From Mesorhizobium sp. (GTDB lineage Bacteria > Pseudomonadota > Alphaproteobacteria > Rhizobiales > Rhizobiaceae): a DNA stretch of 64,000 nucleotides. Location: contig JAHBYX010000001.1 of NCBI GenBank assembly GCA_019635735.1, positions 558,001-622,000 on the forward strand, read 5' to 3'. Numbering within the stretch: position 1 is the first letter of the stretch; the number at the start of each line of letters is the position of its first letter. The translations under genes were made by a program, and so were the position numbers. The notes beneath the pieces were generated by a model that was not told the origin of the DNA, searched no databases, and saw nothing but the letters and a program-made list of their open reading frames with translations. Of this stretch, positions 1-64,000 are shown piece after piece.

Positions 1-14
1 CGGAAGAGACGAGG

Positions 15-611
15 GTGACTGCTCTCTGGACGACGATCGCGGGATGCCTTGCCGCCGTGACGCTGACGGCCTCGGCGGATGGCGGCGAAGGGCGCCTGTG
101 GTTCACCGGCGCCTATTCCTTCTCCGATGAACTCGGCGGCTTTCTCATCCGCGGCGTGTCGGGCATCGGCACCAAGGCCAACCCGATCGTCATCGAACAG
201 GAGATGCTCTCGGCAAGCCCGGTGACGCTGGTCATCCGGGTTGCGTCGAAGATCCGCAACGACGGACCGGTGGGCACCTTCGCCACGGGCATGCTGCATC
301 TGCGCATCCGCTCTCTGAACAACAGCGGCATTGCATGGACCGAATACGAATTCGAGCTTCAGGAACAGCTCGGCATTCCGAGCGTCCACGGCGACGGCCT
401 GTCCTTCGACCAGCGCCGCGTCAACCCGGAGAACCGCTCGTCGGATTCCTTCCGCATTCACGACACGGATTTCGAACCCAACGACCGCCTCGTCTTCTCC
501 GAGGGGCATGTCGATCCGCTGGAGACCGCGGATTTCAAGTTCTTCATCACCGATTTCACGCCGAAGCTCGAATTCTACATCCGCCAGGATCCGAGGATTC
601 CCCTGTCCTGA
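15..611 (+). CDS. Exported protein of unknown function
   Basis: This 198-residue protein opens with a hydrophobic stretch (about residues 4-20) ending in TASA, which looks like a cleavable signal peptide, so it is probably periplasmic or secreted. The rest is polar and beta-rich, with no cysteines in the mature part and no motif I can tie to a family. The start is a GTG just after a purine-rich stretch (GAAGAGACGAGG). No in-frame stop lies between it and the window edge, so an upstream start cannot be excluded. It ends 80 bases before the glycosylase gene on the same strand and could share its transcript. Function not assigned. Confidence 0.7.
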   Translation: MTALWTTIAGCLAAVTLTASADGGEGRLWFTGAYSFSDELGGFLIRGVSGIGTKANPIVIEQEMLSASPVTLVIRVASKIRNDGPVGTFATGMLHLRIRSLNNSGIAWTEYEFELQEQLGIPSVHGDGLSFDQRRVNPENRSSDSFRIHDTDFEPNDRLVFSEGHVDPLETADFKFFITDFTPKLEFYIRQDPRIPLS

Positions 612-690
612 GGATGCCAAGGTTTACGTCCGACCCGCCGCGCCTTATTGATTGCGCGAGCCACGGCTTCGGCCGCCGCCCTTGGTGATC

Positions 691-1539
691 ATGACCGACA
701 CATTCGACACCCGCGCCTCCCTCGAGGAGCTTTTGCGCTTCTACGCCGAGAGCGGCGTCGACGAGGCGCTTGAGGACGCGCCCGTCGACCGCTTCGCGCA
801 AACGGCCAAGGCCGCGCCGCCGCCGGCACCGACGGCTGCCCCGCCCCGGGCATTCGAATCGCCGCGGCCGGAGGCGCCCGTCAGGCCGCCCTCGCCCGCG
901 ATCGCCGCCAGCGTGCCGGACGAGACCCAGGCTGCGCGTGCCCGCGAAGCCGCCCGTTCCGCCCGATCGCTCGACGAGTTGAAGGAACTGCTGGCGGGTT
1001 TCGACGGCTGCAACCTGAAATTCACCGCCAAGTCGCTGGTCTTCTCCGACGGCAATCCGGCGGCCCCGGTCATGTTCGTCGGCGAAGCGCCCGGCCGCGA
1101 GGAGGACTTGGAGGGACTTCCCTTCGTCGGCCGCTCCGGTCAGTTGCTCGACCGGATGCTGGCCGCGATCGGACTCGACCGCACGTCCGTCTATATCGCC
1201 AATGTCATCCCGTGGCGGCCGCCGGGCAACCGCGACCCCTCGCCGATGGAGACGGAAATCTGCCGCCCGTTCATCGAGCGCCAGATCGAATTGGTCGACC
1301 CCAAGGTACTGGTCACGCTCGGCAACGCGTCGAGCAAGGCGCTGCTCAGGACACAGACCGGCATCATGCGGCTGCGCGGGAGTTGGAATAGCCATACGAC
1401 AGGCTCAGGCACCGAGATCCCGCTGATGCCGACGCTGCACCCGGCCTATCTGTTGCGCAATCCCGCGCACAAGAAGCTCGCCTGGCGCGACTTCCTCGAG
1501 ATCAAGGCGAAGCTGCGGGATCTCGGCGCCATCAACTGA
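691..1539 (+). CDS. Uracil-DNA glycosylase, family-4/SPO1-like, with incomplete Fe-S ligands
   Basis: The enzyme removes uracil from DNA as the first step of base excision repair. The C-terminal two thirds has the fold signature of the family: motif [17 protein letters not shown], then [26 protein letters not shown] and the second active-site motif TLHPAYLLR. Residues 30-100 form an Ala/Pro-rich low-complexity leader typical of alphaproteobacterial members. The ATG at 691 is preferred over the TTG at 652, because the extra residues look like translated leader. Canonical family-4 enzymes bind a 4Fe-4S cluster through four cysteines. Only two cysteines (in DGCNLK and EICRPF) exist in this whole protein, so the cluster is probably absent. 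It may belong to a cluster-less rhizobial subclass. Confidence 0.88.
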
Positions 1540-1599
1540 TTCCGGACACGCGAAAGCCGGGGAGCGCCCTCCCCGGCTCCGGGGTCCGGATGGATCGTC

Positions 1600-1995
1600 T
1601 CAGGCCGCCGCGCCGGCGCGACGCATCACGCCAAGCTGCAACGCGACGAACAGCGCCACGGTCAGCGCCTGGGCGGTGACAAACAGCACGCCGAGCAGGC
1701 TCGGCTGGACGATGCCGGCAATCATGATGCCGAAGCTCGCGGCGACCCAGAGCGCGTTGATGCCGATGACGTCCAGCATCACCATCCGGGAAATGGCTTC
1801 CCGCCGCGCGAGGATGACGAGCGCCGCGCACCAGGGCAGCAGGACAGTCCCCGCCCAGAACAGGAGGTTTGTCGGCAGTGCCAGCCAGGGAGACAGGAGC
1901 GAAGCGCCGGCGGCCATGACGACGCCCGCGGCGCCGCTGACGAGACCGTCGAGAAGGAGGATATTGCGGACATAGGGAGTAACGGCGATGGACAT
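1600..1995 (-). CDS. Small integral membrane protein, four helices
   Basis: A 131-residue protein made almost entirely of four predicted membrane helices (about residues 11-32, 38-60, 66-90 and 97-122) with short loops, and a basic C-terminus (MRRAG). The ATG at 1995 follows an AGGA-type ribosome site. The longer reading frame up to 2094 adds only arginine/cysteine-rich text that looks non-coding. It is divergent from the MmyB-type regulator that starts at 2121, with about 125 bases between them. Such a layout often means the regulator controls the neighbour, but that is inference. The family is not recognised beyond 'small inner-membrane protein'. Confidence 0.7.
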   Translation of the reverse strand: MSIAVTPYVRNILLLDGLVSGAAGVVMAAGASLLSPWLALPTNLLFWAGTVLLPWCAALVILARREAISRMVMLDVIGINALWVAASFGIMIAGIVQPSLLGVLFVTAQALTVALFVALQLGVMRRAGAAA

Positions 1996-2120
1996 GTTGC
2001 GATCCTTTCGGTTGCACCGGCATCTGCCGGATTGCCGCGGATCATTGACCGCGAGGATCGCGTTGGCGATTACGCGCCAGGTAATGGAAGCCATTTCCGA
2101 TCCGCGCTAGCTTCCGCGGC

Positions 2121-2915
2121 ATGGACACACCGCACCCCCCTCTTGGCCACCTGCTGCGCGAGTGGCGCTCGCGCCGCCGCATGAGCCAGCTCGACCTCGC
2201 GCTCGAAGCCGAAATCTCGCAGCGACACCTGAGCTTCCTCGAAAGCGGCCGCGCCACTCCCTCTCGCGACATGGTGATCCGGCTCGCCGAGCGCCTCGAC
2301 CTGCCACTGCGCCAGCGCAACCGGATGCTGCTCGCCGCAGGCTATGCCCCCACCTATCCCGAACGGCCCGTGGACGACGAAGCGTTCGGGCCGGCACTGG
2401 AGGCGATCGAGCGCATACTGACCGCGCACGAACCGAATCCGGCGCTCGCCGTCGACGGCTGCTGGAACCTGATCCGGGGCAACGCGGCGATTGCGCCGTT
2501 CCTCGAGGGCATCGAAGAGGCGAGCCTGCTCGAGCCGCCTATCAACGTGCTCAGGCTCAGCCTTCATCCCGGCGGGCTCGCGCCGCGCATCGAGAACCTG
2601 GCCGAATGGCGCGCTCACGTGCTGGAACGGCTGAGACGGCTGGCAGACGAAAGCGGCAACCCGCAGGTCGCCGACCTCGAAGCGGAGTTGCGCGCCTATC
2701 CGGGCCGCTCGAGTGCGGGGCCTGTCCGGCACGACTATTCGAACATCGCCGTGCCGCTGCGCATCAAGGCGGCGGGCGTGAGCCTGTCCTTCATCTCGAC
2801 GGTCACCGTCTTCGGCACGCCGCTCGACGTGACTGTCTCGGAGATCGCGATTGAATCCTTCTTCCCCGCCGACGAGGCGACCAGGGCGGCGTTGGCACGG
2901 ATGGCGGGGAGATAG
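2121..2915 (+). CDS. XRE-family regulator with MmyB-like ligand domain
   Basis: A cytoplasmic transcription factor of 264 residues. Residues 8-65 are a helix-turn-helix of the XRE type (LLREWRSRRRMSQLDLA, then ISQRHLSFLESGRATPSRDMV). Residues 90-262 are the MmyB-like domain (ALAVDGCWNLIRGNAAIAPF, and VPLRIKAAGVSLSFISTVTV near the end), a PAS-related fold thought to bind a fatty-acid-like or other small ligand. Proteins of this build usually repress or activate a divergent neighbour, here the small membrane protein gene. The ATG start fits the family. The 3' end lies only 18 bases from the convergent beta-helix gene. Confidence 0.88.
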   Translation: MDTPHPPLGHLLREWRSRRRMSQLDLALEAEISQRHLSFLESGRATPSRDMVIRLAERLDLPLRQRNRMLLAAGYAPTYPERPVDDEAFGPALEAIERILTAHEPNPALAVDGCWNLIRGNAAIAPFLEGIEEASLLEPPINVLRLSLHPGGLAPRIENLAEWRAHVLERLRRLADESGNPQVADLEAELRAYPGRSSAGPVRHDYSNIAVPLRIKAAGVSLSFISTVTVFGTPLDVTVSEIAIESFFPADEATRAALARMAGR

Positions 2916-2933
2916 GCCTCGCCGGAAGACGAT

Positions 2934-4505
2934 TCACGGCACGAGCAGGCTCTCGACCCGCGCGGCCGTCAGCGGATGCCGGTCGACGCTCCGCCCGCCC
3001 GGGATGGGCTTGCCCGCCTCCGAAACGCCGTCGTCGTCGCGATCACGGAATCCCTCGGCTTCCTCGTCGAAATCGTCGTGATGGTTGCCCAGCGTCCCGT
3101 CGTCCCAGCGGTTGGTCGCCGGCTTCATCTGCGCGAGATAGGCGTTGATCATCTGCCGTCGGATCATCGGATTCTTCGCCATCTGATCCTTGACGACCTG
3201 CGGCAACGGCAGTGTCTCGACGATCGCCTCGATGTCGGCTGCGGTGACCACGCGCCCTGAGGAATCGAAGGCATTGACCTGATTGCGCGTCAGCGCGTTC
3301 ATCGCGACGAGATTGTCCGCGGAAACCCGCTTGATGACGCTGTCGACGCCGATGCGCACGCCGAATGCCTTGTTGCCGTCGAAGCGGTTGCGCAGGATAT
3401 CGTTCTTCGAGGAGGCCGCGACGAGGATGCCGCTGCGGTTTGTCTCGACACGGTTTTCGGCGACCGTGTTGCGGTCGGCGAGGTCGAGGATAATGCCGTA
3501 GGCCAGGTTGTCGAAAACATGGTTGCGCTCGATGCGGTTCTCGTGAGCCAGGCAGAAAAGCGAAATGCCCGATCCGTACGGCTCGCGGTCGAACGTGACG
3601 GCAATACCGGACACCTTCGCCAGTCCGACCTCCCAGGCTTGGATGAGTGCGGGGTCGATTTCCCGGACGCGCCCGGTCATGCTGACGACATTGTCCTCGA
3701 CGCGGTTGCCAAAGCTGTCCCAGGTCAGCGAGACGCCGTAGAAGCCGTTGCCGGCGATGCCGTTGCCGCGAATGACGTTGCCGGAGGACAGCGGTGCGTG
3801 CTCCCGCTTTTCGGCATAGTCCTTGACCACGGCCGGATCGGCAAAAAAGACCAGCGGCGCCTCGCGATCGGGGTAGAAGGCGTCGATCGAGACCCCGGTC
3901 GCGTTTCGGTCGATCTTGTTGTCCTCGATCAGGTGGTCGCGCCCTCCCATGATGCGCACGCCGTCGCGGGTGTTGTCCGAGACGTCCGAGCGGGAAAGGG
4001 AGGAGCCCGTGCCGGTGAAGAACAGGACGCCCCAGTCGCTCCCCGTCACCGCGAGATCGCGCATCGCGACGCGGTCGGCATGGACGGCAACGCCGGCATC
4101 GCCCCAGAGCGCGAACGGGCTGTCGGTGCGCGCCGAGTTGCGGATCGCCAGGTTCTCGATCACCGCGCCCGCGGCGTTCACCGTCAGGACGGTGCCGTCG
4201 CCGCCGCCGTCGAGAACCGGGCGCGCATCACCCGCACCGATGCCGCGCAGCGTGATGCGTCGTTCGACGACGAAACTGCCGACGAATGGGCCGCCGGACA
4301 GTTCGACGACGTCGCCGTCGTGCGTGGCGCCGAGAGCGGAGGCGAGGTCTTCGTAGGAGGTCTGCTGCGTCAGGTTGCGTACTACCCCGGCAGCTTCGGC
4401 GGACGGAGAAATGAGGATCAGCAATGCCGCCACGAGCGAAGCCGCAGCACGCCGCCGTCGACGATGCCGCCGAGCCGGGACCATGCCGATCGCGCGCCAG
4501 TTCAT
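2934..4505 (-). CDS. Exported right-handed beta-helix protein (NosD-like repeats)
   Basis: A 523-residue protein with an arginine-rich N-region and a signal-peptide core (SLVAALLILISPSAEAAG, about residues 25-42). Residues 60-390 are a ladder of parallel beta-helix rungs of the NosD/polysaccharide-lyase type, seen as repeated G-V-x-I/N-R-I-x-x-N units such as GVRIMGGRDHLIEDNKIDRN and NRSGILVAA. The C-terminal part carries an acidic stretch, DDFDEEAEGFRDRDDDG, that could bind calcium. It probably acts on or binds a surface polysaccharide, but no catalytic set can be read. The ATG at 4505 has GGAGG upstream. No nos genes are nearby, so a role in nitrous oxide reduction is unlikely. Confidence 0.75.
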   Translation of the reverse strand: MNWRAIGMVPARRHRRRRRAAASLVAALLILISPSAEAAGVVRNLTQQTSYEDLASALGATHDGDVVELSGGPFVGSFVVERRITLRGIGAGDARPVLDGGGDGTVLTVNAAGAVIENLAIRNSARTDSPFALWGDAGVAVHADRVAMRDLAVTGSDWGVLFFTGTGSSLSRSDVSDNTRDGVRIMGGRDHLIEDNKIDRNATGVSIDAFYPDREAPLVFFADPAVVKDYAEKREHAPLSSGNVIRGNGIAGNGFYGVSLTWDSFGNRVEDNVVSMTGRVREIDPALIQAWEVGLAKVSGIAVTFDREPYGSGISLFCLAHENRIERNHVFDNLAYGIILDLADRNTVAENRVETNRSGILVAASSKNDILRNRFDGNKAFGVRIGVDSVIKRVSADNLVAMNALTRNQVNAFDSSGRVVTAADIEAIVETLPLPQVVKDQMAKNPMIRRQMINAYLAQMKPATNRWDDGTLGNHHDDFDEEAEGFRDRDDDGVSEAGKPIPGGRSVDRHPLTAARVESLLVP

Positions 4506-4614
4506 CGCCTCGCCTCCCGGCCGGGCAGCCTCCTCCCGGCTTGCGCGGACAAGGATGTCGCCGGTGCCGGCGCTTGGCAAGCCGGCGAAGCGCGACGAAG
4601 CGACGCCGTTGCCC

Positions 4615-5541
4615 CTATTGCGGCGGCATGACCTTCCGCGCCTTGCCGCGTTCGAGACCGAGGCGCTGCTCGCGCCAGATGATCATCAGCCCGGAACCCA
4701 CGACGATCGCGCCGCCGACGATCGAATGGATCGTCGGGATGTCCGAGAAGAGCAGGTATCCCACCACGAGACCGAACAGCATCGAGCTGTATTCGAACGG
4801 CGCGACCGTCGCGACGCTGGCGTGGCGGTAGGATTCCGTCATCAGCACCTGGGCGATGCCGCCGCAGATGCCGCTCATGACGAGGTAGAAGATCTGCCAG
4901 CCCGTCAGCGGTGCCCAGCCGAACGGCAAGGTGAGCAGGCCGGCGACGGACGCGGTCATGGAAAACCAGATGACGACCGTGGACGACTTGTCCGTCGCAA
5001 CGAGCGCGCGCACCTGCAGCAGCGCCACCGCGGAGATGGCGGCGGCGGCGATGGCGGCGACCACGCCCAGCGCCTCGGCGCTGCCCATCCCGCCCGGGGA
5101 GGTCAACAGGGTCAGCTTAGGCCAGGAGATGATCAGCACCCCGATGAAACCCATCCCGACCGCCGTCCAGCGGAAGATGCGCACCGTTTCCCCGAGCACC
5201 AGCGCGCTGATGACGACGACCAGCAGCGGCTGCGCGTAGTTGAGCATGATCGCTTCGGGGAGCGGCAGCCGCGTCAGTGCGAAGAAGCCAAGCGCCATCG
5301 ACGAGACGCCCACCAGACCGCGCATCACATGTTGCCCGGGGCGGTCGGTGCGGAACGCGGTTCTCAGTTCTCCGGTCCAGGCCAGAAGGACCAGGATCGG
5401 CACCATCGCGAAGAAGGAACGGTAGAACACGATCTGGCCGGCGGGGACGACGCCCACCAGCTTGATGAAGGATTGCATCCCGACGAACACCGCAATGGAC
5501 GAGACCTTGAGGAGGATCGCGGCCAGCGGCCGCGAGATCAT
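4615..5541 (-). CDS. EamA/DMT-family transporter
   Basis: A 308-residue inner-membrane protein with ten predicted helices in two EamA repeats (about residues 7-140 and 155-290), the layout of the drug/metabolite transporter superfamily. Each repeat ends in a helix with the usual glycine/proline pattern (GMGFIGVLIISWPKL and GGAIVVGSGLMIIW). Substrate unknown; relatives export amino acids, riboflavin or small metabolites. The ATG at 5541 is used because the first helix begins there. A GTG at 5556, still downstream of the preceding stop, is an alternative. It follows the molybdenum hydroxylase gene by only 17 bases and may be cotranscribed with it. Confidence 0.85.
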   Translation of the reverse strand: MISRPLAAILLKVSSIAVFVGMQSFIKLVGVVPAGQIVFYRSFFAMVPILVLLAWTGELRTAFRTDRPGQHVMRGLVGVSSMALGFFALTRLPLPEAIMLNYAQPLLVVVISALVLGETVRIFRWTAVGMGFIGVLIISWPKLTLLTSPGGMGSAEALGVVAAIAAAAISAVALLQVRALVATDKSSTVVIWFSMTASVAGLLTLPFGWAPLTGWQIFYLVMSGICGGIAQVLMTESYRHASVATVAPFEYSSMLFGLVVGYLLFSDIPTIHSIVGGAIVVGSGLMIIWREQRLGLERGKARKVMPPQ

Positions 5542-5558
5542 CGAGTGCTCGGCCACCG

Positions 5559-7865
5559 TCAGGCCGCGTCCTGGATCGCCTGCCAGACCCTGAGCGGCGT
5601 CGCCGGCATTTCGATATGGCCGATGCCGTACGCGCGCCACAGGGCGTCGGTGAGCGCGTTCATGACCGCCGGCGTCGCGCCGATCGTGCCGGCCTCGCCT
5701 GCCCCCTTGATGCCGAGCGCATTGGTGGTCGAGGGCACATTGCGCGTCGAGAAGTCGATGAACGGCAGCAGGTCGGCGCGCGGCATGCCGTAGTCCATGA
5801 AGCTTGCCGTCAGCAATTGCCCGTCCTCGCCATAGACCGTGTCCTCGGTCAGCGCCTGGCCTATGCCCTGCACCACGCCGCCATGCACCTGGCCGGCGAG
5901 CAGGATGGGGTTCACTACCGCGCCGAAATCGTCGACGATCGTATAGCGCAGGATCTCGGACGTCCCGGTCGCCGGATCGATTTCGATCTCGCAGATGTGG
6001 GTGCCGTTCGGATAGGTCGCCTCGTCCTGGATGAATTCGCCGAAGCCCTTGAGATCGTCCGGGTTCTTGGCGGCCTTTGCGATCGCGGCAAAATCCAGCG
6101 CGCGGTCGGTGCCGACGATGCGCGCGGTGCCGTCGATCAGTTCGATATCCGCCGCGCCGGCTTCCAGTTCGTCGGCCGCGATCTTCTTGATCTTCTCGGC
6201 GAGGTTTTCGCCGGCATAGGCCGCAGAGACGCCGCCAAGCGGAATCGAGCGCGAGCCGCCGGTGCCGCCGCCCTTGGCGAGTTCGTCGGTGTCTCCCTGC
6301 CGCACGATTATCTTCTCGATCGGCAGGTTGAGCTTTTCGGCGACGAACTGCGAATAGGCCGTCGCGTGGCCCTGGCCGTTGGTCTGCGTGCCGATGAACA
6401 GCGTCACTGTCCCGTCGCCGTTCAGTGTCAGGTGGGCGGCCTCGGAGCCCGCGAAGGCGCAGGCTTCGACATAGGTCGCCATGCCGATGCCGCGCAGCTT
6501 GCCGGCCTGCATCGACGCCTTCAGGCGCTTCTCGAAACCGTTCCAGTCGGCCCGTTCCATCGCCAGGGTCATGTGGCCATCGAACTCGCCGACATCATAC
6601 TTACGGCCCGTTGCCGTCGTATAGGGAAACTGCTCTGGCCGGATGAAGTTGCGGCGGCGGATTTCGGCCGGCGACATCTTCAGGTCGCGGGCACAGGCAT
6701 CGACCAGCTTCTCCAGCAGATACGCCGCCTCGGGACGGCCCGCACCACGATAGGCGTCGACCGGGCAGGTATTGGTGTAGATGCCGTCGATCCCGACATG
6801 CAGCGCCTTGATGTCGTACACGCCCGTCGACATCGTCGCCCCGATATAGGGGATATAGGGCCCATACTGGGAGCAATAGGCTCCGAGGTTGGCGGCGAGG
6901 CTCACCCGCAGGCCGAGGAAGCGCCCCTCGGCGTCCATCGCCATCTCCGCCTCGACCTCGTTGTCGCGGCCCTGGGCGTCGGTCAGGAAGTGCTCCGTGC
7001 GGTCGCCCGTCCACTTGACCGGCCGGCTGAGGCGACGCGCCGCTTCAAGCACCAGCGCGTATTCGCGGTAGACGAAGGTCTTCGGCCCGAACCCGCCGCC
7101 GACATCGGGCGTAACGACGCGCAGGCCCGTCGGCTGGATCCCAAGCACCCCGGCGAGGATCTGCTGCATCGAATGGACGCCCTGGGAGCCGACCGTCAGG
7201 ACGAGGCGGTTCTCCTTGGCGTTCCACTCGGCGAGCGCGGCGCGCGCCTCCATGTAGTTGCAGACCAGCCGGTTGTTGCGGAAAGCCACCCTGGTGACGT
7301 GCTTCGCCTTGGCGAAAGCCGCGTCCGTCTTCGCCCTGTCGCCAAGTTCGTAGCGGAAAGCGCGGTTGCTGCCATGCTCGGGCCAGATGAGCGGAGCGTC
7401 GGCGTCGAGCGCATGCGCCATCAGCGCGACGGGCTCCATGTCCTCGTAATCGATCTCGATCAGTTCCGCCGCATCCTGGGCGAGCGCGCGGCTTTCCGCC
7501 ACCACGCAGGCCACCGCGTCGCCGACATAGGCAACCTCGTCACGGCACAGGACAGGGATGTTCCGTGCTTTGGGGCGCGTTCCGTCGGGCTGCTTCTGCA
7601 TCGCGCCCGACTTGAGATCGCCCAGGTTGGCGATATCGGCCCCTGTCAACACGAGATGGACGCCCGGCGCCTCTCTCGCCGCCTCGACCGAAGCGATGGT
7701 GAACTTCGCCCGCGCCGTCGGCGAGCGCAGCACATAAAGATGCAGCGTGCCCGACGGGGAGAAATCGTCTGTGTATCGGCCGCGCCCGGAAATGAAGGCA
7801 TCGTCCTCCTTGCGCAGCACGGATGCGCCCATTCCAAACTTGGGAGTTTGAATCGTCATGGTCAT
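5559..7865 (-). CDS. Molybdopterin-binding subunit, CoxL form II-like (xanthine dehydrogenase family)
   Basis: A 768-residue large subunit of a molybdenum hydroxylase. The N-terminal ald_xan_dh_C/a-b hammerhead domain spans about residues 20-135, and the Mo-cofactor domain follows (TPDVGGGFGPK near 245). The active-site loop AYRGAGR near residues 370-376 marks the form II group, unlike the AYxCSFR loop of true CO dehydrogenase. The catalytic glutamate is present in KGAGEAG near residue 718. Partners normally encoded beside it, an FAD subunit and a 2Fe-2S subunit, are missing here. The substrate is therefore unknown: aldehydes, purines or other heterocycles are possible, and CO oxidation should not be assumed. 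It is divergent from pepN. Confidence 0.88.
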   Translation of the reverse strand: MTMTIQTPKFGMGASVLRKEDDAFISGRGRYTDDFSPSGTLHLYVLRSPTARAKFTIASVEAAREAPGVHLVLTGADIANLGDLKSGAMQKQPDGTRPKARNIPVLCRDEVAYVGDAVACVVAESRALAQDAAELIEIDYEDMEPVALMAHALDADAPLIWPEHGSNRAFRYELGDRAKTDAAFAKAKHVTRVAFRNNRLVCNYMEARAALAEWNAKENRLVLTVGSQGVHSMQQILAGVLGIQPTGLRVVTPDVGGGFGPKTFVYREYALVLEAARRLSRPVKWTGDRTEHFLTDAQGRDNEVEAEMAMDAEGRFLGLRVSLAANLGAYCSQYGPYIPYIGATMSTGVYDIKALHVGIDGIYTNTCPVDAYRGAGRPEAAYLLEKLVDACARDLKMSPAEIRRRNFIRPEQFPYTTATGRKYDVGEFDGHMTLAMERADWNGFEKRLKASMQAGKLRGIGMATYVEACAFAGSEAAHLTLNGDGTVTLFIGTQTNGQGHATAYSQFVAEKLNLPIEKIIVRQGDTDELAKGGGTGGSRSIPLGGVSAAYAGENLAEKIKKIAADELEAGAADIELIDGTARIVGTDRALDFAAIAKAAKNPDDLKGFGEFIQDEATYPNGTHICEIEIDPATGTSEILRYTIVDDFGAVVNPILLAGQVHGGVVQGIGQALTEDTVYGEDGQLLTASFMDYGMPRADLLPFIDFSTRNVPSTTNALGIKGAGEAGTIGATPAVMNALTDALWRAYGIGHIEMPATPLRVWQAIQDAA

Positions 7866-8019
7866 TCCTCGCGGGATATCGGCGGATGCGGGCGTGGGCC
7901 TCGAGCGGGTTGAGTTTTGACGAGCCCCGGTTTCGTGTAAAGACCTAGCATACCACTTTGTCGCGCCAATGGGTTTACCCTTGTTGGACCACGCGGCGAG
8001 CTTGCACGGAAATTACGGA

Positions 8020-10665
8020 ATGCGGACAGATACAGGCCAGGTGTTCAGGCTCGAGGACTATCGCCCGAGCGACTGGCTCATTCCACGGACATCTCTGACA
8101 TTCCGGCTCGATCCAGACCGCACGCGCGTGATCGCGGAACTCACCATCGAGCGGCGGGAGGGCGTCGCGCCTTCGACCCCGCTCGTGCTCGACGGCGACG
8201 GAATTGCCCTGCTCGCCGTCTCGGTCGACGGCGAGCCGCTGGAGGCGGGAAGCTATGAGGCAACCGGGCAGCGGCTCACCCTGCACAAGCCGCCGCGCGG
8301 CCGGACCTTCCAGCTGACGATCGAAACCGAGACCGCGCCTTCCTCCAACACGGCGCTGATGGGTCTCTACCGGTCGAGCGGAAACTACTGCACCCAGTGC
8401 GAGGCGGAGGGCTTTCGCCGGATCACCTATTTTCTCGACCGCCCGGACGTCCTCTCGGTCTATTCGGTGCGGATAGAGGCGCGGCGCGAGGAAGCGCCCC
8501 TGCTGCTCGCCAATGGCAATCCGGGCGCGACGGGCGAGCTTCCCGACGGCTGGCATTTCGCCGAATGGTTCGATCCGCACCCGAAGCCCTCCTACCTCTT
8601 CGCGCTGGTTGCCGGAGATCTCGCCGAAGTGTCCGACGCCTTCGTCACCCGTTCCGGGCGCGAGGTGCGGCTCGGCATCTTCGTCGAGCACGGCAAGCAG
8701 GACCGCGCCGCCTATGCGATGGACGCGCTCAGGCGCTCCATGCGCTGGGACGAGGAGACCTTCGGCCGGGAATATGATCTCGACGTCTTCAACATCGTCG
8801 CCGTGTCCGATTTCAACATGGGCGCGATGGAGAACAAGGGTCTCAACATCTTCAACGACAAATACGTCCTGGCCGACCGCGAGACCGCGACGGACGCCGA
8901 CTTCGCCAATATCGAGGCGATCATCGCCCACGAATACTTCCACAATTGGACAGGCAATAGAATCACTTGCCGCGACTGGTTCCAGCTCTGCCTGAAGGAA
9001 GGCCTGACCGTCTTCCGCGACCACGAATTCTCGGCCGACGAGCGTTCCCGCGCCGTCGAGCGCATCGCCGACGTGCGGACGCTGCGCGCCCACCAGTTCC
9101 CGGAGGACCAGGGTCCCCTCGCTCACCCCGTCCGCCCGCGGCGCTACCGCGAGATCAACAATTTCTACACCGCCACGGTTTACGAGAAGGGCGCCGAAGT
9201 CGTCGGCATGATCCGCACCATCCTCGGCCACGAGACCTTCCGGCGCGGCATGGACCTCTACTTCGAACGGCACGACGGCGACGCGGCGACGATCGAGGAC
9301 TTCATCAAGGTGTTCGAGGACGTTTCCGGCAAGGACCTGTCGCAGTTTTCGCTCTGGTACCATCAGGCCGGCACGCCGAACCTGACCGTGTCGGCGGCGC
9401 ACGACCCCAACGCCGCGGCGCTGACCTTGGAGATCGAGCAGTCGGTTCCGCCGACCCCCGGCGAAAGCCGCAAGAAGGCGATGCATATCCCCCTCGCCTT
9501 CGGACTCGTCGGTGCCGACGGCAACGATATCGCCTGTTCGTCGGTCAGCGGCGCCGCCGTCGAGGACGGCGTCATCCACCTGAAGAAGCGCAGGCAGGTT
9601 ATCCGCTTCGAGGGATTGCCCGAGCGCCCGGCCATTTCCCTCAACCGCGGTTTCTCCGCGCCGGTGACGATCGCCTTCGACCAGCCGCTGGCTGAACGCA
9701 TGCTCCTGGCGCGCAACGACAGCGACCTGTATTCGCGCTGGCAGGCGCTGACCGGGCTGATGACCGGCACGCTGATCGAGGCGGCGGCGGCCATTCGCGG
9801 CGGCAAGACGCCTAAGATCTCCCGCGATCTGGCCCGGATCTGCCTCGAGACAGTGCGAAGCCAGGCGCTGGAGCCCGCCTACAAGGCGCTGGCGCTGACC
9901 TTGCCGGCGGAAGCCGACATCGCCCGCGAGATCGGCTCGAAGATCGATCCGGACGCGATCCTGGCGGCGCGCAACGCGCTCGCGGCGACGATCGCGGCGG
10001 CGAACGACGAAGCCTTCCGCGCCGCCTACGACAGCCTCGCAGACAGCGGGCCCTATTCGCCCGATGCGGCGAGCGCGGGACGGCGCGCGCTGCGCAACAC
10101 GATGCTCGACTACGTCACGCTCGCGTCCGGCCAGCCGGACCATGCCTCTCATCAATACCACGACGCCGGCAACATGACCGACCGGGCGGCGGCCCTTTCC
10201 GTCCTGGCGATGCGCCATCCGGACGCCTCGGAGACGGCCGAGGCGCTCGCGCATTTCGAGGCACGGTTCGGAGCCGATCCGCTGGTCATGGACAAATGGT
10301 TCCAGATCCAGGCCATGGCGCCCGGCGACGGCGCCGTCGACCGGGTTCGCGCGCTGATGACCCATCCGGCGTTCTCGCTCGGCAACCCCAACCGCGTGCG
10401 GTCGCTGATCGGCACCTACACGACCGCGAACCAGACAGGCTTCCACCGGGCCGACGGCGCCGGCTACGAACTGCTGGCCGAGATCGCTCTGTCGGTCGAT
10501 CCGAAGAACCCGCAGCTTTCCGCGCGGCTTGCGACGGCCTTCCGCTCGTGGAGGTCGCTGGAGGACGGTCGCAGGGAATGCGCGCGCGCCACCCTGTCTC
10601 GGATCAAGGCCGCATCGACGCTTTCGGCCGACCTGCGAGACATCGTCGAGCGGACGCTGGCCTGA
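8020..10665 (+). CDS. pepN: Aminopeptidase N, M1 family
   Basis: A cytosolic zinc exopeptidase that removes N-terminal residues from peptides in the last steps of protein turnover. At 881 residues from the ATG at 8020 it matches bacterial PepN in length. The substrate-anchoring motif GAMEN lies near residue 267, and the zinc motif HEYFHNW near 304 is followed at the proper distance by the third ligand glutamate (in CLKEGLT). The C-terminal helical DUF3458 domain fills residues about 545-880. The upstream ATG at 7969 would add 17 residues (MGLPLLDHAASLHGNYG) not typical of the family. It stands alone between divergent and separately regulated genes. Confidence 0.96.
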   Translation: MRTDTGQVFRLEDYRPSDWLIPRTSLTFRLDPDRTRVIAELTIERREGVAPSTPLVLDGDGIALLAVSVDGEPLEAGSYEATGQRLTLHKPPRGRTFQLTIETETAPSSNTALMGLYRSSGNYCTQCEAEGFRRITYFLDRPDVLSVYSVRIEARREEAPLLLANGNPGATGELPDGWHFAEWFDPHPKPSYLFALVAGDLAEVSDAFVTRSGREVRLGIFVEHGKQDRAAYAMDALRRSMRWDEETFGREYDLDVFNIVAVSDFNMGAMENKGLNIFNDKYVLADRETATDADFANIEAIIAHEYFHNWTGNRITCRDWFQLCLKEGLTVFRDHEFSADERSRAVERIADVRTLRAHQFPEDQGPLAHPVRPRRYREINNFYTATVYEKGAEVVGMIRTILGHETFRRGMDLYFERHDGDAATIEDFIKVFEDVSGKDLSQFSLWYHQAGTPNLTVSAAHDPNAAALTLEIEQSVPPTPGESRKKAMHIPLAFGLVGADGNDIACSSVSGAAVEDGVIHLKKRRQVIRFEGLPERPAISLNRGFSAPVTIAFDQPLAERMLLARNDSDLYSRWQALTGLMTGTLIEAAAAIRGGKTPKISRDLARICLETVRSQALEPAYKALALTLPAEADIAREIGSKIDPDAILAARNALAATIAAANDEAFRAAYDSLADSGPYSPDAASAGRRALRNTMLDYVTLASGQPDHASHQYHDAGNMTDRAAALSVLAMRHPDASETAEALAHFEARFGADPLVMDKWFQIQAMAPGDGAVDRVRALMTHPAFSLGNPNRVRSLIGTYTTANQTGFHRADGAGYELLAEIALSVDPKNPQLSARLATAFRSWRSLEDGRRECARATLSRIKAASTLSADLRDIVERTLA

Positions 10666-10697
10666 AATCCTGCTCTTCCTGGCCTTTTTCGCCCTCA

Positions 10698-10724
10698 TTC
10701 CGGAATTCGTGAAGAATTCCTGAA
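10698..10724 (+). terminator. Hairpin after pepN
   Basis: Perfect 7-base arms GGAATTC (10702-10708) and GAATTCC (10714-10720) enclose a five-base loop. After one mismatch, three more pairs (TTC/GAA) extend the stem. It starts 33 bases after the pepN stop, in the 163-base space before pleC. There is no T-run after it, so it could be a factor-dependent terminator, an mRNA 3'-end stabiliser, or a protein-binding palindrome for pleC. Confidence 0.4.
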
Positions 10725-10828
10725 CGAGCCTCTGGACAAGCCGAATCACCTTTGATTCTTATATGGCGATTCGGATGTGCGGCGTTTCCGAAGTATAGCC
10801 AGAAAAACAATTTTTGCGGGGCCCTTCA

Positions 10829-13162
10829 ATGGGAAAGACAGGCGCCTGGGGGGCGACTGGTGGGCGTTTTTTTGCCGGCGGACGGGGCGGCGAAGGAACG
10901 AAGATCGGCAGCGGCGCTGGCATCGTCGCCGCGCCGGCATACAAGCGCCTGCTGGCGGCCGAACCCTATCTGCGCCGGTCCATTCCGGCGCTGATCGTCA
11001 TCTTTCTCATCGTCGTGGCGGCGACCCGGGCGCTCTCGCTCCTGGCGCTTCGCGACGACATCGAGCGTGACGCCCGTTCGATGGCGGCCTTGGCGGCGTC
11101 CCAGATCGCCAGCACGCTCGCCGTCGAACTCGCCGCCTCGCCGGTCGACGCCGACCGGCGGGCGCTCGACGCCTCCGCGCGGATCGGCAATCTCGAGCGA
11201 AGCCACGTGCTTCTGGTCACCGACGAACGCTTCCGCGTCACCGCGGCGGCGCCCCGCGACATCGGCTGGGAAGGCCGCTGGCTCGAAAGCCAGTTCGACG
11301 GCGGCCAGCCTTTGTTCATGTTCGGGGCGCGCGCCGGCGTGATGGAGGTCGCGATCGGCAGCCAGCACTGGTTCGCCGCCGTCGACCTGACCTCGGACCG
11401 CAAGCATGCGGCGGTCGCGATGGTTTCCACCGACACCGTGTTCGCCGACTGGCGTAAGCTGGTCTCGCTCAACGTGACCCTGTTCGTGCTGACCTCGAGC
11501 GTGCTGATCGTCATCCTCTATGCCTATTTCGCGCAGGCGGCGCGGGCGCAGTCGGCCGACCGGATCTACTCGGAGGCGCACCAGCGCATCGACTCCGCGC
11601 TGCTGCGCGGACGCTGCGGACTGTGGGACTGGGACATGGGCCGCGGGCGCATGTTCTGGTCGCGCTCGATGTACGAGATGCTGGGCTACGAGCCCAGCAA
11701 CGCCATGCTCTCCTTCGGCGAGGTCAACGAGATCATCCACGAGGAAGATGGCGACCTGTTTACGGTCGCGAAGGCGTTGGCGGCGCGCGAAGTCGACCAG
11801 ATCGACCAGGTCTTCCGCATGCGTCATGCCAACGGCCAGTGGGTGTGGGTCCGCGCCCGCGCGCAGATCATCGATCCCGACGCGCCGGACGTCCATCTGC
11901 TCGGCATCGCCATCGACGTCACCGAGCAATATCACCTCGCCATGCAGTCCGAGGAGGCGGATGCGCGGCTGCGCACGGCCATCGAGAACATCTCCGAGAC
12001 CTTCGTCCTCTGGGACGCGAACGGGCGCCTGGTCATGTGCAACACCCGCTTCCAGGAGCAGGCAGGCCTGAGCGACGACGATATCGAACCGGGCACGCCG
12101 CGCAGCGTGATCGAAGAGCGGATGACTGCCTTCGCGTCCGAGCGGCGGCTGGCCAACGGCAACGGCCGTCACGGCGCGGTGACCTATGAGCGGCAGTTCA
12201 AGGACGGACGCTGGGTACAGGTCAACGAGTTGGTCACGCGTGACGGCGGCACGGTGTCGGTCGGCGCCGACATCACGCAGATCAAGCAGCATCAGGAAAA
12301 GCTCGTCGACAGCGAGCGCCGGCTGATGGCGACGATCCACGACCTTTCCGTCGCCCGAAAGGCCGAAGAGGACCGTGCCCGCGAACTCGCCGACCTCAAC
12401 CGGAAGTGCATGCGCGAGACGGAGCGCGCGGAAGCCGCCAACCGCGCCAAGTCCGAGTTCCTCGCCAACATGTCGCACGAACTGCGCACGCCGCTGAACG
12501 CGATCATCGGCTTCTCGGAGCTGATGCAGTCGGGTCTGTTCGGGCCGCTCGGTTCCGAGCGATATACGGAATATGTCCGCGACATCCACGGCAGCGGCAA
12601 CTATCTGCTGGGCGTCATCAACGACATCCTCGACATGTCGAAGATCGAGGCTGGCCGTTTCTCGATCGATCGCGAGGAGATCGACCTCTGCCCGCTGATG
12701 CGCGAGACGGTCCGGGTGATCTCGCTGCAGGCGGCGCAGAAATCGATCACCGTGGAGACCAGCATCGCCGATTCCCTGACGCTCAACGCCGATCGCCGGG
12801 CAATCAAGCAGATCGCGATCAACCTTCTGTCGAACGCGGTCAAGTTCACGGGCCAGGGCGGGAAGATCGCAGTGCGTGCCCGCAAGACGTCCGGCGCGGT
12901 CATCCTCACGATCGAGGACAATGGCTGCGGCATCCCGCAGGAGGCGCTCAAGAAGCTGGGCAAGCCCTTCGAACAGGTCGAGAACCAGCTCACCAAGAGC
13001 CATACCGGCTCCGGCCTCGGCCTCGCGATATCGCGCTCGCTCGCCCAGCTTCACGGCGGCGCGCTCAAGATCCGCTCGACCGAGGGCGTCGGCACGATCG
13101 TCTCGGTGCGTATCCCGGTGAAGACGAAGGCGACGGGACAGCCGTCGCGAAAGGCCGCCTGA
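10829..13162 (+). CDS. pleC: PleC-like PAS sensor histidine kinase/phosphatase
   Basis: A membrane kinase of about 777 residues. Two membrane helices (about residues 47-70 and 213-235) flank a periplasmic sensor. Then come a PAS domain with PAC (about 255-375), a second PAS of the PAS-7 type (about 380-490), a HisKA domain with phospho-acceptor histidine in NMSHELRTPLN near residue 549, and a HATPase domain (NLLSNAVKFT, DNGCGIP, GSGLGLAIS). The build and its place beside glnE and pepN match PleC, the kinase/phosphatase that acts on the single-domain regulators DivK and PleD in alphaproteobacterial cell-cycle control. The start at 10829 is the first ATG; later starts before the first helix are possible. 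PleC identity is inferred from architecture and gene order. Confidence 0.8.
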   Translation: MGKTGAWGATGGRFFAGGRGGEGTKIGSGAGIVAAPAYKRLLAAEPYLRRSIPALIVIFLIVVAATRALSLLALRDDIERDARSMAALAASQIASTLAVELAASPVDADRRALDASARIGNLERSHVLLVTDERFRVTAAAPRDIGWEGRWLESQFDGGQPLFMFGARAGVMEVAIGSQHWFAAVDLTSDRKHAAVAMVSTDTVFADWRKLVSLNVTLFVLTSSVLIVILYAYFAQAARAQSADRIYSEAHQRIDSALLRGRCGLWDWDMGRGRMFWSRSMYEMLGYEPSNAMLSFGEVNEIIHEEDGDLFTVAKALAAREVDQIDQVFRMRHANGQWVWVRARAQIIDPDAPDVHLLGIAIDVTEQYHLAMQSEEADARLRTAIENISETFVLWDANGRLVMCNTRFQEQAGLSDDDIEPGTPRSVIEERMTAFASERRLANGNGRHGAVTYERQFKDGRWVQVNELVTRDGGTVSVGADITQIKQHQEKLVDSERRLMATIHDLSVARKAEEDRARELADLNRKCMRETERAEAANRAKSEFLANMSHELRTPLNAIIGFSELMQSGLFGPLGSERYTEYVRDIHGSGNYLLGVINDILDMSKIEAGRFSIDREEIDLCPLMRETVRVISLQAAQKSITVETSIADSLTLNADRRAIKQIAINLLSNAVKFTGQGGKIAVRARKTSGAVILTIEDNGCGIPQEALKKLGKPFEQVENQLTKSHTGSGLGLAISRSLAQLHGGALKIRSTEGVGTIVSVRIPVKTKATGQPSRKAA

Positions 13163-13195
13163 CCTCAGACGGCCTGCGACCCGGTCGCCGCCGTC

Positions 13196-13630
13196 CTATT
13201 GGGCAGTCGGCTTTGGCCTGTCGCCTTTCGCCGAAGCCCGGGCGCGCATCTCTTCCTTCACCAGCTTGCCGTCCGCATCGGCATCGAGCTCGGCAAAGCG
13301 CTGCTTCCGCCGCGCCTCGACGTCGGAGAGCGTGATGCTGCCGTCCTTGTCGGTGTCGAACCGGGCGACCAGCGCCTCAGCCTGTTTGGTCGCCTTTGGC
13401 CCCTTGAGGGTCGCCGATATCTCTCCGACCGTCAGCTTGCCGTCGCCGTCCTTGTCCGCATTCTCAAGCCGGCCCGTGATCGCGGCCAGGAATTCTTCGA
13501 ACGAGACGTCGCCGCTCTTGTCCGCGTCGAGGCGCTCGAAAAGCCTGTCGTCCGTCGCCGCCTGCGACGCGGTCGCGCCGACAGCCCCGGCAAATGCAAC
13601 GAAGGCCCAGGCCAGAACAGTCTTTTTCAT
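13196..13630 (-). CDS. Exported EF-hand protein
   Basis: A 144-residue protein with a signal peptide (MKKTVLAWAFVAFAGAVGAT...ASQA). Four calcium-binding loops follow: DADKSGDVSFEEF, DKDGDGKLTVGEI, DTDKDGSITLSDV and DADADGKLVKEEM, spaced as two EF-hand pairs. All carry acidic residues at the first, third and fifth loop positions, so calcium binding is expected, in the periplasm. The ATG at 13630 has GGAGAAG directly upstream. It lies 58 bases downstream of glnE on the same strand and 33 bases from the convergent end of pleC. Its role is unknown; calcium buffering or signalling is a guess. Confidence 0.85.
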   Translation of the reverse strand: MKKTVLAWAFVAFAGAVGATASQAATDDRLFERLDADKSGDVSFEEFLAAITGRLENADKDGDGKLTVGEISATLKGPKATKQAEALVARFDTDKDGSITLSDVEARRKQRFAELDADADGKLVKEEMRARASAKGDRPKPTAQ

Positions 13631-13688
13631 GATCTTCTCCACGTCTCGGGTTCGATCTCCACATGGGGACCGGATCATGTCATTTCCA

Positions 13689-16670
13689 TCACCGCGACGC
13701 GGATTTTCCACTCAGGAGAGCGTCGAACAGTTTTCGAACGTTGATTGACGTGTCCTTCAACAGCGCGCGCAGGACGCTGAGGTCCGGCGCGTCCGCGCTG
13801 CGGATGAGCAGATCGGAAAGCCCGGGCGGAATATCGGCCGGATCGAGATTTCCCGTGAGGCAGAGCCGCATGATCTGCGTCAGGGTCGTGTAGAGGCGAT
13901 GCGCTTCGAAGAGCTCGCCTCGCACTTGCAGATCGGCAAGGTCGTCGGCAAGATGGCGCAGCACTTCGGCCGTTGCAGTCGACCGGCCGGCTTCATCCAC
14001 CCGGCCCGTCAGCAATGCGACCTGTGCGATGAACTCGAGGTCTATCAGCCCGCCCAGGGCGAGCTTGAGGTCCCACTCGTCGGCTGGCGGTTTCTCCTTC
14101 TCGATCAGCGCACGCATCTGCCGTGCCTCGCGCGCGACGTCGGAATAGACGAGGGGCGTGCCCAGGATACTTGCGATATCCGCTTCGATCACGCCGGCGA
14201 AGTCGGCATCGCCAGCGATCACCCGCGCCCGCGTCAACGCCATGTGCTCCCAGATTTCCGCCTCGGTGCGCTGGTATTTCCGGAAGGCGGCGATGTGGGT
14301 CGCGACAGGTCCCTTGTTGCCGGACGGACGAAGCCGCATGTCGATTTCGTAGAGCACCCCTTCGCCGGTCGGCGCGGACACCGCCGCGATCAGCCGCTGC
14401 GTCAGGCGCGTAAAGTAGAGCGCCGGCGCCAGCGGCTTTTCGCCGTCGGATTCCTCTGCGGCTTCCGAATGGTCATAGAGCAGGATCATGTCGACGTCTG
14501 AACCGGCGGTGAGTTCGCGGCTGCCGAGCTTGCCCATGCCAAGCAGGGCCACCCGCTCGCCCTCGACGCGACCGTGGCGGAGTGCGAACTCCGAACGCAC
14601 GGCTTCCAGCGCGGCGCCGATGGTGAGGTCCGCGAGGTCGGAGAAGGCCTTGCCGGCCCTGACCGCGTCGATCGCCCCGGTGAGCAGCCTGACGCCGATG
14701 AGGAACTTCTGCTCGGCCGCGAAGATGCGCAGCCGGTCGAGGATCTCCTCATGCAAGGTTACGCCTTCGAGGAAGGCCTGCAGCCGGCCGGCCAGGTAGC
14801 GCCTGTCGGGCAGTTCGCTCATCAGCATGGGATCGAGCAGCCCGTCGAAGACATGCGCGCGCCGGGTGATGATCGCGGCTAGGCGCGGCGCCGCGCCCAT
14901 GATCAATGCCAAGAGGTTCAAAAGCGCCGGATTGGACTGGAGCAGCGAAAAAAGCTGGATCCCCGCCGGCAGGCCGGCCAGGAAGGCGTCGAATCGCATC
15001 AGCGCCTCGTCGGCGCGGCGGGTATTGCCGAAGGCCTGCAGCAGCGCCGGTATCAGCTCCGTCAGGCGCTCGCGCGCCTCGGCCGATTGCGTCGCGCGGT
15101 AGCGACCGAAATGCCAGGTGCGGATGACGCGGCAGATGTCGCTGGGGCGCTCGAAGCCCAGCTGCGACAAGGTCTGCAACGTGTCCGGATCGTCGACGTC
15201 GCCGGTAAAGACCAGGTTGCCCACGCCCGCCGACAGTTCCGGCGCGGATTCGAAGAGGGCGGCGTAGTGCTTCTCCACCACTTGCAGGGAGGCGCGGAAA
15301 TCGGCTGCGAACGCATCTGCGTCGCGATAGCCGCGCATATGCGCGATCCGCTCCAGGCCCTCGTCGTCCTCGGGCAGCAGGTGGGTCTGCTCGTCCGCCA
15401 CCATCTGGATCGCGTGTTCGACATCGCGCAGAAACCAGTACTGCTTCCCCAGCGCGTCGCGCTCCTCGGGCGAGATCCAGCCACGTTCGCAGAGCGCGCC
15501 CAGCATCGCGATCGTCTCGCGGCCGCGCAGTTCCTGGAAGCGGCCGCCGGCAATCAGTTGCTGGGTCTGGACGAAGAACTCGATCTCGCGGATGCCGCCG
15601 CGCCCGAGCTTGACGTTGTGGCCCTTCACCGCGATCTCGCCATGACCCTTGTGCGCATGGATCTGGCGCTTGATCGAGTGGACGTCGGCGATCGCCGCGA
15701 AATCCATGTACCTGCGCCAGACATAGGGCTTCAGCTCGGCGAGGAAGGCTTGTCCCGCAGCGAGATCGCCCGCCACCGGCCGCGCCTTGATCATCGCCGC
15801 GCGCTCCCAGTTCTGGCCACGGCTCTCGTAGTAATGCAGGGCAGCGCCGACCGGGATCGCCAGCGGCGTCGAGCCGGGATCGGGCCGCAGGCGAAGATCT
15901 GTGCGGAAGACGTAGCCGTCCTCGGTCCGGTCCTGAAGGATGCGCACCAGCCGACGCGTCAGACGGGCGAACAGCTCGTTCGCCTCATAAGGATCGGTGA
16001 TCGCCTCCGCCTGCGGATCGAAGAACGAAATCAGGTCTATATCGGAGGAGAAGTTGAGCTCGTGGGCGCCGAGCTTGCCCATCGCCAGCAGGATCCAGCC
16101 GGATCCCTTCGCCGGATCTGACGGATCCGGCAGAGCGATCCTGCCCTGGCCATGGGCGTCGCGCAGCAGGAACGACACGGCTGCGCCGATCGCCGCGTCG
16201 GCGAGCCTGCTCAGTCGGCGCACCGTCGTCTGCGCATCGAACACCCGCGCCAGGTCGCACAGCGCGACCAGCGCATGCGCTTCCGTCTTGAGTCGCCTGA
16301 GTTCGGCCATCAGCCGCGCCTCGGCCATATCGGGATCGCGGCCGAGCGCCTCGATCGCCTCCAGGACCGCGTCGATGCGCGCAGGCGCGTCGACCGAGCG
16401 CAGGTGATCGAGGATCTGCGGGGCGCGGCGCATGCTGTCGCGCAGGAAGGGCGAGAGGTCGAGCACGGCGGCGAGGAAGTCGACCGTCGCGCCGCCCGCC
16501 GTAAGGTCGGCCACGAGGGCTTCAAGGCCGGCCGCATCGGCATTCGAGATCAGTTCGGCCAGTTCGGCCTTCGCCGCGTCCGCGTCGAGTGGCTGAAGCC
16601 GCGTCGGACGTGCACCGAACCAGTTCCCCTCCCCTGCCGCCTCTTTCGCGGCCGCTGCCTTCGCCATCAT
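13689..16670 (-). CDS. glnE: Bifunctional glutamine synthetase adenylyltransferase/deadenylase
   Basis: GlnE attaches AMP to, and removes it from, glutamine synthetase, and so sets its activity to nitrogen supply under control of PII. The 993 residues hold the family's duplicated plan. The N-terminal nucleotidyltransferase half has FSSDIDLISFFD near residue 210 (deadenylylation). The C-terminal half has GSDVDMILLYDH near 727 (adenylylation). Each is followed by a helical GlnD/PII-uridylyltransferase-like domain. The first ATG (16670) overlaps the stop of the upstream kinase gene as ATGA, which fixes the start and suggests translational coupling. The longer frame to 17033 is only kinase sequence read in another frame. 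Confidence 0.95.
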   Translation of the reverse strand: MMAKAAAAKEAAGEGNWFGARPTRLQPLDADAAKAELAELISNADAAGLEALVADLTAGGATVDFLAAVLDLSPFLRDSMRRAPQILDHLRSVDAPARIDAVLEAIEALGRDPDMAEARLMAELRRLKTEAHALVALCDLARVFDAQTTVRRLSRLADAAIGAAVSFLLRDAHGQGRIALPDPSDPAKGSGWILLAMGKLGAHELNFSSDIDLISFFDPQAEAITDPYEANELFARLTRRLVRILQDRTEDGYVFRTDLRLRPDPGSTPLAIPVGAALHYYESRGQNWERAAMIKARPVAGDLAAGQAFLAELKPYVWRRYMDFAAIADVHSIKRQIHAHKGHGEIAVKGHNVKLGRGGIREIEFFVQTQQLIAGGRFQELRGRETIAMLGALCERGWISPEERDALGKQYWFLRDVEHAIQMVADEQTHLLPEDDEGLERIAHMRGYRDADAFAADFRASLQVVEKHYAALFESAPELSAGVGNLVFTGDVDDPDTLQTLSQLGFERPSDICRVIRTWHFGRYRATQSAEARERLTELIPALLQAFGNTRRADEALMRFDAFLAGLPAGIQLFSLLQSNPALLNLLALIMGAAPRLAAIITRRAHVFDGLLDPMLMSELPDRRYLAGRLQAFLEGVTLHEEILDRLRIFAAEQKFLIGVRLLTGAIDAVRAGKAFSDLADLTIGAALEAVRSEFALRHGRVEGERVALLGMGKLGSRELTAGSDVDMILLYDHSEAAEESDGEKPLAPALYFTRLTQRLIAAVSAPTGEGVLYEIDMRLRPSGNKGPVATHIAAFRKYQRTEAEIWEHMALTRARVIAGDADFAGVIEADIASILGTPLVYSDVAREARQMRALIEKEKPPADEWDLKLALGGLIDLEFIAQVALLTGRVDEAGRSTATAEVLRHLADDLADLQVRGELFEAHRLYTTLTQIMRLCLTGNLDPADIPPGLSDLLIRSADAPDLSVLRALLKDTSINVRKLFDALLSGKSASR

Positions 16671-18076
16671 CCCCCCTGACGCGGAAACACCATCTCGACG
16701 AGCAATCCTGGCTCCTTCCCGGACAGTTCCAGCGCGCCACCGTGGAACGTCATCACCGCCTTGGCAAGGCTCAGGCCCAGGCCCGATCCCGGCTGCGACC
16801 GGCTCTTCTCCAGTCGCACGAAACGTTCCGTCGCCTGGACACGATCCTCGGGCGGAATGCCCGGCCCGTTGTCGGCGACGCCGAGCCGGATGGCGCCGGG
16901 AACCCTGACGATCGACACCGCCACCTTCGCGCCGCCCTCGGCGCCGGCGGAATACTTGATCGCATTGTCGACGATGTTGGACAGCGCCTGGCCGATCAGT
17001 TCGCGATTGCCGGTCACCTTGGCCTCGGGGCAATCTTGGGCGGTCAGCGTCACGCCGGCCTCCTCCGCGGCGGGTTCGTAGAGTTCCACGACGTCGCGCA
17101 TGATCGCCGCGAGGTCGACCTCGCTGGTCGCCTCCGCGGAATAGCCTGCCTCCAGGCGCGAGATCATCAGGATCGCGTTGAACGTGCGGATGAGCTGGTC
17201 CGATTCGGAGATCGCTCCCTCCAGCGCCTCGCGGTATTCCGCCTCGGTATGCGAGCCGGCCAGCGTCGCCTCGACACGGTTGCGCAGGCGCGTCAGCGGC
17301 GTCTTCAGGTCGTGGGCGACGTTGTCGGACACCTGCTTCAGCCCGTCGTTCAGCGCGCCGATACGCGCCAGCATCCCGTTCAGATTCTCCGACAGCCGGT
17401 CGAACTCGTCGCCCGTGCCGGTCACCGGCAACCGCCCCGAAAGGTCGCCGCCCATGATGCGCCGGCTGGCTTCGGAAATGCTGTCGATGCGGTGCAGGGC
17501 CTGGCGGCCGACGAAGAACCAGATGACGAAGGCGCCGATGCCCATCAGCGCGAGGGCGGCCGTCAGCGCGCGGCGCACGACGAGACGGAACTGCTCGGGC
17601 TCGCCGAGGTCGCGGCCGACCAGAACGATCATGGTGTTCGGCAGCCGCACCACCTGCGCGATCGCCTTGTGGCCCTCGGAATTCGCAGGCGTCGCCGCGG
17701 CACCCTCGCCATAGCGCTTGTAGGAAAACGGCCGCTCGGTCCAGCCGTCGGTTTCCAGCACCCCGGGCTCGAGGCTTTCGACGTTGCCGGCGAGCGGACG
17801 GCCGTTCGGATCGGTGAGCAGATAGAGATAGGCGCCCGGCTGCCGGGCGCGCTGCGCGACGACGCGCACGAGGCGGGGAAGTCCCCCCGACTCGTACGAG
17901 CGCGACAGGCTCAGCACTTCCTCGAGGATCGTCTCGCGCGTCTGGTCCGTCAGCATGCGCGTGGACAGCGACGTCATGTAGACGACGAGCACCAGGGCCG
18001 ACGCCGCGAATAGAAGCAGGTAGAGCGCCGACAAACGGGCCGCGGTGGTGCGGAAGATCGCGGGAAGACGCGGCAT
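16667..18076 (-). CDS. Sensor histidine kinase of the glnE-linked two-component pair
   Basis: A 469-residue inner-membrane kinase. The first helix spans about residues 15-36, a periplasmic sensor of about 130 residues follows, and the second helix is at 168-190. HAMP is at about 190-245, HisKA has VAHDLKTPLTRL with the acceptor histidine near residue 254, and the HATPase has NIVDNAIKYS, DNGPGIP and GSGLGLSLA. The start at 18076 lies one base after the response-regulator stop, and the stop overlaps glnE by four bases. The two proteins should form a pair that is translated together with glnE. The signal is unknown; the DegP gene upstream hints at envelope stress. Confidence 0.9.
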   Translation of the reverse strand: MPRLPAIFRTTAARLSALYLLLFAASALVLVVYMTSLSTRMLTDQTRETILEEVLSLSRSYESGGLPRLVRVVAQRARQPGAYLYLLTDPNGRPLAGNVESLEPGVLETDGWTERPFSYKRYGEGAAATPANSEGHKAIAQVVRLPNTMIVLVGRDLGEPEQFRLVVRRALTAALALMGIGAFVIWFFVGRQALHRIDSISEASRRIMGGDLSGRLPVTGTGDEFDRLSENLNGMLARIGALNDGLKQVSDNVAHDLKTPLTRLRNRVEATLAGSHTEAEYREALEGAISESDQLIRTFNAILMISRLEAGYSAEATSEVDLAAIMRDVVELYEPAAEEAGVTLTAQDCPEAKVTGNRELIGQALSNIVDNAIKYSAGAEGGAKVAVSIVRVPGAIRLGVADNGPGIPPEDRVQATERFVRLEKSRSQPGSGLGLSLAKAVMTFHGGALELSGKEPGLLVEMVFPRQGG

Positions 18077-18077
18077 C

Positions 18078-18749
18078 TCAGGCCTTGAGCATGTAGCCCG
18101 CGCCGCGGACGGTATGCAGCAGCGGCTTGTCGAAACCCTTCTCGATCTTCGAGCGCAGCCGCGAGACATGCACGTCGATGACGTTGGTCTGCGGGTCGAA
18201 GTGATAGTCCCAGACGTTTTCGAGCAGCATCGTGCGGGTTACCACCTGTCCCGCGTGGCGCATCAGATATTCGAGCAGGCGGAATTCGCGCGGCTGCAGC
18301 GCGATCTCCTTGCCCGCGCGCTTCACTGCGTGGGCCAAGCGGTCGAGTTCGAGATCGCCGGCGCGGTAGGTCGTCTCGCTGTCGCGCGCGCTCGCCCGGC
18401 GTTTGAGAACCTCTACCCGCGCAAGCAGTTCCGAGAAGGCGTAGGGCTTGGTCAGGTAGTCGTCGCCGCCGGCGCGCAGGCCGGTCACCCGGTCGTCGAC
18501 CTCGCCGAGCGCCGAGAGGATCAGTACGGGCGTCTCGTTGCCCCGCGCCCTCAGGCCCGCGATCACCGAGAGCCCGTCGCGGCGGGGCAGCATGCGGTCG
18601 ATGACGAGGATGTCGTATTCGCCGGAATCGGCTAGGCTGAAGCCGGTCTCGCCGTCCCGCGCGACATGGGCGGTGTGGCCGGCCTCGGTCAGCGCCCGCT
18701 CCAGATATTCCGCCGCCTCGCGGTCGTCCTCGATCACCAGAATCTTCAT
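18078..18749 (-). CDS. OmpR-family response regulator
   Basis: A 223-residue regulator. The receiver domain (residues 1-117) has the acidic pocket (EDD at 7-9), phospho-acceptor Asp51 in DILVIDRMLP and the conserved lysine in YLTKPY. The OmpR/PhoB winged-helix domain (about 125-221) shows LQPREFRLLEYLMRHAG and DVHVSRLRSKI. The ATG at 18749 begins the receiver strand directly. It is followed after one base by its kinase gene and preceded, 156 bases away, by degP on the same strand. A regulator of periplasmic proteostasis is a reasonable guess but not shown by the sequence. Confidence 0.92.
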   Translation of the reverse strand: MKILVIEDDREAAEYLERALTEAGHTAHVARDGETGFSLADSGEYDILVIDRMLPRRDGLSVIAGLRARGNETPVLILSALGEVDDRVTGLRAGGDDYLTKPYAFSELLARVEVLKRRASARDSETTYRAGDLELDRLAHAVKRAGKEIALQPREFRLLEYLMRHAGQVVTRTMLLENVWDYHFDPQTNVIDVHVSRLRSKIEKGFDKPLLHTVRGAGYMLKA

Positions 18750-18905
18750 TGGATCACATATAGGCGATCTGTCGGGAAAACAGGACCGCCGAAAAGGCCG
18801 ACGGCGGGCGATTGGGGGGAGCCCGCCGTCCCGGTGGGAGTTACGGATAGCCCGCACCGGCCCAAATGCCGGCCGCTCCTCACAAGCGGCCGGCGTCTGG
18901 ATCAC

Positions 18906-20480
18906 TCAGCCGCGCACAACCGGCAGGGCGACGAAGCGGTTGGTCTGGTCGCGCATCACCTGGAAGAGCACCGCCTTGCGGCCGGCCTTCGAGGCTTCCT
19001 CGACCGCTTTCTCGACATCGGCGGCGCTTGCCACTTCCTTCGAGTTGACGGCGAGGATCACGTCGCCCGCCTGCATGCCGCGGTCGGCGGCCTCGCTGTC
19101 GGCCTCGACATCCGTGACCACGAGACCCTTGCCATCCTCGGCCTTGGTCACGGTCAGGCCGAAGCCTTCAAGCGTGCCGGTCTCCGGCGTCGCCTTGTCC
19201 GGGGTCGCGTCGGCGCGGTCCTTCGCACCCGGCAGGGTGCCGAGCTTGACGTCGAAGGTCTGCGCCTTGCCGTCGCGCCACACTTCGACCGCGACAGACT
19301 TGCCGGGATCGATATTGCCGATCAGCCGGGCGAGTTCGCGCGGCGAGGCGACCGGCTTCTTGTCGACCGAGACGATCACGTCGCCTGCCGCGATACCGAC
19401 CTCCTTGGCCGGACCGTCAGCCTGCGCCTCGCTCACCAGCGCACCGCGCGGCTTGTCGAGGCCGATCGATTCGGCGATCTCGTCGGTCACCGGCTGGATC
19501 TGGACGCCGAGCCAGCCGCGCTCGATGGAACCACCGTCCATCAACTTGGCGACGACGTCCTTGGCGGTCGAGGCAGGGATGGCAAAGGCGATGCCGACAT
19601 TGCCCCCCGACGGCGAGAAGATCGCCGTGTTGATGCCGACAACCTCGCCGTTGAGGTTGAAGGCCGGGCCGCCGGAATTGCCGCGATTCACCGCCGCGTC
19701 GATCTGGATGAAGTCGTCATAGGGACCGGCGCCGATGTCGCGGCCCCGGGCCGAGACGATGCCCGCCGTCACCGTGCCGCCGAGGCCGAACGGATTGCCG
19801 ACCGCGACGACCCAGTCGCCGACACGGATCTTCGAGTCGTCGGCGAAGGCGACATAGGTGAACTTGCGCTCGGCATCGACCTTCAACACGGCGAGGTCGG
19901 TGCGTTCGTCGGTGCCGACCAGCTTGGCGTCGAGTTCGTCGCCATTGTCCATGACGACCGTGTATTCGGCGCCGTCACGCACGACGTGGTCGTTGGTGAC
20001 GAGATAGCCGTCCTCGGAGATGAAGAAGCCCGACCCCTGCGACGACGGGCGCATCCGCTCGGCGCGGCGCTGCTGCCGCTCCTGGCGACGCTCCGAACGC
20101 GGACCTTCGGCGCCCGGGCCTTCACCGCGGAACTCGCGGAAGAAGCGCTTCAGCGGATGGTCGTTCGGCAGGTCATCGAAGCCGGGACCGCCGAAGAAGC
20201 CGCCGCCGGGGCCTTGGAACAGGGAACCCGGATTGTCGGAGGCCGGCTCTATGCGCGACTTGACGCGGACGCTCACGACGGCAGGCGACACCTTCTCGAC
20301 GACATCGGCGAAGCCGGGCGCCTGCGGGGCGTCGACGCGCACCGCCTCGGCGAAAACTGGAACAGTCACGCTGGTCACCGCGCCGACGCCGATCGCACCC
20401 GCGATCGCGAGCGAGGCAGCAGCGGCCAGCAGGCGCTTTCTCGTGGAACTGGAAGCGTTGGAAGTGGTCATCTCGATCAT
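18906..20480 (-). CDS. degP: Periplasmic serine protease DegP/MucD family
   Basis: A Do-type trypsin-like protease and chaperone that clears misfolded envelope proteins. The 524 residues start with a signal peptide (RKRLLAAAASLAIAGAIGVG). The catalytic triad is visible as His in TNDHVV (about 165), Asp in RTDLAVL (about 196) and Ser in NRGNSGGP (about 268). Two PDZ domains follow (about 300-385 and 420-515). Between residues 100 and 140 is a glutamine/arginine-rich insert, the LA-loop region. ATGs at 20480 and 20471 are both possible; the first follows AAAAGGAC closely. It lies 113 bases downstream of ccmH, the arrangement I know from other rhizobia. Confidence 0.94.
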   Translation of the reverse strand: MIEMTTSNASSSTRKRLLAAAASLAIAGAIGVGAVTSVTVPVFAEAVRVDAPQAPGFADVVEKVSPAVVSVRVKSRIEPASDNPGSLFQGPGGGFFGGPGFDDLPNDHPLKRFFREFRGEGPGAEGPRSERRQERQQRRAERMRPSSQGSGFFISEDGYLVTNDHVVRDGAEYTVVMDNGDELDAKLVGTDERTDLAVLKVDAERKFTYVAFADDSKIRVGDWVVAVGNPFGLGGTVTAGIVSARGRDIGAGPYDDFIQIDAAVNRGNSGGPAFNLNGEVVGINTAIFSPSGGNVGIAFAIPASTAKDVVAKLMDGGSIERGWLGVQIQPVTDEIAESIGLDKPRGALVSEAQADGPAKEVGIAAGDVIVSVDKKPVASPRELARLIGNIDPGKSVAVEVWRDGKAQTFDVKLGTLPGAKDRADATPDKATPETGTLEGFGLTVTKAEDGKGLVVTDVEADSEAADRGMQAGDVILAVNSKEVASAADVEKAVEEASKAGRKAVLFQVMRDQTNRFVALPVVRG

Positions 20481-20593
20481 GTCCTTTTCAATTTCGGGAT
20501 GCGCACTGCGCACCTTCGGACATGAGAAATAGGGGCCGTCACATTACGGCGTTCTTTCCGGGAAATGAAAGTTTCGTAATGTTGGCGGCCGGC

Positions 20594-21073
20594 CTAGGCT
20601 TCCCGCTTCAGCGCCTGGGCGAGCGCGGTCTTTTCCTCATCGCTCAGCGCCGCGATTTCTCCGACGGCAACGCGCCGTCGCCTCCTCGCCGCGACGATGA
20701 GATAGCCTCCCCCGATGGCGAGCAGCAGCACGGGAGTCCCCCACAGAAGCGCATTGCGCCAGTTGAACTCGGGCTTCAGCAGCACGAACTCGCCGTAACG
20801 CGAGACGACGTAGGCGATCACTTCTTCGTCCGTGTCGCCCGCGACCAGTCGCTGGCGCACCAGCACGCGCAGATCCTTGGCAAGGGCCGCGTCCGATTCG
20901 TCGATCGACTGGTTCTGGCAGATCATGCATCGCAGGCCGGCCGAGATCGCGCGGGCGCGGGCTTCGAGCGCCGGATCCGCGAGCACCTCGTCAGGCGTGA
21001 CGGAAAACGCAGTCCCGGGCTGCAACGCCAGAAACAGACCGACCAGCAGGGCAAGGATGCGCGGCAGCCTCAT
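20594..21073 (-). CDS. ccmH: Cytochrome c maturation protein CcmH/CycL
   Basis: A 159-residue periplasm-facing thiol protein of the c-type cytochrome haem lyase. It has a signal peptide (residues 1-23), the diagnostic motif [11 protein letters not shown] near residue 47, a three-helix domain and one C-terminal membrane helix (about 108-130). The cysteine pair keeps apocytochrome CxxCH reduced before haem attachment. The ATG at 21073 overlaps the ccmF stop as ATGA. The very long frame that runs to 22765 is ccmF read in the wrong phase and is not part of this protein. Last gene of cycHJKL. Confidence 0.95.
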
Positions 21074-23055
21074 TCGGCGGGCACTCCCGCCGCCGCCTTC
21101 ACCTTGCGCCGCGCCGGCGCCCCGATGCGCAGGCGCCGGTCGGCGAGCGACATCGTTCCGCCCGCCATCATCACCAGGGCGCCGAGCCAGATCAGCGTCA
21201 CCAGCGGCTTGTGCCAGACGCGCACGACCGTCCCGCCATTGGCCGCAGGATCGCCGAGCGAGACATAGACCTGACTGAACCCACGTGTAGCGATCCCGGC
21301 CTCGGTGGTCGGCATCTGGCGCGCGGTGTAGACGCGTTTGGAGGAGATCACCTCGCCGAGGTCGCGTCCGGCTTCCGTCGCGAGAGCGAAGTAAGCGCGG
21401 TCTTCGGTGTAGTTCGGCCCGCGCACCGGCTCCATCCGGTCGAAGGTCAGGACATAGCCGGAGATGTCCACCGTGTCGCCCGGCTTCATCGCGACGATCC
21501 GCTCCGCCTGCAGCGCCGTGACGCTGACGATGCCGAGCGCGGTCAGCCCCAGGCCGAAATGCGCGAGCGCCGTGCCAAACACGGAACGCGGCAGGCCGGC
21601 GAAGCGGCGCAGCGCCACCGAAGGGGCAACGCTGCCGATCCCGGCGCGAAGGACGAGGTCGGTCACAGCGCCGATCAGCAGCCAGGCCGCCAGTCCGAAA
21701 CCGACCGCGGCGAACGCGGTGACCCCATCGACGAACAGCAGTGCGACAAGGCCGGCGAGCAGGGCCCCACCCGCGGCCGCGAACAGCCTCTGCCCGGCGG
21801 CGGCGAGATCGCCGCGCTTCCATGCCAGCAGCGGTCCGAACGGCATGGCGATCATCAGCGGAACCATCAGCGCGCCGAAGGTCAGGTTGAAGAAGGGCGC
21901 GCCGACCGAGATCTTCTCGCCGGTGACCGCTTCCAACGCCAGCGGATAGAGCGTGCCGACGAACACCGTCGCGGTCGCCGTCGTCAGGAACAGGTTGTTC
22001 AGCACCAGCGCGCCTTCGCGTGAGATCGGCTGGAACAGGCCGCCGGGCTGCAGCGACTGCGCCCGGAACGCGAACAGCGACAGCGAACCGCCGACGAAGA
22101 AGGCAAGCAGCGCCAGGATGAACACGCCGCGCGTCGGATCGGTGGCGAAAGCGTGCACCGAGGTCAGCACACCCGAGCGCACCAGGAAGGTGCCCAGCAG
22201 CGACAGCGAAAACGCCAGCAGGGCAAGCAGGATCGTCCAGATCTTCAGCGCCTCGCGCCGCTCCATCACGATCGCCGAGTGCAGGAGCGCCGTGCCGGCG
22301 AGCCACGGCATGAAGGAGGCGTTTTCCACCGGATCCCAGAACCAGAACCCGCCCCAGCCCAGTTCGTAATAGGCCCAGTAGGAGCCCATTGCGATGCCGC
22401 CGGTGAGGAAGATCCAGGCGGCGAGCGTCCAGGGCCGCACCCAGCGCGCCCAGGCGGCGTCGATGCGGCCTTCGATCAGCGCCGCGACCGCGAAGGAGAA
22501 GCAGACCGAGAAGCCGACATAGCCGAGATAAAGCAGCGGCGGATGGATGGCGAGGCCGACGTCCTGCAGTACCGGATTGAGGTCGCTGCCCTCGATCGGA
22601 GCCAGCACAAGCCGCACGAAGGGGTTGGAGGTCGACAGCACGAACAGGAAGAAGGCCGCGCCGATCAACCCCTGCACGGCGATCACATCGGCTTTCAGCA
22701 CGGGCGGCAGGTTGCGCCCGAAAGCCGCGACCAGGGCGCCGAAGAAGGTCAGGATCAGCACCCACAGCAGCATGGAGCCTTCGTGGTTCCCCCAGGTGCC
22801 GGTGATCTTGTAGAGGAGCGGCTTGGCCGAATGGGAATTCTCCCAGACGTTCAGCACCGAGAAGTCCGACTGCACATAGGCCGCGACCAGTGCGAGGAAG
22901 GACAGCGCGGTCATCGCGAAGGCGGTGATCGCCACCGGCCCGCCCACCGCCATCAGCCGGTCCTGGCGCGTCCGCGCGCCGATGAAAGGCAGCGCCGCCT
23001 GCACGAGGCTCAGCGCGAAGGCGAGAACGAGGGCGAAATGTCCGATCTCGACCAT
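21070..23055 (-). CDS. ccmF: Haem lyase subunit CcmF/CycK
   Basis: A 661-residue inner-membrane protein with about 15 helices. It carries the tryptophan-rich WWD haem-handling motif, [18 protein letters not shown], near residue 236, flanked by histidines expected to ligate haem. It takes haem from holo-CcmE and, with CcmH and CcmI, attaches it to apocytochrome c. The start at 23055 lies six bases after the ccmE stop. The length fits the family. Confidence 0.97.
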
Positions 23056-23061
23056 GCCTGC

Positions 23062-23505
23062 TCAGCCCCCGTCTTTTTCCTGCCAGACGCCCTTTTCCTT
23101 GAGGCTGTCGGCAACTTCCTTCGGCATGTAGGTCTCGTCGTGCTTGGCCAGCACGCTGTCGGCGACGAAGTTGCCCGCCGGGTCGAAGGCACCCTCGGTG
23201 ATCACCCCCTGCTCCTCGCGGAAGAGATCCGGTAGGAGGCCATTGTAGACAACCTTGATCGTCTTTTCCTGGTCGGTCACGGCGAACGCGACCTCGGTCC
23301 CCTGCCCGCGCTGGATCGACCCTTTCTCCACCAGTCCGCCGAGGCGGATGCGCTGGCCGGGCTCGACCGGCTTCGCCGACAGATCGCTCGGCATGTAGAA
23401 ATAGGAGGTGCGCTGGCCGAGCGCGTAGAAGGTCAGCGTGGTTGCACCGCCGAGGAACACCAGCGCTCCCGCAATCACCGCCAGCCGCTTCTGCTTTCTG
23501 GTCAT
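23062..23505 (-). CDS. ccmE: Haem chaperone CcmE/CycJ
   Basis: A 147-residue membrane-anchored periplasmic protein that binds haem covalently and delivers it to CcmF. It has one N-terminal helix (about residues 8-29), an OB-fold beta-barrel, and the haem-attaching histidine in [11 protein letters not shown] near residue 124. The ATG at 23505 overlaps the ccmI stop as ATGA, which settles the start; the frame upstream of it is ccmI sequence in another phase. Confidence 0.96.
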
Positions 23506-24632
23506 CCGTCCACCTTCACGCCAAGCTCGGCCGCAAACGCGCTCACCTGGTCCTTCTTGTCGCCTTCCAGGCCGGCAAGGGCGCGCGCGAGCGCCGCCTT
23601 CGCATCGTCCGCCCGGCCCAACACCACGTATGAACGAATGAGACGCTGCCATCCTTCCACATCGTCGGGATTGGCGCGCAGTTTCTCGTCAAGCCCGGCG
23701 ACCATGCTCTCGATCATCTGCTGGCGGTCCTGCGGTGTCATCTCCTGCGCGGCGGTCACGTCATCGACATTCGGGCCCTTTGCGACGGGCGCCTCGAGCC
23801 TGGCCTTCGCCTCCGCGATCGCGCGGTCGACCGGCTCATGCCAGGGCGAATCCGCCGCAAGCGCCAGCTTCATCTGTTGCCAGGCGTCTGCGGCTTCAGC
23901 GAGCTTGCCTTCCTGCGCCAGTCCGCTCGCCAGCAGGAAGCGGGACTTCGGCTCGTTCGGGTCCTTCGCCAGCGCGCGCTCGAAGGCCGCGCGCGCGTCT
24001 GCCGTCACCACCCCGCCGGCCGCTGCCGCGATCGCTTCGCCAAGCGCGCTCTCGCGCTGCGCGCTCGATCCCGCGATGCGGATGGCGTTGCGCCAGGCGG
24101 TCGCGGCGTCGGCGAAGCGCTGCTGGCGCATATAGACCGGGCCCAGGATTTCCCAGCCGCGGGCGTCGTCCGGATTGTCGGCGAGATGCTTCTCCGCCCG
24201 CGCTATGAGCTCGTCGATGCTGCTTTCGGCGGGATTGCGCGCCATGCGCTGCGCCAGGGGTTCGCCGGGCACGCCCGGGGCACCGATCGCGCTGTAGAGG
24301 CCCCAACTGACGAGCGGGACGAGCAACACGCCCGCGAGCCCGGCCAGACGCACGACACCGCCCGATCCAGCCTTGCGCGCCGCCTGCCCGTCCGAATCGG
24401 CCTTCAGCAGTCGGCGCGCGATCTCGACCTTGGCCTGCTCCGCCTGCGAGGCCTCGATGACGCCGCGCGCGGCATCGCGCTCGACCTCCTGCAACTGGTC
24501 GCGATAGACCTCGATGTCATGGCGGCCGGCGGGTTCCGTGCCCGCTGCCTTGCGCGTCAACGGCACGAGCACCGCCAGTGAGGCGGCGAGCGTCAGCGCG
24601 GCGGCGGCGATCCAGAACAACATGGGCACCAT
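23502..24632 (-). CDS. ccmI: Cytochrome c maturation subunit CcmI/CycH
   Basis: A 376-residue inner-membrane protein that brings apocytochrome to the CcmFH lyase. Two helices (about residues 4-23 and 96-115) surround a cytoplasmic loop with a leucine-zipper-like segment ([20 protein letters not shown]). The C-terminal periplasmic part (about 130-375) is a series of TPR repeats ([22 protein letters not shown], split over two helices, and [22 protein letters not shown]). Start ATG 24632 or the ATG at 24623; the ribosome site is weak for both. First gene of cycHJKL. Confidence 0.93.
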
Positions 24633-24756
24633 TTAGACGCCGCCCTTGCCCCTGCCAACAGCGACGGGATGCGGCTTATTGCCGGTAGTGGCCGGCGATG
24701 ATGTCCTATTGCAGGCGGAAGGCGCGATGCCCTTGATTTCCGTCAAGGAGCAGCCG

Positions 24757-25197
24757 TCAGGTCAGCGGCGTCCAGCTTCCGTCCGGGTTGCGGCAGGCCG
24801 TGCCCCGGGCGACGTTCTGCGCCGTGCCGACGCTGACCGTATGCGTATACTGGCGGCAATCCTGCGAGCCGACGCGGTAGGGCTGCGCCGCCACCACCTC
24901 GCCGAAGCGTCCGGAGGCCCTGTCGCCCCACGTCACCTTCTGGCCGACCGGGGAGTATTCGAGCGCGCGGTATTCGGCCTCGAGCGCCTGCACCTTCTCG
25001 CTGCTCGACAGTCCCGCGCCGGCATTGCCGCCGACCAGCCCGCCCGCCATCGCCTTGATGATCGCCTGGCCGGCCGGCTGCGCGGAAGGCCGGGTCGGCT
25101 GGCCGGCGAAGCCGGTGACGCCCGATGCGCCGGGATTGGTCGTCGCGCATCCGCCCAGCGAAAGGGCCACGGCGACGATGACTGCCGATCTCTTCAT
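24757..25197 (-). CDS. Outer-membrane lipoprotein, Rickettsia 17-kDa/RT0821-like
   Basis: A 146-residue lipoprotein. The signal peptide ends in the lipobox LGGC, so the cysteine near residue 17 should be acylated. Residues 45-62 are a glycine-rich stretch (AIIKAMAGGLVGGNAGAGL) of the 17-kDa-antigen type. The C-terminal domain (about 80-146) has the paired-cysteine pattern QDCRQYTHTV ... ACRNPDGSW, known from RT0821/Lpp0805-like surface proteins. The ATG at 25197 starts the signal peptide directly; ten further upstream residues are not plausible. It lies between feuQ and ccmI on the same strand. Structural or envelope-stability role inferred. Confidence 0.82.
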   Translation of the reverse strand: MKRSAVIVAVALSLGGCATTNPGASGVTGFAGQPTRPSAQPAGQAIIKAMAGGLVGGNAGAGLSSSEKVQALEAEYRALEYSPVGQKVTWGDRASGRFGEVVAAQPYRVGSQDCRQYTHTVSVGTAQNVARGTACRNPDGSWTPLT

Positions 25198-25284
25198 TCC
25201 ATCCGGTCCTGATGCGTCCGCGGCCAAGCGCGGAAGTTACGGGAGCCCCCTAAGGGCTTTGTTTGGCCTAATTTTGTCCCGCTG

Positions 25285-26649
25285 TCATGCGGCTTTTCGC
25301 AGTTGCACAACGGCGCGGAGCCCGCCGAGTTCCGAGCGCTCGAGCCTGAGCGTGCCGCCATATTCGGCGACCAGGTCCGAAACGATGGCGAGACCGAGAC
25401 CAGTCCCCGGTTTCGATTCGTCCAGCCGCCGGCCGCGCTTCAGCGCCTCTCGCGCCTGTTCCTCGGGAATTCCCGGCCCATCGTCCTCGATCGTCATGAC
25501 GAAACTCTCGCCGGACTCGTCGGCGGCGAGCGTCACACCCACCTGCGCCCTGCCCCACTTCATCGCGTTCTCGAGCAGGTTGCCGGCGATCTCCTCCAGA
25601 TCCTCGCGCTCGCCTGCGAACACGATGTCGTCATCGGGGTGCTCGAAGGCGACGTCGATCTTCGGGTTGAGCTTGGCCATCACCCTGGTCATCCGCTCCA
25701 GCACCGGCACCACCGGCGCGCGGAAGACCACGCTCTCGCGCTGGGCTGCGATGCGTGCACGCTGCAGATAGTGGTCGATCTGCTGTTTCATCGCACCGGT
25801 CTGCTCGGAAATCAGCCGGCCCTTGGCGCCGCCGATTGCCCTGCCCTCGTTGGTCAGCACCGCCAGCGGCGTCTTCAGCGAATGCGCCAGATTGCCGACC
25901 TGCGTGCGCGAGCGCTCGAGGATACGGCGGTTGTTCTCGATCAGCGCGTTGGTCTCGTTGGCGAGCGGCTCGATCTCGGCCGGAAAGGTGCCGTCCAGGC
26001 GCTTGGCCGTACCCTCGCGCACGCTCGACAGCGCCTCGCGCACGCGCCCCAGCGGCCTCAGCCCCAGCCAGATCGCGGCGGCGTTGATGGCGATCATGCC
26101 GGCGCCGAACAGCGCCAGGTAGGTGTAGAGCTGCTGGTTGAAGAATGAGATCTCGGCATTGAGATCGTCGAGATTGCCCATCACGCGATAGCGCGCGATG
26201 CGGTCGGTCGCGCCCAGCACCACTTCGGTTTCGAGCACGGCGAGGTTCTGGCCGTTCGGCCCGGTCGCCGTATAGCGGCGCTGGAAACCCGAACCGAAGG
26301 GCACCTCGTTCGTGGAGGGAGACGGAATCGTCGCCTGCAGCGAGGCCGAGCGCTGCTCGCCCGCCAGGCCGGCCGATTGTGGCTCGACCGACCAGTACCA
26401 GCCAGAATCCGGCGTGAGGTAGCGTTCGTCTCCCAGCTCGGGCGCGCCGGTCAGCTGGCCGTCCTCGCCCGCTCCGACCGAAGCCACGAGATTGAACAGG
26501 TTGGCCGAAAGCAGGCTGTCGAAGCCGCGCTCGCTCGCCTCGCGGAACAGCGTCGAGACGACGGTGGCGATCAACACCAGCGCCACGATCGCCCAGATGG
26601 TCGAGAAGGTGATGACACGCGCGGCGAGCGATTTCGGCAGCCAGTTCAT
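25285..26649 (-). CDS. feuQ: Sensor histidine kinase FeuQ-like
   Basis: A 454-residue inner-membrane kinase of the PhoQ-like group. Membrane helices lie at about residues 11-33 and 175-197, with a 140-residue periplasmic sensor between them. HAMP follows, then HisKA with GNLAHSLKTPL (acceptor histidine near 255) and HATPase with NLLENAMKWG, DDGPGIP and GLGLAIV. It sits 46 bases after the regulator gene and downstream of a small exported protein gene, the feuNPQ order described in Sinorhizobium, where FeuQ controls FeuP and periplasmic cyclic glucan export genes. Identity as FeuQ rests on order and type and is likely but not proven. Confidence 0.8.
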   Translation of the reverse strand: MNWLPKSLAARVITFSTIWAIVALVLIATVVSTLFREASERGFDSLLSANLFNLVASVGAGEDGQLTGAPELGDERYLTPDSGWYWSVEPQSAGLAGEQRSASLQATIPSPSTNEVPFGSGFQRRYTATGPNGQNLAVLETEVVLGATDRIARYRVMGNLDDLNAEISFFNQQLYTYLALFGAGMIAINAAAIWLGLRPLGRVREALSSVREGTAKRLDGTFPAEIEPLANETNALIENNRRILERSRTQVGNLAHSLKTPLAVLTNEGRAIGGAKGRLISEQTGAMKQQIDHYLQRARIAAQRESVVFRAPVVPVLERMTRVMAKLNPKIDVAFEHPDDDIVFAGEREDLEEIAGNLLENAMKWGRAQVGVTLAADESGESFVMTIEDDGPGIPEEQAREALKRGRRLDESKPGTGLGLAIVSDLVAEYGGTLRLERSELGGLRAVVQLRKAA

Positions 26650-26695
26650 CGGCCGCCCCGCGCCTTCGCAAGATCAGTGCCTGGGATCCGCCCGC

Positions 26696-27361
26696 TCACG
26701 CATCGGGCTCGCGCAGGCGGTAGCCCATGCCGCGCACGGTTTCGATCATGTCGATGCCCATCTTCTTGCGCAGGCGGCCGACGAAGACCTCGATCGTGTT
26801 GGAATCGCGGTCGAAATCCTGGTCGTAGAGGTGCTCGACCAGTTCGGTGCGCGACACGACCTTGCCGGCATGGTGCATCAGGTAGGCGAGCAAGCGGAAC
26901 TCGTGCGAGGTAAGCTTCAGCGGCTTGCCGTCGACGTCCGCCTTGGAAGCGGCTGTGTCGAGCCTCACCGGCCCGCAGACCAGTTCGGACGAGGCATGCC
27001 CCGCGGCGCGGCGGATAAGCGCGCGGATGCGCGCCAGCACTTCCTCGATATGGAACGGCTTGGTGACGTAGTCGTCGGCGCCGGCGTCGATGCCGGCGAC
27101 CTTGTCGCTCCAGCGGTCGCGGGCGGTCAGCATCAGCACCGGCATCTTGCGCCCGGCGCGGCGCCATTTCTCCATCACCGAAATGCCGTCCATCTGCGGC
27201 AGGCCGATGTCGAGCACGACCGCATCGTAGGGTTCGGTATCGCCGAGGAAATGTCCCTCCTCGCCGTCATAGGCGCGGTCGACGACATAGCCTGCATCGA
27301 CCAGCGCTTCGGCGAGCTGGCGGTTCAGCTCCTTGTCATCCTCGACGACGAGAATTCGCAT
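26696..27361 (-). CDS. feuP: Response regulator FeuP-like (OmpR family)
   Basis: A 221-residue regulator. The receiver domain (1-117) has acidic residues EDD 7-9, phospho-acceptor Asp51 in AVVLDIGLP, and the lysine in YVTKPFH. The winged helix (about 125-218) has LTSHEFRLLAYLMHHAG and EVFVGRLRKKMG, close to PhoP-type regulators. The ATG at 27361 starts the first receiver strand. In rhizobia FeuP activates ndvA, the cyclic glucan exporter, and was first linked to iron uptake. A strong stem-loop precedes this gene and may lower its expression relative to the upstream small gene. Confidence 0.82.
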   Translation of the reverse strand: MRILVVEDDKELNRQLAEALVDAGYVVDRAYDGEEGHFLGDTEPYDAVVLDIGLPQMDGISVMEKWRRAGRKMPVLMLTARDRWSDKVAGIDAGADDYVTKPFHIEEVLARIRALIRRAAGHASSELVCGPVRLDTAASKADVDGKPLKLTSHEFRLLAYLMHHAGKVVSRTELVEHLYDQDFDRDSNTIEVFVGRLRKKMGIDMIETVRGMGYRLREPDA

Positions 27362-27387
27362 TCGACCCCCTCTGGCATTTTCTCGGA

Positions 27388-27432
27388 CCGTGCGTCCCGG
27401 CGCCGCTCCTTCGGCGGCGGCCGGAAGCACGG
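27388..27432 (-). promoter_or_regulatory. Strong stem-loop between feuN-like gene and feuP
   Basis: Outer arms CCGTGC/GCACGG (27388-27393, 27427-27432), then CCGG/CCGG and an inner CGCCGC/GCGGCG stem with a seven-base loop give about 16 base pairs, almost all G-C. It begins two bases after the stop of the small exported protein gene and ends 26 bases before the feuP start. No U-run follows on the transcribed strand, so it is more likely an mRNA stabiliser, partial attenuator or processing site than a full terminator. Confidence 0.55.
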
Positions 27433-27434
27433 TC

Positions 27435-27722
27435 TCAATTCGCCGGCACGACCACTTCGATGCGTTCGCCGCGCTGGCCGTTCTTGCCCTGCACCACGAT
27501 GACGACGACGCAGACCTGCTGGCCGCCGCGGTTCTGCAGCGAGCCGCGCGCCTTGCCGCCATATTGCGCCGCCATCTGCTGCGCGATCGCGTTGCAATTG
27601 GCGGCGACCGGCTGGGCCAGCGTCGGCGCATGGAGAGGCACGGCCGCCGGGCCGGCAAACGCCGCCGGGGCCGATGCGAGCAGCGCGACCACGGCGCGCC
27701 TGAGGGTGAGAAGAATGTTCAT
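27435..27722 (-). CDS. feuN: Small periplasmic protein, FeuN-like
   Basis: A 95-residue protein with a signal peptide (about residues 1-23, cut after AFAG) and a short mature domain carrying two cysteines (ANCNAIAQQ and QQVCVVV), likely a disulfide. It is first in line with the FeuP/FeuQ-like pair. In Sinorhizobium meliloti a small periplasmic protein, FeuN, encoded just upstream of feuP, binds the sensor part of FeuQ and holds it inactive. Size, export and position fit this one. I infer the name from position, not from recognised sequence identity. No strong ribosome site is seen before the ATG at 27722. Confidence 0.62.
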   Translation of the reverse strand: MNILLTLRRAVVALLASAPAAFAGPAAVPLHAPTLAQPVAANCNAIAQQMAAQYGGKARGSLQNRGGQQVCVVVIVVQGKNGQRGERIEVVVPAN

Positions 27723-27770
27723 GGAGCGCGTTCTAGCGCAGATCGGCTGAACGGGGAATGAATGGGAAAT

Positions 27771-28217
27771 TCATGCCGCCTGCGCCATATCCGGCATGGA
27801 GAAACGTATGGTTTCGCCGAGCGCCTTGAATGCCGATTCGAGTTGATCCAGCCTCGACTTGTGATCGAGGCGGAACAGCCTGTCGACCTGCTCGCGGTGC
27901 CAACCCAGCCGTCGGGCCAGTTCTGCCCGGGTTACGGATTTCGCACGGCAGACGGTGTAGAGCGCGATCTTGAGATAAGTGAGGGCCGAGATTTCGACGC
28001 AGCGCGAGTCTCCGCAGGTTGCGAGCGGCGCGGGAATATCCTCGCTGTCCGACATCCGCGCGCTGATCGCCTCCTCAATGGCTTTGAGCCCGGCCACGCA
28101 AGCTTCGGCCGCTGTGTCACCAAAGGTCGTGATCTCCGGGAATGCCGGCACTGTCACCAGCCACGCAGGAGCACCGCCGTCCGTCTCGTCAATCTCAAGG
28201 GTGACTTCATAGAACAT
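27771..28217 (-). CDS. hicB: HicB-family antitoxin with C-terminal helix-turn-helix
   Basis: A 148-residue antitoxin. The N-terminal half (about 1-70) is the partial RNase H-like HicB domain (PAWLVTVPAFPEITTFGDTA, then EACVAGLKAIEEAISARM). The C-terminal half (about 75-145) is an XRE/Cro-type DNA-binding region (VTRAELARRLGWHREQVDRLF). It neutralises HicA by direct binding and represses the operon. It follows hicA after six bases. Confidence 0.92.
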   Translation of the reverse strand: MFYEVTLEIDETDGGAPAWLVTVPAFPEITTFGDTAAEACVAGLKAIEEAISARMSDSEDIPAPLATCGDSRCVEISALTYLKIALYTVCRAKSVTRAELARRLGWHREQVDRLFRLDHKSRLDQLESAFKALGETIRFSMPDMAQAA

Positions 28218-28223
28218 CGCGGT

Positions 28224-28412
28224 TCACTTTATTCCGAGATCCTTGAGGATCTTGTTGACCAGTCCCTTGCCGAGCTCTTTGCTCCCGCCATGAACCGGTA
28301 TGACCGTCTTCCGGTTTCCGCGCCGCACCGTCTGGTGGCCGCTCCCGCCACGGTGAGTCTCGAACGTGCAACCGTGCCTGCGAAGCAGCTTCATCAGCTC
28401 GGCTGAGTTCAT
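28224..28412 (-). CDS. hicA: HicA-family mRNA interferase toxin
   Basis: A 62-residue double-stranded-RNA-binding-fold nuclease. The active-site histidine lies in GGSGHQTVRRG near residue 26, and the basic strand KTVIPVHGGSKELGKGLV follows as in known HicA toxins. Free HicA cuts mRNA and tmRNA and stops growth. It is the first gene of the pair, the usual hicAB order. An operator-like palindrome begins five bases upstream of its start. Confidence 0.93.
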   Translation of the reverse strand: MNSAELMKLLRRHGCTFETHRGGSGHQTVRRGNRKTVIPVHGGSKELGKGLVNKILKDLGIK

Positions 28413-28416
28413 AGAC

Positions 28417-28468
28417 TAGCGCCTTCAACACATCTGTGGAAGTCAACAGATATGTTGAAGGCTAGCGC
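28417..28468 (-). promoter_or_regulatory. hicAB operator candidate (long inverted repeat)
   Basis: Two 14-base arms, TTCAACACATCTGT (28423-28436) and ACAGATATGTTGAA (28445-28458), pair with one mismatch around an eight-base spacer. The symmetry continues outward as AGCGCC on the left and GG-cta-GCGCT on the right. The element covers the expected promoter of hicA, just ahead of its start, and fits HicB autorepression. Confidence 0.72.
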
Positions 28469-28518
28469 TACCGAAGTCAATCCGCGCGTTCTTCTTATGT
28501 TCTAAAATTGCTGCCCCC

Positions 28519-28725
28519 TCACCCGATCCGGTCCTTCGCGCTCAGCCGCCCGACAATCGCCACCAGCCCCGCCACTGCCGTGACCGCCTGCAGCACGGCG
28601 TCGGTCAGCGCGGCGTTGTCGGCGCCGCCGATCGGTATGCCCAGGAAACCGGCGCCGCCGGACAGGACGGCGACGATCGAGGCCCAGATCGTGCGCGAGA
28701 GATACCAGGGTTTTGCAGTCGTCAT
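28519..28725 (-). CDS. Small holin-like membrane protein of the phage cluster
   Basis: A 68-residue protein with two predicted hydrophobic segments (about residues 10-30 and 40-60) and a charged tail (RLSAKDRIG). Proteins of this form are common at the distal end of rhizobial prophage and GTA-like clusters, where they are usually called holins, but lysis activity cannot be read from the sequence. The ATG at 28725 has AAGGAG at good spacing; a longer form to 28782 is unlikely. It lies 96 bases after the truncated tail gene on the same strand. Confidence 0.6.
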   Translation of the reverse strand: MTTAKPWYLSRTIWASIVAVLSGGAGFLGIPIGGADNAALTDAVLQAVTAVAGLVAIVGRLSAKDRIG

Positions 28726-28821
28726 GTCACGTCTCCTTGTTGGAATGCGCTGGAAATGGCCGGTCGTATCCGCCGGCGGCACGGCGCCCGCGCCGCGCAG
28801 CCACCGGGCGCCGGCGAGCGC

Positions 28822-30285
28822 CTAGCCGCCGGTGGCGAACACCAGCCGGGCGGCGATGCCCTCGCCGGCACGGCCGACCTGGCGAAGCTCGAGTTCCAGT
28901 TCGTCCGGCAGCACCGGGAAGTCGGCGGCGACGCTGGCGGCCGGATAGGTCCATGACGGCCCGCCGACCGTGACCTGCCTGACTGCCGGCCCGCCCGGCG
29001 CCCCGATCCGCAGCACGTAGCTCTCGAACGGCTCGTCCTCGGGGATCTCGACCGCCTGCCACGAATCCGCGTCGACGCGTCCGCGCCGCACCCAGGCGAA
29101 GGCGAAGCCGCCGTCCGCCTGCCTCGTCGCGCTCAGATGCACCGGCGATAGCGGGAGTGCGGCGCGCAGGCCGCCGATATGCGGCTCGGTCACGGCATGG
29201 TCCTCGCCGAAATCTCGACCTGCCGGCGCCACCCGCCACGTCAGTTCCAGCCCCGTCTCGCCCTCGCGCAGCCCTGCAGCCTGCACGGCGCTATCCAGCA
29301 GCACGACGTCGGCGCCCGCCGCAGCACCTGCCGCCGCCGCGTCACTGGTGCCGAGCTGGCCGCGCAACAGCCGCGTCAGCCGCCAGACGCCGGGCTCGAT
29401 CTCGTCGGCCTCGGCGAACTGCACGATCTCCCAGCTTGCCGCAGTGGAGCGCACCGCAAGCACGTTGGAGCCGTTCAGCATCTGGGCCAGCGGCACGCTC
29501 GACAGCGCGCCGGCATAGAGCCCGACGACGAGCGCGCCGAACTCGTCGAGCCGACCCTCGGCGCCGGGCGGCAGTGTCTGCGCCAGTTCGCCCACGGTGG
29601 CGCGGCGCGTCAGCGTCGTGCGCAGTTCGAATCCGGTCTCGGCCGGCGAGCAGTAGACCTGCTGCGACACCCACGGCCTGGCATAGGCCGCGATCTTGAA
29701 CCGCTGATGCACCGCCTCGCCGCCCGCCATAGGCAGGTCGAGGAACAGCGCCAGCGGTGCGCCCGGCTGGACGGCACTTCGCGCGCGTTGCGGCGGCAGC
29801 CGCGCACGGTCGGGCGCCGGCGGCAGGCGCACGATCCGACGCGCCTCGATTTGCCGGGTCAGCCCTTCCTCGATCGCGCTCACCACGAACTCGCCTTGCG
29901 TCCGCCCCGGCAGCGAGACCAGGCTTCCCGGAACCGGGCCGCGCTGCCTTGCAGGCACGGCAAAGCGCGCCGTTTCGCGGCCCGTCCAGGCCCGGCGCAG
30001 CCAGTCGGCGGCGAGTGCTTCGGCCTGCCCCGCCTCCATCGCGCCGGGCAGATCGAGGCTGGCGACGTTCTGACCGCCATCGCGCACCGCGCGGCCCGAA
30101 CCCGACTGGTAGTCGTCCATCGGGTCGCCGAAGCCCAGCAGGGCCTCGGTCGGAAGGTCGAGGTCCGGCGGCCGCACCAGCTCGATCGCCGGCCGCCCGT
30201 CGTCTCCCGACACCGGGTCGTCCACGGCAAAGGCGGCGCCTGCCCAGGCCCGCGAGGTACCGGGCGAGCGCCTGCCCACGCGGCC
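28822..30285 (-). pseudogene. 5'-truncated GTA/phage host-specificity tail protein
   Basis: About 485 codons remain, matching the C-terminal part of the roughly 1300-residue tail protein that closes GTA clusters (RcGTA orfg15 type). The glycoside-hydrolase-like TIM-barrel half and N-terminus are gone. The remaining text is open throughout (for example LARATVGEL-type beta-rich modules, GFGDPMDDYQSGSGR near its start and WKIxx-like strands near the end). Homologous sequence stops exactly where one arm of an inverted repeat begins. An ATG inside the repeat (near 30309) or at 30366 could start a short product, but no ribosome site or family N-terminus is present. Confidence 0.75.
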
Positions 30286-30426
30286 GTCATCCCGGAGGCC
30301 GAAGGCCATCCGGGATCCATTCTTCTCTCCGATTACACACCGAAAACACCGAATTCGTCGCGGCATGGCAGGCGCATTTCCGCCAGCGCCAATGGATCCC
30401 GGATGGCCTTCGGCCTCCGGGATGAC
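30286..30426. repeat. Perfect inverted pair of REP-like elements
   Basis: Arms at 30286-30321 and 30391-30426 are exact reverse complements over 36 bases, with a 69-base spacer. Each arm itself contains the smaller palindrome ATCCCGGATGGCCTTCGGCC / TCCGGGAT. The element is of the CCGGGAT-TTCGGC type I know from intergenic REP-like repeats of Mesorhizobium and relatives. It fills the space between the DUF3168 gene and the truncated tail gene, the place where at least six GTA genes are missing. Confidence 0.85.
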
Positions 30427-30447
30427 GTCCGAGCAATGACCGCCCGA

Positions 30448-30858
30448 CTACCCCGCCGGCTCCGTCACCGCGCGGAAGCGCAGCAGGCCGTGATGCACCG
30501 ACAGGTCCTCGTCGTAACGGGCCTCGGCGAATTCGAGCGTCATGTTGACGAGCGTATGGCCGTCCAGTTCCTTCGGCGCGGCGTCGATCAGCTGGCGGAT
30601 CGTCTCCATGATTTCCAGCGTCTCGGTCTTGCCCTTGGCCTTCGACCAGACGTGCACCGTGAACAGCTGTTCCGTGCCGCTCTCGGTTCCGGTGCTCCAG
30701 TCGTAGATCGAGGTGCGTCCGAAGCTGACATAGGGAAAGGCGGCGTTGGGCGGCGTGGCGTCGAACACCTTCTGCCCGCCGAGCTTGGCGACAAGCCCGG
30801 CGTCCGCCGTCAAAAGCGAATGGATCGCCCTCTGCAGGTCAACGGCCGGCGACGTCAT
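30448..30858 (-). CDS. DUF3168 tail-completion/head-tail joining protein
   Basis: A 136-residue phage structural protein. The N-terminal helix DLQRAIHSLLTADAGLVAKL and the core TPPNAAFPYVSFG ... FTVHVWSKAKGKTETLEIM are typical of DUF3168, the tail terminator-like protein of GTA and HK97-type clusters, with the usual ending on RFRAVTEP. The ATG at 30858 is chosen because the domain begins there; the longer form to 30891 adds unlikely residues. It overlaps the preceding small gene by 20 bases and seems intact. Confidence 0.86.
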   Translation of the reverse strand: MTSPAVDLQRAIHSLLTADAGLVAKLGGQKVFDATPPNAAFPYVSFGRTSIYDWSTGTESGTEQLFTVHVWSKAKGKTETLEIMETIRQLIDAAPKELDGHTLVNMTLEFAEARYDEDLSVHHGLLRFRAVTEPAG

Positions 30859-31030
30859 CGCGATCCCTCCCCTCGGTCCGCCTGCGAGCAATAGCGCGCG
30901 GTGCCTTGCGCGAAACAGGACGGGCGACGTGGCGACCGTACCTTGCCTCTGCGTCCTCCGCCAGTCCGTGGACGCGGGCGCGCAGCGCGCGGATCAGGCC
31001 CTCGGCGGTCATCCGCAAGGTGATGTTCAT
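30839..31030 (-). CDS. Small protein between head-tail adaptor and DUF3168 genes
   Basis: A 63-residue basic protein (MNITLRMTAEGLIRALRARV... with an Arg-rich C-terminus). Its ATG overlaps the head-tail adaptor stop as ATGA, so it probably is a real translated gene of the cluster. It occupies the place of the HK97 gp10-like protein but is far too short for one. It may be a rhizobial-specific small gene. Function unknown. Confidence 0.5.
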   Translation of the reverse strand: MNITLRMTAEGLIRALRARVHGLAEDAEARYGRHVARPVSRKAPRAIARRRTEGRDRDDVAGR

Positions 31031-31233
31031 CGGCCCTGCTCCCGCGTCCGGCAGATCAGATAACGGCCCGTCTCGTCCGAGTCGTGCACCGTCAGGATTG
31101 AGAGAACCCTGTCTCCCATCACAAAGCGCATGCCGCTCGCGACGTCCGGCCGGTATCGGATCGTCACGCGATGCGTCACCTCTTCCAGCGTCTGGTCCGC
31201 GCCGAATCTCTCGCGCACGACGATCGGCTGCAT
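31027..31233 (-). pseudogene. C-terminal remnant of phage head-tail adaptor
   Basis: The readable part, from FGADQTLEEVTHRVTIRYRP to YLICRTREQGR, matches the C-terminal half of rhizobial head-closure/head-tail adaptor proteins (normally about 110 residues). The N-terminal half is replaced by a few unrelated codons. Immediately upstream is a 7-base tandem repeat that also contains the portal stop codon. An ATG at 31233 could in principle start a 68-residue product. Deletion has removed the protease, capsid and connector genes together with this gene's 5' end. Confidence 0.72.
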
Positions 31234-31240
31234 TCCCCAT

Positions 31241-31282
31241 TTCGCCACTCGCCATTCGCCATTTGCTAATCGCCACTCGCCC
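31241..31282. repeat. Six-copy 7-base tandem repeat at portal 3' end
   Basis: Units TTCGCCA, CTCGCCA, TTCGCCA, TTTGCTA, ATCGCCA and CTCGCCC run without gaps (consensus NTCGCCA). The portal stop codon (31266-31268) lies within the fourth unit. The repeat marks the junction where capsid genes have been lost. Confidence 0.8.
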
Positions 31283-32441
31283 TCTTCCCGTATCCCACCG
31301 CCTCGCGCTTCTCGTCGTCGGTGATGAAGTCGGCCGCCTGCAGCCGGCGCCACAGCGCCTCGCGTTCGAGCGACAGGCCCTCGATCCCGTCCGGGTCGTA
31401 CCAGATGCGCAATTCCTCGCCGAAGCGCGCCGACAGGAAGGCCGACAGCGCGGCGGCGACCTTGCCCAGCATCGGCAGCACGGTCAGGCGATAGAAGGCG
31501 CGGTTCGCCTCCTGGTAGTTGGCGTAGGTGTTGTCGCCCGGAATGCCGAGCAGCATCGGCGGCACGCCGAAGGCGAGCGCGATGTCGCGGCTCGCGGCGT
31601 TCTTCGCCTCGATGAAATCCATGTCCTTTGGCGTCAGGCCCATCGCCTTCCAGTCGAGCCCGCCTTCGAGCAGCATCGGCCGGCCGGCGTGAGTGGCGCC
31701 GGAATAGCCGTCCTCGAGCTGCAGCTTGAGCCGGTCGAACTGCTCGTCGCTCAGGTTGCCGCCTTCCTTCGGCGCATAGACCAGCGCGCCCGAAGGCCGC
31801 GCCGAATTGTCGAGCAGCGCCTTGTTCCAGCGCCCGGCCGCGTTGTGCGTGTCGAGCGCCATCAGCGCCGCCTCCAGCGGCGCGAACCCGTAATGGTCGT
31901 CGAGCGGATGGAACAGCGTCAGGTGCAGCGCGCCCGCTTCGTCGCCGAGCGCGATCCGCCGCCGCGCCTTGCCCGTGCGATAGTCGAGCGCCGCCGGCCA
32001 GCCGTCGGCATCCTCCACCACGCTCACCCGGTCGGGCCGCAGGAGATGCAGTTCGCGCGCGTCCTCGCCGGCTTGCGTCATCTCGACATAGGCATTGCCC
32101 GAAATCAGCAGATGGCCCGCCAGCGCCTCCATGAACGCTGCGCCCGTCTGGCGCGGGTTCGGCTTCGCCAGAAGCTCCAGCGCCGGATGCCGCTCGAGCT
32201 CCTGCCCGCTCTGGTAGAGCACCAGCGGCGCGCTCGCCGACGCCTCCGCCACCAGCCGCACGCAGCGATGCGCGACAGGGTTCAGCATGTAGCCCTGCCG
32301 CGCGAGCCCCGCATAGTCGCGCCTGGTCCACGCGGCCTCACCCTGCATGTGCAGCGCCACGAAACCGCTCGCCGCCTTCTTCTCGCGCCTCTCTTCAGGG
32401 CGCACGCGTCCGCGCCCGGCAAACGGCCAGGTCCAAGCCAT
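31266..32441 (-). CDS. Phage portal protein (HK97/GTA family)
   Basis: A 391-residue portal subunit, the dodecameric channel through which DNA enters the head. Family features in order are YMLNPVAHRCVRLVAEASAS near residue 52, LLAKPNPRQTGAAFMEAL, GNAYVEM, PLDDHYGFAPLEAALMAL, GVPPMLLGIPGDNTYANYQE and FYRLTVLPML. Length and ends are close to normal, except that the last few codons and the stop lie in a tandem repeat. It reads as intact, but its capsid partner is missing from the cluster. Confidence 0.93.
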   Translation of the reverse strand: MAWTWPFAGRGRVRPEERREKKAASGFVALHMQGEAAWTRRDYAGLARQGYMLNPVAHRCVRLVAEASASAPLVLYQSGQELERHPALELLAKPNPRQTGAAFMEALAGHLLISGNAYVEMTQAGEDARELHLLRPDRVSVVEDADGWPAALDYRTGKARRRIALGDEAGALHLTLFHPLDDHYGFAPLEAALMALDTHNAAGRWNKALLDNSARPSGALVYAPKEGGNLSDEQFDRLKLQLEDGYSGATHAGRPMLLEGGLDWKAMGLTPKDMDFIEAKNAASRDIALAFGVPPMLLGIPGDNTYANYQEANRAFYRLTVLPMLGKVAAALSAFLSARFGEELRIWYDPDGIEGLSLEREALWRRLQAADFITDDEKREAVGYGKRASGD

Positions 32442-32472
32442 CGAGGCTCCTCCTTTGGGATGTTGGGATCGG

Positions 32473-32985
32473 CTACCGCTTCACGGCGGCGAGCGAGGCG
32501 ACGATGTCGTTGCAGGGCAGGATCAGCCGACGCTCCATGCCCTTCGTCTCCTGGAAATGGAATCTCTTGTAGAACTTCACCGCGTCGTCATCGATCGCAT
32601 GAACGACCACACCGCGGAACGCGACCACCTGCGACGCCGAAACGATGCTCAGCAGCGCGTTCTTCAGCAGCGCCGGCCCGAGCCCCTTGCCCTGGTGCTC
32701 CTTCGACACGGCCAGCCGCGCAAGCACCGCTACCGGCAGTTCCGAAGGCGCGGGATGCCCCCTCACCGGCCGCGACACGTCGTTGCGGTGGATCATGCCC
32801 GCGCACACGGCATGATATCCGGCGACTTTGTCGTCCTCGTCGGCGATCACGAAGGTCCGCGTATAGCCCTGTACTTGATTGTACAGCGCCATGTCGCGCA
32901 GCCAGGCATCAAGCGCCGGCTTGCCGGACTCGAAACCTTCGACGCTGTGTTTTTCCGTCAGCGGCGTCGGCTTGCGGAAGCCCAC
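32473..32985 (-). CDS. GNAT-family acetyltransferase toxin
   Basis: A 170-residue GNAT protein of the TacT/AtaT toxin group, which acetylates the amino group of charged tRNAs and blocks translation. Signs are the N-terminal EKHSVEGFESGKPALDAWLR, the acetyl-CoA-binding motif RLAVSKEHQGKGLGPALLK, and the C-terminal active-site region KFYKRFHFQET with the usual tyrosine. The start is GTG, three bases after the antitoxin stop, as common in such pairs. The substrate tRNA cannot be predicted. Confidence 0.9.
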   Translation of the reverse strand: MGFRKPTPLTEKHSVEGFESGKPALDAWLRDMALYNQVQGYTRTFVIADEDDKVAGYHAVCAGMIHRNDVSRPVRGHPAPSELPVAVLARLAVSKEHQGKGLGPALLKNALLSIVSASQVVAFRGVVVHAIDDDAVKFYKRFHFQETKGMERRLILPCNDIVASLAAVKR

Positions 32986-32988
32986 GGC

Positions 32989-33264
32989 TCAGTCGACCCA
33001 GTCGACGCGGCTTTCGAACAGCCGAACCAGCCGGTCGCGCGCCATTCCGGGCGCCGCCAGCCTGTCGCTGACCTCGGCGAAGACGTCCGCCGATACGCCG
33101 ATGAAGCGCTGGTCGAGCAGCTCCTCCTGCGCCGAATAGACCGACGCCTCGGTCATGAAGGCGGTGATCGACTTGCCGCAGATTTCCGCCGCGCGCGAAA
33201 TCAGCTCATGCGCTTCCGGATCGATGCGCAGATTGACGGTCTTGGACTTCTTCAACGCGGACAT
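32989..33264 (-). CDS. DUF1778 ribbon-helix-helix antitoxin
   Basis: A 91-residue antitoxin of the TacA/AtaR type. The N-terminal ribbon-helix-helix (KTVNLRIDPEAHELISRAAEICGKS, about residues 7-32, and TAFMTEAS) binds DNA as a dimer. The C-terminal tail wraps around the GNAT toxin. The ATG at 33264 begins the known fold. Further upstream residues in frame are not plausible. It should repress its own promoter together with the toxin. Confidence 0.9.
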   Translation of the reverse strand: MSALKKSKTVNLRIDPEAHELISRAAEICGKSITAFMTEASVYSAQEELLDQRFIGVSADVFAEVSDRLAAPGMARDRLVRLFESRVDWVD

Positions 33265-33342
33265 GGTTTGGCACTCCGCCCACCTGGCGCGGGCAATGAC
33301 GGGACGTCTCCCGTGCCGACGAGATAGGGTAATGGATGGGCA

Positions 33343-33354
33343 ATGTAAATACAT
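33343..33354 (-). promoter_or_regulatory. Operator-like palindrome upstream of the DUF1778/GNAT pair
   Basis: ATGTA-AA-TACAT is a perfect short inverted repeat 79 bases upstream of the antitoxin start, in otherwise AT-richer DNA. TGTA/TACA half-sites are the form bound by several ribbon-helix-helix antitoxins of this class. Assignment is inference. Confidence 0.35.
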
Positions 33355-33381
33355 CCCTGCATGGACAACGTCCACTCACAC

Positions 33382-33413
33382 CTACTGCCCTACTGCCCTA
33401 CTCCCCTACTCCC
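33382..33413. repeat. Four-copy 8-base tandem repeat at terminase 3' end
   Basis: Units CTACTGCC, CTACTGCC, CTACTCCC and CTACTCCC are directly joined and run into CTACA, which contains the large terminase stop codon (33414-33416). It lies between the terminase gene and the inserted toxin-antitoxin pair. Confidence 0.8.
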
Positions 33414-34766
33414 CTACATCCCCCTCACCCGCGGCTCCGCCTGCCGCCGCAGCATCAGTTCCGCGACCGCCCACACCAGCGCGTCGACCCGGTCGGGCGA
33501 GCGGCCGTTGGCGAGGCCGTCCGGGCCGAAGTCGCACATCTCGTCCTCCAGCGCCGCGAAGCTTTCCGCGTGCCGTACCCGCCCCTGCGCATAGAGTGCC
33601 GCCACCGGTTCGGCGCGCAGCCATTTGCCCCGGCTGGCGCGCACCGCCTTCACCGGCACGGCCGGGTCCACCTGCGCGATCACGGCGGCCACCATGTCGC
33701 CGCCCTGGTTGGTCTCGGCGACGATGCAGTCGGCGCCGAGGCGATGGTAGAGCGCCACCGCCCTGCCCGCCCAGGCCACCGGCGACAGGCCGGACGCGCT
33801 CGCATCCGCCAGCACCACCGCGCGCCCGTCCGCCTCCAGCCCGGCCGCGACGATGCCGCAGGCGTCGGAGCTCTTGCGCGCCGAGGCCGGCGGGTCGATC
33901 GCCACGACGATGCGCCTCAGCTCCCCCGCCGGCGCGATCTCCCCTTCGATCTTCGCCCGGCTCCACAGCGCGTCGTCGCGGTCCTCGATCAGTTCCCCGT
34001 CGAGTTCCTGCCGGCCGAGCCGCGTGCCGCCGTAGCGCTCCTTCACCGCCGCCAGGAAACCGGCCGCGAGGTTTTGGGCGTTGTCGGCCGTCCGCATCCG
34101 CGTCACATGCACCCGCTCATGCGCCATCAGCTGCTTCAGCAGCTTCACCGGCCTCGGCGTCGTGGTAACCAGCTGCAGCGGCTCCCCGAGCCTCATCCCG
34201 AACTGCAGCATGTCCCAGGTCGCCTGCAGGTTCTTCCACTTGGCGAATTCGTCGCACCAGGCCGCGTCGAATTGCGGTCCGCGCAGGCTTTCGGGATCTT
34301 CCGACGAGAACATCTGCGCCACCGCGCCGGTCTCGTCCCACACGAGCCGGCGCCGGCTCGCCTCGAAGCGCGGCCGCGTCGCGCGCGCGATCGTCCTGAT
34401 CCCCGACGGCCCCTCGATCATCACCTCGCGCACGTCGGCGATGCTCTCGCCCACCAGCGCGATGTTCCCGTAGGTCGGCCCCGGCGAAAAAGGCGAAAAG
34501 CCGCGCGCCAGCCCGTTGACCCATTCGGCGCCGAGCAGCGTCTTGCCCGCCCCGCGCCCGCCGACGACCAGCCAGGTCTCAGGCGGGTCCGGATATTTCC
34601 GCCACAGCGGGTATTGCGGATGCCTCGTCCGCGAGATCCACTCGGCCGCGATCTCGGCGGCCCAGTCGGCGCCGACGTTCGCATCTGAGAAGCCTTCGAG
34701 CTTCTTCCTCAGCCAGCTCGATGATCTTGTCGTCGATCTTGCGGAGGATCTCGCGGAGGTTTTCAT
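33414..34766 (-). CDS. Large terminase subunit (GTA/phage DNA packaging)
   Basis: A packaging motor of up to 450 residues. The ATPase has Walker A GGRGAGKT near residue 70, the Walker B-like region FDAAWCDEFAKW near 168 and the coupling motif LVTTTPRP near 200. The nuclease half follows, with VVAIDPPAS near 290 and VAETNQGGD near 348, and an ending DRVDALVWAVAELML typical of the family. The start is uncertain: the ATG at 34766 lies 188 bases inside the small terminase-like gene, and the first 30 residues do not look like the family. A frameshift in the overlap is possible. The stop lies in a tandem repeat. Confidence 0.9.
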   Translation of the reverse strand: MKTSARSSARSTTRSSSWLRKKLEGFSDANVGADWAAEIAAEWISRTRHPQYPLWRKYPDPPETWLVVGGRGAGKTLLGAEWVNGLARGFSPFSPGPTYGNIALVGESIADVREVMIEGPSGIRTIARATRPRFEASRRRLVWDETGAVAQMFSSEDPESLRGPQFDAAWCDEFAKWKNLQATWDMLQFGMRLGEPLQLVTTTPRPVKLLKQLMAHERVHVTRMRTADNAQNLAAGFLAAVKERYGGTRLGRQELDGELIEDRDDALWSRAKIEGEIAPAGELRRIVVAIDPPASARKSSDACGIVAAGLEADGRAVVLADASASGLSPVAWAGRAVALYHRLGADCIVAETNQGGDMVAAVIAQVDPAVPVKAVRASRGKWLRAEPVAALYAQGRVRHAESFAALEDEMCDFGPDGLANGRSPDRVDALVWAVAELMLRRQAEPRVRGM

Positions 34767-35424
34767 TCTTGTTCTTCTTGTTGTCCTTCGCGCGCTCGGC
34801 CGCCAGCAGGTCCCAGCGGTCCATCATCTTGCCGAGCGCCGCCAGCCCGTCGACCTGCGCCTTGTCCAGCCGCCCCCCGCGCCGGTCGGCATTGGCGATC
34901 AGCCGGCCGACCTGCCGCGCGACGAAGCCGCTGGCATTGGCCAGAAGCTCGACCGGATCGAGCTTGTCCCATTCGGGCACGGCAAGGGCCGGCTCACCGG
35001 CAGGGCGGCCGCCCGCCGCGCCCACTCCGCCTGCCGCCTCAGGCTCTGCCGCCGCCGGCACATTTGTCCCGGCGGCGCACGCCAGGGTCTCCTCGGGCGA
35101 CCGGGGAGCACAAGCTTGCGTCGCGGTCCGAGGCAATCCTTCATGCCCGCTCCCCGCGCGGGCGGCAGGCGGCAGGTCCGACACGTCTTCCTCCGGCGGC
35201 TCGCGCCCCGAAAGCGCCGCGGCGATCGTCTGGACCTCGCGATAGAGGCCGCGGATCTCCTGGTTGCGGTGGTCGATCGTCTTCCAGCCTTCGGCGGAAG
35301 ACCGGGAATAGACGTGGGAATTGTCGACGCCCAGCACGGCCGCCACCCGCACCCTCGTCGGGGGCTGACCCTCCGAAAGCTCGCGCGCGGCCAGCCACTG
35401 CGCCTCGGTCAGCCCGCGGCCCAT
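34579..35424 (-). CDS. Small terminase-like DNA-recognition protein
   Basis: A 281-residue protein in the position of RcGTA orfg1. The N-terminal part has a helix-turn-helix (PTRVRVAAVLGVDNSHVYSR, about residues 22-41). The middle is Ala/Pro-rich. The C-terminal part has a long charged helix (AERAKDNKKNKNENLREIL ... IIELAEEEARRLL) that suggests oligomerisation. The last 30 residues after RRLL look like out-of-frame text and overlap the large terminase gene by 188 bases, so the true end may be nearer 34690 if a frameshift has occurred. It probably binds packaging-start DNA. Confidence 0.65.
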   Translation of the reverse strand: MGRGLTEAQWLAARELSEGQPPTRVRVAAVLGVDNSHVYSRSSAEGWKTIDHRNQEIRGLYREVQTIAAALSGREPPEEDVSDLPPAARAGSGHEGLPRTATQACAPRSPEETLACAAGTNVPAAAEPEAAGGVGAAGGRPAGEPALAVPEWDKLDPVELLANASGFVARQVGRLIANADRRGGRLDKAQVDGLAALGKMMDRWDLLAAERAKDNKKNKNENLREILRKIDDKIIELAEEEARRLLRCERRRRLGRRDRGRVDLADEASAIPAVAEISGPA

Positions 35425-35501
35425 CCATCCTCCAGCGATGTCGGAAAAACAAAACGCCGGGGGCGTCCGCTCCGAGAGAGCTTGAGGGACACACTTCCGA
35501 C

Positions 35502-35555
35502 GATAGGAAAAATCTACCAGACCACCGTCACGGTGTCAAGGGATATTTTCCTATC
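35502..35555. promoter_or_regulatory. Nested palindrome upstream of the phage cluster
   Basis: Outer arms GATAGGAAAA (35502-35511) and TTTTCCTATC (35546-35555) are exact complements. Centred between them is a second perfect palindrome, CACCG-TCA-CGGTG (35522-35534). It lies 78 bases ahead of the small terminase-like gene, in a 342-base stretch (35425-35766) without any gene. It looks like the control site of the phage cluster, for a repressor or activator not encoded nearby. Confidence 0.55.
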
Positions 35556-35724
35556 ACACCTACACCCAGCTTGTATGACCACAAGTGCCGTCAGGCCGGC
35601 CCTCGCATGCAATGGCGCGAATGCCGGCGTCGTGCCGACAAGCGCCGCATCGCGGTCGCGCCCTCCCCGGCTTTCCGATTGGCGATTGGCACGTCTCCTT
35701 TTTAGATTGCGTTCGACATCTAAC

Positions 35725-35736
35725 ATCTATATAGAT
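35725..35736 (+). promoter_or_regulatory. Palindrome at the TetR gene promoter
   Basis: ATCTATATAGAT is a perfect 12-base palindrome 30 bases before the TetR-family start, in an AT-rich patch that probably includes the -10 region. It is a natural candidate for autoregulation by the TetR protein. The rest of 35556-35724 shows nothing I can name. Confidence 0.5.
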
Positions 35737-35766
35737 TATGAACGAACTCTATATCGGAGACCGGCG

Positions 35767-36345
35767 ATGCGCGTAAGTCGCACTCAGGCTGCGGAGAACC
35801 GCGAAACCGTCATCAACGTAGCCAGCCGCCTTTTTCGCGAGCGCGGCTTCGACGGCATCGGCCTCAAGGACCTGATGAAGGGTGCCGGCCTGACCCAGGG
35901 CGCCTTCTACAAGCAATTCGAGTCGAAGGAGGACCTCGCCGCGCAGGCATCGATGCGGGCGATGGAAAGCGTGATCCACCGATGGTCGGCCGCTGCCGAT
36001 GCCAATGCGCAGGATCCGCTCGACGCGGTTGTCGCCTTCTATCTCAGCATGGGGCATCGCGCGGAGAGGATGGACGGGTGCCCGGTCGCGGCGCTCGGCT
36101 CGGATGCCGCCAGGCAAAGCCCGGACGTGAAGGCGTCATTCGAAGCCGGAATCAGGGAATATCTCGAGATGGTCGATGGTTGGGTCGGCGCGGCCGATGG
36201 CGAGGAGCCCGGCGCGAAGGCGATGGCCATCCTCTCGACGATGGTCGGTGCGCTGCTCCTCTCGCGGGCCGTCAACGATCCCGGTCTCGCCCAGGGCTTT
36301 CTCAATGCGGCGGCCGGCCAGGTTCGCAAGGCAGTCGCCGCTTGA
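35767..36345 (+). CDS. TetR/AcrR-family regulator
   Basis: A 192-residue repressor. The N-terminal DNA-binding domain (residues 9-55) is clear: VINVASRLFRERGFDGIGLK and DLMKGAGLTQGAFYKQFESK. The C-terminal domain (about 75-190) has the sequence CPVAALGSDAARQSP, as in AcuR/NemR-like members that respond to reactive small molecules. The ATG at 35767 follows GGAG. It precedes a beta-ketoacyl synthase and an SDR gene on the same strand and probably controls them. Confidence 0.9.
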   Translation: MRVSRTQAAENRETVINVASRLFRERGFDGIGLKDLMKGAGLTQGAFYKQFESKEDLAAQASMRAMESVIHRWSAAADANAQDPLDAVVAFYLSMGHRAERMDGCPVAALGSDAARQSPDVKASFEAGIREYLEMVDGWVGAADGEEPGAKAMAILSTMVGALLLSRAVNDPGLAQGFLNAAAGQVRKAVAA

Positions 36346-36386
36346 TCGCCGTGCGCGGCGCCGGCGGCGGGTTGATGGATCAATAG

Positions 36387-37667
36387 ATGCGACGGATAGT
36401 GGTCACGGGCATGGGCGCAGTCACGCCGCTTGCCGCCGATGTCGAATCGTCCTGGTCGCGCCTCCTGGCCGGCCGCTCGGGCCTTCGCCGGCTTGCCGAC
36501 GACATGGTGTCAGACCTGCCGGCGAAAGTCGGCGGCATGGTTCCCTCCTTGGAAGAAGACCCCTATGCCGGCTTCGATCCGAATGCGGTCCTGGCGCCAA
36601 AGGACCAGCGCAAGGTGGACCGGTTCATTCTCTTTGCCCTGGCGGCGGCGGACGAGGCGCTCGAGCAGGCGGGCTGGAAGCCTGACACCGAGTCAGAGCG
36701 CCTGCGCACGGCCACGATCATCGCATCCGGCATCGGTGGCTTCCCGGCCATCACCGAGGCGGTGCGCACGGTGGACACGCGGGGCGTCCGCCGCCTGTCG
36801 CCGTTTACGGTACCGTCCTTCCTGGTAAACCTCGCGGCGGGCCACATCTCGATCCGCCACGGGTTCAAGGGGCCGCTGGGCGCGCCGGTGACCGCGTGCG
36901 CGGCGGGGATCCAGGCGATCGGCGATGCGGCCCGCCTCATCCGCGCCAATGAGGCCGACATCGCCGTGTGCGGCGGCACGGAAGCCTGCATGAACACCGT
37001 CAGCCTCGGCGGTTTCGTCGCGGCTCGCACCCTTTCGACCTCCTTCAACCACCGTCCCGACGAAGCCTCGCGACCTTTCGACATGTCGCGGGACGGCTTT
37101 GTCATGGGCGAAGGCGCCGGCATCCTGGTGATCGAGGAATTGAGCCACGCGCTTGCGCGCGGTGCAAGGCCGCTCGCCGAGCTCGTCGGCTACGGCACGA
37201 CCGCGGACGCTCATCATGTTACCTCCGGCCCCGAGGACGGCGACGGAGCGCGGCGGGCCATGGAGATCGCGATCGCCCAGGCGGGAATCTCGCCGCGCGA
37301 GGTTCGACATCTCAATGCGCACGCGACCTCGACGCTGATCGGCGATCTCGGCGAAATGGAAGCGATCAAGAGCGCGTTCGGACGCGATTTTGCGATTGCC
37401 GTCAGCGCAACGAAATCGGCGACCGGGCATCTGCTCGGTGCCGCCGGCGGGATTGGCGCCATCTTCGCAATCCTTGCGCTCAGGGACCAAGTGGCCCCGC
37501 CGACGCTCAATCTGAACATGCCAGATCCGGCCGGCGACGGGATCGATTTCGTCGCAAACCGGGCTCGACCGCTGGAAATGGACTACGCGATCGCCAACGG
37601 CTTCGGTTTCGGCGGGGTCAATGCCAGCGCCCTGTTCCGACGCTGGCTCGACGGCCGGACATTCTGA
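36387..37667 (+). CDS. Beta-ketoacyl-ACP synthase II-like (FabF family)
   Basis: A 426-residue condensing enzyme that adds malonyl-ACP-derived two-carbon units to acyl chains. The catalytic triad is present: Cys in PVTACAAGIQ near residue 170, His in HLNAHATST near 310, and His in GHLLGAAGG near 350. The ending FGFGGVNASALF is typical. As it lies outside a fab operon, beside TetR and SDR genes, it is more likely a second copy for special lipids than the housekeeping FabF. It starts 41 bases after the TetR gene. Confidence 0.92.
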   Translation: MRRIVVTGMGAVTPLAADVESSWSRLLAGRSGLRRLADDMVSDLPAKVGGMVPSLEEDPYAGFDPNAVLAPKDQRKVDRFILFALAAADEALEQAGWKPDTESERLRTATIIASGIGGFPAITEAVRTVDTRGVRRLSPFTVPSFLVNLAAGHISIRHGFKGPLGAPVTACAAGIQAIGDAARLIRANEADIAVCGGTEACMNTVSLGGFVAARTLSTSFNHRPDEASRPFDMSRDGFVMGEGAGILVIEELSHALARGARPLAELVGYGTTADAHHVTSGPEDGDGARRAMEIAIAQAGISPREVRHLNAHATSTLIGDLGEMEAIKSAFGRDFAIAVSATKSATGHLLGAAGGIGAIFAILALRDQVAPPTLNLNMPDPAGDGIDFVANRARPLEMDYAIANGFGFGGVNASALFRRWLDGRTF

Positions 37668-37700
37668 AACACAATCCCACAGGACGAAGGGTGTGATCCC

Positions 37701-38516
37701 ATGAGTAAGACAGATCTTGGCGTTGCATTAGTGACCGGGGCATCCTCCGGCATCGGGCTCGTAACGGCAAAAGCCTTGCAAGCTGCCGGCTTTCGCGTGT
37801 TCGGAACCAGCCGCCGCGCGATCGCAGAAAATCCGGACGGCATCACCATGCTGACCTGCGACGTGACCGATGACGCCTCGGTGGCGAAACTGATCGATGA
37901 CGTGCTGGCCGCGGCCGGGCGCATCGATCTGCTTGTCAACAACGCCGGCGTCGGTCTGCTTGGCGGCGCGGAGGAGTCCTCGATCGACCAGGCCCGGAGG
38001 CTGTTCGACGTGAACGTCTTCGGCATCTTCCGCGTCACCAACGCGGTGTTGCCGGTCATGCGGCGCCAGGGAAAGGGCAGGATCGTCAATCTGAGCTCGG
38101 TGCAGGGGATGATTCCGGCCCCCTATTTCGCTCTCTATTCGTCGACCAAGCACGCTGTCGAAGGCTATTCCGAATCGATCGACCACGAACTGCGCGCCTT
38201 CGGAATTCGTGTGGCATTGGTCGAGCCCGCTTACACCCGCACATCATTCGAGGAAAACCTCACCACGCCGGATCGCCCGCTGGCCATCTACGACTCCGCG
38301 CGTGCCGGCATGAATGTGACGGTGCGCAAGGCGATTGAGAAAGGCGATGCGCCCGAAGTGGTGGCCAGGGGCGTTCTGGCGGCTGCGACCGATCCGGCTC
38401 CGAAGCGGCGCTATACGGCCGGGAAAACGGCGCGACAGGTCAGTCTGCTACGCCGTTTCGTCCCCGCATCCGCATTCGACAAGAGCCTGCGAAAGCAACT
38501 CGGTCTGCCGGACTGA
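37701..38516 (+). CDS. Short-chain dehydrogenase/reductase
   Basis: A 271-residue classical SDR with the cofactor motif TGASSGIG near residue 14, NNAGVG near 91, catalytic Ser in NLSSVQGM and YSSTK (Tyr/Lys pair) near 155-159. The arginines after the second strand (TSRRA) favour NADP(H). It follows the ketoacyl synthase gene by 33 bases and is probably cotranscribed. It could reduce a ketoacyl product, but the longer C-terminal part (after residue 190) resembles general oxidoreductases rather than FabG. Confidence 0.9.
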   Translation: MSKTDLGVALVTGASSGIGLVTAKALQAAGFRVFGTSRRAIAENPDGITMLTCDVTDDASVAKLIDDVLAAAGRIDLLVNNAGVGLLGGAEESSIDQARRLFDVNVFGIFRVTNAVLPVMRRQGKGRIVNLSSVQGMIPAPYFALYSSTKHAVEGYSESIDHELRAFGIRVALVEPAYTRTSFEENLTTPDRPLAIYDSARAGMNVTVRKAIEKGDAPEVVARGVLAAATDPAPKRRYTAGKTARQVSLLRRFVPASAFDKSLRKQLGLPD

Positions 38517-38666
38517 CGTATACCCGGCGCGTCGAACTGCCCCGCTCCGGCGCCTTCCCCCAAGCGGCCGCCCCCGGGAACACGTCACCGAATAATTTTC
38601 GCGCCCTGCCGCAACCATCTGTTTCTCCGCACATTCTTTGTTCGCCGTGCCTTTGTTTTTGGGGGG

Positions 38667-41600
38667 ATGATGGACATTGCGACTTCGGGCCACGGGTTCC
38701 TGGCGGGGGGCGGCCACATGGCGGCGCTCATCCGCGACTATGCCTGGGCCTCCACGCCGCTCGGGCCGATCGATGCCTGGCCGTCTCCCCTGAAGACCAT
38801 CATCGGCGCCATTCTGCGCTCGCCGGTTCCGATCGTCACCCTGTGGGGCGAGCAGGGAACGATGATCTACAACGATCCCTATTCGCGCTTCGCAGGCGAA
38901 CGGCACCCGTCGCTCTTGGGCTCTGCCGTGCGGGAGGGCTGGCCGGAAGTCGCCGACTTCAACGACAATGTCATGAAGGTGGTGCTGGGTCGGGGCGGCG
39001 TGCTCTCCTACCGCGACCAGGAACTGACGCTCTTCCGGCGCGACGGCGCTCCGGAGCAGGTGTTCATGGATCTCGACTATTCCCCCATACTCGGCGAGCG
39101 CGGAGAGCCGATCGGGGTCATGGCCATCGTGGTCGAGACGACCGAGCGCGTGACGGCCGACCGGAAGCTCAGGGAAAGCGAGGATCGCTTCCGCAACATC
39201 GCCGATGCGGCCCCCACCTTCATGTGGATCTCCGATTCCTCGCACGGCTGCACGTGGTTCAACCGCCCCTGGCTCGATTTCACCGGCCGTCCCCTCTCGG
39301 CCGAACTCGGCGAGGGCTGGCTCGACAATGTCCACCCCGACGACCGGGACGAGGTTCTCGCGGCCTACGACCGGAGCTTCGCCGCGCGCGCGCCGTTCCG
39401 GCTGCGCTACCGGATCAGGCGCCGCGACGGCGAGTGGCGGACGTTCGAGGAGACGGGTGTGCCCCAGATCGCGCCCGACGGCACGTTCATCAACTTCGTC
39501 GGCTGCTGCAACGACATCACCGAGCAGCGCGCCGCGGAGGACGCGCTGCGGGAAAGCGAGACCCGGCTGCGGTTCCTCGACGAGCTCGCCCTCGAGACAT
39601 CGGCCAGCGTCGATGCCGACGCCATCCTGGCGACGACCACCCGCATGCTGGGGCAGCACCTCGGCGTCTCGATCTGCGCCTATGCCGACATGGAGGCGGA
39701 TCAGGATCATTTCACCATCCGCGGCGACTGGAGCGCACCCGGCTCCGCCAGCATCGTCGGCTACTACAGCCTCGCCGATTTCGGCCGTAAGGCCGTCGAT
39801 GTCCTCGGCCGGGGCCTCCCGTTGATCATCGACGACAACCTGAAGGAACTCGCCCCCGAGGAGGCGGCGGCCTTCCGGTCCATCGGCGTCGGCTCGACCA
39901 TCTGCATGCCGCTGGTGAAGGAGGGCCGCCTCACCGCCCTCATGGCGATCCATCACAAAGGGCCCCATCGCTGGACAAGCCGCGAGCTTTCGCTCCTGCG
40001 CGAGGTCACCGAACGCTCCTGGGCGCATGTCGAGCGCGTCCGCTCCGACCAGGCATCCCGCGATGCGGCGGAACGGCTGCGGCTCGCCACAGCCGCCGCC
40101 TCGATCGGAACCTGGGACTTCGACCCGCAGACGGGCGCGCTGAGGTGGGACGAGCGCTGCAAGCAATTGTTCGGCCTGCCGCCCGACGCGCATGTCACCT
40201 ACGAAGGCAGCTTCCTCGCGGGTCTGCATCCCGACGACAGGGAGCGCGCCGACGAAGCGGTGAGGAACGCGCTCGCCCCGGGCGATCCTCGCCCGTTCGA
40301 CATCGAATACCGGACTGTCGGCATCGAGGATGGCGCGCTGCGCTGGATCGCGGCCACCGGCAGCGCCGAGTTTCAGAACGGCAAGGCGGTTCGTTTCGTC
40401 GGCGCGGTGCACGACATCACGGCGCGCAAGGGCGCCGAGATGCGCCTGCGCATTCTCAACGACACCGGCGCCGCCGTGGCCGCGGAACGTGATCTGGCCA
40501 GCATCGTGCAGACGGTCACCGATGCGGGCGTCGAGCTCACCGGCGCGCAGTTCGGCGCCTTCTTCTACAATGTGGTCGACCAGGCCGGCGAGAGCTACAT
40601 GCTCTACACCCTGTCCGGCGCGTCGCGCGAAGCCTTCGAAGGCTATCCGATGCCGCGCGCCACGGACGTGTTCAGGCCAACATATGAGGGCGAAGGCGTC
40701 GTCCGCTCCGACGATATCCTTCTCGATCCCCGCTATGGCCGCAACGCGCCGAACAGGGGCATGCCCGAAGGCCATCTGCCCGTCCGTTCCTACCTGGCGG
40801 TTCCGGTGGTGTCGCGCACGGGCGAGGTGCTCGGCGGCCTGTTCTTCGGCCATGGCGAACCGGGCCGTTTCAAGGACGTCCACGAACAGGCAATTCTCGG
40901 TATCGCGGGCCACGCGGCGAGCGCGCTGGACAATGCCAGGCTTCTGGCCTCGGCCGAACGCGAGCTGCAGGAGCGGCGACGCGCCGAGCAGGCGCTGCAG
41001 TCGCTGAATTCGACGCTGGAGGAGAGGGTTCGCGCCGCGGTGGCCGAGCGGACGCTGGCCGAGGAACAGCTGCGTCAGGCCCAGAAGATGGAGGCGATCG
41101 GCAACCTGACGGGCGGAATCGCTCACGACTTCAACAATCTGCTGATGGCGGTCCTCGGCAGCCTGGAGCTGTTGCGCCGGCGCCTGCCCGACGACCCGGC
41201 GCTCCTCAGGCTGGTCGACAACGCCGTCCAGGGCGCACAGCGCGGCAGCGCCCTCACCCAACGCATGCTTGCGTTTGCCCGCCGCCAGGACCTCAACATC
41301 CAGGACGTCGACGCGATGAGGCTTGTGGTCGGCATGACCGACCTGCTGCAACGATCGCTCGGTCCGATGTTCAGCATCGAGACGAGCTTCCCGCCGAGAC
41401 TCCCGGCCGTTGTGACGGATCCGCACCAGCTCGAATCCGCCCTGCTCAATCTCGCCGTCAATGCGCGCGATGCGATGCCGGGGTCAGGATCGATCAGGAT
41501 CGAGGGTCGTGAAGAGGTGGTTTCGCAACCGACGGGCGATCTGAAGCCCGGCCGCTATGTATGCATCTCGGTCACCGATACCGGCGAGGGCATGGACGAC

Positions 41601-42218
41601 GAGACGCTCAAGAAAGCCGCCGAACCGTTCTTCACGACCAAGGGTGTCGGCAAGGGCACGGGTCTGGGCCTGTCCATGGTCAAGGGACTGGCGGAGCAGT
41701 CCGGCGGAACGCTCAGGCTCTGCAGCCGGCCAGGGGTGGGAACGACCGCCGAAATCTGGCTGCCGGCGGGCGGCACCGCTTCGCCGGTGGTAGACGAAGA
41801 AATCGTCCCGACGCCGGTCGAAACCGGGCAGCATCACAAGGCGCTGCGCGTCCTGTGCGTCGACGACGACGTTCTCGTCCTCATGAACTCGGTCGCCATG
41901 CTGGAAGATCTCGGCCACGAGGTCGTGGAGGCGAGCTCCGCGGCCGAGGCCCTGGAACTGTTCAGGAACGGGCAGTTCGACCTGGTGATGACCGACCACG
42001 CCATGCCGAAGATGACGGGCACCGAACTGGCGGGGGAACTGAGGGCGTTGCGGCCGGACATCCCCATCATACTGGCGACGGGCTATGCGGAGCGGACGCC
42101 CGGCGTCTCCGACGAATTGCCGCGGCTGGCCAAGCCTTTCTGGCAGACCGACCTCGAGGCAGCGATTCTGAGCGCCATGGCGGGCCAGGGTCAGGGTGCG
42201 AAATCGGGACAGGGCTAG
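38667..42218 (+). CDS. Large hybrid sensor kinase (PAS/GAF repeats, receiver)
   Basis: A 1183-residue cytoplasmic kinase with no membrane helix. Domains in order are a PAS-like fold (about 15-155), PAS with PAC (172-290), GAF (305-460), PAS (470-590), GAF (600-770), coiled coil (775-815), HisKA with GGIAHDFNNLL (acceptor His near 818), HATPase (NLAVNARDAMPGSG, DTGEGM, GTGLGLSMVKG) and a C-terminal receiver with acceptor Asp near 1107 in LVMTDHAMP. The attached receiver lets it act as a phosphorelay start or self-inhibit. The second receiver or phosphotransfer protein is not in the window. The signal is unknown; GAF domains could bind cyclic nucleotides or redox cofactors. Confidence 0.9.
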   Translation: MMDIATSGHGFLAGGGHMAALIRDYAWASTPLGPIDAWPSPLKTIIGAILRSPVPIVTLWGEQGTMIYNDPYSRFAGERHPSLLGSAVREGWPEVADFNDNVMKVVLGRGGVLSYRDQELTLFRRDGAPEQVFMDLDYSPILGERGEPIGVMAIVVETTERVTADRKLRESEDRFRNIADAAPTFMWISDSSHGCTWFNRPWLDFTGRPLSAELGEGWLDNVHPDDRDEVLAAYDRSFAARAPFRLRYRIRRRDGEWRTFEETGVPQIAPDGTFINFVGCCNDITEQRAAEDALRESETRLRFLDELALETSASVDADAILATTTRMLGQHLGVSICAYADMEADQDHFTIRGDWSAPGSASIVGYYSLADFGRKAVDVLGRGLPLIIDDNLKELAPEEAAAFRSIGVGSTICMPLVKEGRLTALMAIHHKGPHRWTSRELSLLREVTERSWAHVERVRSDQASRDAAERLRLATAAASIGTWDFDPQTGALRWDERCKQLFGLPPDAHVTYEGSFLAGLHPDDRERADEAVRNALAPGDPRPFDIEYRTVGIEDGALRWIAATGSAEFQNGKAVRFVGAVHDITARKGAEMRLRILNDTGAAVAAERDLASIVQTVTDAGVELTGAQFGAFFYNVVDQAGESYMLYTLSGASREAFEGYPMPRATDVFRPTYEGEGVVRSDDILLDPRYGRNAPNRGMPEGHLPVRSYLAVPVVSRTGEVLGGLFFGHGEPGRFKDVHEQAILGIAGHAASALDNARLLASAERELQERRRAEQALQSLNSTLEERVRAAVAERTLAEEQLRQAQKMEAIGNLTGGIAHDFNNLLMAVLGSLELLRRRLPDDPALLRLVDNAVQGAQRGSALTQRMLAFARRQDLNIQDVDAMRLVVGMTDLLQRSLGPMFSIETSFPPRLPAVVTDPHQLESALLNLAVNARDAMPGSGSIRIEGREEVVSQPTGDLKPGRYVCISVTDTGEGMDDETLKKAAEPFFTTKGVGKGTGLGLSMVKGLAEQSGGTLRLCSRPGVGTTAEIWLPAGGTASPVVDEEIVPTPVETGQHHKALRVLCVDDDVLVLMNSVAMLEDLGHEVVEASSAAEALELFRNGQFDLVMTDHAMPKMTGTELAGELRALRPDIPIILATGYAERTPGVSDELPRLAKPFWQTDLEAAILSAMAGQGQGAKSGQG

Positions 42219-42469
42219 CGCGGTCCGTGCGAGCTGTTCTCACCGCGTTGGCTGACCCTTCTGGGGTCGGCGTGAGCGGTGCGGCCGGAGGGTTGATGAT
42301 GACCTGTCTTCCGTGGCCTTCGTCGACTTGGCGCCTCGGCAGAAGCCTTCGCCTCCGGTCCCAGCCGTGCGGCCCGCAGCTTGGCGGTCTTCACCTCCCG
42401 CCATCGCCGTAGAGCGGCGGAGTTGATGCAAATCAATACGTAGGCAAGATCGGTCCGGCATTCTTCCAA
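42215..42469 (-). pseudogene. Possible relic of the small KTAKLR protein gene
   Basis: In the gene-free stretch 42219-42602, the minus strand encodes REVKTAKLRAARLGPEAKAS, which closely resembles REAKTAKLRQARLESEAKAA of the small protein at 44894-45121. The flanking codons do not match. It seems a decayed or diverged copy; the 84-codon frame has no good ribosome site. The remaining part of this gap (42470-42602) contains only the GGGAGG ribosome site of the following gene. Confidence 0.35.
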
Positions 42470-42602
42470 GCAACGCCGAAGCTCGAAGGATTTTGAGGAG
42501 CACCCTTATTCTGCCGGCTCGTATATGGGATGCGGCACTTCCGTTCTGGCGAGTCTCGGACGTTGCACCGATCGTGACTGATTTGGGCAATGGGAGGCTC
42601 GC

Positions 42603-44858
42603 GTGTCACTTACCGGCTTTATCCTCTCGGGGCGTTTCCGGCGGTACCGGCACATATTGGCGAAAGTCGTGCTCGCCGTCGCCGCTTTGGCGCTGGCGGG
42701 AGGCATGCCCTCGGCCGCGCCCGATTTCACCGCACCGTTCGCAGGTGTACGGCCTGTCACGGGCACGCTGCCGGTCCTCGTGATACTCCTGCGGCCGGAC
42801 GATCCGTCGGATTCGCCCTATCTGCCGTTATCCACCCCGCAGATACAAAACCTCTCGCAGGGTCAGATCGAAGGGCAATCCAGGGACCGTATCCGAAGGC
42901 AGATCTTCGGACCCCGTAAAAGCGTCAGCACCTATTTCCACGAGACGTCCTACGGGGCATTCAACATCGCGGAAGCGATGGTGACTCCATGGTTGGTCGC
43001 CCGCGACGATCCGTCGACGTCGGTCGACGAATCCTCCCATGCTTTCATCCACACTTCGGACATCTACAAGAAGGGCGCATGGATCATCCGCCAGGTCGAG
43101 GCGATGACGACATTTCGGTTCTCCCGCTACGACAAGAACAAGGATGGCCGAGTGGCCGAGGATGAATTGGGAGTACTCTGGATCTATCCGGGAATCTATG
43201 GCGGCGTGGGCCGGGAAACCGATCCCGCTTTGGTCAAGGTGCCAAGCCTCTCGAAGGGAGTGCAGCTGAACATGCTTGCCCGGGCGGGAGACCAGTCCCA
43301 TTGGTCTCTGCTGGCGCATGAACTGGCGCACCAGATCTTCAGGCTCGGCGATCTCTATGTGGACCATGCGGGCTATCCCGGCGTCGGCCCACTGTCGCTG
43401 ATGTGCGATCAGGGCGAGGGCACACATCTCGACCCCTGGGCAAAGATGAAGCTCGGTTGGCTGAAGCCGACGATTGTCAACGAAGATGGATGGTACGCGC
43501 TCTCTGACGTCGAGACACGGCCCGAAGCGCTTATCCTCCACGACCCGAGGCGCGACCGGAGAGACTACTTCATCGTCGAGAACCGCTGGCCAGGCCAATC
43601 GCATGAGGACTTCCTGAACATGAAGGGGCTGGCGATGTGGCGGATATCGGAACGCGACACCTCCGGAAACTGGGCGCGCAAGACGATCAGCCTCATATGG
43701 GCTGCGGGTTTTCCGCCGTCCGAGCAACTGGAGCCGGGTCAATGTCCAGGCCGCGATGATGCGCTGTTCAATGGCGACGCCGCCGCCACGGGCTATGCGC
43801 CAAACGCCCACTCTTCGCCCGGCCGCCTCGTTTGGCAGGACGGCACTGCCAGCGGTATCGCGATCTGGCACGTTCCGCGTGCATCCAGGAATGTGCGCCT
43901 GTATGTCGACGTGCCGCCGATGCAGGGTCCTGCCATGGTTGGACCGGCAGTCGCCATGACCGGATCCACCCGCGATCTGGATAGCTACGAGCCGCCCTAC
44001 TTCTTCCTCCTGCCGCCCGGGCGTCGCAGCGACGACATCGTCGGAATAGGCATGGCGGGCGATGATCACGTCTATGTCTGGTATGAAGACGGCATGGCGA
44101 GTTCGGGGACCACCGCCGATTTCGGCAGGTACAGACCGCCATACGCGTATTCCATCCCCGGCGGCCGAAAGCCGAAAGACATTCTCGCCGTCGACATCGC
44201 GAGCGATGATCACGTCTATGCCTGGTACCGCGACGGGACGGTTAGTGCCGGAACCACCCGCGACCTTGGCGCCTATCGCCCGCCCGCGCCGTTCACCGTG
44301 GCGCAAGGGCGCACCCCTGCGGACATCGTCGCGATTGGCATCGCCCAGGACGACCATGTCTATGCCTGGTATCGCGACGGAATGGTGAGTTCGGGGACCA
44401 GCCGCGACCTCGACGCTTTTCGTCCCGCGTACCGTTCGAGCCTACCGGTCGGCCGCGTTCCCCACGACATCATAGATGTCGGCATCGACACAAAAGATCG
44501 CGTCCGCAGTTGGCTCCATGCGAATGGATCCGGCGCTTCCATCGTGGTCACGGCCTATGCGACCCCCGGCGGGGTGGCCCCTGGCAAGCCCGCGACGCTG
44601 ACTGTCAAAGCCGCCGACGCGCACGGACGAGTGCTGGAGAACGTCGCGGTGACGGTGTCCGGAACCTCGGGGGCCTTTTCGTCGTCGACGAGGCTCATCA
44701 CCGGTGAAGAGGGACTGGCTGAATTCACGTGGATCGCGCCTGCCAGCGTGCCATCCACCTATGACGGCCGCGTCCTGATCGACATACGGGCAACCCGCCA
44801 AGGCATGTCGGATGGCCGGGGACTTGTCGACGTGCCGATACTTTCCGGCGCGCCGTAG
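42603..44858 (+). CDS. Exported M6-like metalloprotease with internal repeats and Ig-like domain
   Basis: A 751-residue protein starting at GTG with GGGAGG upstream. A signal anchor or peptide spans about residues 18-38. The protease region has HELAHQIFRLGDLY near residue 239, the HExxH zinc motif followed by RLGD as in M6 (immune inhibitor A) peptidases, and a preceding EF-hand-like loop DKNKDGRVAEDE near 180. Residues about 455-640 are near-identical repeats of about 48 residues (core DDHVYAWYRDGTVSAGTTRDL, shown here as part of each unit), like propeller blades. A C-terminal bacterial Ig-like domain (about 645-750) follows. It is probably secreted and acts on proteins outside the cell. It stands alone. 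Confidence 0.75.
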   Translation: MSLTGFILSGRFRRYRHILAKVVLAVAALALAGGMPSAAPDFTAPFAGVRPVTGTLPVLVILLRPDDPSDSPYLPLSTPQIQNLSQGQIEGQSRDRIRRQIFGPRKSVSTYFHETSYGAFNIAEAMVTPWLVARDDPSTSVDESSHAFIHTSDIYKKGAWIIRQVEAMTTFRFSRYDKNKDGRVAEDELGVLWIYPGIYGGVGRETDPALVKVPSLSKGVQLNMLARAGDQSHWSLLAHELAHQIFRLGDLYVDHAGYPGVGPLSLMCDQGEGTHLDPWAKMKLGWLKPTIVNEDGWYALSDVETRPEALILHDPRRDRRDYFIVENRWPGQSHEDFLNMKGLAMWRISERDTSGNWARKTISLIWAAGFPPSEQLEPGQCPGRDDALFNGDAAATGYAPNAHSSPGRLVWQDGTASGIAIWHVPRASRNVRLYVDVPPMQGPAMVGPAVAMTGSTRDLDSYEPPYFFLLPPGRRSDDIVGIGMAGDDHVYVWYEDGMASSGTTADFGRYRPPYAYSIPGGRKPKDILAVDIASDDHVYAWYRDGTVSAGTTRDLGAYRPPAPFTVAQGRTPADIVAIGIAQDDHVYAWYRDGMVSSGTSRDLDAFRPAYRSSLPVGRVPHDIIDVGIDTKDRVRSWLHANGSGASIVVTAYATPGGVAPGKPATLTVKAADAHGRVLENVAVTVSGTSGAFSSSTRLITGEEGLAEFTWIAPASVPSTYDGRVLIDIRATRQGMSDGRGLVDVPILSGAP

Positions 44859-44893
44859 CCCTGCAAGGTGAGCGATCCGGAAGATAGACCTCC

Positions 44894-45121
44894 CTACTTT
44901 GCCTTCGCCGCCCTCTTCGCCTTTGCCTTTGCGGGCGCAGGCTCGGCCGCGGCCTTCGCCTCGCTTTCGAGCCGCGCCTGGCGCAGCTTGGCGGTCTTGG
45001 CCTCGCGGCGCGCGGCCTCGTCGCCGATGATCGCGCGCGCGGCATTGTCGGTCGTCTGCGCCTTGGATTCGGCCTTCGACCGGGCCGGCTTGAACAGGTT
45101 GTGCTGGGTCACGTCGTTCAT
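44894..45121 (-). CDS. Small basic Ala/Lys-rich protein
   Basis: A 75-residue protein with a polar N-terminus (MNDVTQHNLFKPARSKAESK), a central helix carrying EAKTAKLRQARLESEAKAA, and an AKAKAKRAAKAK tail like those of histone-like proteins. The ATG at 45121 is preceded by GGAAAGG. The KTAKLR motif occurs in many small rhizobial proteins of unknown role. The tail may bind nucleic acid. It is read from the same strand as the cold shock gene, beyond its terminator. Confidence 0.65.
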   Translation of the reverse strand: MNDVTQHNLFKPARSKAESKAQTTDNAARAIIGDEAARREAKTAKLRQARLESEAKAAAEPAPAKAKAKRAAKAK

Positions 45122-45151
45122 ATGAGCATGTCCTTTCCGGGTGATCATGCC

Positions 45152-45198
45152 GCTTTCAGCTGCCTGAAAGCAAAAAGGCCGGGCGTTGGCCCGACCTC
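45152..45198 (-). terminator. Tandem hairpins downstream of the cold shock gene
   Basis: Reading leftwards, GGTCGGGC-CAAC-GCCCGGCC (45177-45196, with one G-U pair) is followed directly by TTTTTG (45171-45176), a standard Rho-independent terminator. A second perfect hairpin, GCTTTCAG-CTGC-CTGAAAGC (45152-45171), follows at once. It lies about 70 bases beyond the cold shock stop and 30 bases before the next small gene. Confidence 0.75.
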
Positions 45199-45268
45199 TC
45201 CTCTTCATCTCGACGATCCGCGCCGGTACATCCGTGGTCGCGGATCGAAGATGAAACTCATCGGCTGC

Positions 45269-45478
45269 TTACGCGGCCTGCAGGTTCTCGGCAGCGCTCT
45301 TGCCGCTGCGGCGGTCCTGGACGACCTCGAACGAGATCTTCTGGCCTTCCGCGATGGTGCGCATGCCGGCGCGCTCGACAGCGGAGATGTGGACGAAAAC
45401 GTCCGCGCCGCCATTGTCGGGAGCGATAAAGCCGTAGCCCTTGGTCGCATTGAAGAACTTAACGGTTCCGGTGTTCAT
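45269..45478 (-). CDS. cspA: Cold shock protein, CspA family
   Basis: A 69-residue single-domain RNA chaperone. The two RNA-binding motifs are clear: KGYGFIAP (RNP1) and VFVHISAVE (RNP2), with the opening [13 protein letters not shown]. An AAAGGAAA ribosome site lies before the ATG at 45478. Almost 300 bases without a strong gene precede it (45479-45771), consistent with the long 5' leader common for csp mRNAs. A tandem hairpin terminator follows. Paralogues are common in this order, so the symbol indicates family only. Confidence 0.94.
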
Positions 45479-45597
45479 GACGATTTCCTTTCAATCGGTC
45501 ATAGAGAAGTGCTTGCCGCGCCGAAGCACGTCAAACGGTTCAGATCGATTTTGAGAGAGGAAGATCGCAGACCGCGCTTTCGCGCCAGAAAGTCAGT

Positions 45598-45720
45598 TCA
45601 ACAAGCAAGATCGATGCACGTCATATAGGCGTCAATGGTGTCCGAAGCAAGGCGGCATCGACGGCCACGCGCAAACTCCTCCGCCAGCCTTGCCGCCCGC
45701 AGCTCCGTCCTATCGTCCAT
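45598..45720 (-). CDS. Possible 40-residue protein upstream of cspA
   Basis: The frame reads MDDRTELRAARLAEEFARGR and ends TCIDLAC. The ELRAARLAEE segment recalls the KLRAARL motif of other small proteins in this window. It lies in the expected leader region of the cold shock gene and has no convincing ribosome site, so it could equally be untranslated leader. Confidence 0.25.
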   Translation of the reverse strand: MDDRTELRAARLAEEFARGRRCRLASDTIDAYMTCIDLAC

Positions 45721-45771
45721 TCGGTTCGGCTGCGGTGCCCCGCGCGGCGCCGTAATCGCGCGCAGTAGCCC

Positions 45772-46827
45772 TTATTGCGGCTTGAGGCTCGCCCGCGCCC
45801 GCCCGCCGCTCACCGCAGCGCCTGTCGTCCCCGTCGCGCAGGTATCGGCACGTCCATCGTCGCAGGTCGCCGGCACGCAGCCGTAGGAGGCGGCGGTGCT
45901 GAAGCCGTTGATGACGTTGTTGAGGCACAGACCGCCGCCGTCCAGGATGTCGATGCCGTAGACTGTGTCGGCCCCCGTCGTCTCCCCGTCGAGGATCGTG
46001 TTGTTGGCGATGACGACGTTTTCCGAAAATTCCGACACGCCGATGCCGGCGACGAAGGTTCCGGCGCGCAGGCCGGCGATGAAATTGTCTTTCACCGACA
46101 CGGCCTCACCGGCGACGATCACGATGCCGTCCGCCTCGCCCTGGGCCGTCACCGACGAGATCGTGTTCTTCTCGATCACGCTGTTGGTCACGGCCGCCAG
46201 GATCGCCGCGACGCCCGACGAAGCGATCTGCGGAGCAGCGCCGCCCGAACTGGCGCGCGACCGGGCCGCGCGCATCGAGCGCAGCTGCCGCGCGACGCCG
46301 CCGGCGCCGGACCTGGCCAGCATTTTCGCCGAGCTCGCCGGGCTCACCCTCGTGTCGGCCGAGTTGACGATCTGGTTGTTGCGCAGCACCACACCGTTGC
46401 CGACGGCCAGGATGCCGTAGACGAGGCTTGCGTCGAGCATCATGTTTTCCACCAGATGGCCCGACGACCGCTCGGGACCGGACGCCAGCAGCCCGACGCT
46501 CATCATGAAGCCGCGGAAGTTGCCGTTGCGCAGAATGATGTTGCGCCGCTCGAAGGCCGCGACGCCGATGGCGACTGTCTCCTCGCCGCCCGCCAGATTG
46601 CCGATCTTGAAGCCGTTGAAGTCGATGGTGACGTTGCTGGCCGCGATCTCGATCGCGATGCCGTCGGCCATGCCCACCGCGAAGTTCTTCTTCAGGCAGT
46701 AGACGCCCGGCTGCGAGATCAGCGCCGGCAGCGTCGCGATCTCGACGCAGCTCGCCGACTGCGCATGCGCCGTCTGCGAAAGACCGAGCCACACGGCGCC
46801 GAGCGCCGCCAACCTGACGATGTTCAT
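45772..46827 (-). CDS. Exported right-handed beta-helix protein
   Basis: A 351-residue protein with a signal peptide (MNIVRLAALGAVWLGLSQTAHAQ). The mature part has beta-helix rungs (IEIAASNVTIDFNGFKIGN, NNQIVNSADT, NSVIEKNTISSVTAQGEADG, split in short strands) interrupted near residue 165-200 by an Arg/Ser/Ala-rich insert (RQLRSMRAARSRASSGG). Cysteines near the N- and C-ends could clamp the ends of the helix. The function is unknown, possibly carbohydrate binding. The ATG at 46827 starts the signal peptide. It is last in a leftward row of five genes. Confidence 0.75.
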   Translation of the reverse strand: MNIVRLAALGAVWLGLSQTAHAQSASCVEIATLPALISQPGVYCLKKNFAVGMADGIAIEIAASNVTIDFNGFKIGNLAGGEETVAIGVAAFERRNIILRNGNFRGFMMSVGLLASGPERSSGHLVENMMLDASLVYGILAVGNGVVLRNNQIVNSADTRVSPASSAKMLARSGAGGVARQLRSMRAARSRASSGGAAPQIASSGVAAILAAVTNSVIEKNTISSVTAQGEADGIVIVAGEAVSVKDNFIAGLRAGTFVAGIGVSEFSENVVIANNTILDGETTGADTVYGIDILDGGGLCLNNVINGFSTAASYGCVPATCDDGRADTCATGTTGAAVSGGRARASLKPQ

Positions 46828-46921
46828 GTGAACCCCCACTTCCCCAGCGTCACCCTATCCCCTGGCGGAGAGGGAGTTCAAGGGCGGAGGTCCGCCGTTC
46901 GCCCCGGTGGCCGGTGGGTGC

Positions 46922-47518
46922 TCATCCCCTGAAGGTCGGCCGGCGCGGCGGGACGACGTCCATGAACGCGTCGAACTCCTTCCACGCGGGCTCGGGCGGC
47001 TCGGTGCCCGGCCGCGGCGCATAGACCGACGGCTCGACCAGTTCCATCGACGGCACGTAGCGCGGGCAATTGGGGAAGATCGCCCGCACCGCGACGCGCA
47101 CGATCAGCTGCGCCCCCACCGTCTGGGCGAGCAGCGGGTCGTCACGAACCACCCTCGCCTCGCCGTTGACGCGCAGGCGCCGGGGCCTGCCGTGCATGGC
47201 GATGAACAGCAGCCCAACGCCCGGATTGACGAGGATGTTGCCGAGGCTCTTGAACATGCCGTTGCCGTCATAGTCCGGAAAGGCCAGTTCGCCCGGGCCG
47301 GTGACGCGGACAAAGCCCGGCATGCCGCCCTTGAACGAACAGTCCGGCCGGCCCTCAGCATCGGCGGACGCGAGGAAGAAATAGGGCATGCTCTCGATGA
47401 AGGCCCGGTCGTCGGCCGAGAACTCGCTGCGCGCAAAGCTCTCCAGCCGGTCGGCGATGCCGCGGCTGGCGAATTCGTCCTGCAGCTGGCGATTGCCCGC
47501 GTGGAACAGCGTCGTCAT
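46922..47518 (-). CDS. Pyridoxamine 5'-phosphate oxidase-like flavin protein
   Basis: A 198-residue split-barrel protein. The sequence FFLASADAEGRPDCSFKGG near residue 45-63 and LAFPDYDGNGMFKSLGNI, GLLFIAMHGRPRRLRVNGEA match the FMN-binding PNPOx-like family (MSMEG_1061/Rv-type), which reduces or senses small molecules with FMN or F420. Lack of the true PdxH signature makes a role in vitamin B6 unlikely. GGGAGAAAG precedes the ATG at 47518. It follows the cupin gene by 75 bases. Confidence 0.85.
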   Translation of the reverse strand: MTTLFHAGNRQLQDEFASRGIADRLESFARSEFSADDRAFIESMPYFFLASADAEGRPDCSFKGGMPGFVRVTGPGELAFPDYDGNGMFKSLGNILVNPGVGLLFIAMHGRPRRLRVNGEARVVRDDPLLAQTVGAQLIVRVAVRAIFPNCPRYVPSMELVEPSVYAPRPGTEPPEPAWKEFDAFMDVVPPRRPTFRG

Positions 47519-47593
47519 GGTCTTTCTCCCATCGATCTCTTCGCCACGACGGGGCACCGCGGCCGGGCCGCCGGCGCCCCGCGCTCGCCGCCG

Positions 47594-47980
47594 TCATCCG
47601 TGCGAATGGTGTTCGGTCGCGTAGTCGATCATGCCCTGGAAATCGACGACCACCGCCGGCTCGTCGCCGACCGTCCAGGCGTCGTGGCCGCTGGGCAGCA
47701 GCGACACGTCGCCCGGCCGGCAGTCGAATTCCTGGCCGTCGTCCATCTTCACCCGCAGCACGCCCGCGACGTGATACTGGAAGTGCGGCGCCTCGCAGCT
47801 CCTGGTCTTGGCCAGCGGCTGCACCGAGGTCGCCCAGCGCCAGCCCGGCTCGAACACGCCGCGGCCGATCGTGGCGCCGCCGACCTTGATCAGTTCCAGC
47901 CGCCCCTTCGGAAACGTGCGCACCTCGTCGGGTGTGCCGAAATTCTTCAGTTCCGCCATCTTCGCGTTGTCGACCAGCAT
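47594..47980 (-). CDS. Cupin-domain protein
   Basis: A 128-residue single-domain cupin. The barrel shows EAPHFQYHVAGVLRVKMDDG (first cupin motif, with only part of the usual HxH histidines) and FDCRPGDVSLLPSGHDAW (second motif PxGxH-like). Metal binding is possible through H68, H72 and H105 (positions approximate). The ATG at 47980 has GGAAGGATA upstream. Relatives are sensors or isomerases/dioxygenases; no substrate can be read. It lies between the SnoaL-like and PNPOx-like genes in a possible operon. Confidence 0.82.
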   Translation of the reverse strand: MLVDNAKMAELKNFGTPDEVRTFPKGRLELIKVGGATIGRGVFEPGWRWATSVQPLAKTRSCEAPHFQYHVAGVLRVKMDDGQEFDCRPGDVSLLPSGHDAWTVGDEPAVVVDFQGMIDYATEHHSHG

Positions 47981-48102
47981 TGTCCTATCCTTCCGTTGGT
48001 TGCGCCGCTCGACCCTCCGGCACGGGCGCGCGGCTTCTCCTTCCGGGCCGCCGCCTGGCGCCCGGACCCTCAATTCGACTGCCGGAAAATCCTGCTTGCG
48101 GC

Positions 48103-48465
48103 CTATTCGTCCCAGGCCTGGACGACCGTCTGGTCGACGATCAGCCCGTCCTCCAGCTTCAACAGCGCGATGCAGAACACTTTCGCGCCGTCCGGATAGG
48201 TGCAGGCCTGGGTGAAGGCCATCTGGTCGCCGTCGGCCAGCGTCACGTCGACCTTGTGCGTCATGGTGCGGCCGCAGATGTCGTCCCAGAAGGTCGAGAT
48301 CGCGCCGCGGCCCTTGATCTCGCGCGGCTTGCTCGGCGGGTTGTTGCGGTCGACGATGCGCGTCACCGCGTTGTCGGCGTAGAAGGACGCGAGCGCCCGC
48401 CCGTCGCGCGCCTCGATGGCGCGCTTGATCCCCGCGCCCGTCACCTTGTTCGTCTTGGTCAGCAT
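48103..48465 (-). CDS. SnoaL/NTF2-like protein
   Basis: A 120-residue cone-shaped alpha+beta barrel protein. The N-terminal helices AGIKRAIEARDGRALASFYAD and the strands ... AISTFWDDICGRTMTHKVDV ... FIALLKLEDGLIVDQTVV-like end are typical of the nuclear transport factor 2 family (isomerases, dehydratases, or ligand binders). The ATG at 48465 follows GGGAGGACG. It is the first gene downstream of the LuxR-type regulator, on the same strand, 137 bases away, and a probable target. Confidence 0.85.
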   Translation of the reverse strand: MLTKTNKVTGAGIKRAIEARDGRALASFYADNAVTRIVDRNNPPSKPREIKGRGAISTFWDDICGRTMTHKVDVTLADGDQMAFTQACTYPDGAKVFCIALLKLEDGLIVDQTVVQAWDE

Positions 48466-48602
48466 GTCGTCCTCCCGTCCTTCGCGCCGGCCGCCCAGAT
48501 GGCGACGGCGCCTCGATCCGATGGACAGAGCGTATCCCTTCACGCTCCCCGCCGCTTCCGCCGAAAGCGCCATGCCGGCGATGGCCCGATCGGGCCAGAG
48601 GC

Positions 48603-50153
48603 TCACTGCGCCGCCCTTCGCGCCACCAGGCCTGCGGCCGCCGCCCTGGTCGGCATGTCGAGCTTGAGCAGGATGTTGGCGACGTGGCGCTTCACCGTAT
48701 GTTCGCTCAAGCCCAGCTGCACGGCGATGTGCGGATTGCTCAGGCCCTCGGCGACGAGCCCCAGCACCTCGCGCTCGCGCGCGCTCAAGACGCCGAGATC
48801 GGCCGCATGCGCCTTGCCGCGGTTGATCGGCTCGAGATGCCGCTCGGCCGCCAGCGCGACGACCGCCAGCGGCTCGCGCAATCCCTCGACCGCGATGCTG
48901 CCCCGGTCGCGGAACTGCAGCCCCGAGCCCGACACCAGCTCGCTCGCCAGTTTTGTCAGCAGGATCTCGGCCTGCCGCGTCGAGGCCGCGATCTTCTCCG
49001 CGACCTCCAGCGCCTCGCCCGCCAGCGGCTCCCGCGCCGGGTCGATCTCGCCGACATGGATGCCCTGGCTGATCGCCAGTCCCAGCGAATTGGCGGTTTC
49101 CCTCAGCGCCACGGCGCAACTCGCCGCCCGCGCGGCGCCGCTGAAGAGCGCGTCGATCCGCTCCGCGCCCGCCCAGCGGGCATCGCCGCCGTGCCGCGCC
49201 GCGATCTTCGCCACCGCCTCGCGGAACAGGTCCATGCGCTCCTCCCGGCCCGCCGCGAGCTGACTGCCCGACGTGCCCACCACCCGCGCGACCAGCAGCG
49301 CCGCCAGCACCCGGTCGCCGCGCGCCACCGAGCGCTCGCCGGTCAGGAACTCCTCGGCGACGTCGGCCACCGCATCGACGTCGCCCAGCCAGACCGGATG
49401 CTCGCGCCCCGGCAGTTCGACCAGCCGCGCCTCCTTCAGCGCCCGCGCCAGCTGCCGGCCGGCCTCGACCCTCACATGCGCGTCGTCGCTCCGGTGCAGG
49501 ATGAGCACGGGTGCCGCGACCGCCGGCAGCGCGCCGCGCACGTCGATCGCGGCCGCCGCCCGCATCTGCGTCAGCGCCGCCGTCGGGCTCGCCGACAGGC
49601 GCTCGAGCCGCCCCCACCACTCGGCAAAGGCCCGGTCGTCGGCCCGCCCCGGCGCCAGCCGCGCCAGCGTGGCGCCCGTGCCCCACGCCACCTCGCCGGC
49701 CTCCGCCTGGGCGCGCAGCCGCCTCGCGTCCGCCACCGCGTCGGCGAAAGAGGCATAGCCGCCGCAGAGCACCAGCGCCCGCGTCCGCTCGGGATATGTC
49801 GCGGCAAACAGCAGCGCCTGCGCCGCGCCGTCCGACGCGCCCAAGAGCGCGGCCCGTCCGCAGCCGGCGGCGTCCATGACGGCGCGGATATCGTCCACCC
49901 GCGCCCGCGGATCGGGCGGCGCGCGCGGGTCGAGCCCGTCGCTCAGCCCCGAGCCGCGCGGCTCGACCAGGATCAGCCGCGCAAAGGCCGAGAGCCGCCT
50001 GACCAGCCGGCCGTAGTCCGGATCCTCCCACAGGATCTCGAGGTTCGACGGAAAGCCCGGAACCAGCACGAGGTCGAGCGACCCGTGCCCGACCGCCTGA
50101 TAGGCAATCCGCGCGTCTGCGCTCAGAGCATACCGTGTAACCGCGATGCGCAC
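48603..50153 (-). CDS. Alpha/beta-hydrolase, pseudo-cyclase and LuxR-helix fusion regulator
   Basis: A 516-residue three-part protein. Residues 1-255 are an alpha/beta hydrolase with GASDGA nucleophile elbow (Ser near residue 95) and REHPVWLGD near the expected histidine. Residues 270-435 resemble a class III nucleotide cyclase, ending with GSGLQFRDRGSIAVEGLREP. The metal-binding FTDIVGST motif reads LVARVVGTS, so the aspartate is lost and the domain is probably inactive. Residues 448-512 are a LuxR helix-turn-helix (LSAREREVLGLVAEGLSNPH). The start is taken at GTG 50153, after GGGGCAG, since the hydrolase begins there. It may use hydrolase or cyclase folds as sensors and control the genes downstream. 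Confidence 0.82.
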   Translation of the reverse strand: MRIAVTRYALSADARIAYQAVGHGSLDLVLVPGFPSNLEILWEDPDYGRLVRRLSAFARLILVEPRGSGLSDGLDPRAPPDPRARVDDIRAVMDAAGCGRAALLGASDGAAQALLFAATYPERTRALVLCGGYASFADAVADARRLRAQAEAGEVAWGTGATLARLAPGRADDRAFAEWWGRLERLSASPTAALTQMRAAAAIDVRGALPAVAAPVLILHRSDDAHVRVEAGRQLARALKEARLVELPGREHPVWLGDVDAVADVAEEFLTGERSVARGDRVLAALLVARVVGTSGSQLAAGREERMDLFREAVAKIAARHGGDARWAGAERIDALFSGAARAASCAVALRETANSLGLAISQGIHVGEIDPAREPLAGEALEVAEKIAASTRQAEILLTKLASELVSGSGLQFRDRGSIAVEGLREPLAVVALAAERHLEPINRGKAHAADLGVLSAREREVLGLVAEGLSNPHIAVQLGLSEHTVKRHVANILLKLDMPTRAAAAGLVARRAAQ

Positions 50154-50613
50154 CTGCCTGCCCCACGAGACCAGTGACGGGGAGGTGTAGCAGGAAATGG
50201 GGGAGGTTGCGGAGGGGATGGGCGTGAGGGCGTTGGCGGACGGCTCGCGCCGCCCGGCGGTGGTTTGCGGGTCGGTCCACGCTTTTGATCGCCCTGCCGC
50301 TGTATCAGACGACGGATGAAGTCTAGCGACAACACCTAAAAGCATCGTAGTGTGGAACGTTGAGTTCAAGGAAAGATTGATTCCATTCCGTTGTAGCGGA
50401 ATGCACCGGTTTCGGAGGTTAAGAGCGAAGCTTGGCGGCAAACTATAGACGTTTTGCTGACGTCATTCTCGCTGATCGCTCTAGCCGCAACCGTCTAGCT
50501 AAGCGTAGCCATTTTGTATCGGTATTTCGGGCTAATATCCGCGGCAAGATGCCAATTAATGCGGCCACACGCGATCGCCCCTCTGGTCGAGCTCTCGACC
50601 GCCCAGAATCAGC
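50154..50613. other. Gene-free boundary region before the low-GC cassette
   Basis: No convincing gene. From about 50300 the base composition drops relative to the regulator gene, which marks the left edge of the low-GC block. Two perfect small hairpins are present: CATTCCG/CGGAATG (50384-50403) and GGTCGAG-CT-CTCGACC (50585-50600). The second lies 14 bases beyond the stop of the leftmost cassette gene and may be its terminator, though no T-run follows. Confidence 0.5.
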
Positions 50614-50814
50614 CTATTCCCGTATGAAGCCAGTAGCCGACCCGCACAAGCAAAGGCTCCCCACGGGCGCCGGCGCGACTTGGCAGGCGCCCCAGTTGGT
50701 TTGGCAGATCACGCCATATCGAACCGGAAACTGAGCATGCGCTATCGAAACGGCTCCCAGTAGCGAGGCTAATACTGCCGCTGCTATCACTCGACGTTCT
50801 AACCGGTTGTTCAT
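50614..50814 (-). CDS. Small exported cysteine-containing protein (C-x-T-x-W-G-x-C type)
   Basis: A 66-residue protein. A signal peptide (about residues 1-28, ending SIAHAQ) precedes a 38-residue mature part with four cysteines, ICQTNWGACQVAPAP followed by SLCLCGSATG. The spacing C-x5-C-x(10-11)-C-x-C with a WG pair is one I know from small exported proteins of rhizobia, and suggests two disulfides. Function unknown. The ATG at 50814 has GAGGA upstream, located in the end of the preceding gene, and the gap is only 16 bases, so it is translated from the same message as the 793-residue protein. Confidence 0.75.
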   Translation of the reverse strand: MNNRLERRVIAAAVLASLLGAVSIAHAQFPVRYGVICQTNWGACQVAPAPVGSLCLCGSATGFIRE

Positions 50815-50830
50815 CGCTTTGTCCTCGGCT

Positions 50831-53212
50831 CTAATAAGACGTACACGGTCCGTCAACTGGCGGGATCGACACCGCCCGTTGGGTCGGAGCGTTTGCGAAT
50901 CCCTCGCTGGTCCAAACCATCAGCTTTCCAGTGATCCCTTCGGAAAGATTCTTCCCGAAGGTTGCTACCACCGCACTCATGTCCGGTAGGACCGAAATCT
51001 CGGATGCGCGGACACTCCCGATTGTCACTGCAGTGTTTCTCCACAGCCGCTGACCAATCAATGTCACACTGCGCGAGCCACACCCGGCCTTGCTTCTTCC
51101 CTCCTCGGTCAGGAGCACCTCGGTTACCACAGGCCCGCGACGATTCTGATCGAACACAAGCGGGTCTAAGAGCTCCTGATTGCGTGGCAACTGTACGCGG
51201 TAAGTTTTCGACTGGGGGGTTCGCTCTGGAAGCGGTCTGCCCCAACGGTCCAGCCAGCGGGTGTGGACTCTCAACTGAATTTCCGGCCACCAAGCGGGTA
51301 CCGAAACGATCGCAAGGACAGATTCAGAAACAGATGCCAGCGAGGCGATCTTGTCCCCGAAAAGAACCGCCGGATCGACGATCCAACCAACAATCGGAGA
51401 GGGCATATTCTCTTCCTGAACCCCATCCTCCAGGTTGATTTCGCCAAACGTTGAAAGGAGTGGGCGAAGCGCCAATGAGGCAGTCTGATCTATCTTGCCG
51501 AGATCGTAGCCAAACCACGATGTTTGGGAAGACAGACCGATCTCTCTTTTAATATCGCTTTTTATCGCAACCGAGTTTTCCTTGGGGAGAACACTGTAAC
51601 TATAGCTCCCGAACCGGGAAAGCCGCTCCATGAAGCGGACCAGTCCGACCTCCAGCGTGCCCCGCACCTCCGTTGCACATGCCTCTTTTTGCCCCGCTTT
51701 TTTCAACTGTTCTTCGAATTGGCCGTAATTCACTCCGGTCCAAAGGGCAGTTTTTTTTAGCTCCGCCCCTACCGTCGCAAGCTGCGGCTCAACATTAGTC
51801 CTAAAAAAGTCGATGGTGTCCGGCAATCCCCCCTCACTGCCCTCGAATATCACACTCTGGTAATCTTCTGTCTGCGAAGCGATAGGTAATTCCGGCGGCG
51901 TGGAACACTTCCTACCCCGGGATGTATATTGGACGACATGCCGACCGGCTTTTACCACCGGGGTGTCCGCCACACGAGACCGTGAGTGGAAATAGATGTG
52001 CAGTATCTTTGCGGGATCGTGGCGAATGGCGAGAAAGGATACGTTCGACTGGAACCCGGCGAGCTTCGTCACCGCCTCCGTCTTTGTAACGTCTATTTCG
52101 TTTAGATCTACACCGATGACTTCCGCAACCGCTCGAGTTGCCACCACGTTCGCAACGGCATCGAAGAAGGATGGGTCGTTTCTGAACAGCTCGTTCAAGG
52201 ACCCTGTGCATTCGGAACTGAACTTGGGTGTGGCGTTACAGTCATTGTGCCGTCCTTCCCGCCCCCAGGCCTGAATAGCACGCCTAAACGTCGCCTCTAA
52301 GCGCGGTACACTGATCTCCCCCAGCTTAAGTCGCTCCATTTCCGTTTTTATGACGCGATTGATACGCTCTTCCACGTTCCGCAGCCATCGATCGTATATG
52401 TCGGAAAAATACGCTATACGCGCCTGCGCTTGTTCAGGCGCGAACTGGCGTTCCACTGTAGCGACCGCAGGAAGCCTGGCTGGGGGAAGGATGTTAATCT
52501 GCGTCAGCGCCTGATGTTGGTTTGAGGGGACGTTGAAAACCGTCGTATCGAACTTTAGTATGTAGAGAGAGTTGCCAGAAAGATCATGCCTGTCGTCAAG
52601 CTTGTTTTCGACAAGGCGTTGCCTAATCATGCTCCGATAGGAGCTCCTCAGCTTGAAGGACTGATCAAAGGTTATCCCCAGATCCCGGTCATCCCGTTTT
52701 CGAGGGCCGCGATGTGCATTCTCTGATACTTCTGACTGCCGGGCTGGACCAACCTGCTGAGGCGACGAAGCTGACGGAGCCGTCGGCTGAAGAGGATCGG
52801 GGTTCTCAAGTTGAGGAGATACTTCGAGCGGCTGAGGTGTCAGTGAAGTCTGAGGCTTAGGTTCTTGAGATCCTTCCTCTACAGTATCCGGGCCTGTTCC
52901 GATCCATACGCGGCTGCGGCCATCCCCGCCTACAATCGTCGAGATCTTCGGTTCGTATTTATCGACCTTCTCAAGTTCAGAGAGCAGCCAAGCTTCCTCC
53001 GACAAACGTTCGTTGATGAGCCGCTCACGGGTATACACCTCTGGGCTGTCCACATATATCTGCTCGCCTGCATCGCGTGGTGCGCGATCTTGACCCGCAA
53101 GCACGAATGCCAGCGCCGCCACCACCGCGGAGCCGGCAATCAGCATGCTCGGCCGCGCCACGTGCCGATAGGTGCTCACGACAGTCTCTTTCCAAACGGC
53201 TAAGCTCCACAT
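50831..53212 (-). CDS. Large membrane-anchored periplasmic protein of unknown family
   Basis: A 793-residue protein that I cannot assign. One N-terminal membrane helix (about residues 22-42) is followed by a long periplasmic part. Residues 43-100 are charged and helical, 105-165 are Pro/Ser/Gln-rich and probably disordered, and 180-650 form a large mixed domain with helices such as YDRWLRNVEERINRVIKTEM. The C-terminal 110 residues contain VTLIGQRLWRNTAVTIGSVR, which looks like an IPT/TIG-type Ig fold. Six cysteines lie in the exported part. The ATG at 53212 has GAGG upstream and begins seven bases after the previous gene. The codon and base use is lower in GC than its neighbours. Confidence 0.78.
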   Translation of the reverse strand: MWSLAVWKETVVSTYRHVARPSMLIAGSAVVAALAFVLAGQDRAPRDAGEQIYVDSPEVYTRERLINERLSEEAWLLSELEKVDKYEPKISTIVGGDGRSRVWIGTGPDTVEEGSQEPKPQTSLTPQPLEVSPQLENPDPLQPTAPSASSPQQVGPARQSEVSENAHRGPRKRDDRDLGITFDQSFKLRSSYRSMIRQRLVENKLDDRHDLSGNSLYILKFDTTVFNVPSNQHQALTQINILPPARLPAVATVERQFAPEQAQARIAYFSDIYDRWLRNVEERINRVIKTEMERLKLGEISVPRLEATFRRAIQAWGREGRHNDCNATPKFSSECTGSLNELFRNDPSFFDAVANVVATRAVAEVIGVDLNEIDVTKTEAVTKLAGFQSNVSFLAIRHDPAKILHIYFHSRSRVADTPVVKAGRHVVQYTSRGRKCSTPPELPIASQTEDYQSVIFEGSEGGLPDTIDFFRTNVEPQLATVGAELKKTALWTGVNYGQFEEQLKKAGQKEACATEVRGTLEVGLVRFMERLSRFGSYSYSVLPKENSVAIKSDIKREIGLSSQTSWFGYDLGKIDQTASLALRPLLSTFGEINLEDGVQEENMPSPIVGWIVDPAVLFGDKIASLASVSESVLAIVSVPAWWPEIQLRVHTRWLDRWGRPLPERTPQSKTYRVQLPRNQELLDPLVFDQNRRGPVVTEVLLTEEGRSKAGCGSRSVTLIGQRLWRNTAVTIGSVRASEISVLPDMSAVVATFGKNLSEGITGKLMVWTSEGFANAPTQRAVSIPPVDGPCTSY

Positions 53213-53219
53213 AGCCGCC

Positions 53220-53474
53220 TCAACAGTAAGCGCTCTGGACGCAACTAAGGGCTTGCGCAGGCTTCCCGGTGCATCTCAAGTATTCCAGGCATTGGGTGGG
53301 GCATCGAACAGGGGCAACGACGACGTATACGATTTTGCACAGCTGATCCTGCGGTGGGGGCACCGCGTCATCGTCTGCAGGCTGAGCGTGAGCCCTCCAA
53401 CCGCTCGAACTGAGCGTGGCACCTGCGCTGACTACGCAAACTAGTAGTCCAAACCAGAAGAAGAAGCGCTTCAC
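53220..53474 (-). CDS. Small exported protein with six cysteines
   Basis: An 84-residue protein starting at GTG (53474). A signal peptide runs to about residue 30 (SSGWRAHAQ), then an acidic linker, then a C-terminal domain with cysteines spaced C-x12-C-x3-C-x5-C-x9-C-x5-C, ending on the last cysteine. This spacing suggests three disulfides, as in small secreted effectors, inhibitors or immunity-like proteins, but I know no family with it. It lies 23 bases after the amidase gene and seven bases before the large protein gene. An in-frame longer form to 53573 lies within the amidase gene and is not likely. Confidence 0.65.
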   Translation of the reverse strand: MKRFFFWFGLLVCVVSAGATLSSSGWRAHAQPADDDAVPPPQDQLCKIVYVVVAPVRCPTQCLEYLRCTGKPAQALSCVQSAYC

Positions 53475-53497
53475 AGCTCGGCCCTCTCTGCGGGTGG

Positions 53498-54115
53498 CTA
53501 GTTGCGACCTAGAACCCTCGACCGAAGCGCACCCATCGGAAAGGCCGGACCAGGGTCCGTCTTTCGTGGCCAAGAGACATCGTCGTGACCGAGGATATCT
53601 AGAAAGTTGAACTTCGATTGCAGGAAACCGGCCACTTCAAGCAGAGCGTTCATTTGCCCCTGAGTATACATATGCCAACCATGCACGGGCCCACCCATTG
53701 CATGTGCCGCCTCCATTACCTCAGCTGCGGGAACTGAGCCTCCCCACCAGGTGCGGTATGTTCCAGTAGCATCCCTTTTTAGGAGGCCGGCATTAGACAA
53801 CTCAATCCCAATGGAGTGCTGATTCATTCCACTAAGGTTGCCCCAGCGGCTTTCGCCAGCATGCCAAGCTACTCGGTTGAACGGTACAATTTGAATAATT
53901 TCGCCGCTCCGCCCAATAACCAAGTGGACCGACGACTGGACAACGTCGGTCGATAGCGAGCGAACGTCAGATTCAAAAGATGCGCCCGCTGTATAGTGAA
54001 TAATTAGAAAGCGAGGGTTCAGGATGCCGCCCATTTTCTTGGTTGCGACATATTTGCATGATCCGCCTACGAGAAATCCCTTGTTGATATTATACACAGC
54101 CCCCCTAAGCGGCAC
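53498..54115 (-). CDS. N-acetylmuramoyl-L-alanine amidase (Amidase_2/PGRP fold)
   Basis: A 205-residue zinc amidase that cuts the bond between muramic acid and the stem peptide. Zinc ligands can be seen as His in LIIHYTAG (about residue 40), His in ILGHDDVSWPRK (about 185) and Asp in RKTDPGPAF. The central SVHLVIGRSGEIIQIVPFNRVAWHAG, here split into shorter units, is standard for AmpD/phage lysins. No signal peptide is present. The start is uncertain: GTG 54115, or ATG 54034 just before the fold. It is the first gene of the low-GC cassette. It may recycle cell wall or work as a lysin or effector with the exported partners. Confidence 0.85.
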   Translation of the reverse strand: MPLRGAVYNINKGFLVGGSCKYVATKKMGGILNPRFLIIHYTAGASFESDVRSLSTDVVQSSVHLVIGRSGEIIQIVPFNRVAWHAGESRWGNLSGMNQHSIGIELSNAGLLKRDATGTYRTWWGGSVPAAEVMEAAHAMGGPVHGWHMYTQGQMNALLEVAGFLQSKFNFLDILGHDDVSWPRKTDPGPAFPMGALRSRVLGRN

Positions 54116-54790
54116 GATCTATTTATTAAATCGATGTGAAGGCAGCATTGATAGTACTGCATCTTCAAAATACTATCTTACTGTAAGAATCAGTGGCTGA
54201 ATGTGAGGCGTTTCACATAGGCGTAATGTTTCCGTTTGATCGGCGTTTTAGCTCCGCAGGTTCCAACGCTTACGGTATTCGGACGGCGAACAAAGTTACA
54301 TCCTTGACCCCTGTGATGACGGACTTGCCAATGCTGCTTAATCCAGCTTCCGACGCCAGCCGACTCAATGATCGCGGATGTACACATTCTGGCCAGCGCG
54401 GATTGGCAACGCGCGACGACAAGCACTGCAAAAGCCTCCGCTACCTCACCGCGATTCTAGCCGACGCGATTTGCATCGGCCGCAACCGCCACAATTTCCC
54501 GTGCGGCCTCTTGGCCGGCGGTGCCATGCTCCTGATGCATCGCGGCGGCGTACCGGGACGACAGCTTGCCTGATCGACTAACTGAAAGCCGACAGCACAC
54601 GGCCCCCATCCAGACATTCACTTCCCCAACGCCGCCACCCTCCCCCCATCACCTTTCCGTATCCCCGCCCGAATCCGCCTTGTCCCTCTCCGCGAAATAG
54701 AAGACAAGGGCGGCCTGAGGGGCGGGGGCTGCCCCGAAATTGCCGCGCTTTGCCGCATTGCTGCGGCCGCCGGCGGCGGGCTGACGAGAG
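54116..54790. other. AT-rich then decayed region without assignable gene
   Basis: Bases 54116-54200 are strongly AT-rich and probably hold the promoter of the leftward cassette. Bases 54200-54570 contain overlapping frames on both strands, but none has a known motif. The minus strand at about 54460-54570 has protein-like text (SSRYAAAMHQEHGTAGQEAA) broken by a stop, perhaps a lost gene. Bases 54600-54790 return to high GC ahead of the penicillin-binding protein gene and contain no evident signal beyond its start. Confidence 0.4.
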
Positions 54791-56935
54791 ATGGACGATC
54801 CGTTCGAGACGAGGAAATCGAGAGCACCAAGGGCGACGAGGCTGCTCGAGCTCGACGCCTGGATCGATTCCTCGCTCTATGATCTCGGCTTCAAGCTCGG
54901 CCAATGGTGGGAAAATATCACCATCTTCTTCCGCCGCTTCCGCGTGTCGGGCTGGCGGCGCGGGCTGGTCGAGCTCGCGTCGGAAAGCTTCACCTTCGGC
55001 ACGGCCGGCGCCGTCATCCTGCTCGCGCTCGCCATGCCCGCCTTCGAGGAGACGTCCAAGGACTGGCGCGCGCAGCAGGAATATGCCGTCACCTTCCTCG
55101 ACCGCTACGGCAACGAGATCGGCCAGCGCGGCATCATCCAGCGCGATTCAGTACCCGTCGACGAGATGCCCGACCATGTCGTGAAGGCCGTGCTCGCCAC
55201 CGAGGACCGGCGCTTCTACGAGCATTACGGCATCGACTTTCTCGGCCTCTTCCGCGCCATGAGCGAGAACGTGCGCGCCAATTCCGTCGTCCAGGGCGGC
55301 TCGACGCTGACGCAGCAGCTGGCAAAAAACCTGTTCCTCACCAACGAGCGCACCATCGAGCGCAAGGTGAAGGAGGCGTTCCTGGCGGTGTGGCTGGAGG
55401 TCAACCTCACCAAGAAGGAGATCCTCCAGCTCTATCTCGACCGCGCCTACATGGGCGGCGGCACGTTCGGCATCACGGCGGCGGCCGATTTCTATTTCGG
55501 CAAGGGCATCAAGGAGGTCAACCTCGCGGAAGCGGCGATGCTGGCCGGCCTGTTCAAGGCGCCGGCCAAATATGCCCCGCACATCAACCTGCCGGCGGCG
55601 CGCGCGCGGGCCAACGTCGTGCTCACCACGATGGTCGACGGCGGCTTCCTGACCGAGGGCCAGGTGCTGGCGGCCAGGCGCAATCCGGCGACGCCCATCG
55701 ACCGGGGCGATGCCTCGCGGCCCGACTATTTCCTCGACTGGGCCTTCGACGAGGTCAAGCGCATCGCGGCCAAGGCGCCGTCGCACTCGGTCGTGGCGCG
55801 CACCACGATCGACCTCAACATCCAGCGCGCGGCCGAAGAGTCGCTCGAGTTCCACCTGCGCCAGTACGGCAAGGATTACGGCGTCAAGCAGGGCGCGATC
55901 GTGGTGCTCGACCATTCGGGCGCGGTGCGGGCCATCGTCGGCGGGCGCGACTACGGCGAGAGCCAGTTCAACCGCGCCACCAAGGCCGAGCGGCAGACCG
56001 GCTCGTCGTTCAAGCCCTATGTCTACGCGCTGGCGATGGAGAAGGGTTTCACGCCCGACTCGGTGGTCTCCGACGGGCCGATCTCCTGGGGCAACTGGTC
56101 GCCGAAGAACTACGGGCGCGGCTATTCGGGGCGGGTGACGCTGGCCACCGCGCTGATCAAGTCGATCAACACCGTGCCGGTGCGGCTTGCCAAGGAGCAC
56201 CTGACGATCGCGCCGATCAAGAAGCTGGCCGAGGACATGGGCGTCGAATCGCCGGTGTTCTCGGACAAAACGATGGTTCTGGGCACGTCGGGCCTCACCG
56301 TGATGGACCAGGCGACCGGCTACCAGGTCTTCGCCGACGGCGGCATGGCCGGCACGCGCCACGGCATCACCCAGATCACCACCCATTCGGGCGAGGTGGT
56401 CTACGACCACGCCCGCGACGCCCGGCCGCCGCGCCGGGTGCTGTCGGAACAGGCGGTGGCCTCGATGAACTCGATCATGGTCCAAATCCCCGAAATCGGC
56501 ACCGCCCGCCGCTCGGCGCTGCCGGGGATTAGGAGCGCGGGCAAGACCGGCACCACCCAGGCCTACAAGGACGCGTGGTATGTCGGCTTCACCGGCAACT
56601 ATCTGGCGGCGGTGTGGATGGGCAACGACGAATCGACGCCCACCCGCAACATGACCGGCGGCTCGTTGCCGGCCATGACCTGGCAGCGGCTGATGGCCTA
56701 TGCGCACCAGAACGTCGAGCTGAAGCCGATCCCGCTGATCGACAACCCGTTCGTCGACAAGCCGAAGGAGCCGGCCGTCGCCGCGGCGAAGCCGGCGGAG
56801 GACGCCGCACCCGTCGCCGAACTGCCGCGCGTTCTCTCGGCCGAAACCACGGCCTTTCTTCTCGGCCTGTCGAAGCGCTTCCACGATGCGCCGAAGATCG
56901 CGCCGCCGGCCAGCGAGACGCTGTCGGCGCTGTAA
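54791..56935 (+). CDS. Class A penicillin-binding protein 1A family
   Basis: A 714-residue bifunctional peptidoglycan synthase. A membrane helix spans about residues 68-86. The GT51 glycosyltransferase (about 110-280) has EDRRFYEHYGID with the catalytic Glu near 138, then QGGSTLTQQLAKNLFL. The transpeptidase (about 335-640) has SxxK in TGSSFKPY with the active serine near 405, SxN in KSINT and KTGTT near 590. The C-terminal tail is Pro/Ala-rich. The cytoplasmic N-terminal part (1-67), rich in aromatic residues, is typical of the rhizobial group. The ATG at 54791 is the first in frame. Confidence 0.95.
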   Translation: MDDPFETRKSRAPRATRLLELDAWIDSSLYDLGFKLGQWWENITIFFRRFRVSGWRRGLVELASESFTFGTAGAVILLALAMPAFEETSKDWRAQQEYAVTFLDRYGNEIGQRGIIQRDSVPVDEMPDHVVKAVLATEDRRFYEHYGIDFLGLFRAMSENVRANSVVQGGSTLTQQLAKNLFLTNERTIERKVKEAFLAVWLEVNLTKKEILQLYLDRAYMGGGTFGITAAADFYFGKGIKEVNLAEAAMLAGLFKAPAKYAPHINLPAARARANVVLTTMVDGGFLTEGQVLAARRNPATPIDRGDASRPDYFLDWAFDEVKRIAAKAPSHSVVARTTIDLNIQRAAEESLEFHLRQYGKDYGVKQGAIVVLDHSGAVRAIVGGRDYGESQFNRATKAERQTGSSFKPYVYALAMEKGFTPDSVVSDGPISWGNWSPKNYGRGYSGRVTLATALIKSINTVPVRLAKEHLTIAPIKKLAEDMGVESPVFSDKTMVLGTSGLTVMDQATGYQVFADGGMAGTRHGITQITTHSGEVVYDHARDARPPRRVLSEQAVASMNSIMVQIPEIGTARRSALPGIRSAGKTGTTQAYKDAWYVGFTGNYLAAVWMGNDESTPTRNMTGGSLPAMTWQRLMAYAHQNVELKPIPLIDNPFVDKPKEPAVAAAKPAEDAAPVAELPRVLSAETTAFLLGLSKRFHDAPKIAPPASETLSAL

Positions 56936-57014
56936 CGCGGGCTTGCGCGCTGGTGCGCGATGGCGATAGACCGGTTGGCGTCTTCCTCCAAACCCTCCAG
57001 ACCCACCCTCCCCG

Positions 57015-57596
57015 ATGCTGCGCGATGCCCTGACCATACTCCTGTCGTCGGTGATCGCCGTGGGCGGCGGGGCTGCGAGCGCCTGGTACGCGCTCGAGAG
57101 CGCGGAGGGCGTCGGCGCGCTCACCGTGCGCGGCTGGACCGCCTATCCCGACGCGGGTTCGCCGCAGGCGGATCCCTACTCCAAGGCGCGCGTTGCGCGC
57201 GAGGCGGACCTGCCGCTCGGCCGGGCCGAGGGCATCTCGTTTTCCACCGCCCGCGATTCCGGCGGCGAGCCGCTGCGCCGTCAATGCAGCTACCGGATCG
57301 AGGGCGAGGTGCCGTCGGCGCGGTTCTGGACCGTGCATGTCGCCGCGGCTAACGCAGCCGACGGCGCGCCGGATGGTCGTGCGGCTGCGCTCTCCTCCCT
57401 TGCCCTGCTGCGCGAGGCCGACAGCTCGGTCGTGGTCGTCGCCAGCCGCCACCCCGCGCCCGGCAACTGGCTCGCTCTGGACGGCCAGGGTGCCATGCGC
57501 CTCGTGCTCACACTCTACGACACGCCGGTCGCCTCCAACGAGGACATCGCGGAGACCGAACTGCCGCAAGTCCTGAGGATCGGCTGCGATGGGTAG
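57015..57596 (+). CDS. DUF1214 exported protein
   Basis: A 193-residue protein with an N-terminal helix (about residues 7-28) and a beta-rich DUF1214 domain (about 95-190), seen in RRQCSYRIEGEVPSARFWTV and LASRHPAPGNWL-like segments. DUF1214 normally pairs with DUF1254, here the next gene, which it overlaps by eight bases. The pair follows the penicillin-binding protein gene in many Hyphomicrobiales, and a role in the envelope is likely. Biochemical function unknown. Confidence 0.88.
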   Translation: MLRDALTILLSSVIAVGGGAASAWYALESAEGVGALTVRGWTAYPDAGSPQADPYSKARVAREADLPLGRAEGISFSTARDSGGEPLRRQCSYRIEGEVPSARFWTVHVAAANAADGAPDGRAAALSSLALLREADSSVVVVASRHPAPGNWLALDGQGAMRLVLTLYDTPVASNEDIAETELPQVLRIGCDG

Positions 57597-58137
57597 GTGG
57601 ATCTACGCCCTGCTCATCGGGCTCGTCGGGGCCGGGATCGCGCATATCGCGATCATCCTGCTGATCCCCTATTTCTCCGAGCGCGATTCCTGGGCGCTGG
57701 TATCCGAGGTCGGGCCGCCCTACGCGGTTCACCGGCTCGACCGGAATGGCCCGGCCGCCAAGGCGGTGGCGGCCGCCGATCCGATGTTCGAGGTCGCGGC
57801 CTGCCGCTTCGACCTCCGCGACGGTTCCGTCCACATCTTCTCGGCCGGGTCTGTGCCCTATTGGTCGCTGTCGATTTTCGATCGCCGCGGACAGAACGTC
57901 TTCAGCCTCAACGACCGCACGGCGACCGGAGGCGTGCTCGATGTGGTCGTGGCGAGCCCGGTGCAGCTCATCGAGCTGCGCAAGGCAATGCCCGCCAACT
58001 ACGAAAACGCCGTCTTCGTCGAATCCGACATCGGCGAAGGTATGATCATCCTGCGCAGCTTCGTGCCGGACCCGAGCTGGCGGCAGATCGTCGATCGGCA
58101 TCTCGCGGCGGCGCGCTGCGAGACCGGAGCGGGGTGA
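57589..58137 (+). CDS. DUF1254 membrane-anchored protein
   Basis: A 182-residue protein. One N-terminal helix (about residues 5-27) is followed by a DUF1254 domain (YAVHRLDRNGPAAKAVAAAD, then VAACRFDLRDGSVHIFSAG, PYWSLSIFDRRGQNVFSLND). The ATG lies inside the end of the DUF1214 gene (ATGGGTAG), so the two are translationally linked. Exact function is unknown. A small gene ends convergently four bases beyond its stop. Confidence 0.88.
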   Translation: MGRWIYALLIGLVGAGIAHIAIILLIPYFSERDSWALVSEVGPPYAVHRLDRNGPAAKAVAAADPMFEVAACRFDLRDGSVHIFSAGSVPYWSLSIFDRRGQNVFSLNDRTATGGVLDVVVASPVQLIELRKAMPANYENAVFVESDIGEGMIILRSFVPDPSWRQIVDRHLAAARCETGAG

Positions 58138-58141
58138 GGAT

Positions 58142-58327
58142 TCAGGCGGGAAGGGTCGACTGCGCGCCGGTCCTGCGGTCATCGAGTTTCGGATCGATCC
58201 TGCGTCCGTCGGCGGATGTGCCGCGCTCGTAGCGCACGCCGGTGAAGAAGACGACCTCGCAGGGGTCCCCGCTACGCGGTCTCGGGTTTGCTGCCGGTTT
58301 CTGCCTGAAATCCAGTATCGTCGCCAT
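58142..58327 (-). CDS. Small conserved-looking cytoplasmic protein
   Basis: A 61-residue polar protein (opening MATILDFRQKPAANPRPR, then CEVVFFTGVRYER, and a charged end). The CEVVFFTGVRYER element is one I associate with small rhizobial proteins of unknown role. The ATG at 58327 has GGCGGGA upstream. It is convergent with the DUF1254 gene and divergent from DUF2336. Confidence 0.65.
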   Translation of the reverse strand: MATILDFRQKPAANPRPRSGDPCEVVFFTGVRYERGTSADGRRIDPKLDDRRTGAQSTLPA

Positions 58328-58399
58328 TTGTCCCGCCTTTCCGGTTGACCACTCCTTGCGACTGCAACTCAACTGTCTGCCGATCAGACCCTCATACGG

Positions 58400-58415
58400 T
58401 TAACGGACCGCTAAC
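58400..58415 (+). promoter_or_regulatory. CtrA-box-like site between a small gene and DUF2336
   Basis: TTAA-N7-CTAAC (TTAA at 58400-58403, CTAAC at 58411-58415) differs from the CtrA consensus TTAA-N7-TTAAC in one base. It lies 73 bases upstream of the small leftward gene and about 75 bases ahead of DUF2336. CtrA control is inferred only. Confidence 0.4.
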
Positions 58416-58488
58416 GGATCGCCACTACACTCCCGGGTGTCCGTGAAATCAGCCACATTCGGCCGGTCACGACCCAGTTCCGCGTCAA

Positions 58489-59508
58489 GTGTCAGCAGTG
58501 TCCGTGTCAACCTCCGATTTCAGACAGATCGCGCTCCGGGGCGAAGAAGGCAGGGCCGAACGGCTGTTCCGCGCGTCCGTCTCCGCCTATTGCGCGCTGA
58601 CCCGGCCGACACGCCAGGACGCATCCCAGCTCGACGATCTCACCCTCCCCCACTACGAGCATGTCTCGGTCGAAGCCCGCCGCTATGTTGCCGCCGCCCT
58701 GTCCGAGTGCCGCCGCGCGCCGGTCCTGCTGGTGCGCCGGCTCGCCGCCGAGCCGATCGAGATTTCCGCGCCGGTCCTGATGCGATCTCCGGCGTTGAGC
58801 GACTTCGACCTCGTCTCCCTCATCGCCCACCACGGCATCGGCCATGCCCGCGCGATTGCCGGCCGCGGCGACCTCAATCCCGCCATTGCACGCCTCATCC
58901 GGGCGCTCGAGGCGGCGACGTCCGCATCCGAGCAGGCCGAACTGGTGCCGGAGCCGGAGAAGGCACCTTCGCTGGAGGAGGAGATCGTGCTGTCGCCCAG
59001 CCTGGAGCCGTCGCGCCCGGGCGGCAGGGGCGAGGAAGCCCGAGCCCGGCTGCGCGCGATGATGGCGGTGGGCGGCGACGCTCAGCCGGCGAGCGCCGAC
59101 CGGAATGTCCAGGTCGATCCCGCCGTCCGCGACAAGCTGCGCGAGACGGCGCTCACCGGCGTTTCCGCCCTCTTCCAGACCGCGCTCGCCGACATCGCCG
59201 GCCTGGACTTCTCGCAAGCGGCACCGCTTTCGCTACGGGCGCGGCGGCGTTCACTGATGCTCGTGCTGCGCGGACTCGGTCTCAACGCCGAGCAGGCGTT
59301 CCTCCTCGTCAGCGCCATCGATCCGCAGGCGCATCCGAACACGGAGTCGATCCGGCTGTTCGTCGAGCATTTTGAGCTGATCCGTGTCGACGCCGGACGC
59401 GACGAGATCCGGCGGCTCTTGGCCGACAGCATCGCCGCCGTCCTGCGCCGGTCGCAGGGCGAAACCGCCCAGCCGCCCGAAGAGGGGCGGCGTCTGTGGG
59501 CGTCATGA
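58489..59508 (+). CDS. DUF2336 protein
   Basis: A 339-residue cytoplasmic helical protein. HEAT-like DUF2336 segments are visible in SVEARRYVAAALSECRRAP and EISAPVLMRSPALSDFDLVSLI, followed by an acidic linker (about 155-185) and a second helical domain. No enzyme motif is present. Three GTG codons in frame (58489, 58498, 58504) could start it; none has a strong ribosome site. DUF2336 proteins occur in alphaproteobacteria, some beside cell-cycle or envelope genes as here. Its stop touches the stop of the convergent DUF1491 gene with no base between. Confidence 0.85.
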   Translation: MSAVSVSTSDFRQIALRGEEGRAERLFRASVSAYCALTRPTRQDASQLDDLTLPHYEHVSVEARRYVAAALSECRRAPVLLVRRLAAEPIEISAPVLMRSPALSDFDLVSLIAHHGIGHARAIAGRGDLNPAIARLIRALEAATSASEQAELVPEPEKAPSLEEEIVLSPSLEPSRPGGRGEEARARLRAMMAVGGDAQPASADRNVQVDPAVRDKLRETALTGVSALFQTALADIAGLDFSQAAPLSLRARRRSLMLVLRGLGLNAEQAFLLVSAIDPQAHPNTESIRLFVEHFELIRVDAGRDEIRRLLADSIAAVLRRSQGETAQPPEEGRRLWAS

Positions 59509-59853
59509 TCAGGACTTCATGAGCGGGAAGAGGTCCGCGCCGGGCTTTCCCGGCTCGACCTCGACCAGCCACAGGTCCGGATCGAACCGCATCTCCTTTG
59601 CCAGCCGTTCGTCGATCCGCGTCTCTTCGGTGGTTTTCATCAACTCTACAAACAGCCGGTCGTCGGGCTTGGCATCGTCATAGCCCGTCTGCGGCGCGGG
59701 CCCGTAGAGAACCGCCTCCCCCATCCTGTCGCGCATGACGATGAAGATCGCGCCGGCGCTGTCGCCACCGCGCCTCAGCACGGCGCCGAAGCCGCCTTCG
59801 GAAAAGATCCGCCGCAACAGGGCGGCAACCCACAGGTCGCTGGTGACGCGCAT
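59509..59853 (-). CDS. DUF1491 protein
   Basis: A 114-residue alphaproteobacterial protein: MRVTSDLWVAALLRRIFSEGG at the start, then GDSAGAIFIVMRDR, and DPDLWLVEVEPG near the end, are typical. The compact alpha/beta fold has no known activity. It follows the peptidoglycan-binding protein gene by 22 bases and is probably in one operon with it and the DivJ-like kinase. Confidence 0.9.
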   Translation of the reverse strand: MRVTSDLWVAALLRRIFSEGGFGAVLRRGGDSAGAIFIVMRDRMGEAVLYGPAPQTGYDDAKPDDRLFVELMKTTEETRIDERLAKEMRFDPDLWLVEVEPGKPGADLFPLMKS

Positions 59854-59875
59854 GGCTGTCCCTGCGCGATGGCTG

Positions 59876-60631
59876 TCAGTTGGTCAAGCCGATCTGTTTC
59901 ATCTTGGCGATGAGCTTCTCGTCGGGCTCGCCGGTCACCGGCAGGCCGAAGAGCGACTGGAACTCGCGGATGGCGGTCCTGGTCTTGAGGCCGAGGACAC
60001 CATCGATCTCGATGCCGTCATGACCGAAGGCCTTGAGCCCGGCCTGGATCTTGAGGATGTCGTCGCGGGGTTGGGGTGTCGCCAGCGACGCTGTCTCACC
60101 CCGCGACGGGCGGGGGGCCGGCGGGGGCGGCAGATCCTCGCCTGTTGCCTCCGGCGCGCGGCGCGCCATCAGTTCGTCGAGCAGGCTCTGGTCGATCTCG
60201 CCGGACGGGTCGAGGCCGACCAGCTTTTGGTAGTCGGCGATCGCCTTCTTCGTCTGCGGCCCGGCGATGCCGTCGACCGAGCCCGTGTAGAGGTTGAGGT
60301 CGTTCAGCATGCCCTGCACCTGCTGGACGGTCGGATCCGCCACGGGACGTGGCGCGGCGGAATGGTCTTGCTCGTCCTGGAAGGGTCCGCTCTGCGGCGC
60401 GGGCGCTGTGTATTCCGGCATGTCGCGGGTGATGAAGAAGGCACTGGCATGCGGCTGCGGCTGGTACCACAGTGCGTTGGCGGAAACGTAGAACAGCGTC
60501 ACGAGAAAGGCGGTCGTGCCGCCGACCAGCACCGGATTGCGCGAGATCGCCGCTCCCGCCGCGAACATGCCGTCGCGCAGGAAGGCGGCGACGGGGCTGT
60601 CTTCTTCAAGCCGACTTTCGGAACGCCGCAC
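59876..60631 (-). CDS. Membrane-anchored peptidoglycan-binding protein, two PGB domains
   Basis: A 251-residue protein. A membrane helix (about residues 32-53) is followed by an exported part with two PG_binding_1 domains: VQQVQGMLNDLNLYTGSVDG (about 97-150) and ILKIQAGLKAFGHDGIEIDG (about 190-245), each with a TKKAIADYQ/TRTAIREFQ helix. A Pro-rich linker joins them. The GTG at 60631 has AGGAG seven bases upstream and is preferred to the TTG at 60646. It overlaps the kinase gene by 26 bases. It may link the polar kinase or cell wall state to growth, but that is inference. Confidence 0.85.
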   Translation of the reverse strand: MRRSESRLEEDSPVAAFLRDGMFAAGAAISRNPVLVGGTTAFLVTLFYVSANALWYQPQPHASAFFITRDMPEYTAPAPQSGPFQDEQDHSAAPRPVADPTVQQVQGMLNDLNLYTGSVDGIAGPQTKKAIADYQKLVGLDPSGEIDQSLLDELMARRAPEATGEDLPPPPAPRPSRGETASLATPQPRDDILKIQAGLKAFGHDGIEIDGVLGLKTRTAIREFQSLFGLPVTGEPDEKLIAKMKQIGLTN

Positions 60632-62318
60632 TGTCGTACTCCTCAACCTCCGCTTCCGCTGCCTTCGGTTCGTGCACGGGCAAAGCCGTATGCGCCTCGA
60701 TCGGCAGGCTGACCGTCACCACCGTGCCGGCGCCCGGCGAACTCTGGATCGACATCGCACCGCCGTGCAGCGCCACCAGGCCCTTGGCGATCGAAAGCCC
60801 GAGACCCGCCCCGTCGAACTGGCGGGTGTAGTCGTTGTGCACCTGCACGAAGGGACGGCCGAGGCGGGCAAGGTCTTCTTCGGAAATGCCGATGCCGGTA
60901 TCCGACACCTCGAAGGTCAGCACGCGGCCGTTGCGGCGCGCATCGAGCGTCACCGAGCCGCCGCGCGGCGTGAACTTCACCGCGTTGGAAAGGAGGTTTA
61001 TCAGGATCTGCTGCACGGCGCGCCGGTCGGCGCAGATCTCGCCGGCGGAGGGCGTGACGCGGTTCTGCAGTTCCACCGACTTCTCCGCCGCCTGCAGCGC
61101 CAGCATCGCATGGCAGGCCGCCGCCGCCTCGGCGAAGACGAACGGCTCCTGCCGGATCGGATAAGCGCCCGATTCGATCTTCGACACGTCGAGGATCGAG
61201 TTCACGACCCCGAGCAGGTGGCTGCCGGAATCGCGGATCAGGCAGGCATAGTCCTTCTGGCGTGGATCGGAGAACTTGCCGACCATCTCGTAGGCCAGCA
61301 TGTCGGAGAAGCCGATGATGGCGTTCAGCGGCGTGCGCAGTTCGTGGCTGACGGCGGCGAGGAAGCGCGCCTTGGCGATATCGCTGCTCGCGACCTGTTC
61401 GCGCGCCTCGGCGAGCTGCCGGCGTAAGCCTTCGACCTCGCGGTTCTCGCGCAGCACGAGCAGGCGCGGCGCGCCGCCGTGCAGCTCGGCCGCGAACGAC
61501 CGGAACGTGCCGGCGCTGTCGCCCGCGACGCGCAGGCGCAGTTCGAACTCGAAATGACCGCCCTCGGCGTCGGCCAGCGCGCGCATCAGCCCGACCCGGT
61601 CGCTCACATGCACGCGCTCGAAGAAGCCCTCGCCGAGCAGCAGTTCCGGGACGACGCCGAGCAGCGCCTCGGCCCGGCCGCCCGCGTCCACCGTCTCGCC
61701 GCCGCGCGCAATGCGCAGGATCACCGCGTCGAGGACGTCCTCGACCGCAGTCTCGCGTGGTTGGCGCATCGCCTCGATCTCCTCGCGCACCGCGCTCGCA
61801 AGACGCGGCGCGACCAGTGCCGCATAGGCCAGCGGCAGGATCCAGTACCACGGCGTGAAGAGGACGGGCGACGCGATTCCGGTCATGAACAGAACAGGCT
61901 GGGCAAGAATGGCCGCGACCGCGGAGAGGCCACCCCAGCGCAGCGCAGCGCCGGTCCGCATCACCCACCAGGATTCGAAGACGAGCGCGCCCGCGAGCAG
62001 GACCGCCGGCGACGAAAGGCCGCCCGCCCCCGCGATGGCCACGCCGAGCACGACCGCCGCGCCGGCAAGCGCGATCGGCGCCACACGCTTCAGGCTCGCC
62101 CGCGCGGCGACGAATGCGACGAGCGCCCACGCGAGGGCAAAGCCGAGAGCCAGGAGGCCGAAGCCGAGATCGCGCGCAAGGCCGGCCGCGAAGGCCGTCG
62201 GCCAGGCCGCTGCCAGCACGAACGGACCGGCGAGCAGGACGGCGATGAAGCGGCGCTGGCGGGCGCGTTCCGGCCCGGCGACCGAGGGCGCGACGAGACG
62301 GTCGCAGCCCGCGGACAT
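60606..62318 (-). CDS. divJ: DivJ-like sensor histidine kinase
   Basis: A kinase of about 570 residues. The N-terminal third holds about six membrane helices (residues 18-175) with no sizeable periplasmic part, as in DivJ. A degenerate PAS region follows (about 205-300), then HisKA with AAVSHELRTPLNAIIGFSDM (acceptor His near 324) and HATPase with NLLSNAVKFT, DTGIGIS and GAGLGLSIA. The HisKA helix resembles those of DivJ/PleC/PdhS kinases that dock DivK. ATG 62318 has GGCGGGA upstream and precedes the first helix. DivJ assignment is by architecture and neighbours, and another member of the group remains possible. Confidence 0.75.
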   Translation of the reverse strand: MSAGCDRLVAPSVAGPERARQRRFIAVLLAGPFVLAAAWPTAFAAGLARDLGFGLLALGFALAWALVAFVAARASLKRVAPIALAGAAVVLGVAIAGAGGLSSPAVLLAGALVFESWWVMRTGAALRWGGLSAVAAILAQPVLFMTGIASPVLFTPWYWILPLAYAALVAPRLASAVREEIEAMRQPRETAVEDVLDAVILRIARGGETVDAGGRAEALLGVVPELLLGEGFFERVHVSDRVGLMRALADAEGGHFEFELRLRVAGDSAGTFRSFAAELHGGAPRLLVLRENREVEGLRRQLAEAREQVASSDIAKARFLAAVSHELRTPLNAIIGFSDMLAYEMVGKFSDPRQKDYACLIRDSGSHLLGVVNSILDVSKIESGAYPIRQEPFVFAEAAAACHAMLALQAAEKSVELQNRVTPSAGEICADRRAVQQILINLLSNAVKFTPRGGSVTLDARRNGRVLTFEVSDTGIGISEEDLARLGRPFVQVHNDYTRQFDGAGLGLSIAKGLVALHGGAMSIQSSPGAGTVVTVSLPIEAHTALPVHEPKAAEAEVEEYDSAAFRKSA

Positions 62319-62813
62319 TCCCGCCGAGAACCCTGTGACGCTGGAGGTTACTGAACTCAAAACCGGTCTACCCGAAACAGTTCCGCGAGGCGGATCGCTT
62401 CCTTGGTCCGACCCTCGCACCCAGCCTTTAAAGAATGAATAAGGCTGGCCCCTTTCGTGCTGCCGAACCGGCCAAACGCGGCCTCTCGGCGCACCGTTCG
62501 GGCGGGAAATTCGCTCATGGTAAACGTGGCGTTATGCGGCCGTGTCCCCGCTGGCGAACGCGAAAAGCCCGACCGGAACAGCAAGGAATCTGGATAAACT
62601 ACGTGATTTCAATCGCTTATATGGTTATCCGGAAGTTAACGCGATGATTCAATCTTTCATCGAATTCGACTCAAATCCCGCTTTCTCAAACTTGAAGCGA
62701 ATTCGCGCCAAATCGTCGCTTTCGCCGCAAGCCGCTATTTCCCCGGCCTTGCCATAGTGTCCGTGTCGAGGGCGAACCGCGTGGAGAAGGCGCCCGATAC
62801 GGGGACTGGCACG
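62319..62813. other. Intergenic region with a CtrA-like box
   Basis: 495 bases between the divergent DivJ-like and DUF5330 genes, with no credible gene. The middle (about 62590-62710) is AT-rich. TTAT-N7-TTAAC (62625-62640) differs from the CtrA consensus TTAA-N7-TTAAC by one base. Promoters for both flanking genes are expected here, but I cannot place -10/-35 elements with confidence. Confidence 0.4.
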
Positions 62814-63158
62814 ATGGGCTTTCTGATCCGCTGCACCTTCTGGTTTTCGCTCGTACTCCTGATCATTCCGTTCGGCGGTTCGGGCGATTCGGATACCGAC
62901 ACGGTCGGCCCGATCCAGGCGCTTTCGGCCGCCCGCGAAGCGGTCGGCGACTTGAGCGGCATCTGCGAGCGCAAGCCCGACGTCTGCCTCACCGGCAAGG
63001 CCGCGCTCCATACGATCGGCGTCAGGGCCCGCGAGGCCTCGCGCATCGCCTTCGAACTGCTGGACGAGAAGGTCGGCGAACCCGATGCGACGACCACCGG
63101 CACGGTGGCGCCGGCCAAAGCCGTTCCCGCAGCGGCATCCGAGGCGCCGGCAAACTAG
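62814..63158 (+). CDS. DUF5330 membrane protein
   Basis: A 114-residue protein. The opening MGFLIRCTFWFSLVLLIIPF is a membrane helix or signal anchor typical of this rhizobial family. The rest is a short helical periplasmic domain with two cysteines (LSGICERKPDVCLTGKAAL) that probably form a disulfide, and a Thr/Ala/Pro-rich end. The ATG at 62814 starts the family N-terminus; the GTG at 62757 is unlikely. Function unknown. Confidence 0.82.
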   Translation: MGFLIRCTFWFSLVLLIIPFGGSGDSDTDTVGPIQALSAAREAVGDLSGICERKPDVCLTGKAALHTIGVRAREASRIAFELLDEKVGEPDATTTGTVAPAKAVPAAASEAPAN

Positions 63159-63230
63159 GCTCGACGGCTTCGCGCCGGTCTTCGCCCGCCGCCATTGTGA
63201 CGACGGCCCCTTTCGCCCTATATGCAGGCC

Positions 63231-63662
63231 ATGAGCGATACCCTGTTCAGCCCCGGCATAGAGCGGATCTTCGAGGATTTCGAATTTCTCGACGAGTGGG
63301 AAGACCGTTATCGCTATGTCATCGATCTCGGACGCGACCTGCCACCCTTCCCCGAATCGGCGCGCACGCCGCAGAACAAGGTGCAGGGCTGCGTCAGCCA
63401 AGTCTGGCTGGAGACGACGCGCAGCGACGGGCCCGATCCCGTGATGCGCTTCGCCGGCGATTCGGATGCGCATATCGTGCGCGGCCTGGTCGCCATCATG
63501 CTTGCCCTGTTCTCGGGCCGGCGCGCCAGCGAGATCGCGAAGATCGACGCCGAGGCGGTGCTGAAGCGCCTCGGGCTCGACGAGCATCTGACGCCCCAGC
63601 GCGCCAACGGTCTTCGCTCGATGGTCGCGCGCATCCGCCGCGACGCGGCCGCCGCTGTGTGA
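63231..63662 (+). CDS. sufE: Cysteine desulfuration protein SufE
   Basis: A 143-residue sulfur-transfer protein that takes persulfide from SufS for Fe-S cluster assembly. The acceptor cysteine lies in VQGCVSQVW near residue 54, with DFEFLDEWEDRYRYVIDLG before it and the helix HIVRGLVAIMLALFSGR after it. ATG 63231 is used; ATG 63222, three codons upstream, is equally possible. It stands apart from the suf operon, as usual in rhizobia, and converges with the DUF6456 gene. Confidence 0.93.
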   Translation: MSDTLFSPGIERIFEDFEFLDEWEDRYRYVIDLGRDLPPFPESARTPQNKVQGCVSQVWLETTRSDGPDPVMRFAGDSDAHIVRGLVAIMLALFSGRRASEIAKIDAEAVLKRLGLDEHLTPQRANGLRSMVARIRRDAAAAV

Positions 63663-63666
63663 GTCC

Positions 63667-64000
63667 CTAGCCGGAAATAGACGGCCGATAGCCTTCGCCG
63701 CCCCAGGAGATGCTCTGGGACCGCCTCCGGTCGGTTCCCGGCGGCTCATAATGCCTCGACAGCGCGCCCAGGGCCGTCTTGAGCATGAGCTTGGCCGAAC
63801 GCACCGGCCAGCCCCGCTCGCTCTCCACCGTCTCCAGACCCTTGAGAAAGCAGCAGACGTCGATCAGCACGCCGGACAGTTCCGGCCCGACGTCGTCGAT
63901 CGCGCGCTCGACGCGCATGCGCGCCGCGATCGCCCCGTCCGACAGGTCGGCCGCCGTGCCACCGCGACGGCCGGTCGCGATCGGTTGCTCCCAATTGGCG
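63667..64000 (-). CDS. C-terminal part of a DUF6456 protein
   Basis: The last 110 or so residues of a gene that continues beyond the window edge. The frame is open to the last base (...NWEQPIATGRRGGTAADLS...). The helical segment RVERAIDDVGPELSGVLIDV and VCCFLKGLETVESERGWPVR, with KLMLKTALGALSRHY following, are typical of the C-terminal DUF6456 domain. Such proteins often carry an N-terminal helix-turn-helix and may be regulators; that part is not seen here. Confidence 0.82.
   Translation of the reverse strand, partial: ANWEQPIATGRRGGTAADLSDGAIAARMRVERAIDDVGPELSGVLIDVCCFLKGLETVESERGWPVRSAKLMLKTALGALSRHYEPPGTDRRRSQSISWGGEGYRPSISG

Follow-up and report, generated by a model that had tools for sequence, protein, structure and literature searches.

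The window analyzed here, a stretch of 64,000 nucleotides (64 kb) from a Mesorhizobium sp. genome, carries on its minus strand a feuN-like gene, then a 73-nt gap, the gene of a feuP-like regulator of the OmpR type and that of a feuQ-like kinase. The genes and the sequence features around them are the following:

25285..26649, minus strand: feuQ-like histidine kinase gene; HATPase_c domain
26696..27361, minus strand: feuP-like response regulator gene; Response_reg and Trans_reg_C domains
27366..27373, minus strand: candidate ribosome-binding site AGAGGGGG ahead of feuP, from the sequence
27386..27434, minus strand: stem-loop with 21-nt GC-rich arms, starting right after the feuN stop and lacking a U-tract
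27435..27722, minus strand: feuN-like gene; 95 aa, hydrophobic N terminus (putative signal peptide), two invariant cysteines
27730..27735, minus strand: -10-like hexamer TAGAAC, 7 nt ahead of the feuN ATG, from the sequence
27748..27762, minus strand: FeuP box TTCA-N7-TTCA ahead of feuN, the motif named in PMC3616915

This arrangement has the hallmark of feuNPQ operons, a gene for a small two-cysteine protein ahead of regulator and kinase genes, and the three genes are presumably transcribed as one unit. At E 0.001, neither Pfam nor NCBIfam gave a model for the feuN-like protein; a search of 61 genomes found relatives of it in 30, and all 7 genomes of the genus have one. To compare the locus across genomes, we used the feuP match, present in 283 of 297 genomes, and took the best 80 of these 283, the most similar first. 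This order of selection biases the sample toward relatives. Two loci were left out, L022 for lack of a feuP match and L093 for failing the orientation test, and a homologue search of genome contigs gave a single locus, L041, identical to L003. In 108 of 108 upstream regions, feuP is preceded by an ORF that our own FeuN profile recognizes, and both cysteines are unchanged in all 108 FeuN relatives. The names feuN-like, feuP-like and feuQ-like, given to these genes in an earlier note on this DNA, hold on the evidence of domains, gene order, FeuN profile, cysteines and FeuP box.

Each of the 108 loci has one FeuP box, TTCA-N7-TTCA, upstream of the feuN stop. The pattern is absent from the 34,430 bases made up of the 3' region of feuN and the gap, and for other spacings between 3 and 12 the number of loci with such a box is 0 to 10. 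Such constancy supports both the feuNPQ assignment and autoregulation. In Sinorhizobium meliloti, feuN is FeuP-dependent and has TTCA-N7-TTCA (PMC3616915 and PMC12486126, partial texts). At a fixed position past the box lies a TA (T in 106 and A in 107 of the 108 loci). In the window, the FeuP box, the -10-like hexamer and the feuN ATG are tightly packed within 27722-27762 (minus strand). Given the 7 nt between TAGAAC and the ATG, the mRNA is expected to start at the ATG or a few bases from it, which would leave feuN leaderless. The feuN mRNA of the window is thus probably leaderless, unlike feuP with AGAGGGGG ahead of it. The same genome has two further sites with a FeuP box plus TA, where the first ATG lies at least 37 nt past the box; hence, a leaderless start is no general trait of box-plus-TA sites. 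These two sites (L143 and L144, contig C20) precede genes of small exported-looking proteins, one of which may resemble an L,D-transpeptidase, and are candidate FeuP targets. A literature search combining leaderless and FeuP returned PMC3616915 only, which does not prove absence from print.

The stem-loop lies at the other end of feuN. The feuN-like TGA occupies 27437-27435 on the minus strand, and the first base of the stem adjoins this stop codon. The inverted repeat consists of two arms of 21 nt each (27386-27406 and 27414-27434), 86% complementary and 7 nt apart, which come in the order 27434-27414, then 27406-27386, on the minus-strand RNA. The minus-strand RNA has a predicted MFE of -43.5 kcal/mol (z -4.95) with 21 pairs formed, a stability that 0 of 200 shuffles attained. 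When the initial 50 nt past the feuN stop were folded, z was -5.87 and 0 of 500 shuffles were as good. The earlier note had announced a strong GC-rich hairpin directly after the feuN-like stop, which fold and shuffles bear out; it had given the extent as 27388-27432 with 16 pairs, right in location and slightly short in size (27386-27434, 21 pairs). In stability the hairpin ranks 1st among 63,950 sampled 50-nt segments of the window (64 kb, both strands). In a background set of 464 kb out of the 4.96-Mb genome, where genes were called by our own simple gene caller, it ranks 1st among 91 tandem gaps of 40 to 150 nt and 2nd among gene ends with gaps of at least 30 nt. The junction hairpin is real and exceptional in its own genome. 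With the first 12 nt of the gap masked, as by a ribosome at the stop, the predicted fold of the gap falls to -24.1 kcal/mol, versus -41.8 kcal/mol unmasked.

As a class of element, the hairpin has the GC-rich stem-loop of an intrinsic terminator, and on neither strand is the stem followed by a U-tract. It was also not among the calls of a terminator scan. We therefore rejected a canonical intrinsic terminator on account of the missing U-tract and the absence from the scan. A dispersed palindromic repeat was rejected as well, the hairpin being single copy: a search for REP-like copies found none, with a self match at E 8e-30 and a next best match at E 0.013 over 23 nt. Searches with the gaps of two relatives hit, beyond their own locus and the orthologous junctions, nothing but 22- to 32-nt pieces with E 0.004 to 0.008. 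Rfam gave no match over the hairpin and three weak ones elsewhere, all under the gathering scores. What the junction does offer is a strong stem-loop between cistrons of one predicted operon, as in decay barriers of the puf and galE type. The element itself is of a common kind; what makes it interesting is its position.

How widely is this hairpin shared? A hairpin of the window type occurs at 3 of 108 feuN-feuP junctions, all from very close relatives (window genome included). Among the 102 gaps that measure 25 nt or more (6 shorter ones were left out of the fold statistics), the fold z of the first 85 nt had a median of 0.28, with 4 below -2 (L001, L003, L004 and L090); at the end of the feuN coding region, taken as a control, the median was 0.05, with 3 of 102 below -2. 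Since the gaps fold no better than shuffles, we rejected a family-wide conserved RNA element. Within the genus, the stop-adjacent hairpin is significant in the window genome (G000) and in G002 (0 of 500 shuffles as good in each) and weak in G005 (21 of 500). The gaps of these three genomes are 70 to 75% identical, and G002 retains a strong hairpin at 75%. The four remaining genus genomes (G001, G003, G004 and G006) lack a stop-adjacent hairpin. The gaps of G003 and G006, 139 to 142 nt long, fold like shuffles at full length and over the first 50 nt; the first 85 nt alone of the G003 gap reach z -3.3. In a tree of regulator and kinase (55 loci), the three hairpin genomes group together, with G003 and G006 as sisters, and the five-genome clade has a support of 0.99. 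The earlier note had proposed compensatory base changes as a check, and the outcome is weak: across the three available sequences, 1 of the 21 predicted pairs changes on both sides and 10 carry a mismatch or a gap in one sequence; covariation scoring adds a penalty (+2.11). When the substituted bases were permuted, values fell below 0.05 in 3 of the 6 comparisons between hairpin genomes and in neither of the 2 for G003 and G006. The pairing appears to be preserved in kind, not pair by pair, and the case for its maintenance is suggestive at best. The hairpin is recent and narrow, restricted to close relatives.

Two systems provide precedents for what such a stem-loop could do. In the puf operon of Rhodobacter, stabilizing elements and ribonucleases determine product stoichiometry (PMC11354728, partial text). 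Both puf and the window have a strong intercistronic stem-loop within one operon in alphaproteobacteria, as far as the available part of that paper describes it, but differential stability was measured for puf and is inferred for feuN-feuP, and the genes are unrelated. In the gal operon of Escherichia coli, the galE E-hairpin blocks 3'-to-5' exonucleases after Rho-dependent termination and, like that of the window, is an intercistronic hairpin needing no U-tract (PMC9239205, partial text). The galE hairpin has 8 pairs and lies ~100 nt past the stop, according to the same partial text, whereas that of the window has 21 pairs and lies at the stop. These precedents, with hairpins that block exonucleases or set stoichiometry, favor reading the feuN-feuP hairpin as a barrier. 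By analogy, the stem-loop may act as an mRNA-decay barrier favoring the feuN segment over the feuPQ segment in a small lineage, a tentative reading to which we give a probability of about 0.4. The FeuP-box promoter ahead of feuN would drive transcription of feuN-feuP-feuQ, and a 21-bp GC-rich stem-loop would have arisen in the 73-nt gap of this lineage, right after the feuN stop. Since the U-tract is missing, efficient release of RNA polymerase is not expected. The stem would instead block 3'-to-5' exonucleases, perhaps also serving as a pause hairpin that aids Rho, with termination beyond the stem. The feuN segment would then outlast or outnumber the feuPQ segment. We infer both the barrier function and the feuN excess, and their direction (more feuN than feuPQ mRNA) matches the idea of the earlier note. 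In favor of the barrier are the exceptional strength among tandem gaps, the exact placement at a cistron boundary, the single copy, and hairpins that are significant in G000 and G002 and weak in G005 despite 70 to 75% gap identity. Against it are the absence from the other four genus genomes and from the rest of the 108 junctions, the single two-sided pair of 21 and the mixed permutation result.

A rival reading is a neutral or near-neutral palindrome, an inverted repeat born in the ancestor of the three species and drifting in a fast-evolving GC-rich spacer. We rank this just below the decay barrier and consider it nearly as likely. It agrees with feuN-feuP gap lengths that range from 4 to 247 nt across the 108 loci, with gaps that overall fold like shuffles, with the little covariation and with the weak G005 hairpin. 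It accounts less well for the strongest 50-nt fold of the window being also the strongest among tandem gaps, and for a G002 hairpin still strong at 75% gap identity. A partial terminator without U-tract, an attenuator that would end some transcripts past feuN, has a long GC-rich stem in the right place to recommend it. We nevertheless hold it to be improbable: CGAGAAAATG follows the stem on the minus strand (TCAATTCG on the plus strand) and forms no U-tract, several other strong gene-end hairpins of the same genome bear T-runs 3' of the stem, and the terminator scan passed over this one. The missing U-tract also speaks against a classical attenuator.

Alternatively, the feuN:feuPQ balance could be set by other means, leaderless feuN being made from the FeuP-box promoter and feuP led by a ribosome site, with an internal feuPQ promoter in one clade and the hairpin a side matter. 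This reading overlaps with the others, and we regard it as somewhat doubtful. It draws on the conserved TA at -10 spacing and on the first in-frame feuN ATG, which lies 24 to 27 nt past the FeuP box in 92 of 108 loci, but it must accommodate the 16 of 108 loci where that ATG is placed elsewhere. It also draws on a promoter-like element ahead of feuP: the pattern TT[TC].C-N15-19-CTATA, which was shaped after the gaps had been inspected, occurs in 20 of 108 gaps, whereas it was absent from all 108 control stretches and averaged 0.07 across 200 base shuffles. All 20 gaps belong to a single 30-tip clade of the midpoint-rooted tree that does not include the hairpin genus, and the element is missing from the genus of the window. 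It looks like an internal feuPQ promoter. The gaps with TTTCC-N16/17-CTATA are L009, L011, L042, L043, L045, L046, L047, L048, L051, L054, L055, L057, L058, L060, L062, L067, L068, L069, L077 and L080. Leaderless-type spacing and promoter-like element bear more directly on expression balance than the hairpin. The junction might even work as a valve, adjusted lineage by lineage, on a two-component system that inhibits itself: leaderless feuN would be expressed from a conserved FeuP box, and the gap would re-set the feuPQ supply, by way of an internal promoter in one clade and of a hairpin for decay or pausing in another. We think this broader view unlikely.

Why would such a balance matter? FeuN, a periplasmic protein, binds FeuQ and keeps signaling from becoming hyperactive, a state that costs viability (PMC12486126, partial text). 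Since S. meliloti loses viability when FeuN no longer restrains FeuQ, the proportion of inhibitor to kinase should be important, at least on what the accessible part of that work reports. The word essential rests on S. meliloti papers only, and another of these reports essentiality of feuNPQ as specific to a strain without pSymA and pSymB. The S. meliloti operon resembles that of the window in its small modulator, regulator and kinase, and the portions of PMC3616915 and PMC12486126 at hand do not mention a feuN-feuP hairpin. A literature search for feuN and hairpin gave, among the matches listed, titles that were nearly all unrelated, and absence from print is not proven by it. The dbfQRS system of Vibrio cholerae is similar by description, with an autoregulated small periplasmic regulator gene right before a two-component pair; a junction hairpin goes unmentioned in the part of PMC12714742 available. 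The earlier note had seen in the hairpin a structural basis for the stoichiometry of the circuit. This is unsupported, as 3 genomes share the hairpin and 108 of 108 loci share the gene order; its absence elsewhere contradicts a general role in stoichiometry. A lineage-local effect on the feuN:feuPQ ratio is possible, and the hairpin may fine-tune expression in a few close relatives without being a general part of the circuit. Should it shift the feuN:feuQ ratio, we would have a recent example of a decay barrier that tunes the stoichiometry of an operon. The comparison also cautions against ascribing a single conspicuous hairpin to the circuit at large, and it reveals features of feuN expression that are more widely conserved.

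Other parts of the window gave a few additional observations. Just upstream of feuN lies a HicA-type toxin gene (28224-28412, minus strand), beside a weak HicB-like partner that stays below the cut-off (27771-28217, minus strand). Further on, 28822-30366 (minus strand) encodes a protein whose Rcc01698_C and Phage-tail_3 domains suggest that it belongs to a phage tail cluster or to one resembling a gene transfer agent. Finally, a very strong hairpin at 1539-1600 occupies a 60-nt convergent gap, where the RNA of either strand is stable, and is perhaps a shared two-way terminator.
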